Positions 1 through 64,000 of a stretch of DNA of 64,000 nt are shown here, one piece after another. The number at the start of each line of letters is the position of its first letter. Positions within the stretch are counted from its first letter, which is position 1. The position numbers were made by a program, and so were the translations under genes. Under the pieces are notes generated by a model. It was not told where the DNA came from. It saw only the letters and a program-made list of their open reading frames with translations, and did not search any database. Source of the DNA: Affinundibacterium amnicola (GTDB lineage: Bacteria; Pseudomonadota; Gammaproteobacteria; Burkholderiales; Burkholderiaceae_D); the NCBI RefSeq assembly GCF_014284275.1, contig NZ_JACOFU010000001.1, positions 186,001 to 250,000 of the forward strand, written 5' to 3'.

Positions 1-7
1 GTCATGT

Positions 8-192
8 CAGCAGTTAAACGGGAAACACAATGCAATTTGCATACGTGTGCTGCCCCCGCAACGGTGTACAAACGTTTGATTTTTTCGCGCTTTTTAGTCT
101 CGTCAGGATCAAACCAGCCATCCTTCATCGCCACTGTGCTTGTGCATGGGAAGGTGTGATGGTGATGTTTGTCAGCCCGGATACCGGCCAAG
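8..192 (+). ncRNA. Cobalamin (B12) riboswitch aptamer
   Basis: Conserved blocks of the cobalamin riboswitch appear in the right order: TTAAACGGGAA from position 14, CTGCCCCCGCAAC at 50-62, GCCACTG at 130-136, a GGGAAGG segment near 148-154, and the 3-prime B12-box-like AGCCCGGATACCGGCC at 173-188. It lies upstream of a B12 receptor gene and transport operon, as expected. Binding of adenosylcobalamin normally lowers expression of the downstream genes. The closing P1 stem may begin at or before the first base of the window, so the 5-prime edge is approximate. Confidence 0.93.
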
Positions 193-437
193 ATAAGTGA
201 AGTATTGCGAACGGGGATGTTCGGCGATGATTTTTCTTGCCTTAGTTTTTTAGTAAAAACTATTTCTTTGAATTCATAATTTCAGCTGAAATCTGCAAGC
301 CCAAATTGATTTGGTTTTGCTTAATCTTATTCACATCATACTTTGTATTTGAGCACCCAACGGGGATCTCGGTGGCTTATGACCTGCTATTTGTCATCAC
401 GGGTAGTGATCGGCATTTAGCTATCAAGTAATTTATT
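193..437 (+). promoter_or_regulatory. Riboswitch expression platform / btuB leader
   Basis: About 245 bases separate the B12 aptamer from btuB. The stretch is AT-rich and holds a small hairpin (CCAAAT at 301-306 with ATTTGG at 309-314) followed by TTTT, which could act as a weak intrinsic terminator. A second short pairing (ATGAC with GTCAT) lies near 378-397. No strong Shine-Dalgarno sequence precedes the btuB ATG. Whether control is by termination or by translation cannot be decided by eye. Confidence 0.5.
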
Positions 438-2285
438 ATGACTCAATATTGCAAACCTCTTTGTCTGGCATTGGCTGTGGCAGCCTGCTTTTCTTCTTCT
501 CCTCTTGTTCATGCTCAAGACGCACAATCACAAGTGCTGATTACCGCAGCGCGCCAACCGCAAGTTGCGAAAGATGTGTTAGCTGACAACGTGGTCATTA
601 CTGCGGAACAAATTCATTTATCCGGTGCGACTAGCATCGTTGATTTATTGCAGCAACAACGTGGCATCGAAATTTCTCGCACTGGTGGCTCCGGCTCTGT
701 TGCATCTGTCTTCATTCGTGGTGCTGCGAACTCACAAAGCGTGGTGTTTGTCGATGGCGTTCGTATTGGTTCATCCACGACCGGTGGTGCGACCTGGAGC
801 AGCATTCCTTTATCGCAAATTGAACGTATAGAAATTGTGTATGGTCCTTTGTCCAGTTTGTACGGCGCTGATGCGATGGGCGGTGTGATTCAATTGTTCA
901 CGAAAAAATCTGGCCCACAGTCTCGGACTAGTTTGAATTTTGGTATTGGCAGCAATCATTTGCGTAAATTTGAAGCGGGTATTTTCGGTTCTTCAGCAAA
1001 TGATTTTCAATATAGTTTAAATACGGCAAAAGAAAGCAGCGATGGTTTCTCTGCATCTAAACCAGGGTCTGGCGCATTTACCTATAACGCTGATAAAGAT
1101 GGCTATACACAAAAAAGCTTCAACGGTAATTTGGCGTGGAAATTGATGCCCGAATTAACGCTAGGGGTGAACTTTGTACAAAGCACTTTGGATGTGGATT
1201 TTGATGCAGGGCCAAGTTATCAAGATCGTGGCCAACAAAAATTTGATAATGTCGCGACATTCGCGAAAGCAAAGTTTGCGCCGAATTGGAATTCCAGTTT
1301 GCAGCTGTCGCGCAACACCGATCGTGTGTACACCGATGCTTCTTATGGTAAGGGTAATGCCGATACAAAACAACGTGGTTGGACTTGGCAGAATGATGTG
1401 ACATTCGGTAAAGATGTTTTGCAGTTTGTATTCGAAGACAGAGAAGAAGATGTCCGCACTAATACTGCAGGTATCAGCGGCAAGCGTGATACTAAATCCT
1501 ATGCTCTGGCCTACACGATGAAACAAGATGCACATCTGGCGAGTTTGAGTGGTCGAGTAGACGATAGTTCTCAATACGGCAAACACACAACTGGCAGCAT
1601 TGCGTATGGCTATAAATTGACTGAGGTTTTGCGTGTGAATGCCAGCTATGGCACCAGCTTCCGTGCACCAACATTTAATGAATTGTATTACCCAGGCTTT
1701 GGTGTCGCATCGAATCGTCCTGAGTTAGGTAAAAATGCTGAAGCAGGTTTGTTCTATGACGATAATGTCTGGCAATTGAGTGCGGTTTACTACCAAAACA
1801 GAATCACCGATTTATTAGTTAGTACCAATCCGTGCCCAGTGGAAGTCGCGACCCATCGTTATGGTTGTGCTTACAACGTGAACAAGGCAACATTGTCTGG
1901 CTTCACCCTAGGGGCATCTGCTCGATTGGGACAGTGGAATGTGCGTGGCACCATGGATATTCAAGATCCGACTGACGACACGACTGGAAAACGTTTAGCG
2001 CGTCGTGCCAAACAACACGGTAGTTTAGGTGTTGACTATCGTATGGGGGATTTGACACTGGGTGCAGAAAGTGTTTTTTCTGGTGAACGTTTTGATGATG
2101 TTGCGAATCGAAATCGTTTAGCGGGTTACGGTATTTTGAATTTAATCGCCACGTATAAAGTCAGCCCTTCTTGGTTGTTACTAGCACGATGGAATAATGT
2201 CGCAGATAAAGAATATGAATTGGCACGTCACTATCGCACGCCAGAATCGAATTTCTATTTGGGCTTGAGTTACGGCTTTAAATAA
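438..2285 (+). CDS. btuB: TonB-dependent vitamin B12 outer-membrane receptor BtuB
   Basis: A 615-residue outer-membrane receptor that imports cobalamin using TonB energy. A signal peptide of about 26 residues ends at VHAQ. A TonB-box-like stretch (QVLITA, near residues 32-37) follows, then the plug domain with VVFVDGVRIG and the typical GPLSSLYGADAMGGVI motif, then a beta-barrel to the C terminus. Length matches the family (about 600-620). The last residue is Lys after Phe, slightly off the usual terminal aromatic. The B12 riboswitch directly upstream and btuC/btuD directly downstream make the substrate assignment strong. Confidence 0.93.
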   Translation: MTQYCKPLCLALAVAACFSSSPLVHAQDAQSQVLITAARQPQVAKDVLADNVVITAEQIHLSGATSIVDLLQQQRGIEISRTGGSGSVASVFIRGAANSQSVVFVDGVRIGSSTTGGATWSSIPLSQIERIEIVYGPLSSLYGADAMGGVIQLFTKKSGPQSRTSLNFGIGSNHLRKFEAGIFGSSANDFQYSLNTAKESSDGFSASKPGSGAFTYNADKDGYTQKSFNGNLAWKLMPELTLGVNFVQSTLDVDFDAGPSYQDRGQQKFDNVATFAKAKFAPNWNSSLQLSRNTDRVYTDASYGKGNADTKQRGWTWQNDVTFGKDVLQFVFEDREEDVRTNTAGISGKRDTKSYALAYTMKQDAHLASLSGRVDDSSQYGKHTTGSIAYGYKLTEVLRVNASYGTSFRAPTFNELYYPGFGVASNRPELGKNAEAGLFYDDNVWQLSAVYYQNRITDLLVSTNPCPVEVATHRYGCAYNVNKATLSGFTLGASARLGQWNVRGTMDIQDPTDDTTGKRLARRAKQHGSLGVDYRMGDLTLGAESVFSGERFDDVANRNRLAGYGILNLIATYKVSPSWLLLARWNNVADKEYELARHYRTPESNFYLGLSYGFK

Positions 2286-2337
2286 GTTGTGACATCGACG
2301 TTTTGATGTCCCACATCTTGATAAAAGGAAACCACTG

Positions 2338-3354
2338 GTGAGAATACAAACACAAAAACGCGCAAACAGTTTAATACTGGGTATGTGTGTGCTCGCCTTG
2401 GCGAGTATTGTGTTTGCCTGCCTGATCGGCTCGGTTTCCTTAACATTCAGCGAATTGTGGCAAGCGCTTTTTGATTTGCTAAAGGGACAATCGTCAAATC
2501 TTGCGACCAGCGTGTTGGATTTACGTTTATCGCGTGCTTTGTCGGGTTTCGTGACTGGCGCGACGCTGGCTTTGTCGGGCGTCTTGATGCAAGCCTTGTT
2601 GCGTAATCCTTTGGCAGATCCGTATGTGCTAGGTCTATCAGGCGGTGCTTCGGTCGGTGCTTTGGCGACCATCTTATTTTTTGGTGCTGGCGTGATGGTC
2701 GATGTTGCTGCTTTTGGTGGCGCTATTTCGGTTGCGGCACTCTTGTTTCTGTTGGCGTATCGAGACTTGCGCGGATCTGGTAGTTCGGAAGGAAGTGCAC
2801 CTCTGTTGTTGCTAACGGGGGTGATCGTCGCCGCTGGTTGTGGCGCAGTTGTGACTTTATTGTTGTCGATTGCGCCTGATAGTAGTTTGCGTGGAATGGT
2901 GTTTTGGATGATAGGTGATTTATCTAACACGCAACCACGTTACTTATCATGGATCATCTTGTTGCTGATCGCTGCTTTGATGATGAAAAATGCTCGGGCG
3001 ATTAACATCGCAGCGATGCACGCTGATAACGCCAGCACGTTGGGAATTAATATCGGACGTCTGAGAAAAATACTCTTTGTTTGTGCCGCGCTGCTAACTG
3101 CCAGTGCAGTTAGTGCGGCAGGCAGTATTGGTTTCGTTGGCTTGATTATTCCACATGCTTGTCGCTTTGCGCTTGGCCCTGATCATCGCTTATTGATTCC
3201 TGTTGCGAGTTTGGCTGGTGGTAGCTTTTTAGTCTGCGCAGATGCTTTAGCGCGCACCGTTGTCGCACCTCAGCAATTACCGGTTGGTGTGATTACGGCA
3301 ATCATCGGTGTTCCTGTGTTTTTGATACAGCTACATCAACTACGGAGAAGATGA
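2338..3354 (+). CDS. btuC: Cobalamin ABC transporter permease BtuC (FecCD family)
   Basis: A 338-residue inner-membrane permease of the FecCD/BtuC family, which moves vitamin B12 from periplasm to cytoplasm. It is hydrophobic throughout, with about ten membrane segments, and carries the family blocks LSGVLMQALLRNPLADPY and GFVGLIIPHACR. The start is GTG, chosen because AAAGGAA lies 7 bases upstream and no in-frame ATG fits better. Its TGA stop overlaps the first btuD ATG (ATGA), which indicates translational coupling. A periplasmic binding protein (btuF) is not present in the window. Confidence 0.9.
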   Translation: MRIQTQKRANSLILGMCVLALASIVFACLIGSVSLTFSELWQALFDLLKGQSSNLATSVLDLRLSRALSGFVTGATLALSGVLMQALLRNPLADPYVLGLSGGASVGALATILFFGAGVMVDVAAFGGAISVAALLFLLAYRDLRGSGSSEGSAPLLLLTGVIVAAGCGAVVTLLLSIAPDSSLRGMVFWMIGDLSNTQPRYLSWIILLLIAALMMKNARAINIAAMHADNASTLGINIGRLRKILFVCAALLTASAVSAAGSIGFVGLIIPHACRFALGPDHRLLIPVASLAGGSFLVCADALARTVVAPQQLPVGVITAIIGVPVFLIQLHQLRRR

Positions 3355-4139
3355 TGCCGGCTGAGAATTTATTGACGACACATAAGCTAAGCCTGTCGGT
3401 TGGTTCTAAAACCTTATTGGCTGATTTGAATTGGCAAGTCCAGTCCGGTGAATGTTGGTGCGTCATTGGACGCAATGGTGCAGGTAAGAGCACCTTACTG
3501 CGCACCTTGGCGCGTTTGCGTGAAATTGAATCAGGTTCAATTCAATTGCACGGCAAAGATTTACCTGAATGGCGCTTGGAAGAATTGGCCAGAGAGCGGG
3601 CTTATTTATCACAGTCGCGAGTGGATGCATTTGCTTATCGTGTGATTGAAACAGTATTGAGTGCGCGCCATCCTTATCATGATACTCACTATTGGGAATC
3701 TGCCCAAGATCACGAAATTGCCTTACAAGCTTTACGCTTGCTCGATGTAGAAGAGTTTGCACAACGTGATGTACGTAGTTTGTCTGGTGGTGAGCGTCAA
3801 CGCGTGGCGATTGCCGCCTTATTGGCGCAGGACGCAGGTCTACTGTTGTTGGACGAGCCAGCGAATGCACTCGACTTAAGTCATCAAGTCAGTGTGATGC
3901 AAATTTTGGCACGCGAGTGTCAGACAAAAAATAAGGCGGTAGTGATGGTTAGTCACGATCTGAACCTTTCTTATGGCGTTGCTTCGCACGCCTTATTGAT
4001 GATGCCAGATGGCTCCTATTTATGTGGTGATAAAGCGCAAATCATGACGGTGGAAAACCTCAGTCTTTGCCTGGCGCACCCGATTGAGCGCTTTGTTCAT
4101 GGCGATCAAGTATTGTTTTTGCCTAGTGCGAAGGCTTAG
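3351..4139 (+). CDS. btuD: Cobalamin ABC transporter ATP-binding protein BtuD
   Basis: A 262-residue ABC ATPase that energises the BtuC permease. Visible motifs are Walker A GRNGAGKS (40-47), signature LSGGE (144-148), Walker B LLLLDE (164-169) and the H-loop in VMVSHD near residue 200. It overlaps btuC by 4 bases, and a GGAG ribosome site lies inside the end of btuC. Two adjacent ATG codons (3351 and 3354) could serve as start; the first is given. The family is shared with siderophore ATPases, so the B12 assignment relies on the operon and riboswitch. Confidence 0.9.
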   Translation: MMPAENLLTTHKLSLSVGSKTLLADLNWQVQSGECWCVIGRNGAGKSTLLRTLARLREIESGSIQLHGKDLPEWRLEELARERAYLSQSRVDAFAYRVIETVLSARHPYHDTHYWESAQDHEIALQALRLLDVEEFAQRDVRSLSGGERQRVAIAALLAQDAGLLLLDEPANALDLSHQVSVMQILARECQTKNKAVVMVSHDLNLSYGVASHALLMMPDGSYLCGDKAQIMTVENLSLCLAHPIERFVHGDQVLFLPSAKA

Positions 4140-4218
4140 TGTTGGGGGGCATTGCTAAACCTTAACTTGAAGCGACTTTGCTGCATTTTTCAGCGCTCAA
4201 ATTCTTGAAGAAAATTAT

Positions 4219-5535
4219 ATGAATCCACCTAAGGCTAAAACTTTGGCACCCGTACTCATGATCTCAGCGATTGCGTCTGGTCAGGGAAAAACGACCGTGA
4301 CCGCAGCAATTGCACGTCATTTTACGCAGCACGGAAAACACGTGCGCGTATTCAAAACGGGCGCTGATTTTATCGACCCCATGATGCTCCGACAGGCTTG
4401 CGGTAGCGCGGTTTTTTCATTGGATTTGTGGTTGTTAGGCTTGCCTGCTTGTCGTGCTTTATTGATGGAAGCTGCACAACAGGCAGACTTGGTATTGATT
4501 GAAGGTGTGATGGGTTTGTATGATGGCACACCATCTTCCGCTGATTTGGCCAATGCATTTGGTGTTCCGGTATTGGCAGTGATTGATGCATCTGCGATGG
4601 CGCAAACTGTCGGTGCTGTGGCAATGGGCTTGCGCGATTTTGGTCCAGTGCAGTTGGCGGGTGTTGTCGCCAATCGTATCGCGTCTGATGGACATTTAGC
4701 GATGATACAGAACGCCTTGCGTGACATCCCTGTTTTGGCAAGTTTGCGCCGGCAAGAACAGGCACTGCCAGAGCGTCATCTTGGGCTGGTCTTGCCAGAC
4801 GAAGTTGGTGGTGTCGATGAGATCTTAAATCGTATGGCAGATAGCCTCAGCTTGGATGTCAATGCTTGGCAAGTGATACCTACAATGCGTTTTACCGATG
4901 ATGAATCGCTGGCGGTTGACGTGCCTCAGCTATTAGCGGGTAAGCGTATCGCAATTGCGCGCGATGCTTCGTTTGCCTTCATTTATCCGGCCAATTTGCT
5001 CGCATTGGAGCAGATGGGTGCCCAGCTCGATTATTTTTCTCCTCTAGCTGATCAAGCGATACCAGCACAAGCGGATGCATTATATTTGCCTGGTGGTTAT
5101 CCAGAATTACATGCAGAAACTTTAAGTCAGGCACACACTTGGCTGACATCGTTGCACGCATTTCAACAAGCGGGAAAAGTCATTTATGCTGAATGTGGCG
5201 GTATGATCAGTTTGGCTGAGTCATTACTGGATTTAAACGGCAAAGAATGGAAAATGGCCGGCCTAATTCAAGGACAAATTAAGATGCAAAAACGCTTGGC
5301 TGCCTTGGGTATGCAAAGCTGGATCACTGAACATGGCGAGTTACGTGGGCATACATTCCATTATTCGACTTTTGATTGTCCGCTCACTGCTTTCTCACAT
5401 ACGCTTAAGCAGAAGACGCAAGATCAAGGCGAGGCAATTTATCGGATTGGGCAATTGCAAGCAACGTATTTTCATGCGTATTTTCCATCGAATTATCTAG
5501 CCACCGCGCGTTTGTTTTTGCATTCAGATAATTAG
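4219..5535 (+). CDS. cobB: Cobyrinate a,c-diamide synthase
   Basis: A 438-residue enzyme that amidates the a and c side chains of cobyrinic acid, with glutamine as nitrogen donor and ATP. The N-terminal dethiobiotin-synthetase-like domain has the P-loop ASGQGKTT (19-26). The C-terminal class I glutamine amidotransferase domain has LYLPGGYPELH and the nucleophile Cys326 in YAECGGM. It lies 79 bases after btuD on the same strand without an obvious terminator, so it probably belongs to the riboswitch-controlled operon. The name cbiA is used for the anaerobic-pathway equivalent; sequence alone does not separate them. Confidence 0.9.
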   Translation: MNPPKAKTLAPVLMISAIASGQGKTTVTAAIARHFTQHGKHVRVFKTGADFIDPMMLRQACGSAVFSLDLWLLGLPACRALLMEAAQQADLVLIEGVMGLYDGTPSSADLANAFGVPVLAVIDASAMAQTVGAVAMGLRDFGPVQLAGVVANRIASDGHLAMIQNALRDIPVLASLRRQEQALPERHLGLVLPDEVGGVDEILNRMADSLSLDVNAWQVIPTMRFTDDESLAVDVPQLLAGKRIAIARDASFAFIYPANLLALEQMGAQLDYFSPLADQAIPAQADALYLPGGYPELHAETLSQAHTWLTSLHAFQQAGKVIYAECGGMISLAESLLDLNGKEWKMAGLIQGQIKMQKRLAALGMQSWITEHGELRGHTFHYSTFDCPLTAFSHTLKQKTQDQGEAIYRIGQLQATYFHAYFPSNYLATARLFLHSDN

Positions 5536-5625
5536 CGCGTGTTTGTCAAAAATAATGCCAGTAAGATCTACTTTTTACACATAGCTGATCTAAAAAACCA
5601 ACTTCAATAAGTTCATAATCAAATC

Positions 5626-7083
5626 ATGAAGATAAAAACTCTGATGGTGCAAGGTACGACTTCCGATGCAGGTAAAACGACGGTGGTTGCTGCGTTGTGT
5701 CGTTTATTGCATCGTCAAGCGGTCAATGTGGTGCCGATGAAACCGCAAAATATGGCATTGAATAGCGCGGTGACAGAAGATGGTGGTGAGATAGGCAGGG
5801 CACAAGCTTTGCAGGCACAGGCTGCGGGATTGCCAGCACATACGGATATGAACCCGATTTTGATTAAACCCTCGTCGGATATGGGGGCACAAATTGTTGT
5901 GCATGGCAAAGTGCGTGCGGATATGGATGCGCGCGACTATGATCAGTATAAAACTGTCGCAATGTCTGCGGTGTTGGAGTCGTATGCGCGCTTGCTGCAG
6001 CAATATGACTGCATTATTGTCGAAGGCGCAGGAAGCCCAGCCGAAGTCAATTTGCGGGCACGCGACATTGCGAATATGGGGTTTGCCGAGGCAGTTGATT
6101 GTCCAGTGATCTTGGTTGCGGATATTGATCGTGGCGGCGTGTTCGCGCATTTTATTGGCACGCTTGAATGCCTTTCTGAATCAGAAAGAAACCGTATCAT
6201 CGGCTTTGTCATCAATCGCTTTCGCGGCGATATTACGCTGCTCGAACCTGGTCTGGATTGGTTGGAGCAAAAGACCGGTAAACCCGTTCTAGCGGTATTG
6301 CCGTACTTGCATGGTTTGATGTTGGACGCAGAAGATGCGATTCAAATGAAACAAAATAATACCGGTAAGTTTCGAATCATCGTGCCAGCGATTCCACGTA
6401 TCGCGAATCACACAGATTTTGACGCATTGCGTGCGCATCCCGATGTCGATTTGCAGTTCATTGGGCCTGATCATCCTATTCCATCTGCAGATTTAATTAT
6501 TCTTCCCGGCAGTAAAAATACTCGCGACGATCTGGAGTTTTTAAAGCAACGTGGTTGGCAACAAGTGCTAGAAAAGCATTTGCGATATGGCGGTAAAGTG
6601 ATTGGTATTTGCGGTGGCTATCAAATGTTGGGTCAAATCGTCAGTGACCCGCATGGTGTCGAAGGCAAAGCCGGAGATTCTATGGCTTTAGGCTTGCTCG
6701 ACATCACAACGGAGCTCACCAAAGAAAAACGCTTGCAGCAAGTGCACGGACATTGCTTGTTCGGTCACGATCAAAGTGCCAAAGTGGCTGGTTATGAAAT
6801 CCATATGGGCGTGACCTATGCCAGTAGTGAAACCTTGCCGGCATTTATGATCGATGAGAGCGGCACACCACAAGAAGAGGGCACACGCTCGCCAGACGAT
6901 CAAATCCTTGGAACTTATCTGCATGGCTTGTTTGATCATCCAGAAGCTTGCCAGGCCTTGTTGGCTTGGGCTGGCTTGCAAAGTGAGGCGGTCGTTGATT
7001 TAAATGCTTTACGTGAGCAAAGTATTGATCGTGTTGCCGATGCTTGCATCCCTTTGCTTGACGCTTTACAGCGTATGAATTGA
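5626..7083 (+). CDS. cobQ: Cobyric acid synthase
   Basis: A 485-residue enzyme that adds four amides (positions b, d, e and g) to adenosylcobyrinate a,c-diamide, using glutamine and ATP. The N-terminal P-loop is [10 protein letters not shown] (10-19). The C-terminal glutamine amidotransferase has Cys329 in [10 protein letters not shown] and a late [10 protein letters not shown] block with the catalytic His. The length is typical. It follows cobB by 90 bases and closes the cobalamin operon. The other late-pathway genes (cobO, cobD, cobC, cobU/P, cobS, cobT) are not in the window and may lie upstream or elsewhere. Confidence 0.92.
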
Positions 7084-7369
7084 TATATTTGTAAAGTTCT
7101 CAACATTTCCCTCCATATTTCCCCAAGATCGAATTGCCCGTGCATCAAGGTATAATGCGCGGCTTTCGATGGATGTACTTGCGTTTTGTCGCTAGTCATC
7201 CTGCAAGCTGTGCATGCATCGATAATTGCAGACCTATGTTTCATTAGGTTTTCATATGTTTCTATCTGCTCAGCTTTTGTATCAAAGTGTTTCCTTTTGG
7301 GTATTGTGATGAACTTTCTCAACAGCCCTCAAGTCGAAGCCCCATCTTTCATTAACTCTTGGTGTTTAT

Positions 7370-9643
7370 ATGTTCTCTGTTCCATCGCAATTTCGTTTGG
7401 CTTTAATTCCTTTGTCTGTGTTGTTGGCGTACGGTTCAACCGCTTATGCACAACAAACGCAAGAAGAAGCTGATAAAACGAAACAAAAGCAAGCGGTACC
7501 TGCAAAGCCTGCAAGTACGCCAGCCAATGCGCCAGCAGGTCAAACCACAGCGCCAGTAGCGGCACCAGCCGGCGCTGTACAAAAAGTGCAGATTAGCGGT
7601 GCAAAAGGCTATGACGAGCGTCGTCAAGACACGGCAAGTAAGATCGTTGTGACGCAAGAAGATATCGTGCGTTACGGCGATACAAATATCGGTGACGTGT
7701 TGAAACGTCTGCCTGGCGTAACCATCGGTGGTGTGCAAGGACGTGGCGGTGCGATTCGTATGCGTGGTCTTGGTGCTGGCTACACGCAAATCATGCTCAA
7801 CGGTGAACCTAGTCCGCCAGGTTTCTCTTTGGATTCGCTCGCTCCTGACAATATCGAACGTATCGAAGTGATTCGTGCGGCGACGGCAGAATTAAGTACA
7901 CAATCTATTGCTGGTGCAATTAATATCGTCTTGAAAAAAGCGATCGTTACCGCCCAACGTGAGTTGAAATTCGGTTTCAGCGAAGAAAATGGTAAGCCAG
8001 GTGTGAATGCTAGTTTGCAGCTGTCCGACAAGATCGGAAAAATGTCTTATTCAATTTCTGGTAACTTGAATCATGGTGAATTCGGCCGTCCAGATTCCAG
8101 TACAGAGGTATTCACCGATAACAAAGGTCTGGTGACTTTATCGCGTAAATCCAATACCGAAAGCGAAGGTAAATTTCAATCCATCGGTATTTCACCACGT
8201 ATCAATTGGATGTTAGAAAACGGTGATATGTTGACCTCGCAAAGTTTCGTCAATGCGAACCGTTTCACCAATCGCAATCAACAATCTACAGCGACTTTGA
8301 TTGGTGAAAAGCCTTTGTTTTTGGATGAGAACTCCAATAATCGTTCAGACAGCACGTCCATCCGTACGAATTTATCGTATGTGAAAAAATTAGCGGATAG
8401 TGCCAAACTCGATATACGTTTTGGTGCGAATTATAATCAGCGTGAAGGCGATAATAATTCCAACGCAAAAGGTGTTTCTCAAACCTTGATTCGTACCTAT
8501 AGTTCAGAAAATACCGATAATGGTTTCACCTACGGTGGTAAATACACCGCGCCATTCGTTGAAGATCATGCATTGGCAGCAGGTTGGGATGGTGGTTACA
8601 GCAAACGTAGTGACAGCAATACTCGCAGAGATGTGATCACAGGAACTGGTCCAATTACCGCCTTTAATGCGGATGAAGAATATTCAGCAAACGTTAATCG
8701 CTTGGCTTTGTTCGTGCAAGACGAATGGAACTACACCAAAAATTTATCCATCTACGCTGGTGTGCGTTGGGAAGGTATTGATACCAGCAGCAAAGGCAAT
8801 ACTTACGCGGAAATCAAAAATCGTTCCAGTGTATTGAGCCCAATTTTGCAAACGCTGTACAAGATCCCAGGTAGTAAAAATGATCAGGTGCGTTTGGGTA
8901 TTACCCGTACTTACAAAGCACCAGACACAGGTCGTTTAGTACCTCGCCGTTTCTTGTCAACAAATAATAGTGCGACTAGCCCAGACAATATGGGTAATCC
9001 AAATTTGAAGCCAGAATTGGCTTGGGGTCTTGATGCTGGCTTTGAACATTATTTAACGGATGGCGGTATTTTGAGTGTGAATTTCTTCTTGCGCCGGATT
9101 GAAGATTTTACGCGTACGTCCATCGTGAACGACGGTCGCTGGGTGGCGATGCCAACCAATGATGGTTTGGCGACTACACGCGGTGTCGAGTTTGATGCGA
9201 AGTTTCCACTGCGTAGTTTGATGGAAGATGCGCCAGCAATCGACTTCCGTGCGAATCTTGCTTTCAATTCTTCAACGGTGAATTCAGTGCCAGGTCCAAA
9301 CAATCGTTTAGATTCACAAACACCTGTTAGTGCCAACTTTGGTGTTGATTACAAGTTGGACGATGTGCCTTTGACTTTGGGTGGTAATCTGAGCTTCCAA
9401 AATGCAGGACCGGTGCGTATCTCTGTCAACCAAAGCAGCTACGGTATTCCTAAGCGAGTTTTGGATGTGTATGCATTATGGAAGTTTGATAACAAGTCGA
9501 ACGTGCGTGTAGCTTTGGGTAACGCGCTGCATCAAGATAACTTCTCTTCAAGCACTTACACAGATGCGAGCGGTTCTTTAGTTCGTACAAATACATCGAA
9601 GACAAACGTGGCTCTGCGCGTGAATTTTGAGCATAAGTTTTAA
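7370..9643 (+). CDS. TonB-dependent receptor, substrate unknown
   Basis: A 757-residue outer-membrane receptor. A signal peptide of about 27 residues ends at TAYAQ, followed by an Ala/Pro/Gln-rich linker to about residue 65. The plug has VQKVQISGA as TonB-box region, then IGDVLKRLPGVTI, IMLNGEPSPPGFS and NIERIEVIRAATAELSTQSI. The rest is beta-barrel, with NPNLKPELAWGLDAG typical of the second half. Related receptors carry siderophores, haem or sugars; nothing here fixes the ligand. It starts 286 bases after cobQ and has its own terminator, so it is probably not in the B12 operon. No convincing ribosome site precedes the ATG. Confidence 0.85.
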   Translation: MFSVPSQFRLALIPLSVLLAYGSTAYAQQTQEEADKTKQKQAVPAKPASTPANAPAGQTTAPVAAPAGAVQKVQISGAKGYDERRQDTASKIVVTQEDIVRYGDTNIGDVLKRLPGVTIGGVQGRGGAIRMRGLGAGYTQIMLNGEPSPPGFSLDSLAPDNIERIEVIRAATAELSTQSIAGAINIVLKKAIVTAQRELKFGFSEENGKPGVNASLQLSDKIGKMSYSISGNLNHGEFGRPDSSTEVFTDNKGLVTLSRKSNTESEGKFQSIGISPRINWMLENGDMLTSQSFVNANRFTNRNQQSTATLIGEKPLFLDENSNNRSDSTSIRTNLSYVKKLADSAKLDIRFGANYNQREGDNNSNAKGVSQTLIRTYSSENTDNGFTYGGKYTAPFVEDHALAAGWDGGYSKRSDSNTRRDVITGTGPITAFNADEEYSANVNRLALFVQDEWNYTKNLSIYAGVRWEGIDTSSKGNTYAEIKNRSSVLSPILQTLYKIPGSKNDQVRLGITRTYKAPDTGRLVPRRFLSTNNSATSPDNMGNPNLKPELAWGLDAGFEHYLTDGGILSVNFFLRRIEDFTRTSIVNDGRWVAMPTNDGLATTRGVEFDAKFPLRSLMEDAPAIDFRANLAFNSSTVNSVPGPNNRLDSQTPVSANFGVDYKLDDVPLTLGGNLSFQNAGPVRISVNQSSYGIPKRVLDVYALWKFDNKSNVRVALGNALHQDNFSSSTYTDASGSLVRTNTSKTNVALRVNFEHKF

Positions 9644-9658
9644 TTCCATGCTGTTGTA

Positions 9659-9690
9659 GAAGCGATTTCACTTCATAGTGAAATCGCTTC
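9659..9690. repeat. Perfect 13-bp hairpin after the receptor gene
   Basis: GAAGCGATTTCAC (9659-9671) pairs perfectly with GTGAAATCGCTTC (9678-9690) around a 6-base loop, starting 16 bases after the receptor stop. No T-run follows, so it is not itself an intrinsic terminator. It may protect the mRNA 3-prime end or be a repeat remnant. Confidence 0.6.
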
Positions 9691-9701
9691 GCTGCATAAA
9701 G

Positions 9702-9740
9702 CAAGGGGTGACAAATTTAGATTTGTCACCCCTTGTTTTT
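9702..9740 (+). terminator. Strong rho-independent terminator
   Basis: CAAGGGGTGACAAAT (9702-9716) pairs perfectly over 15 bp with ATTTGTCACCCCTTG (9721-9735), with a 4-base TTAG loop and TTTTT at 9736-9740. It ends transcription of the TonB-dependent receptor gene and separates it from the convergent prepilin-like gene. Confidence 0.9.
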
Positions 9741-9772
9741 ATACCTCATGGAATTTAGTGACGCTTTGTCGA

Positions 9773-10270
9773 TTACGGTTTCGGTTTATCACGTGCACGA
9801 CAGATCAGCGGTAAATTTTGTGGATCAATTGTGGTTCTATCCGTACCTTTTACCGTCATTTTGTCAGGTGCGCCAGCATTTGCGCAGACCCACGTGATAG
9901 GTACGACCGGCGCATCGTCGACTACGGCAGGGCGGAAGGTCAAAATTTTGTTTTCTAATTTACTGTGCGCGCGGTTACCAAATTTCATGTGAATCGCCCC
10001 GTTTTCAACCGTGACGCTGGTAACGTAGTTGCTGACGATTTTCTCTGGTGGTGGTAGACCTGCTGCATTGTTATCAGCGGGAAAAATTTGTTCGGTCTTC
10101 CAAGCAATTGCGATTGGGGTTTTGGCGATGTCGATCAGAGGTATGGAAGTTTCAATCTGTTCGCGAATAATTTTAAATAAATAAGATGGCAGCGCCATCG
10201 CCGCCAAAATTGCGATAATTGCGACGGCAACCATTGCTTCCAAGAGTGAAAAGCCGAGAATTTTTTTCAT
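9773..10270 (-). CDS. Type IV prepilin-like protein
   Basis: A 165-residue protein with a type IV prepilin N terminus: MKKILG then FSLLEAMVAVAIIAIL. Cleavage would fall between Gly6 and Phe7, leaving Glu at mature position 5, and a single hydrophobic helix (about 7-29) follows. The C-terminal half resembles the globular domain of short pilins, with two Cys residues (CANAG and ICRAR) that could form the disulfide loop. No pilus assembly genes lie beside it. It may be a minor pilin or a type II secretion pseudopilin; the exact role is not identifiable. Confidence 0.75.
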   Translation of the reverse strand: MKKILGFSLLEAMVAVAIIAILAAMALPSYLFKIIREQIETSIPLIDIAKTPIAIAWKTEQIFPADNNAAGLPPPEKIVSNYVTSVTVENGAIHMKFGNRAHSKLENKILTFRPAVVDDAPVVPITWVCANAGAPDKMTVKGTDRTTIDPQNLPLICRARDKPKP

Positions 10271-10358
10271 ATAAATATCGGTTAGGTAAGTGAGTATTTG
10301 AATTACTAGTTAATTTTAGCAAGTTATTTCCTGCTTACGTCAATTTACTAGATTTCAT

Positions 10359-11273
10359 TTATTTGGCGACTTGTGCTGTTTGTGACAATAACCAAGTTCT
10401 AAATGCCTGTAATGTCGGTAAGTTGGTGTTTTCTTCCGGGTAAACTAAGTAATAGCCAGTCTGCTCAGGTAAGCTAAGATCGATAGGTATTTGCAATTTA
10501 CCACTATCAAGATGATTCTTGACCATATAACGCGGAATCAAAGCAACGCCAAGTCCTGCAATGGCGGCCTCGATGAGCATGGTAAATAGTTCGTAACGCG
10601 CACCATTTACCGCACAAACATCGTTTGTATGCTGGTGTAAATCAAACCAACGGCGCCAGTCTTCTAAGCGCGTACTTAGATGTAGCAGCGGCATTTGCGC
10701 AATGTCTTTAATGCTTGCATGCTTTTTTCTGCTCAAATATTTTTGTAGTAATTGTGGACTGCAGACGGGAATGGCATGATCTTCCGCCATTAAATAATCG
10801 CCGCTGGTTCCTGGCCAGATAGCATTGCCAGAATGTATGGCCGCATGAAATAAAGAATCTGGAAATAAGAAAGCACTGGTCTTTGTGCTCAGGTTGATAG
10901 TGATATCAGGCCGCAATTGCTGAAATTCTGCCAATCTTGGGATTAACCATTGTGTCGCAAAAGTCGGGATGACGGCTAGTTCTAGCACACCAGCGCCTTC
11001 CTTATGTGCCATCAGCTCTAAGGTATCGCGTTCTATTTTGTCTAAGTGTCGGCGAATTTTTTCAGCATAGTCGCGCCCTGCATCGCTAAGTTGCACCCGC
11101 TTTTTGACGCGTGCAAACAAGGCAAGGCCTAACCAATCCTCCAAATTGGCGATTTGTTTGCAGACCGCACTTTGCGTTAGTGACAGCTCATCGGCAGCTT
11201 GCGTGAAACTTTGCAAGCGAGCCGCGGCCTCAAAAACCAGTAAGGCATTTAGACTAGGAACTTTGCGACGCAT
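10359..11273 (-). CDS. LysR-family transcriptional regulator (GcvA-like)
   Basis: A 304-residue LysR-type regulator. The N-terminal winged helix-turn-helix begins PSLNALLVFEAAARLQSFTQ, with the HTH around residues 22-41, and a LysR substrate-binding domain covers about 90-300. Length and the start at MRRKVPSLNAL match the GcvA-like group. It is divergent from the hglS-like gene across a 110-bp gap, the usual arrangement for a LysR protein and its target, so it probably controls 11384-13848. The ligand is unknown; a lysine-pathway intermediate is a reasonable guess. Confidence 0.85.
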   Translation of the reverse strand: MRRKVPSLNALLVFEAAARLQSFTQAADELSLTQSAVCKQIANLEDWLGLALFARVKKRVQLSDAGRDYAEKIRRHLDKIERDTLELMAHKEGAGVLELAVIPTFATQWLIPRLAEFQQLRPDITINLSTKTSAFLFPDSLFHAAIHSGNAIWPGTSGDYLMAEDHAIPVCSPQLLQKYLSRKKHASIKDIAQMPLLHLSTRLEDWRRWFDLHQHTNDVCAVNGARYELFTMLIEAAIAGLGVALIPRYMVKNHLDSGKLQIPIDLSLPEQTGYYLVYPEENTNLPTLQAFRTWLLSQTAQVAK

Positions 11274-11315
11274 AGTATGTATTCCATTTATTCACTAAGT
11301 CTTGATTTTAACTCC

Positions 11316-11334
11316 TTTGTACTCATGTACCAAA
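11316..11334. promoter_or_regulatory. Candidate LysR operator between the divergent genes
   Basis: The sequence TTTGTACTCATGTACCAAA is a near-perfect inverted repeat (TTTGTAC / GTACcAAA) in the gap between the LysR gene and its divergent neighbour, 50 bases upstream of the hglS start. LysR proteins bind such interrupted dyads. The assignment rests on position and symmetry only. Confidence 0.4.
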
Positions 11335-11383
11335 TTGTCTAGAGTAGCATCTGTTGATGGCGTAAATTACAAAAGGCGAAATT

Positions 11384-12409
11384 GTGATGAATGAAAATTT
11401 GATGGTCTTGTTAGAACACCAGCTAGGTCAGGCAGCGGCACAAGACTTGGTGAATTTAATGCATATACCCGATTTATTTTCTTGCGGTGAGAGTGGCAAG
11501 GTGACGCGTGCCGAGTTGGCGCAAGCATTGAATATGTTGCTGTTTTCAGGTGTATTGGAGCGCGTTCCTAGCGGTCGGCAATATACGCAGGAAATCGTCA
11601 CGCGTGGCGAAAAAGTTATGTTGGATCATGGTGCATTACGCACTGTACGTTGGTTGGATTCTGGACAATTACCTCCGGGTGAAGTGGCGATTACGCGTAT
11701 TTTGCGACCACTTGGCTATTACTTGAACGGCGTTTATCCCTTAGAGAAATTGAAGATGACAGGGCGCTCTTACGCACATTTGGATGATCCCGAAAATATC
11801 TCGCAGTTTTTTGTCAGTGAGTTACATCCAGAGCGTTTTTCAATTCCATTCCAACAAGCAGTTAGTCGGGTGATTGGACAATCTCGTGATCCTTTGACAC
11901 CCGCTGCGGTAGCGCAATTGCATGAGCTTGAGCGCGACGGGCATTTGCCTTTAGCGCAGGCGCTTGAGTTAATGCCGGTGCTACTCGCTTGTTTTGCCCG
12001 ACAACATGGCGTGCCATTTGAAGTGGATTACGAATTGTTATTAAGTGAGTCGGCGGAAATGGCTTGGATTGCCACGGAAGGCAATGTATTTAATCATGCG
12101 ACCGACCGCGTTGCGGATGTGATTGCCGTTAGCGAAGAACAAAAAAAATTAGGTAGACCAATTAAAGCGCAAGTTGAGATATCGGCATCGGGTCGCGTTC
12201 GCCAAACTGCATTCAAAGCAGATTTGCTTGAGCGTCAATTGATTCATACAGATGGTCAGGTCATCGTTCGTCAACTACCTGGCTCTTTCTATGAATTAAT
12301 CAGCCGTGACATGATTCCCGAATCGAATCCCGCACGTCTTGATTTGGGTTTCGATACAAGTAATGCACAGGGCATCTTTAAAATGACGGCGAATTCATCA
12401 GTGAAATAG
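11384..12409 (+). CDS. hglS: 2-oxoadipate dioxygenase/decarboxylase (DUF1338, HglS-like)
   Basis: A 341-residue DUF1338 protein. Characterised HglS is an Fe(II) enzyme that converts 2-oxoadipate to D-2-hydroxyglutarate in lysine catabolism. The expected metal ligands are visible: His82 in DHGALRTV, His238 in FNHATDRV and Glu304 in GSFYELISR. Their spacing (156 and 66 residues) nearly equals that recalled for the Pseudomonas putida enzyme (H70, H226, E294). The protein is shorter than that enzyme (about 460) but within the short branch of the family. The next gene, 2 bases downstream, encodes a likely D-2-hydroxyglutarate dehydrogenase, which supports the function. Confidence 0.8.
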   Translation: MMNENLMVLLEHQLGQAAAQDLVNLMHIPDLFSCGESGKVTRAELAQALNMLLFSGVLERVPSGRQYTQEIVTRGEKVMLDHGALRTVRWLDSGQLPPGEVAITRILRPLGYYLNGVYPLEKLKMTGRSYAHLDDPENISQFFVSELHPERFSIPFQQAVSRVIGQSRDPLTPAAVAQLHELERDGHLPLAQALELMPVLLACFARQHGVPFEVDYELLLSESAEMAWIATEGNVFNHATDRVADVIAVSEEQKKLGRPIKAQVEISASGRVRQTAFKADLLERQLIHTDGQVIVRQLPGSFYELISRDMIPESNPARLDLGFDTSNAQGIFKMTANSSVK

Positions 12410-12411
12410 TA

Positions 12412-13848
12412 ATGACCTCGAAAAATTCCCCGATGAACATGCCACTCCTGATTCTCACGCTACAAAAATTATTAGGCGAGGCTGACTTATTGCTCGATCC
12501 TGATGATTGTCGCCCTTATTGTAAAGGGGCTAGATATGGAGAAGGCGAGACTTTGGCGGTGCTGCGCCCAGACAGCCACGAGCAGGTTGTGGAGATTGTG
12601 CGCCTATGTCAAACATATCATCAAGCCTTGCTCTTACAGGGCGCAAACACAGGCCTAGTGGCAGCCAGCACGCCCGATGCAAGTGGGCGATTTTTCGTGT
12701 TAAGTTTGGAGCGTTTAAAGAAACACATTGCGATTGATGTGGTCAATCGTTCCGTCGAGGTTGATGCTGGTGTTAGTTTGCATGAACTTAATACGGCTCT
12801 TGAAGAACATGGATTATTTTTCCCTATCGACCTTGCTGCCAATCCATCAATTGGCGGGATGATTGCTGCCAACACGGGCGGTGCAAAATTAATTAAGTAC
12901 GGCGATGTCAGACAAAATTTGCTCGGATTGCGCGCGGTATTGATGGAACCCGCTGGGGAAGTATTAGATCTGCAGCATGCCTTGCGCAAAAACAATACGG
13001 GACCGGATCTCAAACATTTATTTGTCGGAAGTAGCGGTTGTTACGGCGTGATTACGCGGGCGGTATTGCAAGTACATTACTTGCCGAAACTAACCGCGGC
13101 AGCCCTTGTCGTACCGCGTGATCAGTCTGCGGTGTTGGAGCTGTTGCAGGTGTTGGAGCGTGATTGTGGCGAGTATTTGTCTGCCTTCGAAGGTATCTCT
13201 GGCGCCGCTTTGCAAGCCGTGTTACGTCATGTGCCCGCGATCAAGCAGCCGTTTCACCCTGAGCCCTGTCCTGATTACTGTGTATTGATTGAACTTAGTA
13301 GCCGCTCAGATACGCAAGCTGGTAGCGATTTGAATGCGCTTTTGAGTGGATGTTTAGAGAAACTGTTTGGTACGGTGGTAGAAAATGCCGTGTTAGGAAG
13401 AGCAACAGAGTTATGGCGGATTCGGCATGCGATTAGCGAAGCCATACGCCATGAAGGCAAAGTGATTGCCTTTGATATTGCGATGCCGCGCTCGGCTTTG
13501 GTGGATTTTCGTGCGCAAGCTTTAGCGCTGATCGCTAGCCATTATCCTTGGATACGTGTGATGGATTTTGGTCATTGGGCTGATGGTGGCTGCCATTTCA
13601 ATATGGTCTGGCCGAGCGATACCGAACAAGTACTGTCAGATTCGGTCGTGCAGGAAATTCGTGATCTGATTTACGATTTGGTGGTGTTAGGCTATCAAGG
13701 CAGTTTTAGCGCTGAACATGGCATTGGTCCTTATAATCAAGCTTATTATCAACGCTACACACCTGCAATTCAAAAGCATTTATCAGGGCAGATACAAGAC
13801 TTGCTGGATCCTCAAAAATTACTGGGAATTTGCCACTTCGGACATTGA
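12412..13848 (+). CDS. FAD-linked oxidase, probable D-2-hydroxyglutarate dehydrogenase
   Basis: A 478-residue flavoprotein of the D-lactate/D-2-hydroxyglutarate dehydrogenase family (FAD_binding_4 plus FAD-oxidase C). Visible are LLQGANTGLVAAS and IGGMIAANTGGAKLIKYGD in the FAD-binding half. HWADGGCHFNMV and SAEHGIGPYNQ lie in the C-terminal substrate domain, and a DPQKLLG ending closes the protein. It begins 2 bases after the hglS stop, so the two are co-translated. In the known pathway the HglS product D-2-hydroxyglutarate is oxidised to 2-oxoglutarate by such an enzyme. A D-lactate dehydrogenase or glycolate-oxidase role is the alternative. Confidence 0.8.
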   Translation: MTSKNSPMNMPLLILTLQKLLGEADLLLDPDDCRPYCKGARYGEGETLAVLRPDSHEQVVEIVRLCQTYHQALLLQGANTGLVAASTPDASGRFFVLSLERLKKHIAIDVVNRSVEVDAGVSLHELNTALEEHGLFFPIDLAANPSIGGMIAANTGGAKLIKYGDVRQNLLGLRAVLMEPAGEVLDLQHALRKNNTGPDLKHLFVGSSGCYGVITRAVLQVHYLPKLTAAALVVPRDQSAVLELLQVLERDCGEYLSAFEGISGAALQAVLRHVPAIKQPFHPEPCPDYCVLIELSSRSDTQAGSDLNALLSGCLEKLFGTVVENAVLGRATELWRIRHAISEAIRHEGKVIAFDIAMPRSALVDFRAQALALIASHYPWIRVMDFGHWADGGCHFNMVWPSDTEQVLSDSVVQEIRDLIYDLVVLGYQGSFSAEHGIGPYNQAYYQRYTPAIQKHLSGQIQDLLDPQKLLGICHFGH

Positions 13849-13971
13849 TTTTTTTGATGATTCGCATGCAAATTTGTTTAAACAGTTTTCGTTTTGATGC
13901 TCTATTCTTTATTCCGACATCCCGTTATGATGCGCAAGGCGCAGAGTTCTAGCGCCGAAACTCGTAGAATA

Positions 13972-14147
13972 AACCCAGATTTTCCATTAGGCGCGTCTTC
14001 GACGCTATTTGTGTGCTGACGGCGCATTTTTGGCCATTTTTGCTGCTCTTCGTTGTCAATAGCTAGCTATTGACGCCTCATTCGCAACAAAACTGTCTCA
14101 AAAAGTGCATCCGTCATCATCACAAATCCTAATCGAAAATCTGGGTT
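13972..14147. repeat. 176-bp imperfect palindromic element
   Basis: This element fills most of the 316-base gap before the peptidase gene. The ends are inverted repeats of 20 bases with one mismatch: AACCCAGATTTTCCATTAGG at 13972-13991 against the complement of 14128-14147. Pairing continues inward imperfectly (ATTTGTG, GACGG, GTCAATAGCT blocks) to a perfect 20-bp palindrome at 14055-14074 centred on AGCTAGCT. The whole could fold into one long hairpin. It has no coding capacity, so it looks like a MITE or an extragenic palindromic repeat. The right end is 17 bases before the next start codon. Confidence 0.8.
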
Positions 14148-14164
14148 AAATAAAAAAGGACATC

Positions 14165-15307
14165 ATGAAACTAAAAACAAACGCTATCCTCGGTGCACTA
14201 TGTTGTGCGCTTTCTTTGGCGTCCATGACCGTGTTGGCACAGCAAGCGACTGTTGCTACAGCAAATGCGGCCACGCCAACGGCAAGCCCAAAAAAGACTT
14301 TCACCATCACACATGAAGCCCAACGTACAGCGGCAAAAGATCAGGCGCGTACTAATACTTGCTGGAATTTTGCAACAGCATCTTTCATGGAAAGTGAAGT
14401 CGCGCGTCAGGGTGGGAAGCTAATTGAATTGTCTGAAGTCTTTGGCGTTCGTCATGCCTATCCCTTGAAAGCGGATGCGTATTTGCGTGTACAAGGCAAA
14501 GCGACTTTTTGGGAAGGTGGTAATAATCATGATGCGATGGACATGTTGCGCCGTTATGGTGCTGTCCCCAAGACAAATTACTCTGGACTGAAAGAAGGCG
14601 AAACAAGGCTTGATCACGCTGAGTTGGCAGCAACCAGTAAGGCATTTTTGGATGCGGTAATCAAGTCTGGACGCCCGAGCAAATCATGGCGTGCCGCTTT
14701 TGAAGGCATTTTGGATGCCTATATTGGTAAGCCACCAGCGAATTTCATTTATGAAGGCAAGTTGCATACACCGCAAACTTTCCGTGATCAGGTCTTAAAA
14801 CTGAATCCCGAAGATTACGTTGAAGTGACTAGCTTTAATCATCACCCTTTTTACCAGCGTATGCGTTTAGAAATTCCAGATAATTGGTCACACGATAATC
14901 GCTTCTTGAATGTTCCTATCGACGACATGGAAAAAATTATGACCAATGCACTCAGCAATGGGTACACCATTTCATGGGGTGGCGACACCAGTGAAAAGGG
15001 TTTTAATGTCAAAGAAGGTTTTGCGGTTTTGGAAGATGAAGTGAAAGAAGTCACGCAGAATTCACGTCAAGAAGCTTTTGATGATTGGCGTAGTACCGAC
15101 GATCACAGTATGCATATCGTTGGTTTGAGTAAAGATGATAAAGGCAATGCATTCTTCTTAACGAAAAATAGTTACGGCACGACTAGTGGGCCATTTGAAG
15201 GCCATCTACACATGAGTAAAAACTATGTTCGCATGAAAACAATTTATTTCATGGTGCATAAGCAAGCGATTCCTGAAGATATTCGTCGCAAGGCTGGGAT
15301 CAAGTAA
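14165..15307 (+). CDS. Exported C1B cysteine peptidase (bleomycin hydrolase/PepC-like)
   Basis: A 380-residue papain-fold peptidase of family C1B. A signal peptide (about 1-25, ending VLAQ) and an Ala/Thr-rich linker precede the catalytic domain. The catalytic set is visible: Gln60 and Cys66 in DQARTNTCWNF, His317 in DDHSMHIVG and Asn335 in TKNSYG. Bleomycin hydrolase and PepC are usually cytoplasmic proteins of about 450 residues, so the export signal and shorter length are unusual and imply periplasmic peptide trimming. A ribosome site AAAAGGA lies just upstream of the ATG. Confidence 0.82.
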   Translation: MKLKTNAILGALCCALSLASMTVLAQQATVATANAATPTASPKKTFTITHEAQRTAAKDQARTNTCWNFATASFMESEVARQGGKLIELSEVFGVRHAYPLKADAYLRVQGKATFWEGGNNHDAMDMLRRYGAVPKTNYSGLKEGETRLDHAELAATSKAFLDAVIKSGRPSKSWRAAFEGILDAYIGKPPANFIYEGKLHTPQTFRDQVLKLNPEDYVEVTSFNHHPFYQRMRLEIPDNWSHDNRFLNVPIDDMEKIMTNALSNGYTISWGGDTSEKGFNVKEGFAVLEDEVKEVTQNSRQEAFDDWRSTDDHSMHIVGLSKDDKGNAFFLTKNSYGTTSGPFEGHLHMSKNYVRMKTIYFMVHKQAIPEDIRRKAGIK

Positions 15308-15520
15308 TTTGTGCTTGGCATTGCTATTTCGGATTGCAGTGTCAACCACGAAGCGGTGATTCGCATTGAATCTACAGTCGATCTGATACATCTGGCAACA
15401 CAGGAAGAGACAGATCGACTAAAATGCATTTCAAATTGCGATGGTATGCCTTGCGTAGTTAAGCCTAAGCGCGGTAAGCATTCTCGACAAAAAATCACTC
15501 TTCGAATCAGGAAAATTAAA

Positions 15521-15721
15521 ATGAAAAAAGTTATTTCTAGCCTCGGTATTTTGTTGGCGACGATCAGTTTGACCGCATGCATCTCTGTTAGTGAAAGTAA
15601 TTTGGAAAGTGGTAAGCAAATTTCGATGATGTCACAACAAGCCATCACGACCTGTGGACAGGGGAATGTGGACACCGTATCGACTTCCAGTTTTAAGTGC
15701 AAATCACAAGTCGCACGATAG
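15521..15721 (+). CDS. Small putative lipoprotein
   Basis: A 66-residue protein with a lipoprotein signal: MKKVISSLGILLATISLTAC, lipobox LTAC with Cys20. The mature part is about 46 residues, with two more Cys (45 and 60), and matches no family I recognise. The start is the ATG preceded by CAGGAAAA. The same frame stays open upstream to 15311, but the ribosome site and signal peptide favour this start. It follows the exported peptidase by 213 bases and could be co-transcribed. Confidence 0.7.
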   Translation: MKKVISSLGILLATISLTACISVSESNLESGKQISMMSQQAITTCGQGNVDTVSTSSFKCKSQVAR

Positions 15722-15759
15722 TTTGATGCTGTAGAGATTTCTCTCTCGGCGATCTCAAT

Positions 15760-15824
15760 GAGTTTTCAATAAGTCTCAATAAGTTTTCATTAAGCTTTCA
15801 CTAAGCTTTCACTAAGCACTTCAC
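15760..15824. repeat. Six tandem copies of an 11-bp repeat
   Basis: Consecutive units GAGTTTTCAAT, AAGTCTCAAT, AAGTTTTCATT, AAGCTTTCACT, AAGCTTTCACT and AAGCACTTCAC give a consensus AAGYTTTCAYT. Five units are 11 bases and one is 10. The array lies between the lipoprotein gene and its terminator. Confidence 0.8.
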
Positions 15825-15827
15825 ACC

Positions 15828-15864
15828 AGCACCAGATACTTGCGATAAGATTTGGTGCTTTTTT
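15828..15864 (+). terminator. Rho-independent terminator after the lipoprotein gene
   Basis: AGCACCA (15828-15834) pairs with TGGTGCT (15853-15859), followed by TTTTT. The stem is short (7 bp plus a loose AT extension) but placed correctly after the lipoprotein gene and its tandem repeats. Confidence 0.6.
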
Positions 15865-15882
15865 CTTTAGCAGAAAGAATTT

Positions 15883-16449
15883 ATGTCTAAGAATTCCACG
15901 GTGGATGCGAATTACCGTTTTATCGCAGCTTATCAAGAAGTGAATGCAAGAATCTCTCAGCGTCAGCACGCTTTGGCCTTGTATGTGACTTTGGTCGTCA
16001 GTTTGTTGGCGGCTTTAGTCGCCTTGAAATCAAATGAGACGAAAGGTGAGGTGCCGGTTGAATGGTTGATGTTGGGGTTTCCTGTGGCGTCTTTGAGCTT
16101 GGCCTTTCTTAACTACAAGGCTGAAAGAGCAATTACTAATTTGCGACGCTTTCTCTCGGCTTTAGAACAACTGGGTAATGCGCACGAAGTTTTGCCTAGT
16201 TATAACACGCATCAAAAATGGGCCAGTGGTGCAAATAAGGCGCGTCGTTTTCATGACTATGCCTCAGCGGTATTGGTTGCTGGTGGTAACTTAATCGGCC
16301 TTGGTGCAGTGATGCGAATTTATCCATCTAGGCTTGCGGATACCTCCATCGCGTTTTGGGTATCTGTGGTGATAACGGTGATTTCTGTGTTGACGATTTT
16401 ACTCAGCCCACAATGGAGTTTTACACCTGAAAACGACGAAGCAGAATAA
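15883..16449 (+). CDS. Hypothetical membrane protein with four membrane segments
   Basis: A 188-residue protein that I do not recognise. Hydrophobic segments lie near residues 31-47, 61-78, 126-144 and 155-173, in two pairs separated by a charged, Arg/Lys-rich helical stretch (about 80-125). Both ends are polar. The two-pair arrangement recalls SLATT-type membrane proteins, but no nucleotide-signalling gene is nearby, so this is only a resemblance. An AGAAAG ribosome site precedes the ATG. Confidence 0.7.
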   Translation: MSKNSTVDANYRFIAAYQEVNARISQRQHALALYVTLVVSLLAALVALKSNETKGEVPVEWLMLGFPVASLSLAFLNYKAERAITNLRRFLSALEQLGNAHEVLPSYNTHQKWASGANKARRFHDYASAVLVAGGNLIGLGAVMRIYPSRLADTSIAFWVSVVITVISVLTILLSPQWSFTPENDEAE

Positions 16450-16476
16450 TAATCTTACCGAAATAGTGAGAGCGCT

Positions 16477-16899
16477 ATGCCCGAAACATTAGTAACAAGG
16501 CTGGACAGTTTCGACCATGCTGGTGCGCTGGTCGAGCGATTTTGGCAACTGATGAATAGCAATGATTTCTTCGCTGTAGCGGCTGTGTTGAGTGAGGATT
16601 TTGTACTGGAGTGGCCGCAATCTGGTGAGCGTATCGTGGGAGCAGAGAACTTTGCGAAGATGAATGCAGAGTATCCAGCGCATGGCCCTTGGGTATTTAC
16701 CTGCAATCGCTTAGTGATCGAGACTCAGCAGGTCGTCAGTGATGTTTCTGTTAGCGATGGCGTGCAACAAGGCAGAGCGATCAGCTTCTTTACCATTGCG
16801 AATGGCAAGATACAAAAAATCACAGAATTTTGGCCTGATCCATTTCCTGCGCCAGAAAGTCGTCGTCATTTGGTCGAGATGATGACGAGCGCGGATTAG
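16477..16899 (+). CDS. SnoaL-like / NTF2-fold protein
   Basis: A 140-residue protein of the SnoaL-like branch of the NTF2 fold. It starts with a helix carrying LVERFWQLMNSNDF, followed by VLSEDFVLEWPQSGERIVG and the late strand KIQKITEFWPDPF that closes the cone-shaped pocket. Members are small isomerases, hydrolases or binding proteins and the substrate cannot be read from sequence. Its stop overlaps the stop of the convergent transporter gene by 3 bases, so the two transcripts share an end. Confidence 0.75.
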   Translation: MPETLVTRLDSFDHAGALVERFWQLMNSNDFFAVAAVLSEDFVLEWPQSGERIVGAENFAKMNAEYPAHGPWVFTCNRLVIETQQVVSDVSVSDGVQQGRAISFFTIANGKIQKITEFWPDPFPAPESRRHLVEMMTSAD

Positions 16900-17828
16900 A
16901 TTGTCGGCCTATTTTTTGTGCGTATTGCGGTAATTAATTTCTGGCCAAATACATTAAATAACAGCCCCGCCATGACGATGCTTGCACCGATAATTTGAGT
17001 CCGGTTCAATGATTCATCCAGAATAATCCAAGCAGAAGAGAGTCCAACGACAGGTACTAGTAAACTCAATGGTGCCACCACATGAGTGGGTAAGGCGGCT
17101 AATAATTTCCCCCATAAGGTATAGCCAATCAGGCTTGCCGCACCAGATAAATACAAGATTGCCAGCATTGCAGACAGGCTGATGTGCGTCAGGCTATGCC
17201 AGACTACCGCTACACCATCCATAAAGCACGACAAAACAAAAAAGGGAATGATAGGCAGCAGGGCACTCCAGGCGACCAAGCTGAGCATATTCACTGCCCC
17301 CATTTTCTTGCTGACGATATTGCCACATGCCCATGACAAAGCGGCACATAAAGTGAGCGCAAATCCGGCGATGCTAACTTGCGCTGTGCTTGCCGAGGCG
17401 CTGGCAGTCAAGCTGGCACTACCAAGTAAGAGCAAACCAAGACTAGCGATGAAAATTCCGACCACATTACTAGGCTTTAATCGATCGCCAAAAATTAAAG
17501 CGGCTAAGCCGACTGTGAAAAAAGCTTGCGCTTGTAAAACTAATGAAGCTAAACCAGCAGGCATACCCACCGCAATTGCGGAAAATAAAAACGCGAATTG
17601 TGCAAAACTAATCGTGGCGGCATAGATGATCAGCCACTTTAATTCAACTTTTGGTTTGGCTAAAAAGAAAATTGCAGGGAAGGCGACAAAAGTGAAACGT
17701 AATGCTGCCAGTAGTAGTGGCGGAATACCCTTCAAGCCAATTTTAATCACCACAAAATTCATACCCCATAAGACGATCACAATGAGCGCGGTGACGATGT
17801 GAATTGGTTTGAGTTGGCTGTGTGTCAT
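16896..17828 (-). CDS. EamA/DMT-family transporter
   Basis: A 310-residue inner-membrane protein of the drug/metabolite transporter superfamily. About ten hydrophobic helices are arranged as two EamA repeats, the first starting at VTALIVIVLWGMNFVVIK and the second near the CALSWACGNI stretch, with PLSLLVPVVGLSSAW near the end. Members export amino acids or metabolites; the amino-acid exporter EamA is the nearest named type, but the substrate is unknown. It is convergent with and overlaps the SnoaL-like gene. Confidence 0.85.
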   Translation of the reverse strand: MTHSQLKPIHIVTALIVIVLWGMNFVVIKIGLKGIPPLLLAALRFTFVAFPAIFFLAKPKVELKWLIIYAATISFAQFAFLFSAIAVGMPAGLASLVLQAQAFFTVGLAALIFGDRLKPSNVVGIFIASLGLLLLGSASLTASASASTAQVSIAGFALTLCAALSWACGNIVSKKMGAVNMLSLVAWSALLPIIPFFVLSCFMDGVAVVWHSLTHISLSAMLAILYLSGAASLIGYTLWGKLLAALPTHVVAPLSLLVPVVGLSSAWIILDESLNRTQIIGASIVMAGLLFNVFGQKLITAIRTKNRPTI

Positions 17829-17874
17829 ATGGATTTTTTATACATTAAGAAAGTGGTGGTGCGCGATGCTTCGG

Positions 17875-19083
17875 TTATTTTTTGTAGGCTTTTCTTGAGC
17901 CATCTTCAAAGACTTCATCATCGTTCATCAGAGCACCTTGTTCATTCCAGGTCTTCTGTCGATAAATCTTGCCAGCATTGTTGAAATGATTTTCAGCCGC
18001 GAGTTTGCCATTTTCAAAATAGCTTTGATGGACACCAATGGCGCGACGCCGATACGCTGATTCGATTACGTAACTGCCTGTATCGACAAGTTTGCCTTTG
18101 TCTGAAAAAGTTTTTGCGTCGAGAATATAATCTTTGCCTTCGTAGCGATACCGGTCTTGTGAACTGGTTTGCCCATTCAGATAAAACTGGGTTTCTTCTG
18201 TTAATACATTACGTCGTCGACCATCTTGGTCTAGCATGCTGAATTTTTGTTCTTTGATGAATGAGCCGTTTTCGTGAAACTCTGATTTGCGAATAAATGC
18301 GCGTGTTTTTTCAGCAAGGTTCAACACCACTTGAAAACGTTTGTTGCCGTTGTCGCCATAGCTTGTTTCGGTTAATTCATTGTTCTTCAATTCGCTGGTG
18401 CTACGAATCTTTCCGCTGTTGTAGTCAAACTGTGTGGATTCTTGTACCACGCCAGCCAAGAGTGTTTCGCTGGCGCGCTTTTGTCCACCATCGTGGAAAT
18501 AGTTGATCTTAGATGACTTGCCTTTAAATCCGCATAAGCTGGCATCGTCGACGTGTGGCGCCAAAATGGGTTTGTTCGCGCACCGCAAACTGTTGATGGC
18601 GCCATCCACAGTCCAACGTATGCTGGCAGATTCAGCTTCGCTATTGCCGATCAATTCAAGTCTTTTGAGTTTGCCTTCAGGCGTCCATTCACGTTGCAAG
18701 CCTTTACGTTTGCCGTGATCTTCGGTCTCTTCTTTGATGAGTTTGCCGTTGTTTGCATATTCACGTCGCAAACCGTGCCTTTGTCCGTTTTCTTCATCGG
18801 TGTACTCTAAGATCAAAACGCCATCGCGGTATTGACGCGCTAGCCCATAGATTTTGCCCGATTTGATTTCACGTTCCCGCAGCAGCTTTCCGGTATCCCT
18901 GTCTTTGCAACGTATGATGCCTGTTTTGCCAGCGGTGGTTGCTCCATTGTACATACTGACGGATTCGCCATTTAAGCTGCAGTCTTCGCTTGCAAAACTG
19001 GATTGGTTAAATAGCGCCGCAAAACATAGACCGCAGTTCATGACTAAGGTTTTGAGGGGAAACTGACGTAGTCGATTGGACAT
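17875..19083 (-). CDS. Exported protein with YwqK/MORN-type repeats
   Basis: A 402-residue exported protein. The ATG at 19083 is chosen because a signal peptide (ending SSFASED) then starts correctly; the frame is open further upstream only from a TTG. The mature part is a series of about 22-residue units of the MORN_2/YwqK kind, for example GLRREYANNGKLIKEE, GLQREWTPEGKLKR and VHQSYFENGKLAAENHF. Such repeats form beta-hairpin sheets of unknown binding function. YwqK relatives are often annotated as antitoxin-like, but there is no toxin partner here and an envelope location is indicated. Confidence 0.75.
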   Translation of the reverse strand: MSNRLRQFPLKTLVMNCGLCFAALFNQSSFASEDCSLNGESVSMYNGATTAGKTGIIRCKDRDTGKLLREREIKSGKIYGLARQYRDGVLILEYTDEENGQRHGLRREYANNGKLIKEETEDHGKRKGLQREWTPEGKLKRLELIGNSEAESASIRWTVDGAINSLRCANKPILAPHVDDASLCGFKGKSSKINYFHDGGQKRASETLLAGVVQESTQFDYNSGKIRSTSELKNNELTETSYGDNGNKRFQVVLNLAEKTRAFIRKSEFHENGSFIKEQKFSMLDQDGRRRNVLTEETQFYLNGQTSSQDRYRYEGKDYILDAKTFSDKGKLVDTGSYVIESAYRRRAIGVHQSYFENGKLAAENHFNNAGKIYRQKTWNEQGALMNDDEVFEDGSRKAYKK

Positions 19084-19132
19084 AGTATGGTTTAGTTTAT
19101 TCAGTGGGAGATGGCGAAGATTATATGACAGC

Positions 19133-19696
19133 TTATTCAAAACGCATTTGCAAAATTTCGGCTGTCGTACGCACCGTGCAGAATTCTCTATCTAAACTGG
19201 CGAGATGAATTTGATGAACATCTTCAGCCAGAAACAGTTTTCCATCTGCCGCACGTCGGTCAAAAGTGGCACAGGCATCGCTGACTAATAAATTATTGAA
19301 ACCTAAATTGGCCGCCATACGCGTGGTAGTTGAAACGCAATGATCAGTGCTGATGCCGACGATCACTAGAGTATTGATTTTTTGCTGATGTAGGTAGCTC
19401 TCTAAGCCTGTGCCAATAAAGGCACTATTGACTGACTTACTGAATTCTATTTCACCTGAAATCGGTTTTGCTTCGTTTTTGTAAGCCACACCGGGGCGAT
19501 CTGGGCGTAAGCTGGAATTGGCTTCCGTAGAGAAGTGACGCACATGAATGACAGGCATGTTTTCTTGTCGCCAGCGGGCTAGCAAAAGCGCTATATTGCT
19601 TTCCGCTTGTGGATTATTACGTTGTCCCCAACTTGGCTCATCAAAGGCTTGTTGTAGATCGATTAGCAATAGTGCAGTGCTTAGTTTGTTTAACAT
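19133..19696 (-). CDS. Isochorismatase-family cysteine hydrolase
   Basis: A 187-residue protein of the isochorismatase-like cysteine hydrolase family. The expected triad is visible: Asp13 (LLLIDLQQAFD), Lys87 (EFSKSVNSAF) and Cys120 (STDHCVSTTTR, with the usual cis-peptide region before it). Relatives hydrolyse amides such as nicotinamide or N-carbamoyl compounds, or isochorismate; the substrate is not identifiable. The start at 19696 is taken because MLNKLSTALLLIDLQ is the normal beginning. It lies 16 bases after the GlxA-like gene, in one operon with it and the DUF1272 gene. Confidence 0.82.
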   Translation of the reverse strand: MLNKLSTALLLIDLQQAFDEPSWGQRNNPQAESNIALLLARWRQENMPVIHVRHFSTEANSSLRPDRPGVAYKNEAKPISGEIEFSKSVNSAFIGTGLESYLHQQKINTLVIVGISTDHCVSTTTRMAANLGFNNLLVSDACATFDRRAADGKLFLAEDVHQIHLASLDREFCTVRTTAEILQMRFE

Positions 19697-19712
19697 AGAT
19701 GATGAATTGAAA

Positions 19713-20672
19713 TTATCGCTGTTGCTGATAAGCAGATGGCGATGTGTTGTAAACGCTTTGCCAACTGCGTCGAAATTGACGTGCCGAGCCAAAACCAGCC
19801 GCATCTGCAATATGTTCTATCGACAAATTAGATTGATTTAACAACTGATTCGCCAAACTCAGTCGTAAGCTCGTCAGATAGTCATGGACTGATGTCTGGG
19901 CATGTAATTTGAACAGACGCGTCAGGTGGCGGCTGCTGGTACACGCGTGTGCGGCTAGTTCATCCAGATTCCACGGGTGCGCCGGATCTTGGCTGATGAG
20001 GTCTTGAATTTTATGTACTGTAGGATGCAGATGATTTCGATGTTGCAGCCAGGCAGACAGTTGTGGGTCATTACCACTGCGTCGGAAATACACCACCATC
20101 GCTCTGGCAACTGCCATCGCAGTCTTTGGCGAACAAATGTGTGAGATTAGATGCAAACTCAGATCGATCCCGGCTGTAACGCCAGCACTGGTTAAGATAT
20201 TGCCGTCCTCGACAAAAATGCGGTTGTCTTCAACTTGTATACTCGCGTCAACTTCCGCTAGTTCGGCGCAGTGACTGTGGTGCGTCGTGGCGCGCCTATT
20301 TTTTAGTAAACCTGCATGTGCTGCGATCAAAGCGCCAGCACACACGCAAGCAATCCGATGACTGCTATTCACGGATTGTCTTAACCAATTGATGGTTTCA
20401 AGCGCGGTTGGTGTGCGATGATCGAAACTATCACCGCGTACGCCAGGAATGACAATCAGCGCGTGCTCTTCAATTTCTGTTGGTAATGGCGACAAATGAT
20501 GGAGTGATAAACCGATCGAAGTATCGATGCTTGATCTTGCGCTGATATAGCGTAATTCAAATGGGATTTCACCCCAATGACGATTCGCGAACAAAAAAGC
20601 ATCTGCAGGGCCCGCCAAATCAATCAGCAAGGTATCGGGAAGGACTAAGAAATAGACGATTTGTTTAGTCAT
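19713..20672 (-). CDS. GlxA-type regulator (DJ-1/PfpI domain plus AraC DNA-binding domain)
   Basis: A 319-residue regulator. The N-terminal DJ-1/PfpI-like domain (about 5-170) has HALIVIPGVRGD and the Cys-containing elbow IACVCAGALIAAHAGLL. The C-terminal AraC/XylS DNA-binding domain (about 220-319) has DELAAHACTSSRHLTRLFK and IEHIADAAGFGSARQFRRSW. The start at 20672 overlaps the end of the DUF1272 gene by 8 bases. GlxA-like proteins sense small nitrogen-containing metabolites in several systems, so the hydrolase downstream may act on or make its effector. That link is inference. Confidence 0.88.
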   Translation of the reverse strand: MTKQIVYFLVLPDTLLIDLAGPADAFLFANRHWGEIPFELRYISARSSIDTSIGLSLHHLSPLPTEIEEHALIVIPGVRGDSFDHRTPTALETINWLRQSVNSSHRIACVCAGALIAAHAGLLKNRRATTHHSHCAELAEVDASIQVEDNRIFVEDGNILTSAGVTAGIDLSLHLISHICSPKTAMAVARAMVVYFRRSGNDPQLSAWLQHRNHLHPTVHKIQDLISQDPAHPWNLDELAAHACTSSRHLTRLFKLHAQTSVHDYLTSLRLSLANQLLNQSNLSIEHIADAAGFGSARQFRRSWQSVYNTSPSAYQQQR

Positions 20673-21021
20673 CACTTGAATTTTCAAGATGTTGATTGTT
20701 GATTGAAGCTGGCTGCTGCATGGTTTGGAGCTGCTCACGGAACGCATTTAGTTCTTGCGTATGCTTGCTGATATCAACAGGTCTAAATAAACGCCTTGTG
20801 CTGGCAGGATAGTGAATCAAGTCATTATTGTTCTTGCCAAAATTAGTTGGTCGAATCGGTCTGGGAACGAAATTGCCGTGACAGTTTGGACAAACCCCAG
20901 ATAATTTTGAGATGACACAATCAAGACAGAATGTGCATTCAAATGAACAGATCATGGCGTCATGCGCATCGGGTGGTAAGTCTTTATCGCAATGTTCACA
21001 GCTTGCTCGTAGTTCTAGCAT
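20665..21021 (-). CDS. DUF1272 zinc-ribbon-like protein
   Basis: A 118-residue protein whose first 60 residues match DUF1272: MLELRASCEHCDKDLPPDAHDAMICSFECTFCLDC style, with Cys pairs at CEHC, CSFECTFCLDC and CPNC that should bind zinc. The C-terminal half is polar and unlike the family. It has a good ribosome site (AGAGGGAA) and is the first gene of the operon with the GlxA-like regulator and the cysteine hydrolase. DUF1272 is often found beside GlxA-like regulators, but its role is unknown. Confidence 0.82.
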   Translation of the reverse strand: MLELRASCEHCDKDLPPDAHDAMICSFECTFCLDCVISKLSGVCPNCHGNFVPRPIRPTNFGKNNNDLIHYPASTRRLFRPVDISKHTQELNAFREQLQTMQQPASINNQHLENSSDD

Positions 21022-21072
21022 ATTTCCCTCTGATCGTAGATAAAAGATGGCTATGAATTTAAATTACTTAGT

Positions 21073-21246
21073 ATGCTTAGCTTAACACTTCATCGTCATT
21101 ATGAAAGCACAGATGATGACCAAATGCGGTCATTTCAGGACATCACTTATGCTACACGGGAGATTGGGAGTTTTATCTTCGTTAACGATTCGCCGAATGC
21201 ACTTTATAATCCAGTCAGAACATTTGAAATTGATCAATACGCATAA
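21073..21246 (+). CDS. Possible small hypothetical protein (57 residues)
   Basis: An open frame of 57 residues fills most of the gap between the DUF1272 gene and tatD. It begins MLSLTLHRHYESTDDD and ends RTFEIDQYA, with a plausible protein-like composition. No Shine-Dalgarno sequence precedes the ATG and I recognise no family, so it may be fortuitous. It ends 23 bases before tatD and would be co-directional with it. Confidence 0.25.
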   Translation: MLSLTLHRHYESTDDDQMRSFQDITYATREIGSFIFVNDSPNALYNPVRTFEIDQYA

Positions 21247-21269
21247 CAGACAAAGATAGGTGAACTCAT

Positions 21270-22088
21270 ATGTGGATAGACAGCCATTGCCATCTCGATG
21301 CGAGTGAATTTGCTGGGAAATCACTCGTCTTAGCTGAAGAGGCGGCGCGTATGGGTGTATCTGCGATTGTGATTCCTGCGGTGCATCGCTCTAATTTTTC
21401 AGTGGTAGCGGAGCTCGCCGGGCAAAGAGAAGATTGCTTCTTTGCTTTGGGCATACATCCTATGTATGTGGCGACTTCGAAAGAAGAAGATTTGCAATTT
21501 TTACGCGCTGAGATCGCGCGTTTGTTGGCCAATCCTGTGTTGGGGCAGGCTTTGGTTGCGGTGGGGGAAATCGGCCTTGACTACTTTGTTCCTGCGTTGT
21601 GTGAGTCACCGCTGCGAGAGAAGCAGGAGTTTTTTTATAGCGAACAATTAAAAATCGCACGAGATTTCGATTTGCCTGTGCTCCTACATGTGCGAAAATC
21701 GCAAGATAAAATACTAAAATATTTGAGACGCATTCCCGTTTGTGGTGGTATCGCGCATGCTTTCAATGGCAGTGTGCAACAGGCGCAACATTTTATCGAC
21801 TTGGGTTTTAGATTAGGATTTGGTGGTGCAATGACATTTACCCGCGCTTTACAAATACGTCGTCTTGCCAGTGACTTGCCGCTAAGTAGCATTGTGCTGG
21901 AAACAGATGCCCCAGATATCGCACCACGGTGGTGTCATCCAGGAATCAACACGCCGGGGGAGCTGCCACAAATTGGTCATGAGCTTGCTAGTCTGCGGGG
22001 ACTAAGTCATCTCGAAACCGCACAGCAAACGACCGCCAATGTACTCGCCGCCTTACCGCGCATGCAGGCGCGCTTTGTTTTGAGATAA
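21270..22088 (+). CDS. tatD: TatD-family metal-dependent hydrolase/DNase
   Basis: A 272-residue TIM-barrel metallohydrolase of the TatD family, linked to DNA 3-prime-end processing and repair. Metal-site motifs are present: DSHCHLD (His6, His8), the GEIGLDYF block with its Glu, LLHVRKS, HAFNGS, and the late LETDAPDIAP Asp. A clear AGGTGA ribosome site precedes the ATG. The paralogue YcfH is equally possible as a name. It ends 5 bases before comEC, so the two are translated from one transcript. Confidence 0.88.
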   Translation: MWIDSHCHLDASEFAGKSLVLAEEAARMGVSAIVIPAVHRSNFSVVAELAGQREDCFFALGIHPMYVATSKEEDLQFLRAEIARLLANPVLGQALVAVGEIGLDYFVPALCESPLREKQEFFYSEQLKIARDFDLPVLLHVRKSQDKILKYLRRIPVCGGIAHAFNGSVQQAQHFIDLGFRLGFGGAMTFTRALQIRRLASDLPLSSIVLETDAPDIAPRWCHPGINTPGELPQIGHELASLRGLSHLETAQQTTANVLAALPRMQARFVLR

Positions 22089-22093
22089 GCTTA

Positions 22094-24601
22094 GTGCGCA
22101 GCGCGATTCTGGGTTTTGTTCTTGGTGTCGCGCTGTTACAGCAACAAGCTGTACTGTTCCCATTTCTTTATGTTGGTTTCGCCTTTGTCGTTTTATGTGC
22201 ATTGTCGATTCTCTTATTTTGCTTTCGTTCTAAACCATTCTTCAGACTGTCTTTCCCCCTATTGTTGTCAACGCGCTTAGTTTTAGCCTCAGTTTTAGCC
22301 TTGGGGCTTGGCTTCTGTTGGGCGAGTATGCTCGCGCTTTACCAGTTGCGAAATGAACTACCCGTCGAGTGGGAGGGGCGAGATGTGGTGGTGCAAGGCG
22401 TAATAGATCAATTGCCGGGGCGAACGGAAAATGGCATACGATTTAATTTTGCGGTGGAGCGTTACTTACTTCCAGGCTCGATACAGTCAGCTGCTCTCGC
22501 GAATCAAACGAGTACAGAATTTGCTAAGGACAAATTCCCTAAGCGACTTGCATTGGGATGGTTTGACGATGCTGATGGCGTGATCGATACTCCCTCGTTA
22601 AAACCTGGGCAACGCTGGCAGTTGGTTGTTCGCTTAAAACGACCACATGGCAATGCCAATCCCTATGGCTTTGATTACGAAGCTTGGTTGTTCGAGCAAG
22701 GGTTAAGAGCAACTGGCAGCGTACGGCTGAACGCCCGTGCCAGTGCTGACAAGGCCAATACAAACTTATTGTTAGACGAGTTTGTATTGAGTTTGCCGAA
22801 TCTGATCGAGCGAGCTCGTTTTCGCCTGCGTGAACACATGATGCGTCATCTTGATCATGCGCCTTATGCTGGCGTATTGAGTGCTTTGGTGATCGGTGAC
22901 CAACGCGATATTTCACCCGCTGACTGGGCGATGTTTAATCGTACAGGGGTAGGTCATTTGATGTCGATTTCTGGTTTGCACATTACGATGATTGCAGGTT
23001 TATTTGCCAGCCTGATGCATTTTTTGTGGCGACGCTCGTTCTTCACTCGCGCGCAATTACCACTGTTGATTCCTGCGCCTAAAGTCGCTGTATTGTCGGG
23101 ATGGATTGCTGCAATGATTTATGTTGCCTTAGCAGGATTTGGCGTTCCTGCTCAGCGAACTTTGTGGATGCTATCGGTATTGGCGCTGGCGATCTGGAGT
23201 GGCAGAACTGCTAGTAGTTCTCACGTTTTATGTCTAGCTTTGGGTGTGGTGATTATGATCGATCCTTGGGCGGTGTTGTGGCCGGGATTTTGGTTATCGT
23301 TTGGCGCTGTCAGCGTATTGTTATATGCAAGTGCGGGTAGGATTGATGTGTTGCCGGCAGTATCGCCTGATAAAGATTTTTTGCGTAAATTGCGGCCGCA
23401 AATTCAATTGGCTGCGCGCGCTCAGTATGCGATTACGCTTGGTTTAGTCCCTTTGACTTTACTGTTGTTTTCACAAATTTCTTTGGTAAGCCCGATTGCG
23501 AATGCACTTGCAATACCCATTGTCAGTTTTGTGGTGACGCCGCTTGCCTTATTAGGTAGCGTGTTACCCGCACCATTGGCAGCTTGGTGTTTGAGTTTTG
23601 CCCATTGGTGCATGGAATTTTTAGTGCAAATTTTAGATTTTTTAAATAGAAGCCCTCTAGCAGTTTGGCAAATTCCCAAACCTAGTTGGTGGATGTTTGG
23701 CACAGCGACAATTGGCTTACTTTACTTACTCGCTCCGCGTGGAATGCCTATGCGCTGGCTGGGCGGTATTTGTTGTTTACCTCTATTACTTCAACCAGTA
23801 CAAAGACCAGAAAAAGGCCAAATGCAAGTGACTGCCTTTGACGTTGGACAAGGTTCTGCCGTATTGATAGAAACCGCGCATCATCGCTTGCTCTACGATA
23901 CGGGTCCAGGTACATCCGCAGATAGTAATAGCGGCACCCGAGTGCTACTGCCGTATTTGCAAGCGCGCGGTATTGCCCATCTTGATCAACTGATGGTATC
24001 GCATAGTGATAATGATCATTCGGGTGGCGCTATCAGTGTTTTGAGGAATGTCAAAGTTGATCAAGTCGTATCGTCTTTGCCTGTGGATCATCCTATTGTG
24101 GCGATCGCAGAGAAATCATCGCGTTGCATTGCCGGACAAGCCTGGGAATGGGATGGCGTTCAATTTGAAATTTTGCATCCAGTGCCAGTGATTTACACCA
24201 GTGATAAATGGAAGCCTAATGCGCTTAGTTGTACTTTAAAGGTATCAACCAAGACGCACGCGATATTATTGACGGGAGATATCGAAGCGGTACAAGAAGA
24301 TCAATTGGTCAATCGCATTCCTGAGAAACTCGCCGCTGATGTATTGTTGGCACCGCATCACGGGAGTGGTACTTCGTCAACTGCTGCTTTTTTACAGGCG
24401 GTGAAACCAAGCTTGGCCTTGTTTCAAGTTGGTTATCTAAATCGCTATCATCATCCGAAAGAAGCTGCATTGCAGCGTTATCTTGATTTTGGAATAAAAC
24501 CTCTAAGGACGGACACAAGCGGTGCAATCACATTACAATTTGGCAGCGCCATTAGTGTGAGTGAATATCGCAAAGAGCATGCTCGCTATTGGTATCAATA
24601 G
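22094..24601 (+). CDS. comEC: ComEC/Rec2 DNA-uptake channel
   Basis: An 835-residue inner-membrane protein that takes single-stranded DNA into the cytoplasm during natural transformation. It has N-terminal membrane helices, then a soluble OB-like DUF4131 domain (about 90-230, with GNANPYGFDYEAWLF). The Competence membrane domain follows (about 250-560, starting ALVIGDQRDI and GVGHLMSISGLHITMI), then a C-terminal metallo-beta-lactamase domain with VSHSDNDHSGG and LLAPHHGSGTSS. The start is GTG, 5 bases after tatD. All domains are intact, so the gene should be functional. No other competence genes are in the window, but a prepilin-like gene lies at 9773. Confidence 0.92.
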   Translation: MRSAILGFVLGVALLQQQAVLFPFLYVGFAFVVLCALSILLFCFRSKPFFRLSFPLLLSTRLVLASVLALGLGFCWASMLALYQLRNELPVEWEGRDVVVQGVIDQLPGRTENGIRFNFAVERYLLPGSIQSAALANQTSTEFAKDKFPKRLALGWFDDADGVIDTPSLKPGQRWQLVVRLKRPHGNANPYGFDYEAWLFEQGLRATGSVRLNARASADKANTNLLLDEFVLSLPNLIERARFRLREHMMRHLDHAPYAGVLSALVIGDQRDISPADWAMFNRTGVGHLMSISGLHITMIAGLFASLMHFLWRRSFFTRAQLPLLIPAPKVAVLSGWIAAMIYVALAGFGVPAQRTLWMLSVLALAIWSGRTASSSHVLCLALGVVIMIDPWAVLWPGFWLSFGAVSVLLYASAGRIDVLPAVSPDKDFLRKLRPQIQLAARAQYAITLGLVPLTLLLFSQISLVSPIANALAIPIVSFVVTPLALLGSVLPAPLAAWCLSFAHWCMEFLVQILDFLNRSPLAVWQIPKPSWWMFGTATIGLLYLLAPRGMPMRWLGGICCLPLLLQPVQRPEKGQMQVTAFDVGQGSAVLIETAHHRLLYDTGPGTSADSNSGTRVLLPYLQARGIAHLDQLMVSHSDNDHSGGAISVLRNVKVDQVVSSLPVDHPIVAIAEKSSRCIAGQAWEWDGVQFEILHPVPVIYTSDKWKPNALSCTLKVSTKTHAILLTGDIEAVQEDQLVNRIPEKLAADVLLAPHHGSGTSSTAAFLQAVKPSLALFQVGYLNRYHHPKEAALQRYLDFGIKPLRTDTSGAITLQFGSAISVSEYRKEHARYWYQ

Positions 24602-24708
24602 GTATCAATAATTTTGACTTTGCTTTCCGGACATGTCTAGGTTCAGGCTTAGGCAAGTTGCAAGCTCGTAGCTTCAAAATTAAAATCAGATCATTCTTCA
24701 AGAAAAAA

Positions 24709-25512
24709 ATGTCCAAACCCATCGTTCACTTTTGTCACGGTAATAGCTTTCCAGCAGGGAGCTATCGTCAAATGTTTAATGAATTAGCACCGCATTACGA
24801 GATTCAATATTTAGACATGCACGGACACAATCCAGCCTATCCAGTGACGACGAATTGGCCTTTTTTAGTGCAAGAATTAATCGATACTTTAGCGGCGCGT
24901 TATCAAGAGCCCGTGGTTTTATTAGGCCATTCTTTGGGTGGGATCTTATCTCTGATGGCTAGCAGTCAACGTCCTGATTTAGTGCGTTGTGTGGTGATGA
25001 TTGATTCTCCGGTGGTGACGGGATGGCGTTCAGCTTTTTTGCGAACTTTCCGTGTGCTTGGATTGCTGGAAAAATACTCACCTGCGCAATTCTCGCTGAA
25101 ACGTCGCATGATATGGCGAGATAAACAAGAAGCGTTTGAGCATTTTTCGTCGAAAGAAAAATTCGCGATCTGGCCGCCAGAAGTATTGCAAGATTACATC
25201 GACGCTGGCATGCAAGATCATCCAGAAGGCATTTGCCTAAAATTCACACGTGAAATTGAAAGTCAGATCTATATGACTTTACCTGGTAACCTTGGTTCGG
25301 TTGCCAGAAAAAGTACTCAGGTGCCTATTGGTTTTGTTGGTGGTACGGAATCGATTGAATGTCGGCAGGGTGGTTTGACGACCACGCGTCAGTTGTGTGG
25401 GGAGAATTTCGTGCAATTGCCAGCAGGGCATTTATTACCGATGGAAATGCCAGAACGAACTGCCGAAGCTTGCCATGCGATGATACAAACGTTGTTGAAA
25501 AAAGCGCGCTAA
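24709..25512 (+). CDS. Alpha/beta hydrolase
   Basis: A 267-residue alpha/beta-fold hydrolase. The oxyanion-hole motif HGNSFPAGSY lies near the N terminus. The nucleophile elbow is GHSLGG (near residue 85), and the catalytic His is in PAGHLLPMEMPE close to the C terminus. The start at 24709 is chosen because MSKPIVHFCHGN begins the fold and an AAGAAAA run precedes it. The substrate is unknown; esterases and acyl hydrolases of this type have broad specificity. Confidence 0.82.
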   Translation: MSKPIVHFCHGNSFPAGSYRQMFNELAPHYEIQYLDMHGHNPAYPVTTNWPFLVQELIDTLAARYQEPVVLLGHSLGGILSLMASSQRPDLVRCVVMIDSPVVTGWRSAFLRTFRVLGLLEKYSPAQFSLKRRMIWRDKQEAFEHFSSKEKFAIWPPEVLQDYIDAGMQDHPEGICLKFTREIESQIYMTLPGNLGSVARKSTQVPIGFVGGTESIECRQGGLTTTRQLCGENFVQLPAGHLLPMEMPERTAEACHAMIQTLLKKAR

Positions 25513-25622
25513 ATCAGGTCAACACGCCCTAGATCAATATGCCCTAAGTCATCAAGGCAATGCTTCTAAGTAAGTATTCATCGAGTAAAATACAGTTCTC
25601 ACTTGGCTACTTTGAGTTAACT

Positions 25623-26606
25623 ATGCGCGCATCAATCTATTCATCCTTGGTTTTAACATCCTCTTTCGTGCTTATGCCGCTTCTGTTAAGTGGCAACAGT
25701 GTGGCGCAGGATAAGCTCACCAAAGAATTAGGTGGTTCATGGTTACCATCTTCCTCCGAGTATCAGCAAGTACAAGCCCAAGGCCGCACACAAGTAATCT
25801 TGGACATCGATAACGATAGTTTGCTCATGAATAAAGATGATGGTTTCTATACCAGCGGCAATCATCTGATCATCCGTAAAACACTACGTTTGCCGACGCA
25901 ATCGATTAGTTATGGTTGGCATTTCGGACAAGATTTATATACTGCGTCTGATATTAAATTGAAGCCAGAACAGATCAGTCCGGTTGATCATCCCTATGCG
26001 GGCTGGATTTATAGTGGCGTCTATCGTGAGGTGCAATATAGTGATGGTAGTGGTCTGCGCTTAGGTTTGGATTTAGGATGTCTTGGCCCATGCGCTGGTG
26101 GCGAATGGACGCAAACAAATTTACACCAAGCCTTAAATCAACCTCTGCCACAAGCTTGGAGCACGCAGTTGCAGCAAGAGTGGGGACTAGTGTTAAATGC
26201 TGAATTCGCGCCAGCGCCTTGGAAATTCACGCAAAACATGGATCTCGGCAGTCGGTTTAAAGTTAGAGCAGGAAATATTTTCACTGATGCGAGAACAGAA
26301 CTGTTGTGGCGCTATGGTAGTTTGAATGCGCGACGAGAAGATCAGGCTAGTTTTGTGTTTGCTCGTGCTGAACTCAGAGCGAATGCCTATAACGCTACTT
26401 TGCAAGGCGGGTATTTTAATCAGCAAACACTTGCAATGCATCCAAGGCGCGTCATTCCAGAAGTGGAACTTGGTTATCAGTATCGCGGCGATGTCTGGGG
26501 ATTTTATGCATCGATCATACGCCGTGGTAGTGAAATTAAACAACTGTCAAACGCAAAAGCAGCGCAAAATTTTGCAAAAATTCAGCTCATTTATGCGCTG
26601 CAATGA
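25623..26606 (+). CDS. LpxR-like outer-membrane lipid A deacylase (DUF2219)
   Basis: A 327-residue exported protein with a signal peptide ending NSVAQ (starting from the ATG at 25623). It matches the LpxR/DUF2219 family, outer-membrane beta-barrels that remove the 3-prime acyloxyacyl group of lipid A. Visible family features are the early IDNDSLL stretch, DDGFYTSGNHL, DHPYAGWIYSG and GCLGPCAGGEWTQTNLHQ, which carries the likely catalytic His. Activity in this organism is inferred. It stands alone, convergent with the sigma-factor gene at 26658. Confidence 0.75.
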   Translation: MRASIYSSLVLTSSFVLMPLLLSGNSVAQDKLTKELGGSWLPSSSEYQQVQAQGRTQVILDIDNDSLLMNKDDGFYTSGNHLIIRKTLRLPTQSISYGWHFGQDLYTASDIKLKPEQISPVDHPYAGWIYSGVYREVQYSDGSGLRLGLDLGCLGPCAGGEWTQTNLHQALNQPLPQAWSTQLQQEWGLVLNAEFAPAPWKFTQNMDLGSRFKVRAGNIFTDARTELLWRYGSLNARREDQASFVFARAELRANAYNATLQGGYFNQQTLAMHPRRVIPEVELGYQYRGDVWGFYASIIRRGSEIKQLSNAKAAQNFAKIQLIYALQ

Positions 26607-26657
26607 GCTTAAGTCGTGGCTGAATTGACTGACTTAGCAAATTTGGCTGTGCTGCTG

Positions 26658-27257
26658 TCACGACAAGGAATGACACTCTACTACTGGGCTATAATTTTTT
26701 AGTCCTGGCGCTTTTCTTAAAGCATGACGTGCCCGATGCAGTGTCACCATCATGTGATTTTTACTCATGCCAAGCTCTTCACAAATTTCTGTACTATCAA
26801 CTTCCAGACAATCCGCGAGCGTGAACGCACGCGCATTTTTGCTTGGTAAGGATCCCAGTGCCTGTTCTAGTTGAGTAAAGAAATTCTTTTGTTCTAACGC
26901 TGTCATTGGATCAAATTCTTCGCACAAACTACTTCGATGAATGCCATAACGATCATCAACTCGATGGTGTGATACTTCGATACTACAAGTTGTGTCAAAA
27001 CTAAATTCTGCTTGTCGATTCTGTGCGTGTTTTGTGCGTCGAAAACTGTCAATGATTTTGAATTTCAGGATACCGATGACGTAAGTCGCCAACGAAGATT
27101 TTCCGGCGAAACGTTCGGGTGCTTCTAGCACGGCAAGTAAAGATTCTTGTACGACATCTTCGGCAATCGCGTCGTCATAAATGCGTTGTTTTGTGAAGCG
27201 CAAGAGTTGCGGCCGTAAAGCGCTTAGTTGATCGTATAAATGTAGGCTGATGGCCAT
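26658..27257 (-). CDS. ECF-type RNA polymerase sigma factor
   Basis: A 199-residue sigma factor with only regions 2 and 4. Region 2 has AEDVVQESLLAVLEAPERFAG (core binding and -10 recognition) and ILKFKIIDSFRR. Region 4 has the HTH ICEELGMSKNHMMVTLHRARHALRK. The start at 27257 gives MAISLHLYDQL; the longer frame begins only at a TTG. Close relatives in betaproteobacteria are often followed by a short zf-HC2 anti-sigma factor, and none is found here. It is last in a likely operon after the DUF3034 and haemoglobin genes. Confidence 0.85.
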   Translation of the reverse strand: MAISLHLYDQLSALRPQLLRFTKQRIYDDAIAEDVVQESLLAVLEAPERFAGKSSLATYVIGILKFKIIDSFRRTKHAQNRQAEFSFDTTCSIEVSHHRVDDRYGIHRSSLCEEFDPMTALEQKNFFTQLEQALGSLPSKNARAFTLADCLEVDSTEICEELGMSKNHMMVTLHRARHALRKAPGLKNYSPVVECHSLS

Positions 27258-27400
27258 AATAGCATTTCGTTTTGAATGTCTCTGTAGGCATTGACTTGTT
27301 ATTTTCGTCAAATAAGATGTGCGATTGAATTCACGACGATACTGGCGAGGTAATTTTCTAATATCGCTCAGATATCGTCGTTAAATCCATTTGCAGATGC

Positions 27401-27892
27401 TTATTTGCTGACGATGGGACGCTGCATAGGCGCGAGTTTGGCGACCAATTTATTGGCTACCGAAGACGGAACTTGATTCATTTCCATGGCAATTTGTAAG
27501 TCTTCTGCCAGTGCATTAAAGTGCGCATTGCTAATACTCATGCCCTGATGTGCTTCGTACATATCTTTGCCTTTGTATTGACATGGACCGCCCGCCAATT
27601 CGCAAAACTGCGCGACCAATAAGGCACTAAATTCATCTTTCTTCATTTTGGAGAAAAAGGCGCTAATACGGCTATCCGCCAAAATCAAAGGTACAAAGTC
27701 ATTGACGATTTTGGTAATGCCTTCGGTCTTACCTAGGCCTTGATAAATACTGTCATCTTTTTCCATACTTTGCGCCTGCGCAGCAAAGCTAGTGCAAATT
27801 GCGATTAAAGCGATGCCAATGAACTGAAGAAATGTGTGGCTCAGTGTGTTATGCAAACTATTTTTGCCGGTATTTGCAAATGTGTTGTTCAT
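27401..27892 (-). CDS. Exported group 1 truncated haemoglobin
   Basis: A 163-residue protein. The first 41 residues form an N-terminal extension with a hydrophobic export signal (FIGIALIAICTSFAAQAQ), followed by a group 1 truncated globin of about 120 residues. Globin marks include LGKTEGITKIVNDFVPLIL, the CELAGGPCQYKG region and MSISNAHFNAL with the proximal His. Most truncated globins are cytoplasmic, so a periplasmic location is unusual and suggests handling of NO or oxygen outside the cytoplasm. It lies between the DUF3034 gene (59 bases away) and the sigma-factor gene, on the same strand. Confidence 0.85.
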   Translation of the reverse strand: MNNTFANTGKNSLHNTLSHTFLQFIGIALIAICTSFAAQAQSMEKDDSIYQGLGKTEGITKIVNDFVPLILADSRISAFFSKMKKDEFSALLVAQFCELAGGPCQYKGKDMYEAHQGMSISNAHFNALAEDLQIAMEMNQVPSSVANKLVAKLAPMQRPIVSK

Positions 27893-27951
27893 GATGGTGT
27901 TCTTTCAAAAAAAGTGATGGGATGTGATCCTGAAATTTTCGTCAATGCAGC

Positions 27952-28863
27952 TTAGAAACCTGCTTGCATGGACAGATACCAACCGCGTTGTTTTTTGGGA
28001 TTGAAAATCGTGATGTCACCTAGCTGAACGTAGGCAGCAGTGACTGAAAAATTCTTACTGGGGAAATACGCAATAAAGACATCTGAAAAATCTTTCTCAT
28101 TGTCTACGCCAAGATTACGAGGTTTCATCCGATATTCGGCACCGACAACTAACTTTCGGTTAATCAGATAAGCGATAGAGCCCTCGAGTTGCGCTTGGTA
28201 TTGATCTTTTTTATCACCACCAAAACCAAGTAATCCCATTTGATTTGCCTTGGTCATCCGCACGGTTCCATTGACCAGTAAGCTTTGTGCCAGATAAATT
28301 TTGGTAGCGGAGACATAGTAATCAACGCCGTGATCATCTTTGGCACCGAGTTGTTTGACATTCGTAATCCCCAACGCACCAAGGCCGCCAATTGTGGCAT
28401 CGCGTTTGTATTGCAGACCCGCGGCAATTTGTGGCATCCAGCCAGCTTGGTCATATACCGCATCACCAGCGAGTTTGACTTTGATGCCGAAAATGTCTTG
28501 TTTTAGATTGAGTGCATCTAGCGGTGCCAGACTGCCAGTAAATTCTTGTTGTGCCAATGAGAATTCGACACGATCAGCGATGCCTACTGCGACACCATAA
28601 GTCTTCAGACGATAATCTTGTGTATTGACTTGCGTGTAATGCGCGTTTGCTCCGTAGCTATCGCGAGTTCCATAACCGGTGATCAAAGCCCATGGCGTTA
28701 AACCGCCACCGCCAGCACCTTCCACCTGACTGACGCCTCCCGTCGCGGTGAGCTTGCCCATGTCCGGTAAGCGTGAATCTTGTGCCTGCGCGGTCGCTGC
28801 GGACATGCCTATACTCGCGATGGCGATAAGTTTGATTGCTGGGTGAGGTTTGAGCCTGATCAT
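27952..28863 (-). CDS. DUF3034 exported beta-rich protein
   Basis: A 303-residue protein with a signal peptide ending ATAQAQD. It matches DUF3034: an N-terminal GKLTATGGVSQVEGAGGGG stretch followed by alternating strands and a C-terminal GWYLSMQAGF, typical of outer-membrane or periplasmic beta-barrel proteins. The function is unknown. The start at 28863 is preceded by GGGAG. It is the first gene behind a directly visible ECF-type promoter at 28935-28965 and is followed by the truncated haemoglobin and a sigma factor. Confidence 0.82.
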   Translation of the reverse strand: MIRLKPHPAIKLIAIASIGMSAATAQAQDSRLPDMGKLTATGGVSQVEGAGGGGLTPWALITGYGTRDSYGANAHYTQVNTQDYRLKTYGVAVGIADRVEFSLAQQEFTGSLAPLDALNLKQDIFGIKVKLAGDAVYDQAGWMPQIAAGLQYKRDATIGGLGALGITNVKQLGAKDDHGVDYYVSATKIYLAQSLLVNGTVRMTKANQMGLLGFGGDKKDQYQAQLEGSIAYLINRKLVVGAEYRMKPRNLGVDNEKDFSDVFIAYFPSKNFSVTAAYVQLGDITIFNPKKQRGWYLSMQAGF

Positions 28864-28934
28864 ATTAACTCCCTGAATGTTTGATTGACGAGTCTTACTG
28901 AGCACAAAGTTGTGTTTCAAGCGACTGCTATTGA

Positions 28935-28965
28935 CTTATACGCAGGGGAGCGGCGACTGGATTCA
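28935..28965 (-). promoter_or_regulatory. ECF-type promoter upstream of the DUF3034 operon
   Basis: Read on the minus strand, TGAATCC (28965-28959) and CGTATAAG (28942-28935) are separated by exactly 16 bases. The same pair with the same spacing (TGCATCC-N16-CGTATAAG) lies upstream of the sigma/anti-sigma operon at 30980-31010. The -10 element is about 72 bases before the DUF3034 start codon. Confidence 0.7.
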
Positions 28966-29024
28966 AGATTTTTAAAATATTTTTAAAAATATTCTTGAGC
29001 GTTTGTTTTCTTGACTTTGGCTAC

Positions 29025-29374
29025 TAGGGCGTGTTGACATAATATTTTGGCATGCGAATGAGTCGAAATGGACACAGGGCTAGGCTATCGCTGAAGGAAA
29101 GCATCTTTACAAAGATGCTTCGTTGCGTCAGCGAGCAGCATGCTGCTCGAAACCCTGACTTCACCGTCAAGGCGCGCCGCAGTGCGAGTACTGTAAGCGA
29201 CTTGCAACAACGCCATGTGTCCATTTCGGCCATTCCCGAAGGGTTCTTGGCAAACCGCACGATGGACTGCGTTGCATCTCTTGCTGTGGCGGCCAGCCGC
29301 AGCGGTGAGATGCGCCTTGCCATCCCGCGGTTTTCCAAGAACGCATTGCCAAAATATTATGTCAACACGCCCTA
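29025..29374. repeat. Structured palindromic intergenic element, copy 1 (350 bp)
   Basis: The ends are inverted repeats of about 28 bp: TAGGGCGTGTTGACATAATA from 29025 against the complement ending at 29374. Inner stems are CGAAATGGACACA (29064-29076) with 29216-29228 (13/13), GTTCTTGGCAAACCGC (29243-29258) with 29327-29342 (15/16), and GCATCTC (29274-29280) with 29307-29313. About 80 bases not in copy 2 hold two further hairpins, including CGAGCAGCATGCTGCTCG. A related copy is at 52180-52447. Open frames inside it appear to be by-products of the repeat. Confidence 0.85.
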
Positions 29375-29432
29375 AGAAGCCATCCACGCTATTCGGCACG
29401 GATGGCTTGGTGCTCACTTAGTTAGAAATGGT

Positions 29433-30152
29433 TTAGCCTGTCTTGAGCCAGTTACCTTTAAATAGAATTGGACCACTAGGTTTTTCTGGATTACCCGAAC
29501 CACCTTTGGGTTCTAAACTGATGGCGAGTAATTGCGGTGTATCGCTATTGATTTCTGCCGGTAAGGTGATACGCAATACATTTTTATCTGCAGTGTCGCT
29601 AATCACACCGAGCGAGCGCACTTTGCCGTCTTTGGAAATAGACCACAGTTCTAAGCTTTTATCTGCTGCCAGTGTTGGCTTGTCAACGAAGCGAAGCAAA
29701 ATTTGATGATGTTTGACATCACTAGAGATCACTGCGATAGGGCGAGCCTGCTCATCAGATAGTGTTGCAACATATAAATCAGGTGCGACGTCGGGTTCTA
29801 ATGGCTTGATGACAAAAACCGCGAGCAATATCAGGGCAGTGCTGGCGATGACGCTAAAACTGCGCCAGAAATTGAGTGATTCCACAAAATCAAATAGCGC
29901 ATTCTTTCCTTGCGTTGCGCCTAACTTGAGTTGCTGTTCGATATTGCGCCAGACTTGTGCTTGCGGCACTTGTTTGCGACTAAATTCCATCATAGGCATC
30001 AGGTGTTGCTCCCATTCTCTGACAACTTGTTGTAAGTGTGGGTCATTGCTCAGCCAACTTTGAAAGCGGCGACGTGCGCCACCACGTAAAGTGCCGAGTA
30101 CATATTCGGCTGCCAGTTTGTGTTGCAGGCGCTTATTGTGTTGGAGATTCAT
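29433..30152 (-). CDS. RskA-type anti-sigma factor
   Basis: A 239-residue membrane protein of the anti-sigma-K (RskA) family. The cytoplasmic N-terminal part binds the sigma factor and starts HKLAAEYVLGTLRGGARRRFQSWL. One membrane helix lies near 97-116, followed by the periplasmic RskA domain with SLELWSISKDGKVRSLGVI and LAISLEPKGGSGNPEKPSGPI, which are typical. The start codon overlaps the end of the sigma-factor gene by 4 bases, so the two are coupled. It should hold its sigma factor inactive until an envelope signal triggers release. Confidence 0.9.
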   Translation of the reverse strand: MNLQHNKRLQHKLAAEYVLGTLRGGARRRFQSWLSNDPHLQQVVREWEQHLMPMMEFSRKQVPQAQVWRNIEQQLKLGATQGKNALFDFVESLNFWRSFSVIASTALILLAVFVIKPLEPDVAPDLYVATLSDEQARPIAVISSDVKHHQILLRFVDKPTLAADKSLELWSISKDGKVRSLGVISDTADKNVLRITLPAEINSDTPQLLAISLEPKGGSGNPEKPSGPILFKGNWLKTG

Positions 30153-30793
30153 AGCTTGACCCCAGCACCAGCATTGTTGGCATGATTAGCGTTATGGGTA
30201 TTCAGGCAGAGACGAAGCTTCTCTAATCCGCGTCGTATCCAAGTTTTTACCGTCCCCATCGGTAGCTGCATTTGCTCCGCGACCTCGCTATGGGATAAAT
30301 CATGAAAGTAAGCTAGGCTCATTGCTTGTCTATGTAGCCCTTCTAATTTTGTCATACAGCGTGCTAGCGACGCTGCATCCTGACTGAGTTCTAATGCTTG
30401 AGCTGGCGTTGCATCTGGACTTTCCATTGCCTGCCAGACTTCTGCCTCAAACTGATCTGTGTCATAGCTGACATTTAAGTGTTGACCATTATTGAGTTTT
30501 CGCAGTAAGTCGAAGGCACGATTACGCACGATCGTCGTCATCCATGTCATCGGTGAGGCCAAACTGCTTTGATAGCTCGCTGCGTTATTCCAAATATTGA
30601 CGAAACTTTCTTGCAGAACTTCTTCCGCTAGCTCTCGATTTTGTAATATTCGCAAAATAAAGCTAAATAGTTTTGGCGAGCAAGACTGATATAAGTCTTT
30701 GAATGCCTTTGCATCCTGTTTGGCGACTGCGATCAGGCACAAATGTAAATGTGCTGGATCGGATGCCACGGTCTTTGAATGTAGGTTTGACAA
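30149..30793 (-). CDS. ECF sigma factor, SigK-like
   Basis: A 214-residue ECF sigma factor paired with a RskA-type anti-sigma factor. Region 2 has ELAEEVLQESFVNIWNNAASY and SPMTWMTTIVRNRAFDLLRK; region 4 has SHSEVAEQMQLPMGTVKTWIRRGLEKLR. Members of the SigK/RskA group control envelope-stress genes and usually their own operon. The promoter motif at 30980-31010 would allow that here, with a leader of about 180 bases that contains the repeat at 30853-30956. Confidence 0.9.
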   Translation of the reverse strand: MSNLHSKTVASDPAHLHLCLIAVAKQDAKAFKDLYQSCSPKLFSFILRILQNRELAEEVLQESFVNIWNNAASYQSSLASPMTWMTTIVRNRAFDLLRKLNNGQHLNVSYDTDQFEAEVWQAMESPDATPAQALELSQDAASLARCMTKLEGLHRQAMSLAYFHDLSHSEVAEQMQLPMGTVKTWIRRGLEKLRLCLNTHNANHANNAGAGVKL

Positions 30794-30852
30794 GGGGTAT
30801 CCTTTTGTGAAGAAAGTTGTTTGTGTTGGCTAAACTTGGTTTCTTTCTAATG

Positions 30853-30956
30853 TAGAACTTGCGCAAAATTGTGTCAGCTAGGGGAACCAGCGAAGACAGC
30901 GCGCAAGCACGACGAGGCAGCAACAAGAACGCCGAGACGTTTTTGCGTAAGTTCTA
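30853..30956. repeat. Short palindromic repeat family B, copy 1
   Basis: Ends TAGAACTTGCGCAAAA (30853-30868) and TTTTGCGTAAGTTCTA (30941-30956) form a 16-bp inverted repeat with one mismatch. The same kind of element, in opposite orientation, is at 48955-49085; the two share GGCAGCAACAA and the ACTTACG ends. Nearly identical TTTCTTTCT(A/G)ATG tracts flank this copy (30840-30852 and 30960-30972) and could be a target duplication. Confidence 0.7.
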
Positions 30957-30979
30957 GAATTTCTTTCTGATGCTTACAA

Positions 30980-31010
30980 CTTATACGATTGCTGATGTGA
31001 ATCGGATGCA
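30980..31010 (-). promoter_or_regulatory. ECF-type promoter upstream of the sigma/anti-sigma operon
   Basis: On the minus strand, TGCATCC (31010-31004) and CGTATAAG (30987-30980) are 16 bases apart. The -10 element and spacing are identical to the promoter at 28935-28965, and the -35 differs by one base. SigK promoters in mycobacteria also have a CATCC-type -35 element, which fits the SigK/RskA pair downstream. Confidence 0.7.
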
Positions 31011-31121
31011 AAATTCTTCAGAATCCTGCAAATTGGTCTGAAGATAGGGCGCCCATCAATTTGATTCTGCACAGTTTTAATCCGCTTTGCCTGTTTCATG
31101 TCGGTGCAAAAGCGGGTCAAT

Positions 31122-31793
31122 TTAATTGTTGGTGGATTGAATATGACTGAGCATCCAATAGTCGCGTGCCTGTCCACGAATATGTTTGTATTGTCGTAGC
31201 AGACCTTCGCGTTCAAAATCGCATCGCTGTAGAACTTGTAATGAACGCAAATTAATATCAAGTACGCATGCTTGAACCCGTACTAGTCCTATTTCTTGGT
31301 GTGCCCATTTAGTTAACGCTTGGCAGGCATTACTGATGATGCCTTGTCCCCAAAAAGCAGGTGATAAATCATAGGCGATTTCAGCGCTCAAATGGAGGTT
31401 CGAATAAGTGTGAAATCCAATTGTGCCAGCGAGTTGGTCTTGGCTGTTGACAATAGCAAATTTGATTTGGGCTTGAGCCTGCGACCAATCTTGAATTTGG
31501 ATAAATTGTTGTAAATCTTCAGGGGATTTGAGTTGCCAGCTGCTATGTTCCATCACTTGAGGTAACGTGAGATAGTTAAACCATGTGCTTAGATCTTCAG
31601 CGCGAATCGATCTTAAATGAAATTCACTTGAGTCTAATCTGGGAAGTGGGTGTGCAGTGAACGGATTGTTTGATTTGATATTTAAGCCCGCCGAGCTTGG
31701 TAGAGAAGCCAGAATTGACTGACTATAGTTGACTTTATTATTGCTCATAATGTTATTGTAAATAATGACATTCTCTGGGGTTTTTGGGGACAT
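31122..31793 (-). CDS. GNAT acetyltransferase (RimJ/RimL-like)
   Basis: A 223-residue protein with a GNAT acetyltransferase domain (about residues 55-220). It starts FHLRSIRAEDLSTWFNYL and contains AEIAYDLSPAFWGQGIISNACQ, the acetyl-CoA-binding stretch, then VQACVLDINLRSLQVLQRCDF. This is the RimJ/RimL type that acetylates N termini of ribosomal proteins or small molecules; the target is unknown. The first 50 residues are polar and poorly conserved-looking, so the true start may be the ATG at 31748. Neither start has a clear ribosome site. Confidence 0.8.
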   Translation of the reverse strand: MSPKTPENVIIYNNIMSNNKVNYSQSILASLPSSAGLNIKSNNPFTAHPLPRLDSSEFHLRSIRAEDLSTWFNYLTLPQVMEHSSWQLKSPEDLQQFIQIQDWSQAQAQIKFAIVNSQDQLAGTIGFHTYSNLHLSAEIAYDLSPAFWGQGIISNACQALTKWAHQEIGLVRVQACVLDINLRSLQVLQRCDFEREGLLRQYKHIRGQARDYWMLSHIQSTNN

Positions 31794-31887
31794 TTACCAT
31801 AATTGAATAAATGAAATTTAGCACTATTTTGTCTTAGCCACTAGCGCAAAAAATCTTGTCCTTGGCGTGCGCCCACAGGCATCATGA

Positions 31888-33570
<1,683 letters not shown>

Positions 33571-33603
33571 TTATTAAGCGATATTAGCTTAAAGGAAAAC
33601 AAC

Positions 33604-34458
33604 ATGAAATTATGTGGATTTGACGTTGGTCTGGATCAGCCTTTCTTCTTGATCGCTGGCCCTTGCGTGATTGAGTCGCATCAAATGGCGATGGATACTG
33701 CGGGTGCATTGAAAGAAATCACGACTGAACTCGGAATTCCTTTCATCTATAAATCATCGTTCGATAAAGCGAACCGTTCTTCTGGTACGTCTTTCCGTGG
33801 CTTGGGTATGGAAAAAGGCTTGGAAATTTTGGCTGACGTGAAAAAACAATTGAACGTCCACGTCTTGACCGATATCCACGCGATTGATGAAATCAAACCA
33901 GTCTCGGCCGTAGTCGATGTTTTGCAAACACCAGCGTTCTTGTGCCGTCAGACCGATTTCATTCAAGCTTGCGCGCAATCTGGCAAGCCAGTGAATATCA
34001 AAAAAGGTCAGTTCTTAGCGCCACACGATATGATCAATGTGATCGCGAAAGCGCGTCTGGCTGCGAAACAAGCTGGTCTGCCAGAAGATAATTTCATGGC
34101 TTGCGAACGTGGCGTGTCTTTCGGTTATAACAATCTGGTGTCGGATATGCGCTCATTAGCGATCATGCGCGAAACCAATTGCCCAGTCGTATTTGACGCG
34201 ACGCATTCAGTGCAGTTACCTGGCGGCCAAGGTACCTCATCAGGCGGTCAACGTGAATTCGTGCCAGTGTTGGCGCGTGCTGCGGTCGCGGTTGGGATCT
34301 CAGGCTTGTTCATGGAGACGCACCCAAATCCTGCACAAGCGATGTCCGACGGTCCGAATGCGGTGCCACTCGGGCGCATGAAGGAACTTTTGGCGACGCT
34401 GTTAGATTTAGATCGTATCGTCAAGAAAAACGGATTTTTAGAATCTAGTTTTAATTAA
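33604..34458 (+). CDS. kdsA: 3-deoxy-8-phosphooctulonate synthase
   Basis: A 284-residue enzyme that condenses phosphoenolpyruvate with arabinose 5-phosphate to give KDO 8-phosphate, the precursor of the LPS inner-core sugar KDO. Visible are [38 protein letters not shown] and [14 protein letters not shown]. The [13 protein letters not shown] stretch is also present. The length is typical. AAAGGAA precedes the ATG, 33 bases after pyrG, and an intrinsic terminator follows at 34467. Confidence 0.96.
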
Positions 34459-34466
34459 GATTGAAT

Positions 34467-34504
34467 GCCTCGCAGAGCTGAATGGTTTTGCGGGGCGTTT
34501 TTTT
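34467..34504 (+). terminator. Rho-independent terminator after kdsA
   Basis: GCCTCGCA (34467-34474) pairs with TGCGGGGC (34489-34496) with one G-T wobble, followed by GTTTTTTT. It suggests that pyrG-kdsA transcription ends here, so eno has its own promoter. Confidence 0.75.
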
Positions 34505-34533
34505 ATTGTTAGTGTCATGTCTTGGATTGTGCG

Positions 34534-34851
34534 ATGACTATACCAACAAAAGGGGCAAGAAGAATAGTTGTCAACGCAATTGAATATCGCTGGACCGTCC
34601 GTAGCAAGCCAACCTATTGCCAAGGCGCATTCGGAAATGATATGACAGCAGCCGTTGAATTGGCGACGGAGCCTGGACAGGTATTATGTATTACTTTTCC
34701 TTGGATGCGGTGTGATAGTTGGATTGGGAATCCCGAGATACCAGTTACACCAAAAGATATTGAAGCTTGTATAAAAGGGGCGCTACAAAGAGGTTGGTTA
34801 CCTCAAAAATTAGGTAGTGCCTTTAAATACATACATGAAACAAAAACATAA
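34534..34851 (+). CDS. Conserved hypothetical protein
   Basis: A 105-residue protein without a named domain that I can assign. The pattern RRIVVNAIEYRWTVRSKPTYCQ, a middle part with LTFAVE-like AAVELATEPG, then VTPKDIEACIKGALQRGWLPQ near the end, matches a widespread family of small uncharacterised bacterial proteins. No signal peptide or membrane segment is seen. It sits between kdsA and eno, which are neighbours in related genomes, so it is probably an insertion with its own expression. The ribosome site is weak. Confidence 0.65.
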   Translation: MTIPTKGARRIVVNAIEYRWTVRSKPTYCQGAFGNDMTAAVELATEPGQVLCITFPWMRCDSWIGNPEIPVTPKDIEACIKGALQRGWLPQKLGSAFKYIHETKT

Positions 34852-34891
34852 CGATACGTTGCAAAATTGTAGGGTGGGTATTGTGCTTTTG

Positions 34892-35009
34892 CTCCTTCCC
34901 CTTCAAGGGGAAGGCTGGGATGGGGATGGGTTTCAGTCGTTTAATCTGTAAAATGATCATGCGACCAAAACCCATCCCCACCCTAACCCTCCCCTTGAAG
35001 GGGAGGGGA
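34892..35009. repeat. CCTTCCCC-type intergenic repeat, copy 1
   Basis: Two hairpins, CCTTCCCCTT/AAGGGGAAGG (34894-34914) and CCCTCCCCTT/AAGGGGAGGG (34988-35008), bracket the element. The inner arms GGGATGGGGATGGG and CCCATCCCCACCC also pair. Nearly the same sequence is at 63175-63290. It fills part of the 438-base gap before eno; the remainder holds a 7-bp hairpin at 35061-35079 (TCACCAA/TTGGTGA) and nothing else recognisable. Confidence 0.8.
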
Positions 35010-35271
35010 TAAAGACCTCAAGGGTGCAATTATGACTCTTGAGCGAACGATGAATTTTTATCACCAATTTTTTTGGTGAATTGTGGAAAAAGATAATCGC
35101 TTCAAAACCACACGTGTGTATTGAAGCTGAGAGTGATCGCAGACCCTTGAGAACATCAAAGTGTTTGCTGCGTTTTGACAAGCTCGTATCCGAATACTTG
35201 TGATTATCTGCACCACGAGCTAGCTCTGTTTTGAGCCTTGGTATTTTAATTGAGTTTTGATTGAATTTTGA

Positions 35272-36573
<1,302 letters not shown>

Positions 36574-36616
36574 TCGCATTAAGAGAAGTTAGTTAATGTA
36601 GTGAATTAATGTCGTA

Positions 36617-36644
36617 AAAAAGGGGAAGTCAGCTTCCCCTTTTT
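36617..36644. terminator. Rho-independent terminator after eno
   Basis: AAAAAGGGGAAG (36617-36628) pairs with CTTCCCCTTTTT (36633-36644) around a TCAG loop. With A-run and T-run on either side it could work in both directions. It separates eno from ftsB. Confidence 0.85.
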
Positions 36645-36697
36645 ATCGTTATGAAATATAGTCAAATTGTTTTTTTTTGACCTTCACCTAAGATCGC

Positions 36698-37033
36698 ATG
36701 CGTCTAATTACCATCGCCTTATTAGCTTTGTTAGTCCTGATCCAGTATCCACTGTGGTTAGGCAAGGGCGGCTGGCTGCGCGTTTGGGAGTTAGATAAAC
36801 AGGTGAATGCAGCACATGAGAAAAACGATGAACTAAAAGCGCGCAACGCTAAGTTAGATTCTGAAGTTCAAGATTTAAAAAATGGCACGGCAGCCGTCGA
36901 GGAACGCGCCCGTTTTGAACTAGGCATGATCAAGAAAGACGAAATCTTTGTGCAGATTTTGGATGCTGGAAGCAAGGTGGACAGTAAACCTTCAGCGAGT
37001 AACAATAAATTGCCGGTAATTAAGCCAAATTAA
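36698..37033 (+). CDS. ftsB: Cell division protein FtsB
   Basis: A 111-residue bitopic membrane protein of the FtsQLB division complex. One N-terminal membrane helix (about 3-21), then [20 protein letters not shown], a coiled coil to about residue 65 (heptads in [20 protein letters not shown]), then [22 protein letters not shown], the typical DivIC-like end of the domain. A polar C-terminal tail follows. The position after eno is conserved in this lineage. The stop overlaps the convergent waaC end by 4 bases. Confidence 0.93.
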
Positions 37034-38019
37034 TCATTACTTAGTTTGCTCAAGAGCTGTTCAAACGCAATCTCGACTTCCGCAACACTAGGCGGCCTTC
37101 CTTGATCTCCAAGGTTAATGATCTTCTCTGACCAGTTCCCCTCTGTCTTCCATTTTGGCGAATCGCAATAAAGTTCTATCGTTGGCGTTTCGTAGGCAGC
37201 AGCAATGTGAACTAAGCCAGTATCGACGCCTATCACCAAGGCTGCGCGTTGTGCCAATACGGTGGCTTCTTGCATAGACAGCTTAGGTAAGACACGCGCA
37301 TTACTCATATGCTCTGCCATCGCATCAGCTTCTATTCTTTCAGCTTCGCTTCCCCATGGTAGTAAAATCGGCCAACCAGTGACCTGTAAGTCACGGGCGG
37401 TTCCTATCCAATTATTGCGTGACCATTTTTTGGATTCGCCTGCCGTGCCGTGAAAGAAAACGATGTAGGGTGTAGCGGGCATCCACTCAGGTTGTAGATC
37501 GAGTTTTTGTAAACCAAAACTGGCGGGTGTATCGACTGGATAATTCAGCGCGGCAGCAGCGACCAAGCGTCCACGTAAAACGGCGTGCGTGCGGCGGTCG
37601 ACAGGAATACTTAAGTCATGAAAAATTCTTGAAATGCCTTCATAACCTGAACCTTCCGTACCGTTGGCTAATCCGACTTTTTTGCCATTCGGTGCTTTGC
37701 GAGCCATGCCCATGATGATGCCGGTTTTTAGCAAGCCTTGGGTATCGAAAATAAAATCGTAAGCTTCTTCACGTAAGGTGCGGTAGAAATGTTTAATCTC
37801 CGCGCGCGTCTTTTTACTCCCTAAACTTTTGCGCCAACGTCTTTGTGCATAGGCGATAACCTTGTTGACCTTGGGTTGTAAGTTGACCAGATTGACGTAG
37901 GCTTCCTCTACCACCCAATCAATTTGTGCGTCAGGGTAGTGGGCTTTGATGTCATCGACCATGGGCATGTTGTGGAGGACATCGCCTAGGGAGGAAACGC
38001 GGATCAATAGAATTTTCAC
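37030..38019 (-). CDS. waaC: Lipopolysaccharide heptosyltransferase I
   Basis: A 329-residue GT9 glycosyltransferase that adds the first L-glycero-D-manno-heptose to KDO of the LPS inner core. It starts [20 protein letters not shown] with the typical RVSSLGDV loop, has [10 protein letters not shown] (acceptor domain), [17 protein letters not shown] and [33 protein letters not shown] near the end is the ADP-heptose site. Full length. It is convergent with ftsB and close to the O-unit locus, on the same strand as that locus. Confidence 0.92.
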
Positions 38020-38084
38020 GGTGGAGAATAAATTTAATTTACAAAAAATGAGGCTATTTACTGACGGCGAATTTTGGTTTTGCT

Positions 38085-38226
38085 TCCTTCTCCCACAGGC
38101 GGGAGAAGGGTAGGGGAGTCAAAGCATGCTTTGACGGCGGTTCAGTAATCTTTGTACTTCGTATAACACACGCAACGGCTTACTGAGTTCCCCTCACCCT
38201 AACCCTCTCCCGCTAGCGGGAGAGGG
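38085..38226. repeat. CCTTCTCCC-type intergenic repeat, copy 2
   Basis: CTTCTCCCACAGGCGGGAGAAG at the left and CCCTCTCCCGCTAGCGGGAG at the right each form a hairpin, and TAGGGGAG pairs with CCCCTCACCCTA across the element. An inner palindrome GTCAAAGCATGCTTTGAC is at 38118-38135. It is a divergent relative of the repeats at 34892 and 63175 and fills most of the 221-base gap between waaC and the mutase gene. Confidence 0.75.
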
Positions 38227-38240
38227 AATATAACAAGTCC

Positions 38241-39617
38241 TTAATACGGCAAAACCGCATCCGGCTTAACCGCCAAAATCGCTGCTTTCAATGCCGTCTG
38301 AATTCGCAGCAAAGCTTCTGGCGTTTCCGCTTCAAATCGCATCACAATCACTGGTGTTGTGTTCGATGAACGCGCTAAACCGAAACCATCTGGATACTCA
38401 ACCCGTAAGCCATCGATATTAATGATCTCGGTCGAGCCCGGGAAATTCGCGTTCTTTTGCATCTCAGCGATGATGGCAAAATTTTCGCCTTCATTCAACT
38501 TCAACTGCAATTCTGGGGTGCTGGTCGATTGCGGCAAATCATTGAGGGTTGCCGTCATGTCCGCGACTTTACTTAGAATTTCTAGCAAGCGTGCGCCAGC
38601 ATACATACCGTCGTCAAAACCGTACCAGCGGTCTTTGAAGAACACGTGTCCACTCATTTCACCGCCTAAAGGAGAGCCAGTTTCTTTTAACTTGGCTTTG
38701 ACCAGCGAGTGACCAGTTTTCCACATTAATGGAACGCCACTATGGTTCTTAATCCAGCTCGATAAATGACGTGTGCATTTCACGTCATACAAAATCTGTT
38801 CACCTGGATGGCGGCTCAATACGTCAGCGGCAAACAACATCAATTGACGATCTGGGTAAATGATTTGTCCATCTTTCGTCACCACACCGAGGCGGTCACC
38901 ATCACCGTCAAACGCTAAGCCAATTTCTGCATCGCTGGTTTGTAAGCAGCGGATCAGATCTTGTAGGTTTTCTGGATGTGCGGGATCGGGATGATGATTC
39001 GGGAAATTGCCATCAACTTCACAAAATAGTTCTGTGACTTCGCAACCCATCGCACGATATAAATCACCTGCGAATGCACCAGCAACGCCATTGCCGCAAT
39101 CGACGGCAATCTTGATTTTGCGCGTGAGTTTGACGTCACTGACGATGCGCTCCAGATAGGCGGCTTTGATATCGTGGGTGCTGTAAGTTCCGTCACCAAC
39201 AGCGAAGTCTTTTGCGACGATTCTGTCGTACAACCCGAGTATGGTATCGCCATAAATCGCTTCACCCGCCAACACCATTTTGAAACCATTGTAGTCAGGT
39301 GGATTGTGGCTGCCAGTGACCATGATGCCAGATGTCGCACCCAAGACATTGGTACCGAAATACACCATGGGTGTCGCGACTACGCCGAGGTCAATCACGT
39401 TCACGCCAGTGGCCTGCACGCCCATCGCTAAAGCTGCTGTGAGCGAAGGTCCAGATAAACGACCATCACGTCCAATCACGACGGTTTTTTCACCTTTAGC
39501 CAAAGCGGCGCTACCGAAAGCCTGACCAATCGCATAGGCGACGTCAGCGTCTAGGGTTTTATCGATGATGCCGCGAATGTCGTAGGCTTTAAAAATACTT
39601 TTGGAAAGTAGGGACAT
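38241..39617 (-). CDS. Phosphomannomutase/phosphoglucomutase
   Basis: A 458-residue alpha-D-phosphohexomutase of the AlgC/ManB type. It interconverts sugar 1- and 6-phosphates and so supplies glucose 1-phosphate or mannose 1-phosphate for surface polysaccharides. Catalytic Ser103 lies in TGSHNPPDYNG, the metal loop is DGDGDRLGV, the sugar-binding loop is GEMSGHVFFKDRWYG and the phosphate loop is SSNTTPVIVMRFE. Full length. It lies at the end of the O-unit locus and could feed the dTDP-rhamnose genes rfbBACD through glucose 1-phosphate. Confidence 0.9.
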   Translation of the reverse strand: MSLLSKSIFKAYDIRGIIDKTLDADVAYAIGQAFGSAALAKGEKTVVIGRDGRLSGPSLTAALAMGVQATGVNVIDLGVVATPMVYFGTNVLGATSGIMVTGSHNPPDYNGFKMVLAGEAIYGDTILGLYDRIVAKDFAVGDGTYSTHDIKAAYLERIVSDVKLTRKIKIAVDCGNGVAGAFAGDLYRAMGCEVTELFCEVDGNFPNHHPDPAHPENLQDLIRCLQTSDAEIGLAFDGDGDRLGVVTKDGQIIYPDRQLMLFAADVLSRHPGEQILYDVKCTRHLSSWIKNHSGVPLMWKTGHSLVKAKLKETGSPLGGEMSGHVFFKDRWYGFDDGMYAGARLLEILSKVADMTATLNDLPQSTSTPELQLKLNEGENFAIIAEMQKNANFPGSTEIINIDGLRVEYPDGFGLARSSNTTPVIVMRFEAETPEALLRIQTALKAAILAVKPDAVLPY

Positions 39618-39659
39618 AATGTTTTCTATCTAAAAAATGCGAATTAATTTTTAAAGCTT

Positions 39660-39716
39660 TGCCACAGAGGCGCAGAGTTTTTTGAATAAGCATCTCTGCG
39701 TACTTTGCGCCTCAGC
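39660..39716. repeat. CACAGAGGCGCAGAG-type repeat, copy 1
   Basis: CCACAGAGGCGCAGAG (about 39662-39677) can pair with CTCTGCG and GCGCCTC later in the segment. This is a common type of intergenic inverted repeat in proteobacteria; a longer relative is at 52059-52163. It fills the gap between two polysaccharide genes. Confidence 0.6.
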
Positions 39717-39718
39717 GT

Positions 39719-41617
39719 CTAAGCTTTGTCTTTAATCTGCCAAATAAAATCTTCAATACCACACTGAGGTTGATACTCAACCACCAACTGCTGTATCAGG
39801 CTGCGGACTTTTTCATAATCGAAATTGCTGCATGCCTGGTCTAATTCTTCTAAGGCTGCTTGCAAATCTGCCCAAGCTAATTCGGCTTCTTGGGCGCGCA
39901 TGATCAGTGGATGTGTGGTGCGTTCTACGTTGTCACCGATCAGTAATTCTTCATACAGTTTTTCACCCGGACGCAGACCAACTTCACGGATTTCTATCGT
40001 GCCTTCTGGATGTTCTGCCGACTTCACTTCTAAACCGCACAAATGCACCATGCGACGTGCTAAATCAATGATGCGTACAGGTTCGCCCATGTCGAGTACA
40101 AACACGTCACCGCCTTGACCCATAGCTCCGGCTTGTAACACCAATTGCGCGGCTTCAGGGATCGTCATGAAATAACGCGTAATGTCGGCATGGGTCAAAG
40201 TAATCGGCCCACCTTGCATAATTTGTTTGCGAAATAAAGGGACGACCGAGCCAGAAGAGCCTAGCACATTGCCAAATCTGACCATGCAAAATCGTGTCGT
40301 TTGTTGACGGCGCGCATTTGCCTGCAAAATTAATTCGGCTAAGCGCTTCGTCGCACCCATCACATTGGTAGGACGTACAGCTTTATCGGTAGAAATCAAA
40401 ACGAATTGCTTAACGCCTGCATCAATTGCCGCTTGTGCTAATTTGTAGGTGCCGAAGACGTTATTGCGTATGCCTTCGATGGGATTATGTTCGACCAGCG
40501 GCACGTGTTTGTAAGCGGCTGCGTGATATACCGTATCGATTTGAAATCCACGAAAAATCTTGTCTAGTTTTGCGCTATCGTGTATCGATCCCAAGAAAGG
40601 TTTTATGTCGCAGGCCAATTGCAATTGATCTCTTAGCGCAGACAATTCCTGTTCTATCGAATATAGAGAAAATTCCGACATTTCTAAGAGCATCAGGCTC
40701 TTAGGTTTTTGGCGCAAAATCTGACGACATAATTCAGAGCCGATAGAACCGCCAGCACCGCTGACTAGAACGTTTTTATTAGTGATGCACGTCGCCAATA
40801 AAGCTTCATCTGGTTCAACTTGATCGCGGCCTAATAAATCTTCAATCTCAACATCACGAATATCTTGAACCCGTAGTTCGCCGTTGATCAAACTCTTGAT
40901 TGATGGCGTGACTTTGACGCGAACTTTGTAAGCCTCTAAATGATCGAGAATTTGTTTTTGTTTGGCTTTGGAAACGCTGGGCAAGGCGAGCAAAACTTCT
41001 TTGATCCCAAAATTTTTGACTAACTGAGGAATCGCTTCGACTGCGTACACCTTGATGCCAGCAATGGAAGAGCCATGCATCGTAGGATTGTCGTCAATGA
41101 AGGCGATGCAGTCTAGCTCATGTCCAGCGCGCAGCGCATTCGCCAATTGCATGCCTGCAGTGCCTGCGCCATAGATTGCGATTTTTATCGCGTTCGGATT
41201 GCGTCGCAGGCCACCTAAGTAGGTGCGTGCGATTAAGCGACTGGCTCCGACGTAAAGAATCGCGCCTGACCAGTAAGTGACGAACACAACGCGTGAGATA
41301 GCGGTCAACTGCAACATAAAACTCAGAAATGCTAATGCCAATACCGACAGCGTCACACCAATCACGACCACGCTAACCATCTTATGATCAATGTAACGTA
41401 TCACTGCGCGGTATAAACCGATTTTAATAAAGATAGGAATGGCGAACAAAGGTACAGCAGCAATTAACCAGCCATAATGTTTGATTAATTCAATATGGAT
41501 GGTTTCATAGCGCAGAAAAATCGCCAGAACAAAAGCCAGCGGTAAAAAAATCGCATCCACCACGCCAGCAATAATTTGCTTTTGGATGCGCGGAAGATTA
41601 ATTAAGGTTTGCATCAT
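39719..41617 (-). CDS. UDP-sugar 4,6-dehydratase, membrane type (WbpM/PglF/CapD family)
   Basis: A 632-residue membrane-anchored nucleotide-sugar dehydratase. Four N-terminal membrane helices (about 15-125) precede a first Rossmann-like domain (IYGAGTAGMQLA). The catalytic SDR domain has VSGAGGSIGSELCRQIL, AAYKHVPLVE, STDKAVRPTNVMGATKR and RFGNVLGSSGSVVPLF. The family converts UDP-GlcNAc to a 4-keto-6-deoxy sugar, the precursor of QuiNAc or FucNAc. With the next two genes it matches the dehydratase/transferase/4-reductase sets that make an undecaprenyl-linked 6-deoxy-HexNAc. Confidence 0.9.
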   Translation of the reverse strand: MMQTLINLPRIQKQIIAGVVDAIFLPLAFVLAIFLRYETIHIELIKHYGWLIAAVPLFAIPIFIKIGLYRAVIRYIDHKMVSVVVIGVTLSVLALAFLSFMLQLTAISRVVFVTYWSGAILYVGASRLIARTYLGGLRRNPNAIKIAIYGAGTAGMQLANALRAGHELDCIAFIDDNPTMHGSSIAGIKVYAVEAIPQLVKNFGIKEVLLALPSVSKAKQKQILDHLEAYKVRVKVTPSIKSLINGELRVQDIRDVEIEDLLGRDQVEPDEALLATCITNKNVLVSGAGGSIGSELCRQILRQKPKSLMLLEMSEFSLYSIEQELSALRDQLQLACDIKPFLGSIHDSAKLDKIFRGFQIDTVYHAAAYKHVPLVEHNPIEGIRNNVFGTYKLAQAAIDAGVKQFVLISTDKAVRPTNVMGATKRLAELILQANARRQQTTRFCMVRFGNVLGSSGSVVPLFRKQIMQGGPITLTHADITRYFMTIPEAAQLVLQAGAMGQGGDVFVLDMGEPVRIIDLARRMVHLCGLEVKSAEHPEGTIEIREVGLRPGEKLYEELLIGDNVERTTHPLIMRAQEAELAWADLQAALEELDQACSNFDYEKVRSLIQQLVVEYQPQCGIEDFIWQIKDKA

Positions 41618-41668
41618 GATGGGATGGCTGGTTCAAGTTGTTTGTGCCTTCTTGCGTCTTATTGAGTC

Positions 41669-42229
41669 TTAATGGGTAACGCCATCACGCTTAATCACTT
41701 TAAAAAAAGTGCGGAACAAAATTTTGATATCCAGTAACAGCGATTGATGCTGCAAGTAATATGCATCGAGTTCCACTTTCTGCGGAATCGGCAATTCATC
41801 GCGGCCATTGATCTGTGCCCAGCCTGTCAAGCCGGGGACGATGGTGTGAACTTGTTTTTCAGTGCGCAGAGCGATTAAATCAGCTTGATTGTATAAGGCA
41901 GGGCGGGGGCCGACAAAACTCATATCGCCTTTTAGAATACTCCACAGTTGTGGTAATTCATCTAAACTGGATTTGCGTAGAAAAGAGCCGACCGGTGTCA
42001 GATATTGATCGGGATTACTTAACAAGTGAGTTGCCACTGCAGGCGTATCGATCAACATCGAGCGAAATTTCGGCATTTTGAAAATATGATTGTAACGACC
42101 AACGCGATCAGACCAGTAAATGATCGGTCCTTTTGATGTCAGGCGCACCATCAGTGCGACCACGATAAATGGGATCAGTAATATGACAGCGGCCATCAAG
42201 GCAAGTAGTAAATCGGCTAATCGTTTCAT
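41669..42229 (-). CDS. Undecaprenyl-phosphate sugar-1-phosphate transferase (PglC/WreU-like)
   Basis: A 186-residue bacterial sugar transferase of the small monotopic type. It has one N-terminal hydrophobic re-entrant helix ([20 protein letters not shown]), then [19 protein letters not shown] and [13 protein letters not shown]-like [19 protein letters not shown]. The GPRPAL and [13 protein letters not shown] blocks follow. It starts the lipid-linked O-unit by moving a sugar phosphate to undecaprenyl phosphate. The ATG at 42229 is chosen because the longer frame starts at TTG. The likely sugar is the product of its two neighbours. Confidence 0.88.
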
Positions 42230-42251
42230 TGTGCTAACTCTCAATTTTAAA

Positions 42252-43214
42252 TTATGGTTGCTTGTGGTTCGACATCAGCATGGCGGCACTCTCGCGCAAG
42301 CCTTGTTGCACAGTGTAAGGGGGCATCCATCGCATTTGCTCGCGCGCCTTGCTGCTATCAACTCGCAAAGATTGGCAGAGACGATCGGCAATATTGCTTT
42401 TACCAAGCAAGCGTGCGCCGAATCTAATTACGCTAACAGGGCAGGGCAACAGGCGTGATGGCACCTCTAATGCCTTTGCTGCTTCTTGTAATAATTCTGT
42501 AGTCGATAAATCTTTGCCATCGGAAATGAGAAAGATTTGATTAAAGGCTTGCGGATTTTGCACGCAATGTAAAATGAAATCGCACAAATTCTTAACGAAC
42601 ACAAAACTGCGCTGATTGTGAATGCTAGCTAGAGGAAGGGGAATTTGTTTTTTTACCCAAATCAATAAGCTGAGGAAATTCGCGGCAACACCTTTGCCAT
42701 AAACTAAAGGTGGACGGATGATGGTGATCGCCATGCCTGTGCGCTGACCAAGTTCTAGTAAGGTAGTTTCTGCTTCTTGTTTTGAAATGCCATAGGGATC
42801 GCTGGCTTGCGGGGCATCATCTTCAGTAAATGCAGTGCCGTCTGGTGTTACCTCACCGTTGACTTTGATTGAGCTTAGATAAATGAATTGACTCACTCCG
42901 GCGGCGGCGGCTTGCTCTGCTAATCGTAGGCTACCGTATAAATTCACTTCACGAAACGCAAGCAGTGGGTCTGCGGCGGTATCGTTCATGACATGTACCC
43001 TGGCCGCGCAATGAATGACAGTGTTGACATTTGTCAGATGCGCTTGCCAATCAGTTTTGCTATCGATGCCGCTAATGTGGCTGACCCATGCGTCTGTTGC
43101 TGAGCTCTGAGTTCGCACTGGACAAATGACTTGGCGATTTTGCGCCAATGCCATTTGGAGCAAGTGCGATCCAACAAAGCCTGTTGCGCCAGTGATAAGA
43201 ATTTTATTGTTCAT
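42252..43214 (-). CDS. NAD-dependent sugar epimerase/4-reductase (WbpV/WreQ-like)
   Basis: A 320-residue extended SDR. The NAD site is GATGFVG (9-15) and the catalytic pair is Tyr141-Lys145 in YGISK, with Ser114/115 in YLSSIKV. Related proteins are called UDP-glucose 4-epimerases, but beside a WbpM-type dehydratase they usually reduce the 4-keto sugar to give UDP- or lipid-linked QuiNAc/FucNAc. It sits 22 bases before the transferase gene in the same operon. The choice between epimerase and reductase cannot be made from sequence. Confidence 0.82.
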   Translation of the reverse strand: MNNKILITGATGFVGSHLLQMALAQNRQVICPVRTQSSATDAWVSHISGIDSKTDWQAHLTNVNTVIHCAARVHVMNDTAADPLLAFREVNLYGSLRLAEQAAAAGVSQFIYLSSIKVNGEVTPDGTAFTEDDAPQASDPYGISKQEAETTLLELGQRTGMAITIIRPPLVYGKGVAANFLSLLIWVKKQIPLPLASIHNQRSFVFVKNLCDFILHCVQNPQAFNQIFLISDGKDLSTTELLQEAAKALEVPSRLLPCPVSVIRFGARLLGKSNIADRLCQSLRVDSSKAREQMRWMPPYTVQQGLRESAAMLMSNHKQP

Positions 43215-43224
43215 ATTGCGACAA

Positions 43225-44037
43225 CTAGCTTGTAGAGTCTTGCGAGCGTTTGCCTGAATAGACGGAGCTCAGACGCAGATAACGACGCAATAAAAATTTT
43301 GAAAAGCTGTGAAAGAACCAGCGCGCATGCTGAGAAAAGATATTCCGGTTTTTATGCGCAGCGGTATGAATCGCTTTTAAGTGTGGATAATAATGTACCG
43401 CCTGGTTGTGATAACGACGCGCGCGATAACAAATATCCACATCTTCAAAGTACATAAAATAGCTGGGATCAAATCCCCCCAGTGCCTGATAAAGCGCTGG
43501 TTTGAATGCTAAAAAAGCGCCAGAAGCCCATTCGACAGGGATATCGTCCACTGCAGCGGCGATGCTCTCTTTATCGTAGGTTTCGCTAAACGTGTTCACG
43601 AGCGGCATTTTGATAATCGATAACATGCCAGGAAAATGCCGGATGTTTTTGTCTGGGATGCTCATTGCCTGATCTCGATACAGATTGAGTGTGGCGATGG
43701 CATGCGCCGATTGCTGCATCTTTTCTGTCAGGGCGAACACCGTTTCTGGTGTGACGGTGATGTCCGGATTCATCACCAGAAAAAAATCTTGTGCTTGGAA
43801 GCCAGATTGTTTTTGAATTAAGTCAAACAGGTAATTATTGTTTTCACCAAAGCCTAAACCCGCATCTGCATCTGTGTAGAACACTTGATGCTGTTCGCAA
43901 TAAGCTTTTAGAGTAGCGGCAGGCCGATTATCTTTAATCCAGATTTTCAGATGTGCACGCTCTTTCAGCAGTCCACCTAACTGACTGTTGATCAGAAGTT
44001 CTTCATGCCCATGACTGATAATAGCAACATGAATCAT
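43225..44037 (-). CDS. Family 2 glycosyltransferase, probable rhamnosyltransferase
   Basis: A 270-residue GT2 enzyme. It starts MIHVAIISHGHEELL and has the acceptor/nucleotide stretch DAGLGFGENNNYLF, the DXD-like LVMNPDITV and the catalytic-base region GGFDPSYFMYFEDVDICYRARR. This is the WbbL-like group that uses dTDP-L-rhamnose, which fits the complete rfb set in the same operon. It is the only sugar-adding transferase in the locus besides the priming enzyme. Confidence 0.82.
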   Translation of the reverse strand: MIHVAIISHGHEELLINSQLGGLLKERAHLKIWIKDNRPAATLKAYCEQHQVFYTDADAGLGFGENNNYLFDLIQKQSGFQAQDFFLVMNPDITVTPETVFALTEKMQQSAHAIATLNLYRDQAMSIPDKNIRHFPGMLSIIKMPLVNTFSETYDKESIAAAVDDIPVEWASGAFLAFKPALYQALGGFDPSYFMYFEDVDICYRARRYHNQAVHYYPHLKAIHTAAHKNRNIFSQHARWFFHSFSKFLLRRYLRLSSVYSGKRSQDSTS

Positions 44038-44086
44038 GCAGGCAATCTCACCGAATTTGATGATCTATTACTTGTATTTGTCTGCA

Positions 44087-45421
44087 TCATGATGGTGCGC
44101 ATTCTTGATCCTGCAAAGTTGGTTTGAACAGACGTCGTGCTGCAAAATGTAAAAGTACCCAATCCACACTAACCCGACAGACCCAAGCAAAGGCCGCGCC
44201 AATTAAACCAAATTGTTTGGTTAGCAGCACTAGCAACGCCATATAAAAAAACAATTCAAATATATGGAACAGTGCGGTCGTCTTGGTATTTCCTGTTGCG
44301 TGCAGCAGGGTATATGGTACTACAGCGATGCCGTTAATAAAGGTGCCAAATACTAAAACTACCGTAATTGGAAACGCTTTTTGTGCAAACTCCGGCGAAA
44401 TCCACCATGAGAAGCCAGGATAGGCGACCAGTAAAGTTAACAGACATAGTCCTGCCATAATTTTGACCATACGGCGTAAATTGGTGGAGTAAGACTGATG
44501 TAAGTCTGTGCGAGAAGCGATGGTGGCAAATACAGGCATTAAAGCCCCACAAATCGCAATCGGAATCATTAACAAGCGCATCAAACCTTCTTGCGGAATC
44601 GCATATTCCGATAACTTATCCGCACCAACTAAAGCGCTAACAAAAAAACGATCACCATAGACCATGAGCGGGCTAACTATGCCCGTCACCGTAACCCAAA
44701 AACCATAAGAGACTAATTGACGGATTTGTAGCTTTATACCGCCCAAATTTTGTTTGACCTCGACTAGTTTATTGCGGATAAACAGATAATGTTTTAGCTG
44801 TATCGCGCCATAAATAACGGTGACAAATCTAGCGAGCACCAGATAAATGGTGATTTTCCATAGGCTGTTTCCATGCAACATGATCGATAAAGCAGGCAGA
44901 ATAAACATACAAAATCCTAAAAAGATTTTGTTGATGTTCGATTCTTTGAATTGTCCCAAACCCTCAAGTGCACCACGCATGCCGCTGGTAAGTGTTGCGG
45001 GTATGACACCTAAGGCAGTGATTTGTAAAGCAAGCTTGGTTTCGTGTTGCCAGGCAGGTGTAATTTTTAACCAATCATGTGCCAACGGATAGGCGAAACC
45101 CATAATCAATAAAAAGCCTAATATTCCGGTGACTGCGGTGAGTAATAGCCCAGCATTTAAAATAGTATGAATCGCGTATCGGCGCTGATCTAAAGTCGCA
45201 TCTAGCATCGCTGTTTGTAAGCGACTTACTTCATAAGTTAAGGCGCGTCCTGCACCAAAGTCAAAGAAATTGAAATAACCGATCAATGCCCATATTAAAG
45301 TGAGCACACCAAATCCTTCAGCCCCTAATTCCTTCAAGGTGTAAGGAATGCAGACCGCAGCCGCAAGCAAGGGCGAGCCACTGCCAATCAGGTTCCAGAT
45401 GGTGTTTTTCTTGAGCGACAT
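44087..45421 (-). CDS. wzx: O-unit flippase Wzx
   Basis: A 444-residue polytopic membrane protein with about 12 hydrophobic helices, matching the Polysacc_synt flippase family. The beginning SLKKNTIWNLIGSGSPLLAAA and GAEGFGVLTLIWALIGYFNFFDFGAGRALTYEVSR are typical of Wzx proteins. It would move the lipid-linked O-unit across the inner membrane. Its start is 1 base from the end of rfbD, so it is part of the same operon. Confidence 0.88.
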   Translation of the reverse strand: MSLKKNTIWNLIGSGSPLLAAAVCIPYTLKELGAEGFGVLTLIWALIGYFNFFDFGAGRALTYEVSRLQTAMLDATLDQRRYAIHTILNAGLLLTAVTGILGFLLIMGFAYPLAHDWLKITPAWQHETKLALQITALGVIPATLTSGMRGALEGLGQFKESNINKIFLGFCMFILPALSIMLHGNSLWKITIYLVLARFVTVIYGAIQLKHYLFIRNKLVEVKQNLGGIKLQIRQLVSYGFWVTVTGIVSPLMVYGDRFFVSALVGADKLSEYAIPQEGLMRLLMIPIAICGALMPVFATIASRTDLHQSYSTNLRRMVKIMAGLCLLTLLVAYPGFSWWISPEFAQKAFPITVVLVFGTFINGIAVVPYTLLHATGNTKTTALFHIFELFFYMALLVLLTKQFGLIGAAFAWVCRVSVDWVLLHFAARRLFKPTLQDQECAPS

Positions 45422-45422
45422 A

Positions 45423-46364
45423 CTAGACGTTAGCGTCCGCTAATTTTAATGACGCCATATTTTGCAGACAGCTTTGTAAAGCCAGATCCCAATTTTGAAT
45501 GTCAATACCAAAATTCTGGCTTAACTTAGTTTTATCAAGACAGGAGTTTTGTGGTCTTTGTGCTGGGGTAGGGTAAGCTGAACTCGGTATTCCTTGTATC
45601 GTTGGCAGAGGTGCGTTTAACAGACCAAGTTGCGCTGCATGCGTCACGATATGCTGACTAAATTCACACCAATTAGTAAATCCGCTTGGTGTTAAGTGAT
45701 AGATGCCTTGATGAGCTTGCCACCATGTTGCTGGCGTCTCTGCTTGTTGCAATTGCAGAAGAATTTGTTTGACTGCATTACTCAAAAACAAAGTCGAACT
45801 TGGTGTTCCCCATTGATCGTTAACGATATTGAGTTCGGTTTTTTCTTTCGCTAAACGTAAAATTGTCAGCAAAAAGTTTTTGCCGAAATCGGAATACACC
45901 CAACTGGTGCGAAAAATTAAATGCGCGCATCCGCTATTTACAACTGCTTGTTCGCCGGCCAATTTACTAGCGCCATAAACATTGAGGGGGGCGCAAATAT
46001 CCTCTTCGGAATAGGGAATACGCTCACCATTGGCTGTTCCTTTACTTCCATCAAACACATAGTCAGTCGAAAAATGGATTAAGCCTATGCCAAGGCGCTT
46101 CGCTTCTTGTGCCAAAATGTCTGGTGCTTCCGCATTGATGGAATAAGCCAGTTCACTTTCTCTTTCCGCCTGATCGACCGCCGTATAGGCGGCAGGATGA
46201 ATGATTAAATCTGGCTTGCATTGTTGAATATAGGGGGCAATCGATGCAAGATCAGACAGATCCAACTCCGCGCGCTGTGGCGTAATGAGCTCGCCAAAGT
46301 CGCTCAAGGCTTTTGCCAAACTACGACCGAGCTGACCACTGGTTCCCGTCAACAATATCCTCAT
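45423..46364 (-). CDS. rfbD: dTDP-4-dehydrorhamnose reductase
   Basis: A 313-residue SDR that catalyses the last step of dTDP-L-rhamnose synthesis. It has MRILLTGTSGQLGRSL (NADPH site), HFSTDYVFDGSKG and the YGASKLAGE Tyr/Lys pair. The RTSWVYSDFGKNFLLTILR stretch follows. Full length. It overlaps rfbC by 4 bases. Gene order rfbB-A-C-D on the minus strand is a complete pathway. Confidence 0.95.
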   Translation of the reverse strand: MRILLTGTSGQLGRSLAKALSDFGELITPQRAELDLSDLASIAPYIQQCKPDLIIHPAAYTAVDQAERESELAYSINAEAPDILAQEAKRLGIGLIHFSTDYVFDGSKGTANGERIPYSEEDICAPLNVYGASKLAGEQAVVNSGCAHLIFRTSWVYSDFGKNFLLTILRLAKEKTELNIVNDQWGTPSSTLFLSNAVKQILLQLQQAETPATWWQAHQGIYHLTPSGFTNWCEFSQHIVTHAAQLGLLNAPLPTIQGIPSSAYPTPAQRPQNSCLDKTKLSQNFGIDIQNWDLALQSCLQNMASLKLADANV

Positions 46365-46918
46365 GCGAAAACCTCAGCGTCAGCCAATAATTTACCTAGC
46401 TGATCTTTACCCGACAAGGATGGACTTCCATTGACGATACCACCTAGCGGCCAATTGATCGCCAATGCTGGATCATTCCATAGCAGGCAACGCTCATGTT
46501 CCGGCGCCCAATAGTCTGTCGTTTTATAAAGAAATTCGGCATATTCACTGGTGACGATAAAACCATGCGCAAAGCCTGGTGGAATCCACATTTGACGAGA
46601 ATTGCTTGCGGATAAGACAGCCGAAGTCCATTTGCCAAAATTTGGCGAGCTGCGACGTACATCAACTGCAACGTCGAATACTTCGCCGGCAATCACGCGC
46701 ACCAATTTACCTTGTGCTTGTTGAATCTGGTAATGCAATCCACGTAGAACACCTTTTGCAGAACGGGAATGATTATCTTGTACAAATTCGGTGTTCACAC
46801 CAGTACGAGCGGCAAAAGTTTTTGCATTAAAACTTTCATAAAAAAAGCCGCGTTCGTCCCCAAATACTTTGGGTTCTAAAATCAAGACTTCGGGTAAATC
46901 AGTTTGAATAATATTCAT
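46361..46918 (-). CDS. rfbC: dTDP-4-dehydrorhamnose 3,5-epimerase
   Basis: A 185-residue cupin-fold epimerase. Visible are PKVFGDERGFFYESFN, the catalytic-His region VLRGLHYQIQQAQGKLVRV and PPGFAHGFIVTSEYAEFLYKTT with its Tyr. Length and start match the family. It lies 20 bases after rfbA and overlaps rfbD by 4 bases. Confidence 0.96.
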   Translation of the reverse strand: MNIIQTDLPEVLILEPKVFGDERGFFYESFNAKTFAARTGVNTEFVQDNHSRSAKGVLRGLHYQIQQAQGKLVRVIAGEVFDVAVDVRRSSPNFGKWTSAVLSASNSRQMWIPPGFAHGFIVTSEYAEFLYKTTDYWAPEHERCLLWNDPALAINWPLGGIVNGSPSLSGKDQLGKLLADAEVFA

Positions 46919-46938
46919 GGCAAGTGTTTCGCGGATCT

Positions 46939-47829
46939 TTAAAAGCTTTTGTGATTCAGCAGGCGCAATAAGTATTGGCCGTATTCATTTTTCTTCAAGG
47001 GCTGGGCTAAATCTTCTAATTGGCTTGGGCTGATGTAGCCTTTACGGAAGGCAATTTCTTCAGGACAAGCGACTTTTAAGCCCTGACGTTTTTCTATTGT
47101 CGCGATAAATTGACCCGCTTCCAATAAGGAATCGTGCGTGCCAGTATCTAGCCACGCCATACCGCGACCCATCAATTCAACTTTGAGTTGGCCTTGCTGT
47201 AAATAGACGTTATTCACATCGGTGATCTCTAATTCACCGCGCGCTGATGGTTTGATATTTGCCGCGATATCGCAGATTTGCTGATCGTAAAAATACAGAC
47301 CAGTCACTGCGTAATTGGATTTGGGTTTGAGTGGTTTTTCTTCTATGCTCAAGGCATTACGTTGATCGTCAAAATCCACCACACCGTAGCGTTCAGGATC
47401 ATGCACGTGGTAAGCAAAGACGGTAGCGCCTTCTTGATTGTTATCCGCACTACGCAGCATCGCTTCAAACTCATGACCATAGTAAATATTGTCACCCAAA
47501 ATTAAGGCAGACGGCGAGTTGCCGACAAATTCTTTGCCAATAATGAAGGCCTGCGCCAAGCCATCAGGTGAAGGTTGCACAGCATAACTGAGGTTGATGC
47601 CCCACTGCGAACCATCGCCGAGTAATTCTTGAAAACGTGGCGTATCTTGCGGCGTCGAGATGATGAGAATGTCGCGCATACCGGCTAGCATCAAGGATGT
47701 CAGCGGATAATAAATCATTGGTTTATCGTAAATCGGTAGCAATTGCTTCGATACTGATTTCGTCACTGGATACAAGCGAGTACCGGAACCGCCAGCCAGA
47801 ATAATGCCTTTGCGTTGAATTTGTGCCAT
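46939..47829 (-). CDS. rfbA: Glucose-1-phosphate thymidylyltransferase
   Basis: A 296-residue nucleotidyltransferase that makes dTDP-glucose from dTTP and glucose 1-phosphate. It has the N-terminal loop [31 protein letters not shown] and [10 protein letters not shown]. The late [18 protein letters not shown] is also present. Full length. It is the first committed step for the rhamnose genes around it. Confidence 0.97.
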
Positions 47830-47867
47830 GTTTTTCTCTTGTTTTCTTATGAATTTTTTTATGTGAA

Positions 47868-48929
47868 TTAAGTTTTATCTTGATACTGCAAACTCACCCA
47901 GTTTTTATATTCACCAGATAAAACTTGTTCAGTCCACGCATCGTTTGCTAAGTACCAGCTAACCGTCTTGCGTAAACCTGTTTCAAAAGATTCAGCGGGC
48001 TTCCAGCCTAGTTCACGTTCAATCTTACGCGCATCAATCGCATAGCGTTTATCGTGTCCAGGCCGATCTCTGACGTGGCGAATCTGATCCCGGTAACTGC
48101 CATTTGCTTTTGGTTGCAACTCATCTAAAAGGTCACAAATGCTGTGAACGACATTCAGATTGGTCTTTTCATTCCAGCCGCCGATGTTATAGGTTTCGCC
48201 CGGACGGCCAGCCTCTAAAACCCGACGTATCGCCGCACAATGATCACTGACATAGAGCCAGTCACGTACTTGACTACCATCGCCGTAGATAGGCAGATCT
48301 TTACCAGCACGTGCATTGGTGATTACTAAAGGAATGAGTTTTTCTGGGAAGTGCAGGGAACCATAATTATTTGAACAATTCGTGGTCAGCGTAGGCAGGC
48401 CATAAGTATGGTGATAAGCGCGCACTAAATGATCGGAAGCTGCTTTGGATGCCGAATAAGGGCTATTCGGTGCATAAGGCGTGGTCTCGGTGAAAGGCGG
48501 ATCATTGGCCTCTAAGCTGCCATAAACTTCATCAGTAGAAACATGCAGAAAACGGAAGGCGTTTTTTTCTGGTTCAGGAAGTGCCTGCCAGTAAGCGCGG
48601 ACTGACTCTAGTAGGCTAAATGTCCCATTGACATTGGTTTCGATAAACGCCGCAGGTCCATGAATCGAGCGGTCAACATGGCTTTCTGCAGCAAAATGCA
48701 CGACTGCTCTTGGTTGGTGTTCTTGTAATAATTGGTTCAGAACGTCGCGATCACTGATATCTGCATGAACAAAAATATGGCGAGCATCATTTTTTAAGCT
48801 GGCGAGATTATTTAAATTGCCTGCATAGGTCAGCTTATCAACATTGATAACAGCTTCATCGTTTTTCGCTAGCCAATCTAAAACAAAATTTGCGCCTATG
48901 AAGCCAGCGCCACCAGTGACTAAAATCAT
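47868..48929 (-). CDS. rfbB: dTDP-glucose 4,6-dehydratase
   Basis: A 353-residue extended SDR that makes dTDP-4-keto-6-deoxyglucose. The NAD site is GGAGFIG near residues 6-12. [15 protein letters not shown] and STDEVYGSL carry the catalytic Thr-Asp-Glu, and [21 protein letters not shown] carries the Tyr/Lys pair. The ATG at 48929 (MILVTGG) is the normal start; the longer frame begins at TTG. It is the first gene of the O-unit operon, reading away from the grpE region. Confidence 0.96.
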
Positions 48930-48954
48930 GCCGAAATCCAATCTTGTTGATGTG

Positions 48955-49085
48955 AGAACTTACGTAAAATAGATGCTAGCGTTGTTGCTGCCACCTCTCA
49001 GTACAATCGTACTGTTATTGGCGACGTACCTCAGACCAAGGTATTCGAGGCCAGACTCTAGCTAGTGCATTTCGCGTAAGTCTTC
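48955..49085. repeat. Short palindromic repeat family B, copy 2
   Basis: AGAACTTACGTAAAAT (48955-48970) is an imperfect inverted repeat of 49069-49085, and inner parts pair (GATGCTAG with CTAGTGCAT). A perfect hairpin CAGTAC/GTACTG lies at 48999-49014. Its reverse complement aligns with copy 1 at 30853-30956 at both ends and at GGCAGCAACAA. It lies in the 396-base gap between the divergent rfbB and grpE genes, whose other content is the heat-shock promoter. Confidence 0.65.
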
Positions 49086-49262
49086 ATGTTATTCATGAAA
49101 GTCCGCAATTTTACGCCACTTGACCTGAAATTCGGCGCAGTCCTTGGGCTTTTTTGTCCTAAAAGTAATTAAGTGTGTTGTCTGTTGGTAATTTTTTGTC
49201 GCTGGTTTTGGCGCAGATCACGCGGCTCCCTATTTTTTAGTTAAAAAAAATCCACTTTCACT

Positions 49263-49290
49263 CTTGAATTGTGCAATACCCACCTCATTT
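49263..49290 (+). promoter_or_regulatory. Sigma-32 (RpoH) heat-shock promoter for grpE
   Basis: CTTGAAT (49263-49269), a 13-base spacer and CCTCATTT (49283-49290) match the sigma-32 consensus CTTGAAA-N13-CCCCATNT at nearly every position. The start codon of grpE is 36 bases beyond the -10 element. Confidence 0.8.
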
Positions 49291-49325
49291 GTATGGGCAA
49301 TGCTTGATTTTTATGGAGATTGTTA

Positions 49326-49904
49326 ATGCAAGAGCAAGATAAACCAGTAGAAAATACTGAAACAATAGCAACTTCAATTGATGTTGAAGCCCTACAAGCA
49401 GCTGCTGCACAAAATCAGGTCGAGCCTGAAGTGGTGATTGAACCTGGTGTATCAGCTGAAACTTTGGCGCAATTAGAAGCCAAAGTGTTGGAGCTGCAAG
49501 ATGCTTTTATGCGTGCTAAAGCCGAAGGTGAAAATATTCGTCGCCGCGCTCAAGAAGATATCTCAAAGGCACACAAATTTGCGATTGAAAGTTTTGCCGA
49601 GTCTTTGGTGCCAGTCAAAGATAGTTTGGAAATGGGCTTGAAAGTCGAAACGCAAACAGTGGAATCGATTAAAGAAGGCGTAGAAATGACGCTTAAGCAA
49701 TTAAATGCTGCGTTTGAAAAGAATCGCCTGTTAGAGGTAAATCCTCAGCAGGGCGATAAACTGGATCCAAGCAAGCACCAAGCGGTTTCTATGGTGCCAG
49801 CTGAGCAAGAAGCAAACACTATTGTGACTGTTTTGCAAAAAGGTTACACAATTGCAGATCGCTTGTTGCGTCCGGCTTTGGTTACTGTGGCGCAGCCAAA
49901 GTAA
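49326..49904 (+). CDS. grpE: Nucleotide exchange factor GrpE
   Basis: A 192-residue GrpE protein, the exchange factor that releases ADP from DnaK. An acidic, flexible N terminus leads into a long helix ([20 protein letters not shown] and [20 protein letters not shown]). The C-terminal beta domain has [13 protein letters not shown] and [21 protein letters not shown]. The ATG at 49326 is used; a GGAG ribosome site precedes it, and the open frame upstream begins with TTG. It is first in the grpE-dnaK-dnaJ series. Confidence 0.96.
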
Positions 49905-49964
49905 GAAATTCATGGCAAAAGGCGAGTAAAACGCACAAAAGTACAAAGAAACTGCGAAAAAAGC

Positions 49965-49990
49965 CTTGAAAATGCGGTTTTTTGCCATAC
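49965..49990 (+). promoter_or_regulatory. Possible second sigma-32 promoter before dnaK
   Basis: CTTGAAA (49965-49971) is a perfect -35 match, followed after 11 bases by TGCCATAC (49983-49990), a partial match to the -10 element CCCCATNT. The 198-base grpE-dnaK gap would allow separate control of dnaK. Confidence 0.5.
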
Positions 49991-50102
49991 ATCAGAAATA
50001 GACGAGCGCAATGTGTCATGAAGTAAAGACTGTAATTCTTTGCAGTCTCAAATTAGCGTTCACCAAGTTTAAAAATATAATTTTTTAGGATAGGGAAATA
50101 TC

Positions 50103-52040
50103 ATGGGAAAAATGATCGGTATTGATTTAGGTACAACCAACTCTTGCGTCGCAGTGATGGAGAATGGCCAACCAAAAGTGATCGAAAACGTAGAAGGCGC
50201 GCGCACCACGCCATCGATCATCGCTTATCAAGAAGATGGCGAGATCCTCGTCGGTGCTTCTGCTAAACGTCAGGCTGTCACGAATCCAAAAAACACTTTG
50301 TACGCTGTTAAGCGTTTGATCGGTCGTAAGTTCGACGAAAAAGAAGTGCAAAAAGATATTTCTTTGATGCCTTACACCATTTCTAAAGCAGACAACGGCG
50401 ATGCATGGGTTTCTGTACGCGACAAGAAATTGGCCCCGCCACAAATTTCCGCTGAAGTTTTGCGCAAAATGAAAAAGACGGCTGAGGATTACCTCGGTGA
50501 AGAAGTAACAGAAGCGGTTATTACTGTTCCTGCTTATTTCAATGATGCACAACGTCAAGCGACTAAAGATGCCGGTCGTATCGCTGGTTTGGACGTCAAA
50601 CGTATCATCAACGAACCAACCGCCGCGGCTTTGGCTTTCGGTTTAGATAAAAAAGAAAAAGGCGATCGCAAGATTGCAGTCTACGATTTGGGTGGCGGTA
50701 CTTTCGACGTATCTATCATTGAAATCGCTGACGTTGATGGCGAAATGCAATTTGAAGTTTTGTCCACCAACGGCGATACATTCTTAGGCGGTGAAGATTT
50801 CGATCAACGTATCATCGACTACATCATCGACGAATTCAAAAAGATCAATGGCCTGGATTTGTCCAAAGATCCTATCGCTTTGCAACGTATTAAAGCCTCT
50901 GCAGAGCGCGCGAAAATTGAATTGTCTAGCTCACAGCAAACAGAAATCAATGAGCCATATATCGCGATGGCAAATGGCGCACCAGTGCATTTGAATTTGA
51001 AAATTACACGTGCTAAGTTGGAAGCTTTGGTTGAAGAATTGATCCAGAAGACCATGGAACCATGCCGCATGGCGATTAAAGATGCAGGCGTAAAAACCTC
51101 TGACATCGATGACATCATCTTGGTTGGTGGCATGACACGTATGCCTAAGGTTCAAGAATTGGTCAAAGAATTCTTTGGCAAAGAACCACGTAAAGACGTG
51201 AATCCGGATGAAGCGGTTGCAGTTGGTGCAGCGATTCAAGGTTCCGTATTGTCTGGCGACCGTAAAGACGTCTTGTTGTTGGACGTAACACCTTTGTCTT
51301 TGGGTATCGAGACTTTGGGCGGCGTGATGACGAAGATGATTCAAAAGAATACGACAATTCCAACCAAATTCAGCCAAGTGTTCTCGACTGCGGATGATAA
51401 TCAACCAGCGGTAACGATTAAGGTTTACCAAGGTGAGCGCGAAATCGCAGCACGTAACAAAGGTTTGGGCGAATTCAATCTGGAAGGTATTCCACCAGCA
51501 TCACGTGGCACACCACAAATTGAAGTGACTTTCGACATCGATGCGAATGGTATTTTGCATGTAGGCGCAAAAGACAAAGCGACTGGTAAAGAAAACAAAA
51601 TCACTATTAAGGCAAACTCTGGTTTGACTGAAGAAGAAATTCAAAAAATGGTGAAAGACGCTGAATTGAATGCGGAAGAAGATCAAAAAGTCAAAGAATT
51701 GGCTGAATCCCGCAATCAAGGCGATGCATTGGTTCACTCAACCAAGAAAGCTTTGGCTGAGCATGGCGATAAGTTAGATGCTGGCGAAAAAGAGAAGATT
51801 GAAGCAGCGATCAAAGAGTTGGAAGATGTCTTGAAATCTGGCGACAAAGCAGAGATCGACACCAAGCTCGGTAACTTGTCGACTGCATCTCAAAAGTTAG
51901 GTGAAAAAGTGTACGCCGATATGCAAGCACAACAAGCCGCTGCTGGCGGTGCAGCAGGTGCTGCCCCAGGTGCAGATGCGAAACCACAAGATGATGACGT
52001 GGTCGATGCTGACTTTAAAGAAGTGAAAGACGCTAAGTAA
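50103..52040 (+). CDS. dnaK: Molecular chaperone DnaK (Hsp70)
   Basis: A 645-residue Hsp70 chaperone. The nucleotide-binding domain has [19 protein letters not shown], the phosphate loop [13 protein letters not shown] and [16 protein letters not shown]. The linker [19 protein letters not shown] leads into the peptide-binding domain, followed by the helical lid. The C terminus has Gly/Ala-rich sequence and the [12 protein letters not shown] ending that is typical of proteobacterial DnaK. Full length and intact. It works with GrpE and DnaJ encoded on either side. Confidence 0.98.
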
Positions 52041-52058
52041 TACGGTCGTAAAAAAAGC

Positions 52059-52163
52059 AAACCTCTCAACACAGAGGCACAGAGATACAGAGTTGCACAG
52101 AGAAAGGCATAGTCTTACTCTTGTTTTTCTCTAAAAACTCTGTGCCTCGGTGTTGAGAGGTTT
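52059..52163. repeat. CACAGAGGCACAGAG-type inverted repeat, copy 2
   Basis: AAACCTCTCAACACAGAGGC from 52059, extending to GCACAGAG, pairs with the complement of CTCTGTGCCTCGGTGTTGAG ending in AGGTTT at 52163, with one mismatch over about 25 bp. It begins 19 bases after the dnaK stop and could form a long hairpin in the dnaK-dnaJ transcript. A shorter relative is at 39660-39716. Confidence 0.8.
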
Positions 52164-52179
52164 TGTTGTGAGATGAATC

Positions 52180-52447
52180 TAGGGTCTGTTGACCTATGTT
52201 TTAGGCAAGCGAATGCGCGCAAATGCGCACAGGGCTAGGCGCAAGCTGCGCGGCAGTGTGAACACTGTGAGCAGATTGCAACAACGGCATGTGCGCATTT
52301 GAGCCATTCCCGAAGGGTTCAATTCAAAACGCACGATGGACAGCGTTGCATCTCTTGCTGGGGCAGCCAGCCGCAGCAGCGAGATGCGCCTTGCCATCCC
52401 GCGTTTTGATTTGAACGCTTGCCCAAAACACAGGTCAACAGACCCTA
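52180..52447. repeat. Structured palindromic intergenic element, copy 2 (268 bp)
   Basis: The ends are inverted repeats: TAGGGTCTGTTGACCTATGT from 52180 against the complement ending at 52447, the only differences being wobble-type. Inner stems are CAAATGCGCACA (52220-52231) with 52290-52301 (12/12), GTTCAATTCAAAACGC (52317-52332) with 52401-52416 (15/16), and GCATCTC (52348-52354) with 52381-52387. A small hairpin CAGTGT/ACACTG is near 52254-52267. It is homologous to 29025-29374 and lacks about 80 bases of that copy. It ends 22 bases before dnaJ, inside the chaperone operon. Confidence 0.85.
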
Positions 52448-52469
52448 ACTAAAACAAGGTGTAATCGAG

Positions 52470-53591
52470 ATGGCGAAGCGTGATTTTTACGAAATTCTGG
52501 GTGTTGCGAAAAACGCCTCAGAAGATGAAATCAAAAAGGCTTATCGCAAGCTGGCGATGAAATATCATCCGGATCGCAATCCGGACAGTAAGACTGCGGA
52601 AGAAAAATTTAAAGAAGGCAAAGAAGCCTACGAAATGCTGTCTGACCCGCAAAAGCGCGAAGCTTATGATCGCTACGGTCATGCTGGTGTTGATCCTAAT
52701 ATGGGTGGCGGCGGAGGTGGTGGCGGTGCAGGTTTTGCCGATGCCTTTGGTGATATTTTTGGTGATATTTTTGGTGGTGGTCGTGGCCGCAGCTCTGGTC
52801 CACAAGTGTATCGTGGTGCCGACTTGCGTTACAACTTGGAAATCACTTTAGAGCAAGCAGCGAACGGTTTTGATACCACGATCCGTGTGCCTAGTTATGA
52901 CGGTTGCGATACTTGTCATGGTTCTGGTGCTAAACCCGGTACTTCACCTGTCACTTGTACCACGTGCGGCGGGCATGGTCAGGTGCGTATGCAACAAGGT
53001 CTGTTCAGTATTCAGCAAACCTGTCCTAAGTGTCATGGCACAGGCAAGATGATTACCGACCCATGTAATCCATGTAATGGTACTGGTCGTATCAAGCGCA
53101 ATAAAACGCTGGAAGTGAAGATTCCTGCTGGTATTGATAACGGCATGCGTATTCGTTCGTCCGGCAATGGTGAACCTGGAATTAACGGTGGTCCTCCGGG
53201 GGATTTGTATGTGGAAATTCATATCAAACCACATCAGGTATTCCAACGCGAAGGTGATGATTTACATTGTGAAATTCCAATTTCCTTTGTTAAAGCGGCC
53301 TTAGGTGGCGATATCGAAGTGCCGACTTTGAGTGGTAAAGCCAGTTTCACGATTCCTGAAGGTACACAATCGGGTAAGACTTTCCGTTTGCGTAGCAAAG
53401 GCGTGAAGGGCGTACGTTCTGGTTATGCTGGCGATTTGTTCTGTCACGTTGTGATAGAGACGCCAGTAAAATTAACTGAGAAGCAAAAAGACTTGCTACG
53501 TAGCTTTGAACAACTGACCACAGAAGGTGGTTCTAAGCACAGTCCACAGAGTAAATCGTGGATGGAAAAAGTGAAAAAGTTTTTTGAGTAA
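52470..53591 (+). CDS. dnaJ: Co-chaperone DnaJ (Hsp40)
   Basis: A 373-residue type I J-protein. The J domain (1-70) contains the HPD motif in MKYHPDRN. A glycine-rich linker (GGGGGGGG near residue 80) follows. Four zinc-finger repeats are visible as [24 protein letters not shown] and CNPCNGTG, and then the substrate-binding C-terminal domains. It stimulates the DnaK ATPase. An AAGGTG ribosome site lies between the repeat element and the ATG. A terminator follows at 53612. Confidence 0.98.
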
Positions 53592-53611
53592 GATGTCTCA
53601 TGAATGAAGAG

Positions 53612-53647
53612 AAAAGCGCAGATAATTCTTTATCAGCGCTTTTTTTT
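53612..53647 (+). terminator. Rho-independent terminator after dnaJ
   Basis: AGCGC and GATAA (53615-53625) pair with TTATC and GCGCT (53630-53640), with single bulges, followed by TTTTTTT. It ends the chaperone operon. Confidence 0.75.
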
Positions 53648-53746
53648 CGAGTCAGTCATTTTAAGACCTTGATTTCGTAGGGATAAATTCGATGAGACAT
53701 TCTAAAAAAGGTAAAATGTCGTTGGTGAAAATAGCAAAGGAGCAAT

Positions 53747-54412
53747 ATGAGAGAAGTCATACGCGGAAGCGTCACCCCTGATCAGTTATTTGAAAATAAT
53801 CGCGAGTGGGCTGCGGAGATACTCAGTCGGGACGCTAATTTTTTCAAAAAACTCGCTGAACAACAAAGTCCAGAATATCTGTGGATAGGTTGCGCTGACA
53901 GCAGGGTTCCTGCTAATGAATTATTGGGCTTATTGCCCGGTGAGTTGTTCGTTCATCGCAATATCGCTAATTTGGTTGTACATTCCGATTTGAATTGCCT
54001 GTCGGTGTTGCAATTTGCGGTGGATGTTTTAAAAGTGAAACACGTCATTGTTTGCGGTCATTATGGCTGCGGTGGTGTGCATGCTGCATTGACAGGACGC
54101 CGTGTAGGCTTAGCCGATAACTGGCTACGCCATGTCCAAGATGTACATCAAAAACATGAGAAATATCTGGGCGAAGTCTTACCAGAAAAAGAACGTGTTG
54201 ATCGACTATGCGAATTGAATGTGATTGAGCAAGTCGTGAATGTATGTCAAACCACGATCATCCAAGATGCTTGGGAACGTGGTCAGTCAGTAGAAGTTCA
54301 TGGTTGGGTGTATGGTATTCAAGATGGCTTATTGAATGAACTGGGGATGTCGATTAATTCCCCACAAATGTTGGCACCGCATTTGGAACGTAGTTTGGCG
54401 CGATATCAATAG
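53747..54412 (+). CDS. can: Beta-class carbonic anhydrase
   Basis: A 221-residue zinc enzyme that interconverts CO2 and bicarbonate in the cytoplasm. The zinc ligands and catalytic pair are visible: Cys49, Asp51 and Arg53 in GCADSRVPANELL, and His105 and Cys108 in CGHYGCGGV. PGELFVHRNIANLV is also typical. Length and start (after AAAGGAG) match the Can/CynT2 type. It is a single-gene unit between the chaperone operon and an acyltransferase gene. Confidence 0.95.
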   Translation: MREVIRGSVTPDQLFENNREWAAEILSRDANFFKKLAEQQSPEYLWIGCADSRVPANELLGLLPGELFVHRNIANLVVHSDLNCLSVLQFAVDVLKVKHVIVCGHYGCGGVHAALTGRRVGLADNWLRHVQDVHQKHEKYLGEVLPEKERVDRLCELNVIEQVVNVCQTTIIQDAWERGQSVEVHGWVYGIQDGLLNELGMSINSPQMLAPHLERSLARYQ

Positions 54413-54522
54413 TCCGAAATATTGGCACGATACGCGTTTATAAGTGTGCACATCAAGTATGTGTTTAAACGCGAAAACCCTGTGACGAAGTGCGCTAAAT
54501 AAGCTCAAAAATATTTCGCAAA

Positions 54523-54557
54523 TAGAGGACAATTACGGACTTCGTAATTGTCCTCTA
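54523..54557. promoter_or_regulatory. Perfect 15-bp hairpin at the acyltransferase start
   Basis: TAGAGGACAATTACG (54523-54537) pairs perfectly with CGTAATTGTCCTCTA (54543-54557) around a 5-base loop. The stem ends 4 bases before the ATG at 54562. The only Shine-Dalgarno-like sequence (AGAGG) is inside the left arm, so folding could limit translation. No T-run follows. Confidence 0.6.
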
Positions 54558-54561
54558 ACTC

Positions 54562-55677
54562 ATGAAATCCCATACAAATCTCTCTCGTATCAATGGTCTT
54601 GATACGCTACGCGCCTGTGCGATTCTATTCGTCTTGATGTATCACTACATGGTCTTCGTCAGTCACGAACCCAGTTTCGGATTTCTCAGTGAAATCGGTT
54701 GGGTTGGTGTGGATTTGTTCTTCGTTTTAAGTGGCTACCTGATTGGTAATCAGATTTTTGCTGGTTTAAAAAGTGAATATGGGTTTTCGCTCAAGACTTT
54801 TTACATCCGAAGAGCACTGCGTACACTGCCGAATTTTTATGTGGTGCTGGCAATCTATTTTCTGTTTCCAGTCGAGGCGGGCGGCAACGCGGTCACGCCG
54901 CTTTGGAAGTTTTTAAGCTTCACGCAAAATTTCGATCTAAAGCCAGGTTCAGCGTTTTCACATGCTTGGTCACTCAGCATCGAAGAACAGTTTTACGTGG
55001 TGCTGCCATTGGTGGCGATCCTCACGCTTACTTACCTAAAGTCTATTCGGGTGATGTGGATAGTGTTGTTGAGCGCGATGGCAGGCGCTGCTTGTATGCG
55101 TTATTTAATGTGGCGAAATGTCGGTGATGACTTTACCCAGTATTACGTCCACATCTACTATTCCACTTGGTGTCGATTTGATGAACTGTTACCCGGCGTT
55201 GCGCTGGCAATGCTGAAGAATTTCCATCCGCAAATATGGGCGCGGACTCTCAAACATGGCCACTTGAGTTTGCTAGGCGGCGCAATCTTGTCCGGTTTCG
55301 CCATGTATCTGTTCACTTTTTATAGCTACGTGAACGGACAAGGTTTTTTGTGGTTCACCACGACCTTTGGCTATAGCTTATTGGCCGCCGGATTTGCCTT
55401 GTTGACCTTGGCAGGACTTAGTCCTAATTCGTATTTATATCGTTGGCGTATTCCTGGGGCATCGGTCTTGGCTTTGTGGTCTTATGCCCTATATTTGGTA
55501 CATAAGCCTCTCATGAACGCCTTGATTCGCCCATTTGAAGCTTGGGATGTTTCGGTTAAATCTTGGATGGGGATAGGCGGCATGTTCGCTTTAAGTCTGC
55601 TGGCAACTTATGTCTTATATCGTGTGGTCGAAACACCCTTCATGCAACTACGTGATCGCTATTTCCCATACAAGTGA
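54562..55677 (+). CDS. Acyltransferase 3 family membrane protein (OafA-like)
   Basis: A 371-residue inner-membrane protein of the acyltransferase 3 family with about ten helices. The conserved N terminus RINGLDTLRACAILFVLMYHY carries the catalytic His28. GWVGVDLFFVLSGYLIG and FYIRRALRTLPNFYVVL (the RxxR motif region) and HAWSLSIEEQFYVVLPL complete the family pattern. Such enzymes O-acetylate LPS, peptidoglycan or other sugars. It is not in the O-unit locus, so the acceptor is unknown. A perfect hairpin sits directly before the start codon. Confidence 0.88.
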   Translation: MKSHTNLSRINGLDTLRACAILFVLMYHYMVFVSHEPSFGFLSEIGWVGVDLFFVLSGYLIGNQIFAGLKSEYGFSLKTFYIRRALRTLPNFYVVLAIYFLFPVEAGGNAVTPLWKFLSFTQNFDLKPGSAFSHAWSLSIEEQFYVVLPLVAILTLTYLKSIRVMWIVLLSAMAGAACMRYLMWRNVGDDFTQYYVHIYYSTWCRFDELLPGVALAMLKNFHPQIWARTLKHGHLSLLGGAILSGFAMYLFTFYSYVNGQGFLWFTTTFGYSLLAAGFALLTLAGLSPNSYLYRWRIPGASVLALWSYALYLVHKPLMNALIRPFEAWDVSVKSWMGIGGMFALSLLATYVLYRVVETPFMQLRDRYFPYK

Positions 55678-55783
55678 AAACAATTTGTACCGCTAGGTAC
55701 GGTGATTTGACCCGAATTCGCTAGGAAAGCATTCCTAACGATCTGGAATACTAGAGGGCTTGATTCTCTCTAGTGTTTTTTGT

Positions 55784-57388
55784 ATGTCCTATAGCGTTGT
55801 CTGGTTCAAGCGTGATTTACGTTTGTATGATCATGCGGCTCTGGTTGAGGCCGCATCACGTGGGCCTGTGCTTTGTTTGTATGTGGTTGAGCCAGCATTG
55901 TGGTTGCAGCCAGATGCAGCGCGTCAACACTTCGAATTCATTTTAGAAAGTCTGCGTGAACTTTATCTTTCGTTGAAACAGCACGGTGGTCGTTTGCATG
56001 TCGTCACAGGCGATGTATTAGAAGTATTAACACGCATATACGATCAAGCGCCTTTTCAATGTTTGTGCGCGCATGAAGAAACGGGTAATGATTGGACTTA
56101 TCAACGTGACCTGGCTGTAGCGCGGTGGTGTCAGGCACATCAGGTCAATTACTTAGAGTTTCGCCAGTTTGGTGTGGTGCGCCGATTGGCAGATCGCGAT
56201 CATTGGAAGGCAAGTTGGGATGCGCATGTTGAGCAGCTATGTTTGCCTATTCCACCGCATATGCAATTTGTTGAGATGCATTGGCAAGATGCATTACCGC
56301 CGTCGGCAAGCCGATTACAGTTGATGCAGCCCGATCCACCACGAAGACAAGTTGGTGGGCGACAGGCAGGTCTGGCGCTGCTATCGTCATTTCTATATGA
56401 GCGTAGCGCTTATTATCGCGGTGGAATTTCATCGCCTTTATCTGCACCAGATGCTTGCTCACGTCTATCGCCGTATTTGACATTTGGATGCTTGAGCCTG
56501 CGCGAAATCGTACATGCAACTGTGCAGCGCATGGAACAATTGCATGACGATCCCTTGGCCTCAAAAGACCCATCAGCGACGCGGATGAAGCAAGGCTTGA
56601 ATGCCTTTGTCAGCCGTTTGTACTGGCATTGTCACTTTATACAAAAACTGGAATCTGAACCGGAAATTGAAACTCAAAACATGCATCGCGGTTACGATGG
56701 TATGCGTGAACATGATTGGAACGAAGCACATTTCCAAGCATTCATACACGGTCGCACCGGTTGGCCTATGGTGGATGCCTGTATCGCGATGTTACGTGAA
56801 ACCGGTTGGATCAATTTTCGTATGCGCGCAATGTTGGTGTCGGTCGCCTCATATCCGCTATGGCTACACTGGCGCCAAGTAGGTAATTGGTTGGCGACCC
56901 AGTTTTTAGATTATGAACCCGGCATTCATTGGAGCCAGATGCAAATGCAAGCTGGCACCACAGGCATCAATGTACCGCGTGTTTATAATCCGATTAAGCA
57001 AGCACATGACCATGATCCTAAAGGCATATTTGTGCGACGCTGGTTGCCTGCCATGCGCAAGGTGCCAGATTTGTTTTTGTTTGAACCGTGGACTATGTCA
57101 AGCGATGTGCAGCTTGCATGCGGAATTGAATTGGGGCGAGACATTCCCATTCCTTTAGTTGATCTTGATGCCGCGACACGTGAGGCGAAAGCGAAATTAT
57201 TCGCTGTGCGTGGACAATCGGAAGTTAAAGCAGCTAAGTCGGCGGTGGTGAGGAAGCATGGGTCAAGGAGTTCACGTGGTACAAAGCGAAGCAAAAATGA
57301 TGCGAAAAAATCGAAACCGCAAGAACCGCAAGAACCGCATTCAAGCAACGATATCAATGAGGCGTCACAACTAGGTTTCGATTTTTAA
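55784..57388 (+). CDS. Cryptochrome/photolyase family protein with a basic C-terminal tail
   Basis: A 534-residue FAD protein. The N-terminal antenna domain begins SYSVVWFKRDLRLYDHAAL. The FAD domain has RLSPYLTFGCLSLREI, NAFVSRLYWHCHFIQKLE, GRTGWPMVDACIAMLRETGW and INVPRVYNPIKQAHDHDP. It differs from classic CPD photolyases, which have a WRWAAGTGTDA-like block in place of the QMQAGTTGINV block here; subclass is unresolved. The last 65 residues after about 470 are Lys/Ser/Pro-rich. The ATG at 55784 is the normal start. It is convergent with the TIGR03643 gene 10 bases away. Confidence 0.88.
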   Translation: MSYSVVWFKRDLRLYDHAALVEAASRGPVLCLYVVEPALWLQPDAARQHFEFILESLRELYLSLKQHGGRLHVVTGDVLEVLTRIYDQAPFQCLCAHEETGNDWTYQRDLAVARWCQAHQVNYLEFRQFGVVRRLADRDHWKASWDAHVEQLCLPIPPHMQFVEMHWQDALPPSASRLQLMQPDPPRRQVGGRQAGLALLSSFLYERSAYYRGGISSPLSAPDACSRLSPYLTFGCLSLREIVHATVQRMEQLHDDPLASKDPSATRMKQGLNAFVSRLYWHCHFIQKLESEPEIETQNMHRGYDGMREHDWNEAHFQAFIHGRTGWPMVDACIAMLRETGWINFRMRAMLVSVASYPLWLHWRQVGNWLATQFLDYEPGIHWSQMQMQAGTTGINVPRVYNPIKQAHDHDPKGIFVRRWLPAMRKVPDLFLFEPWTMSSDVQLACGIELGRDIPIPLVDLDAATREAKAKLFAVRGQSEVKAAKSAVVRKHGSRSSRGTKRSKNDAKKSKPQEPQEPHSSNDINEASQLGFDF

Positions 57389-57397
57389 TATGGTGCT

Positions 57398-57655
57398 TCA
57401 AAAATCTCGATTCTTTTGATCATTAGATTTAAACCGCTTCACCTCAGCACCACGCAAAGCCTGATGTTTAGTCTTGCGACCTGTCACCCGCGTACGCCAC
57501 ATTTTGAAGCTTGATGCTTTCATGGCGCTACGCATCAGCCGGATTACGGCACTTTCATCTAAGCCGAATTGGCGTTGAATGGCGTCGAAAGAGGTGCGGT
57601 CTTCCCACGCCATTTGTATTACTCTATCGATAGTTGCTTGATCGATTTGTTGCAT
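57398..57655 (-). CDS. TIGR03643 family small protein
   Basis: An 85-residue basic protein matching TIGR03643. It begins IDQATIDRVIQMAWEDRTSFD and has FGLDESAVIRLMRSAMKASSFKMWRTRVTGRKTKH. The first half looks like a helix-turn-helix fold. The family has no known function but is commonly found beside photolyase and cryptochrome genes, as here. It is 6 bases after the HiPIP gene and probably co-transcribed with it. Confidence 0.8.
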   Translation of the reverse strand: MQQIDQATIDRVIQMAWEDRTSFDAIQRQFGLDESAVIRLMRSAMKASSFKMWRTRVTGRKTKHQALRGAEVKRFKSNDQKNRDF

Positions 57656-57661
57656 AGCGAT

Positions 57662-57970
57662 TTATGCTTTCTTCGCCCATGCCATGCACCAGCCTTTAGC
57701 CGCAACTTGTTTGCCACCTAAGGCTGCGCAGTTCGCCCACGGATCGGTTGGTTTGCCCTGATAGAGCATACAGTTGGCGCAATTTTTTCCGGCTGCGTAA
57801 GCGGGAAACTTTTTTGTGTCGACTTTAGTTGCATCGTGTTTGTAACCAAGTGCAGCTGAGCCAGGAGCGTTTTCATCGACACGGTTTGCTTGTGCACTTG
57901 CTTGCAATGCTGCGCCCAAACCTAAGGCCGCAGGAATGGTTTGAAGCAAGAATTGACGGCGTGATTTCAT
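57662..57970 (-). CDS. High-potential iron-sulfur protein (HiPIP)
   Basis: A 102-residue exported protein. A Tat signal (RRQFLLQTIPAALGLGAAL) leads to an Ala-rich cleavage site. The mature domain binds one [4Fe-4S] cluster through Cys64, Cys67, Cys81 and Cys95, with spacing CX2C-X13-C-X13-C that is diagnostic for HiPIP. Such proteins carry electrons in the periplasm. Its place inside a photolyase cluster is noteworthy because photolyases act in the cytoplasm. Confidence 0.92.
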   Translation of the reverse strand: MKSRRQFLLQTIPAALGLGAALQASAQANRVDENAPGSAALGYKHDATKVDTKKFPAYAAGKNCANCMLYQGKPTDPWANCAALGGKQVAAKGWCMAWAKKA

Positions 57971-58066
57971 GATGATTTCCTTCTCGTTGAAGTTTGCATA
58001 AAGTGTGATCGGTGCGTTGTGGTGAAAGTTACTTTGTATCTTTGATGCGTTTTAGTGGGCTAGGAC

Positions 58067-58462
58067 TTAGTGGACTTTGATTTGTTGGCCAGGCTTACGC
58101 CAAAGTGGTCGGCATTTCAAAAAGACGCGATACATAGCATTCAAGATTGCCAGCATCCGAGGGCGTTCCAGATAGGGAGTGATCCATTTTAGTGCTGGCA
58201 ATTGTCGCCACATAAGGATGAATGCAGCGGCGCCAGATACTAACATTTCATTTTCATCGCGGGCGTGCAATTCGCGGAGAGCTTGCGTTCGATCAAGCTG
58301 AGTTCCCAAATCCTCTTCAGCACAGCGACTGACATCAATCCACTGAATTTTGTCTGCGCCGCGCCACGATTGATAAGTCGCGATTTCTTTTGAGCATAAA
58401 GGGCAGGCACCATCAAAATAGATCGTACAGACCGATGTTGTATCGCCGCGTTTGATGGTCAT
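58067..58462 (-). CDS. DUF393 thiol-disulfide oxidoreductase-like protein
   Basis: A 131-residue DCC-family (DUF393) protein. The defining motif is IYFDGACPLCSKEIATY near residues 14-30, with two Cys that could form a redox pair. The rest carries IQWIDVSRCAEED and VSGAAAFILMWRQLP, both typical. DUF393 genes often accompany photolyase clusters, but the role is unknown. The start is uncertain: ATG at 58462 has a GAGAA site, ATG at 58474 is possible, and a GTG at 58507 is less likely. It is divergent from the MerR gene. Confidence 0.78.
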   Translation of the reverse strand: MTIKRGDTTSVCTIYFDGACPLCSKEIATYQSWRGADKIQWIDVSRCAEEDLGTQLDRTQALRELHARDENEMLVSGAAAFILMWRQLPALKWITPYLERPRMLAILNAMYRVFLKCRPLWRKPGQQIKVH

Positions 58463-58552
58463 GTCATTTCTCATAGGCTTAGGTTTTCTTATTGCACTGA
58501 CTTTCACGATGCTTGATAGCTTAGTCCAAAACCAAAATGACGTCCAATAAGT

Positions 58553-58603
58553 GAACCGTAAAAACTTGTGATATTATGGTTTTATTCGGTTCAATATCGG
58601 TTC
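58553..58603 (+). promoter_or_regulatory. Extended -10 promoter and repeated CGGTTC boxes before the MerR gene
   Basis: TGATATTAT (58569-58577) is an extended -10 promoter element. Downstream are two direct CGGTTC boxes (58587-58592 and 58598-58603) exactly 11 bases apart, and an inverted GAACCG lies upstream (58553-58558). MerR-type photoreceptor regulators such as CarH bind 11-bp direct repeats over their promoters, so this is a probable autoregulatory operator. No good -35 hexamer is seen. Confidence 0.55.
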
Positions 58604-58669
58604 TTAATGATCTGTCCAAAGATACATCTCGGTTTTTTACGATGAATACGCTACGAAAGTGAGCTAAGT

Positions 58670-59728
58670 ATGAATAATGAAATGATGAATAATGAAATAC
58701 GGAAATCCTCTGCCAACGATACGAATGCCACGTACCGCAGTGGCGCGGCGGCGCGATTGTCTGGTGTTCCTGTGGAGACTTTGCGCGTATGGGAACGGCG
58801 CTACGGTGTCACTGACCCAACGCGTTCTGAACGTGGGCAACGTCAGTATTCATTTGAAGATGTACGTCGTCTTGGGTTAATTAAGCAATTGGTTGATGCA
58901 GGTAATTCTATTGGTGCGGTAGCGCATCTTGATTTACAGCAGTTGCTGGCGATGCTGAGTGCGGTTGCAAATTTGCCTGCTGCACAATCACAAGTGCAAG
59001 TCAGTAACGGCTTGTTGAGGATTGTATTAGTTGGCGTGATGTTGCGCCAGTCTTTGATTAATTTGAATCCAGAACAAAGCAAATTGAGCTTGGTTCAAAC
59101 GGCCTTTAATCTCAAACAGGCACCGCTACAATTAAAAGATGTCAAAGTCGATGTCATGGTGATTGAACAAGGTGAATTGACTGCACCAGAAGAACAAATT
59201 CCGCTGCTGAGCATTGCGCAGCAAGCATGTCAGGCGACCGCGGTGTTGGTTTTGTATCGTTTCGCATCAAGTGATGCCATTCGTCAATTACGATTGGCAG
59301 GATTTCACGTTGCGCGGATTCCTGCTGATATGTTAGAGATTGATCATTTGTGTCGAGTCGCCATGGCACGTGCTTTAACGCTCGCAGAGCAGCAGGGACG
59401 AATCGGGCGTATGAAGAAAAGCCCGATTAAATCCAGCGAAACAGCACGTGGCAAACGCAATAATTTAATTCCAGCACGATTGCTCGATGATGATAACTTG
59501 ATGCATATCGCAAAGTTTGCAACCAGTATTCATTGTGAATGCCCAAGACATTTGGTGGATTTATTGCAGATGTTAAGCAGCTTTGAGCGTTACAGCGCGC
59601 AATGCGAAAACCGAAATGAAGACGATGCAAGTTTGCATCGCGATTTGCACCACACCGCAGCCCATGCGCGTTCTTCGCTAGAGCAGGCGCTCGTCAGAGT
59701 GGCGCAGGCTGAAGGCATACAGTATTGA
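58670..59728 (+). CDS. MerR-family regulator, LitR-like
   Basis: A 352-residue regulator. The N-terminal MerR winged helix is at about 21-85 (YRSGAAARLSGVPVETLRVWERRYGVTDP). The middle region (about 110-235) resembles the C lobe of a cobalamin-binding domain but lacks its DxHxxG-type His motif. The C-terminal block IHCECPRHLVDLLQMLSSFERYSAQCE and DASLHRDLHHTAAHARSSLEQAL is that of non-cobalamin LitR regulators. LitR proteins repress photolyase and carotenoid genes in the dark. It heads the DUF2256-cry-photolyase series and has repeated boxes over its promoter. Confidence 0.82.
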   Translation: MNNEMMNNEIRKSSANDTNATYRSGAAARLSGVPVETLRVWERRYGVTDPTRSERGQRQYSFEDVRRLGLIKQLVDAGNSIGAVAHLDLQQLLAMLSAVANLPAAQSQVQVSNGLLRIVLVGVMLRQSLINLNPEQSKLSLVQTAFNLKQAPLQLKDVKVDVMVIEQGELTAPEEQIPLLSIAQQACQATAVLVLYRFASSDAIRQLRLAGFHVARIPADMLEIDHLCRVAMARALTLAEQQGRIGRMKKSPIKSSETARGKRNNLIPARLLDDDNLMHIAKFATSIHCECPRHLVDLLQMLSSFERYSAQCENRNEDDASLHRDLHHTAAHARSSLEQALVRVAQAEGIQY

Positions 59729-59755
59729 GATGGCATCTTTCACGAAGCCCACGCC

Positions 59756-59917
59756 ATGAAGATGCGTAAAAAATCCGATCTGCCGAGTAAGATTTGCGGA
59801 GTCTGTCGCTTGCCGTTTACTTGGCGTAAGAAATGGGAAAAGGATTGGGAAGCCGTCAAATATTGCTCTGAGCGTTGTCGTCGTGCGCGAGTTTCGGCAT
59901 CAGAAAAATCCTTATGA
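59756..59917 (+). CDS. DUF2256 zinc-ribbon protein
   Basis: A 53-residue basic protein ([20 protein letters not shown] and on) of family DUF2256. Four Cys (14, 17, 37, 41) in CGVC and CSERC should bind zinc, and a Trp-rich middle ([11 protein letters not shown]) is typical. Its TGA overlaps the ATG of the cryptochrome gene (ATGA), so they are translationally coupled. DUF2256 is a common companion of photolyase and cryptochrome genes; the function is unknown. Confidence 0.88.
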
Positions 59918-61272
59918 AAAAGCTGATTATTTATTGGTTTCGGAACGATCTTCGATTGGAAGACAATCCTGCCTTAAATCACGCTTGCGCTTTGGCAGAA
60001 AAAATTGGCGCTGAACTGTTGACAGTGTTTTGTCACAGTGCAGCCTATGGCGCATTGCGTTCTACTTCAACAAAATGGGGTTTCGCGCGTATCTCCGCGC
60101 ATAGGCAACAATTCTTGCGCGATTGCTTATTAGATCTTCGTCATCAATTACAGCGGTATGAATGTGATTTGCTAGAACTCGACGGCGACCTGAGTGCGCA
60201 AACTGATTTGTGGACGTATTTATTACAGCGTTATGCATTAGAAGCGATCATCTGCGAAGAGATTGCTGCTCCTGAAGAAATCGCGCAGGTGGATTCTTTG
60301 CGCGTATTGCATTTGCCAGTGCATACGATGTGGCAATCAACGATGTATGCACCAGCGGCGTTCGATTTTACCTCGGCGCAGATGCCGGATCAATTCACGA
60401 CATTCAGACATAAAATTGAGAAGGGTGCTTATGCGATACGCCAGCCTGTGTCGTGTGCAATCTCAAAAACATTTGTTTTACATGATTCGAATTTGCAGAA
60501 GTTTGCAGCAATACCAGATGCGAATTTGGTCGACTATCTTAGTTATTTAATCGGTGATGAGCGCTCCTCATTTCCGTATTGGATGACAGAATTTCGCGGC
60601 GGCAGTCAGGCAGCACTGCAGCACCTGTCGCATTATTTTTCTACAGACCTAGCGCATCATTACAAGCAAACGCGTAATCAACTGCACGGCACCAGATTTT
60701 CTACCAAATTTTCCCCGTGGTTAGCCAGTGGCGCTTTATCCGCACCACAAATTGTGGCTGCTCTACGTCAATTTGAAGATGAGCATGGCAAGAGCGATAG
60801 CAGTTATTGGATATGGTTTGAATTGCTGTGGCGCGATTATTTTCGCTTCTTACATGTTAAGTATGCTGTGCAACTTTATCGTGCCAATGGTTTAAGCAAA
60901 ACACCGGTAACTTTGCCTGAATTTAATCCACAACAATTCCAAGCTTGGACACAATCTCAAACTGGCGAGCCATTGATTGATGCGGCGATGCGTGAACTCA
61001 TCGTTACTGGCTACTTATCAAATCGTCTGCGACAACAAGTGCTGAGTTATTGGCTACATGAATTGAGCGGCGATTGGCGCGTGGCGGCGGCATGGTTTGA
61101 ATCGCAATTGCTAGATTACGATGTCTACAGCAATCAGGGCAATTGCTTGTACTTGGCAGGATTAGGTACCGACCCACGTGGCTATTTGGGCGGGCGTTGG
61201 TTTGATCCGCAAAAGCAGGCGAAACAACATGATCCTGACGGCTCCTATCGTCGGCTTTGGAATGCACTCTAA
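59914..61272 (+). CDS. DASH-type cryptochrome
   Basis: A 452-residue cryptochrome/photolyase of the DASH group, which repairs CPD lesions in single-stranded DNA and may also signal. The N-terminal domain begins [18 protein letters not shown] and has [16 protein letters not shown]. The FAD domain has [50 protein letters not shown] and the diagnostic ending [18 protein letters not shown]. The ATG at 59914 is in the coupled ATGA junction. The next photolyase gene follows by 7 bases. Confidence 0.92.
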
Positions 61273-61279
61273 GAATACT

Positions 61280-62827
61280 ATGACAAATGCTAAGCAAAAG
61301 ACGCAGACCTTGCGCTTGATTTTGGGCGACCAACTCAACGCACAACATAGTTGGTTTCAACATCAGCAAGACGATGTGTTGTACGTGATGATGGAAGTAA
61401 GGCAGGAGACAGATTATGTATTGCATCACGCACAAAAAATTATCGTCATATTCGCAGCGATGCGCGAGTTCGCACGGCGTTTGCAAATAGCTGGACATCG
61501 TGTGCATTATCTGACGATTGATGATCCCGATAATCTACATGCGATTCCAGCGAATATAGAAAAATTGGCGGCGACTTATGAAGCGAAAGAGTTTCAATAT
61601 CAAGCACCGGATGAATATCGTTTAGACCAGCAATTGCATGAATTTGCGCAGAACACTTCTTTGCATTGTCATATGTTTGATAGTGAACATTTTTTTACAC
61701 AAAGGGACGAGGCTGCCAAGATTTTTGACGGGCGTAAGAAGTGGCTGATGGAACATTTTTATCGGCAAATGCGAGTGAAACATCGAATCTTGATGTCTGA
61801 TCAGGAACCAGCCGGTGGTGCCTGGAACTTTGATCACGATAATCGAAAAGCCTGGCCCGGATTGCCGTGGGAGCCAGAAGATTTTCGACCGCGCCATGAT
61901 CATAGTGCGCTGTGGGCGACGATACAAAATGCTGATGTGAAAAGCTTCGGCAATCCTAATGTGAATGCATTTGCATGGCCTTTGCACAGAGACGAAGCAT
62001 TGCAGCAATTGCAGGCTTTCATTCGTTTAGCCTTGCCACACTTTGGTGATTTTCAAGATGCCATGAGTAGCAAAGCTTGGCGTTTGTTTCACTCGCTGTT
62101 GTCGTTTGCTTTAAACGTCAAGATGATTAGTCCACGCGAAGTCGTGGAAGCAGTCGAAGCAGCCTGGGTGCGCGGCGATGTACCAATTGCAGCGGCTGAA
62201 GGCTACATCCGGCAGATCCTCGGTTGGCGTGAATATGTGCGTGGTGTGTATTGGCATTTCATGCCTGACTACGCGCAAGAAAATGTGTTTGATCATCAAA
62301 CTGAATTACCCGCGTGGTTTTGGACAGGCAAGACCAAGATGCGATGTCTAGCGCATTCGGTAGGGCAATCTTTAGAGCAAGCGCACGCACATCACATTCA
62401 ACGCTTGATGGTGATAGGGAATTTTTCACTGCTTGCTGGCCTGCATCCACAGCGTGTGCATGAATGGTATCTCGGTGTGTATATCGACGCGTTTGAGTGG
62501 GTGGAATTGCCGAATACTTTGGGCATGAGTCAATATGCAGACGGTGGTGTGTTGGCGACCAAGCCTTACGTATCAAGTGCGGCTTACATAGATCGCATGA
62601 GTGACTATTGCAAAGGCTGCCACTACGATAAAAAACAACGTACGACAGAGAATGCCTGTCCATTCAATGCGCTGTATTGGGACTTCTTTTCGCGCAATGA
62701 AAAACAATTGTCGAACAATCCCCGGATCGGCATGGTGTATCCGCAGTTGCGCAAGATGAGTGTGGAAGCACGCCATGATTTATCTGAGCGCGCTAATTAT
62801 TTGCGTGAGAATTTAGACGAATTGTGA
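61280..62827 (+). CDS. [4Fe-4S] (6-4) photolyase / FeS-BCP family (PhrB-like)
   Basis: A 515-residue protein of the iron-sulfur bacterial cryptochrome and photolyase family. PhrB of Agrobacterium repairs (6-4) photoproducts with FAD, a lumazine antenna and a [4Fe-4S] cluster. The N terminus TLRLILGDQLNAQHSWF is diagnostic. Cluster Cys are at 356, 444, 447 and 460, with the same spacing (88, 3, 13) as recalled for PhrB (350, 438, 441, 454). AEGYIRQILGWREYVRGVYW is in the FAD domain. The ATG at 61280 is chosen; ATG at 61262 is also possible. Confidence 0.92.
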   Translation: MTNAKQKTQTLRLILGDQLNAQHSWFQHQQDDVLYVMMEVRQETDYVLHHAQKIIVIFAAMREFARRLQIAGHRVHYLTIDDPDNLHAIPANIEKLAATYEAKEFQYQAPDEYRLDQQLHEFAQNTSLHCHMFDSEHFFTQRDEAAKIFDGRKKWLMEHFYRQMRVKHRILMSDQEPAGGAWNFDHDNRKAWPGLPWEPEDFRPRHDHSALWATIQNADVKSFGNPNVNAFAWPLHRDEALQQLQAFIRLALPHFGDFQDAMSSKAWRLFHSLLSFALNVKMISPREVVEAVEAAWVRGDVPIAAAEGYIRQILGWREYVRGVYWHFMPDYAQENVFDHQTELPAWFWTGKTKMRCLAHSVGQSLEQAHAHHIQRLMVIGNFSLLAGLHPQRVHEWYLGVYIDAFEWVELPNTLGMSQYADGGVLATKPYVSSAAYIDRMSDYCKGCHYDKKQRTTENACPFNALYWDFFSRNEKQLSNNPRIGMVYPQLRKMSVEARHDLSERANYLRENLDEL

Positions 62828-62833
62828 GCGAAT

Positions 62834-63097
62834 ATGAATCGACAAAATCAAGAGCAGTCGACTGAAGCTGGCAAGCTGATTAAGTTAAATCCCAAAAAAC
62901 TTCTACTGACTAAATGGACGGCAGTAGAGATCGTCGCTAAGCAAAAACATTTCTTGGTGAGTCGCATAGTGCAGCCAGACGATCTGAATGCACCGATCAT
63001 CGAGATAGAGATTGAAGCGGTTTATTCAGGAAATAAGCGAATTATCTTGTGGCGTGAGTTGCAAGATAGTTCGCGTTGGAAGCAGGGATGGGTGTGA
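62834..63097 (+). CDS. TIGR02450 family small protein
   Basis: An 87-residue protein of the TIGR02450 (Trp-rich) family. The core is LNPKKLLLTKWTAVEIVAKQKHFLVSRI, followed by acidic strands and IILWRELQDSSRWKQGW. The function is unknown. The family is often near photolyase clusters. It is 6 bases after the photolyase gene and clearly in the same operon. Confidence 0.85.
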   Translation: MNRQNQEQSTEAGKLIKLNPKKLLLTKWTAVEIVAKQKHFLVSRIVQPDDLNAPIIEIEIEAVYSGNKRIILWRELQDSSRWKQGWV

Positions 63098-63174
63098 TGT
63101 TTGGAAATTTGAAGTACTGGTGCAACCCGCGCCGCCAAACCGCCGTGCAAGCTTTATGGAATTTGTGCTGTTAA

Positions 63175-63290
63175 CTCCTTCCCCTTCAAGGGGAAGGTTG
63201 GGATGGGGATGGGGTTTGGTCGAAAACTTGCGGTTTGTTCGGGGAAAGAAAACCCATCCCCACCCTAGCCCTCCCCTTGAAGGGGAGGGA
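63175..63290. repeat. CCTTCCCC-type intergenic repeat, copy 3
   Basis: CTCCTTCCCCTTCAAGGGG from 63175 and CCCTCCCCTTGAAGGGGAGG near 63270-63289 each form hairpins, and TGGGATGGGGATGGG pairs with CCCATCCCCACCC. It is nearly identical to 34892-35009 apart from the loop. It separates the TIGR02450 gene from the SDR gene. Confidence 0.8.
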
Positions 63291-63342
63291 ATCTGATGCA
63301 CATTCCAACTGAAATTTCACATATCGATAAAAGGTCTACACC

Positions 63343-64000
63343 ATGCAATTACATTCTTTCCCAGAAGGTTTCCGAGCATGCGTAATCGGTGCAAGCGGTG
63401 CCATCGGCGCAGCATTTGTCGAAGCACTACAAAATGATCCTCATTGTGCAAGTGTGGTCGCGTTACATAGAAACTCAACTCCTGCAATCGACTTAACAGA
63501 CGAGAGTAGTATTGAAGCAGCGGCAGAGCAAATTAAATCAAAAGGCCCATTCCATCTCATCATCCATGCCGCAGGCATTTTGCATCAGCAAGACTTCATG
63601 CCCGAGAAAAAATTGGGTGACTTGAATATGGCGCAAATGCAAACCACCTTTATGGTGAATACCTTTGGCCCCGCAATCGTGCTGCGTCATTTTTCCAAAT
63701 TGCTCGATAAACAGCGTGGCGTATTTGCTTTGCTCTCTGCAAAAGTTGGCAGCATAGAAGACAACAGGCTAGGCGGGTGGTATAGCTATCGCGCATCGAA
63801 AGCGGCATTGAATATGATGATTAAGACTGCAGCGATAGAAATCAAGCGCACCCAGCCAAATGCGATTGTAATCGCGATGCATCCTGGCACGGTGACTTCT
63901 GCGCTGTCGCAACCTTTCCGCGGCGCAGAGATTGGCAGACGCGCAACGCAAGCAGCAAATGAGATGTTGGAAGTGATCGATCAATTGCAAGCCGAAGATA
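63343..64000 (+). CDS. Short-chain dehydrogenase/reductase, C-factor-like (cut by window end)
   Basis: The first 219 residues of an SDR; the frame is open to the last base, so the gene continues beyond the window. The NAD(P) site is GASGAIG (16-22). The catalytic residues are Ser132 in ALLSAKVGS, and Tyr149 and Lys153 in YSYRASKAALNMM. IAMHPGTVTSALSQPF follows. This is the CsgA/C-factor-like SDR type often encoded with photolyase genes. An AAAGG ribosome site precedes the ATG. The substrate is unknown. Confidence 0.85.
   Translation, partial: MQLHSFPEGFRACVIGASGAIGAAFVEALQNDPHCASVVALHRNSTPAIDLTDESSIEAAAEQIKSKGPFHLIIHAAGILHQQDFMPEKKLGDLNMAQMQTTFMVNTFGPAIVLRHFSKLLDKQRGVFALLSAKVGSIEDNRLGGWYSYRASKAALNMMIKTAAIEIKRTQPNAIVIAMHPGTVTSALSQPFRGAEIGRRATQAANEMLEVIDQLQAED

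Follow-up and report, generated by a model that had tools for sequence, protein, structure and literature searches.

We found that two palindromic stretches in the window (the whole stretch of 64,000 nucleotides that was analysed) are two copies of one element, and that both contain a 64-nt core hairpin which is kept in at least three bacterial phyla within elements whose ends are unrelated. A preliminary description, made from the sequence alone, had proposed that the fold of the element is under structural constraint. This is supported by covariation beyond shuffled and slid controls and by the cross-phylum core, with the reservation that relatedness has not been fully removed. In Undibacterium, the host genus, the elements resemble MITEs that belong to IS5-type insertion sequences (ISs), an assignment which the evidence supports, and their mobilisation in trans by IS5-type transposases is inferred and probable. 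The optional 79-nt insert and the extension of the core hairpin far outside the genus go beyond what had been described before.

The features of both copies are listed in Table 1. The homology of the two elements, which had been claimed before, held at these coordinates (82% over 187 nt and 77% over 62 nt), and the shared words named in that claim are present. The claim that the stems co-vary also held with small exceptions, the arm pair around TTCTTGGCAAACCGC having one mismatch in each copy. The main difference between the 350-nt copy and the 268-nt copy is the 79-nt insert, the presence of which varies among copies. We read the left hairpin domain of copy 1 as an inverted, diverged second core; this homology rests on a motif (GGCTAGGC...GCAACAACGCC) and not on a model hit. 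The left hairpins of the window copies gave no covariance-model match, and only the right, minus-strand core was detected in them. In the mini-hairpin between the two domains, the middle three bases are variable, while CCC and GGG are invariant in the 22 copies of alignment A5.

Table 1. Positions of the two copies, their parts and their neighbours in the window
Feature	Position	Strand	Remarks
Copy 1	29025..29374	.	long form, 350 nt, TA at both ends
Copy 1, left terminal inverted repeat	29025..29052	+	TAGGGCGTGTTGACAT...; end family as in Undibacterium ISs
Copy 1, left hairpin domain	29053..29234	+	
Copy 1, optional structured insert	29086..29164	+	79 nt, inside the left hairpin
Copy 1, mini-hairpin CCCGAAGGG	29235..29243	+	between the two hairpin domains
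Copy 1, core hairpin (right domain)	29262..29325	-	model R1, 69.4 bits
Copy 1, right terminal inverted repeat	29347..29374	-	
Copy 1, neighbouring ORF	29433..30152	-	
Copy 1, neighbouring ORF	27952..28920	-	longest reading
Copy 2	52180..52447	.	short form, 268 nt; in the gap between dnaK (50103-52040) and dnaJ (52470-53591)
Copy 2, left terminal inverted repeat	52180..52211	+	TAGGGTCTGTTGACCT...
Copy 2, core hairpin	52336..52399	-	model R1, 72.7 bits
Copy 2, right terminal inverted repeat	52416..52447	-	

Both copies, as elements of 268-350 nt, meet the MITE criterion of carrying no transposase gene. The largest ORF inside copy 1 (107 aa, 29052-29375) runs through the stems, and no domain search was made on it; copy 2 has no ORF of 100 aa or more. 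The genes flanking copy 2, which we take to be dnaK and dnaJ, were read from the sequence without a domain search, and the ORF at 29433-30152 is taken to encode an anti-sigma factor from the look of its sequence, likewise without a domain search. A BLAST search of the window's own genome returned 26 pieces of the element, of which many were parts of a single copy. Matches to the element were found in 25 of 35 other genomes of the genus. Outside the genus but within the order, all 24 genomes searched were without a match. A search of plasmid DNA returned nothing similar to the window copy; two other elements had one and two similar plasmid records, respectively, which were unannotated where matched. 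In addition, two Undibacterium genomes (loci L062 in G031 and L063 in G034) hold a separate palindromic element with a relative of the 79-nt insert. The ends of the L062 element (AGGACTTACGCAAAGCCG) are unlike those of copy 1. The relative of the insert sits within an apparent CAAGGC...CAACGC hairpin when judged by eye, and model R2 finds no core there.

The folding of both copies is far from that of shuffled sequence (z = -13.7 for copy 1, with 0 of 100 shuffles as good, and z = -14.2 for copy 2, with 0 of 200). Furthermore, paired change is general and not a property of these two copies only, since it is seen in alignment A5, which holds 22 full-length Undibacterium copies from 18 genomes and excludes long-form and partial copies. 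The RNAalifold structure of A5 has 103 pairs, and a standard pair is formed in 96.7% of cells. Sixty pairs changed on both sides, compared with 37.5 in column shuffles and 8-19 in slid controls, in which the 3' partners were displaced by 1-3 columns. Cells with two-sided change numbered 340 (105.5 in column shuffles and at most 43 in slid controls), and the covariation score was 0.425 (0.150 and at most 0.071, respectively). Two-sided changes were far more numerous than one-sided ones, and the outer arms (helix 1) co-varied as strongly as the inner arms, with two-sided change in 19 of 29 pairs. In alignment A3, which comprises 28 pattern-chosen cores, the covariation score was 0.298 against 0.125, and both the score and the paired cells beat all shuffles; the number of pairs with two-sided change (12 vs 10.3) was not clearly above the shuffles of A3, 43 of 500 being as high.

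The shuffled and slid controls do not fully remove relatedness, and no tree-based test such as R-scape stands behind the covariation. Two outcomes would have refuted the constraint, namely a lack of covariation beyond phylogeny or an origin of the differences by independent inverted duplications; they were tested in part only, without a tree-based method. Independent duplication is disfavoured because the loops are conserved while the stems change, and because the hairpin is common to elements with unrelated ends. The letters of the internal loops (CAAGGCG, CAACGC, and AAG) are kept across phyla, while the stems turn over. Some of these letters were fixed by the seed search pattern, but the model hits in 398 Pseudomonadota genomes were not so chosen.

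In support of the earlier suggestion of a MITE-like element, there is one empty site showing a duplicated TA, and there are YTAR flanks and ends in common with IS5-type ISs. The preliminary description had also proposed a check for empty sites in related genomes, and one was found: the relative G010 has an empty dnaK-dnaJ site (GATGAATG-CTAA-TTAAAAC), while the occupied site in the window reads GATGAAT-CTA[element]TAA-CTAAAAC. Thus, the comparison of the two sites indicates a TA duplication at a YTAR target. Among 30 Undibacterium elements examined, 21 had TA at both ends, and 19 of these 21 had Y before and R after. A TA flanking repeat was also seen in 20 of 32 Undibacterium elements of end type B and in 3 of 6 elements of G450. 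In G442, a 3-bp repeat of the form TNA stood on both sides of 20 of the 27 elements; for the Acidobacteria elements, the TNA count was 4 of 7. The 12 elements of G277 were mixed (6 TNA and 2 CTAG). No flanking repeat was found for 12 of 21 G228 elements and for 28 of 45 elements of the Vicinamibacteria set, whose ends were loosely paired. TA/YTAR and TNA are targets of different groups within the IS5 family, for which the groups IS5, IS427, IS1031, IS903, and ISL2 have been named (PMC12730594, PMC3196728).

The same end family was carried by 7 of 11 IS5-type loci of Undibacterium, with the ends 757-876 bp apart and at most three mismatches. One of the 11 loci (L055) had been picked by its ends and the other ten by transposase similarity. 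The fit was clear in L055, L178, L180, L184, and L188 and loose in L179 and L181, and it should be noted that a short motif from another lineage produced chance pairs in the scan too. The transposase of L055 has the DDE domains PF01609/PF13586 (Pfam). In the window's own genome, there was no match to PF13586, PF01609 or an IS5-type query. Therefore, the copies there are remnants, or they are mobilised by an enzyme that was not recognised. An autonomous element was sought in G442 (one contig, with GAACGTGTTTACGATC ends) and not found: the 38 facing end pairs all lay 32-263 nt apart, start to start, and included no IS-length copy, while 15 ends were unpaired (counted by eye).

The idea that the core is part of the parent ISs was rejected for the loci tested, as model R2 found none in 26 DDE-transposase/IS5-type loci (best 13.2 bits, E 0.37). 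This search addressed the core only and not the whole interior. Many MITEs retain only the ends of their IS; thus, ISs without a core do not exclude the elements from the MITE class.

The layout of the core is 5'-CAAGGCG - stem - YGCNG - stem/loop - AAG - stem - CAACGC-N-G-3'. A pattern of its conserved letters matched at least 110 stretches (one genome per species), including stretches in Nocardioides, Propionibacteriaceae, Vicinamibacteria and other Acidobacteria, Thiocapsa, Herbaspirillum, and Glaciimonas. The carriage of the core by Nocardioides and Propionibacteriaceae brings the bacterial phyla to at least three. The span was 61-64 nt in 107 of the 110, 60 nt in L175, 54 nt in L082, and 72 nt in L161; the last, from Enterovibrio, was dropped as a chance match since its flanks did not fit. 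The cores of alignments A1-A3 came from the exact pattern, and so GGACNGCGTTG and CGCCTTGCCAKCC are invariant in them by construction; A3 leaves out L082 and L102 of A1.

Two covariance models were used, R1 with 28 seeds and R2, a second model, with 99 matches. With R1, 35 of 398 Pseudomonadota genomes were positive for the core (one of the 35 being the window's own), and so were 29 of 213 genera. In the phylum to which the Acidobacteria MAG G453 belongs, R2 was positive in 56 of 247 genomes, and two of these 56 (G453 and G467) had been preselected. In addition, all 20 genomes reached through pattern loci were positive with R2, with 1 to 108 matches each; these 20 had all been chosen for having the pattern, and the two surveys used stricter filters. 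The background of the models was low, with one match (E 0.14) in 91,441 bases and two (best E 0.37) in 89,109 bases. Core-bearing palindromic elements were observed in other proteobacteria at L225, L240, L251, and similar loci (G277, G442, and G450).

Where the flanks outside Undibacterium were read, they were inverted repeats unrelated to the Undibacterium ends, and the core was found with unrelated ends and with differing target duplications (TA, CTAG, and TNA). The ends differ and the core stays; read plainly, this means that the core does not depend on a single transposase.

The core appears to match no catalogued RNA family. Rfam 15 gave no match at gathering score on the elements of the window, and at a relaxed threshold nothing at the other loci came near the gathering score on an element. 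The relaxed search found a TPP riboswitch and a tRNA elsewhere in L109. The best match on an element, P33 (24.1 bits against a gathering score of 45), was treated as chance, and a likeness of the AGUC loop to the hairpin ribozyme was dropped because there was no Rfam match. No description of the core was found in the open-licence literature that was searched, subscription journals and preprints being outside its scope. The most conserved 12-mer of the core, GCCTTGCCAGCC, is present in many relatives. We take it to be identical to part of the 454 sequencing adapter B, and its literature matches look like sequencing primers; this identity is likely to be a coincidence.

Which strand folds was studied through the balance of G-T and A-C among imperfect pairs and through folding energy. 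Alignment A4 holds 89 distinct cores that were selected and aligned by the model, and its pair counts hence lean towards structure. Its paired cells, in model orientation, contained 66 G-T and 20 A-C, compared with 134 and 112 after shuffling; the seeds alone gave 14 and 9. In A5, the G-T:A-C counts on a plus-strand reading were 8:6 for the end stem, 22:3 for the left hairpin, and 10:20 for the right hairpin. This polarity gave a Fisher P of 8e-5 on cells and of 0.14 on columns, and the counts are not independent. Furthermore, the counts omit three pairs whose commonest pair is G-T (non-Watson-Crick), and when these are restored, the left becomes 52:3 and the right 22:20, so that the right side is left without polarity. 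Folding energy pointed to the minus strand for 77% of the 101 right cores that had been chosen by pattern. In A4 it favoured the model strand for 64 of the 89 cores, and in A5 the plus strand for 19 of the 22 left hairpins. No energy preference was seen in A5 for the ends or for the right hairpin (11 minus and 10 plus of 22).

Taken at a moderate strength, this evidence indicates selection on the single-stranded fold of each hairpin, in each case on the strand of that hairpin, and it does not separate RNA from single-stranded DNA. With the same reserve, the left hairpin and the cross-phylum set make the better case, and the right hairpin of the Undibacterium elements makes the weaker one. That the fold acts as RNA, one of the options raised in the preliminary description beside DNA or a cruciform, is suggested by the strand-specific G-T bias and not proved; it is inferred, without transcription data.

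The cores occur in a regular arrangement. In 83 loci searched with R1, all 13 close core pairs faced each other, the first on the plus strand and the second on the minus strand, with starts 101-113 nt apart (identical places counted once). In a subset of the R2 matches from the 20 genomes, 16 of 17 close pairs were facing, 15 of these 16 in G464; the sole exception, in G452, had two cores on one strand, 178 nt apart. With respect to genes, 70 of 109 cores could be classed (34 tandem, 20 convergent, and 16 divergent), and the comparison gaps, obtained with a naive ORF caller, were 269, 107, and 94. Among the 109 cores, 39 overlapped an ORF of at least 90 aa and 39 were without a neighbour on one or both sides. 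No clear enrichment in any gene arrangement was seen among the 70 classed cores, and a role as terminator or insulator between convergent genes was set aside on this ground.

Several known repeats resemble the element in part. The RUP element of pneumococcus is a MITE tied to IS630-Spn1 with a TA target (PMC2229807). Like RUP and other IS-family MITEs, our elements are short and gene-less, share their ends with full ISs, have a TA duplication and occur in many copies. However, the Undibacterium ends match IS5-type ISs, the core was not found in the ISs tested, and it is common to elements with unrelated ends across phyla. NEMIS with RNase III and ERIC with RNase E are MITEs whose transcripts are proposed to act on neighbouring mRNA (PMC2229807). 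NEMIS/Correia and ERIC are likewise palindromic, and they are transcribed and proposed to steer mRNA processing; however, they come from Neisseria and enterobacteria, and no counterpart of the core was found in the sections of PMC2229807 that bear on them. The alpha-proteobacterial Caulobacter CIR (about 110 bp, with conserved GANTC methylation sites) is only partly MITE-like (PMC2229807). It shares with our element two hairpin arms with a linker, kept between species; no conserved GANTC was visible in A4 and A5 by eye, without a dedicated scan. REPs are palindromes of 20-40 bp tagged with GTAG or CGTC (PMC3733652; for REP, BIME and REPIN also PMC2817692). REP, BIME and REPIN have hairpins in inverted pairs and a high copy number in common with our elements. 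In contrast to REPs, the core is 54-64 nt long with internal loops, lies within long inverted repeats and was not found beside RAYT genes in the loci tested.

Other features were also observed in the window and its genome. A second, unrelated hairpin (CTCTCAACACAGAGGCACAGAG...CTCTGTGCCTCGGTGTTGAGAG) lies at 52053-52165, just upstream of copy 2. In several other Undibacterium species, the junction of dnaK and dnaJ holds hairpins of this type whose arms have changed and still look complementary, and many similar pieces are present in G016. Another palindromic repeat (CTCCTTCCCCTTCAAGGGGAAGG...CCCTCCCCTTGAAGGGGAGGG) has two copies 28 kb apart, at 34892-35010 and 63163-63292. The only Rfam match in the window is a cobalamin riboswitch at 1-206 (46.4 bits), the 5' end of which is cut by the window edge. 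The window's own genome (G000) has nine matches to Y1_Tnp (RAYT-like), on contigs C6, C12, C23, C27, and C28, several of them broken or partial.

Our best explanation joins two parts: the elements are MITEs moved by IS5-family transposases, and their core hairpins act as folded RNA in transcripts. As a whole, we consider it no more likely to be right than wrong. In this explanation, IS5-family DDE transposases would cut and join the outer inverted repeats in trans at YTAR or TNA sites. The interior would consist of two hairpins in inverted orientation, built round the conserved core. The core probably serves the element itself because it is conserved independently of the ends and across phyla. 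By the reading with the best support, each hairpin would act as a single strand that folds, the simplest candidate being RNA from read-through transcription of the host operon, dnaK-dnaJ for example. Because the pair is inverted, an insertion in either direction would leave one hairpin correctly oriented. The internal loops may be recognised by a host RNase or by some other protein that binds RNA, and by this inferred role the mRNA would be processed or insulated and insertions would be tolerated. Against the RNA part, it can be said that single-stranded DNA would tolerate G-T too, and the RNA role is inferred without transcription data. Against selection, the excess of two-sided over one-sided changes could possibly reflect correction by template switching.

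A possible alternative is that the core works as DNA. A transposase or a host factor would bind it in the form of a cruciform or of single-stranded DNA, which would aid transposition or escape from repair, and the need to fold would lie with DNA strands and not with transcripts. In favour of it, the whole element is palindromic, so that both strands fold. In addition, the outer arms co-vary as recognition by a transposase requires and show no G-T polarity (8:6). DNA, too, tolerates G-T, and core matches reach 108 per genome. However, the absence of R2 matches from the 26 DDE/IS5-type loci means that those elements seem not to need the core. Furthermore, polarity differs between the hairpins of one element (with the caveat of the left-out pairs), which the folding of a whole DNA strand does not predict.

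A mutational origin, in which intra-strand template switching at replication corrects one arm of a palindrome from the other, is unlikely. It would agree with the 340 two-sided cells, with 96.7% of cells paired, with the large excess of two-sided over one-sided change and with outer arms that co-vary as strongly as the inner ones (helix 1, 19/29). However, asymmetric internal loops are conserved across phyla, while correction alone keeps only the complementarity of the arms, and the G-T bias in the hairpins also speaks against it.

The last alternative, in which the element is a REP doublet (REPIN) of giant size and a Y1 transposase (RAYT) moves it, is very unlikely. It would fit the two inverted hairpins of each element, the commoner Y1_Tnp matches in core-bearing genomes (27/35 vs 213/398 overall, matched by eye), which led us to consider RAYT as the mobiliser, and the four core-bearing genomes without a PF13586 or PF01609 match (the window's own, G277, G442, and G281). 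However, RAYT was rejected because a search of 29 Y1_Tnp loci in 12 genomes gave no core at E <= 0.01 (best 14.8 bits, E 0.14). Furthermore, the ends of the elements are long inverted repeats, accompanied by TA or TNA duplications, and no GTAG/CGTC tag was seen by eye in the aligned elements, whose core has 54-64 nt.

To return to the reading of IS5-moved MITEs with RNA hairpins, a bolder form of it can be proposed, on which we lean slightly towards doubt. In this form, the inverted hairpin pair inside these MITEs would be an undescribed mobile RNA module that crosses phyla, has invariable internal loops and a fold that outlasts changes of its sequence, is not tied to one transposase and acts in host transcripts independently of orientation.

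MITEs are usually seen as leftovers of ISs in which little but the ends is conserved. Here, we see the reverse of this usual view, as the ends differ and the interior is conserved in at least three phyla. If the core acts as RNA, it would be a device that can be carried into host operons (dnaK-dnaJ, for example), and its binding partner could be found. If it acts as DNA, transposition would have a new requirement or a new helper. Either way, the question can be put to a direct test with the covariance model and the empty site.
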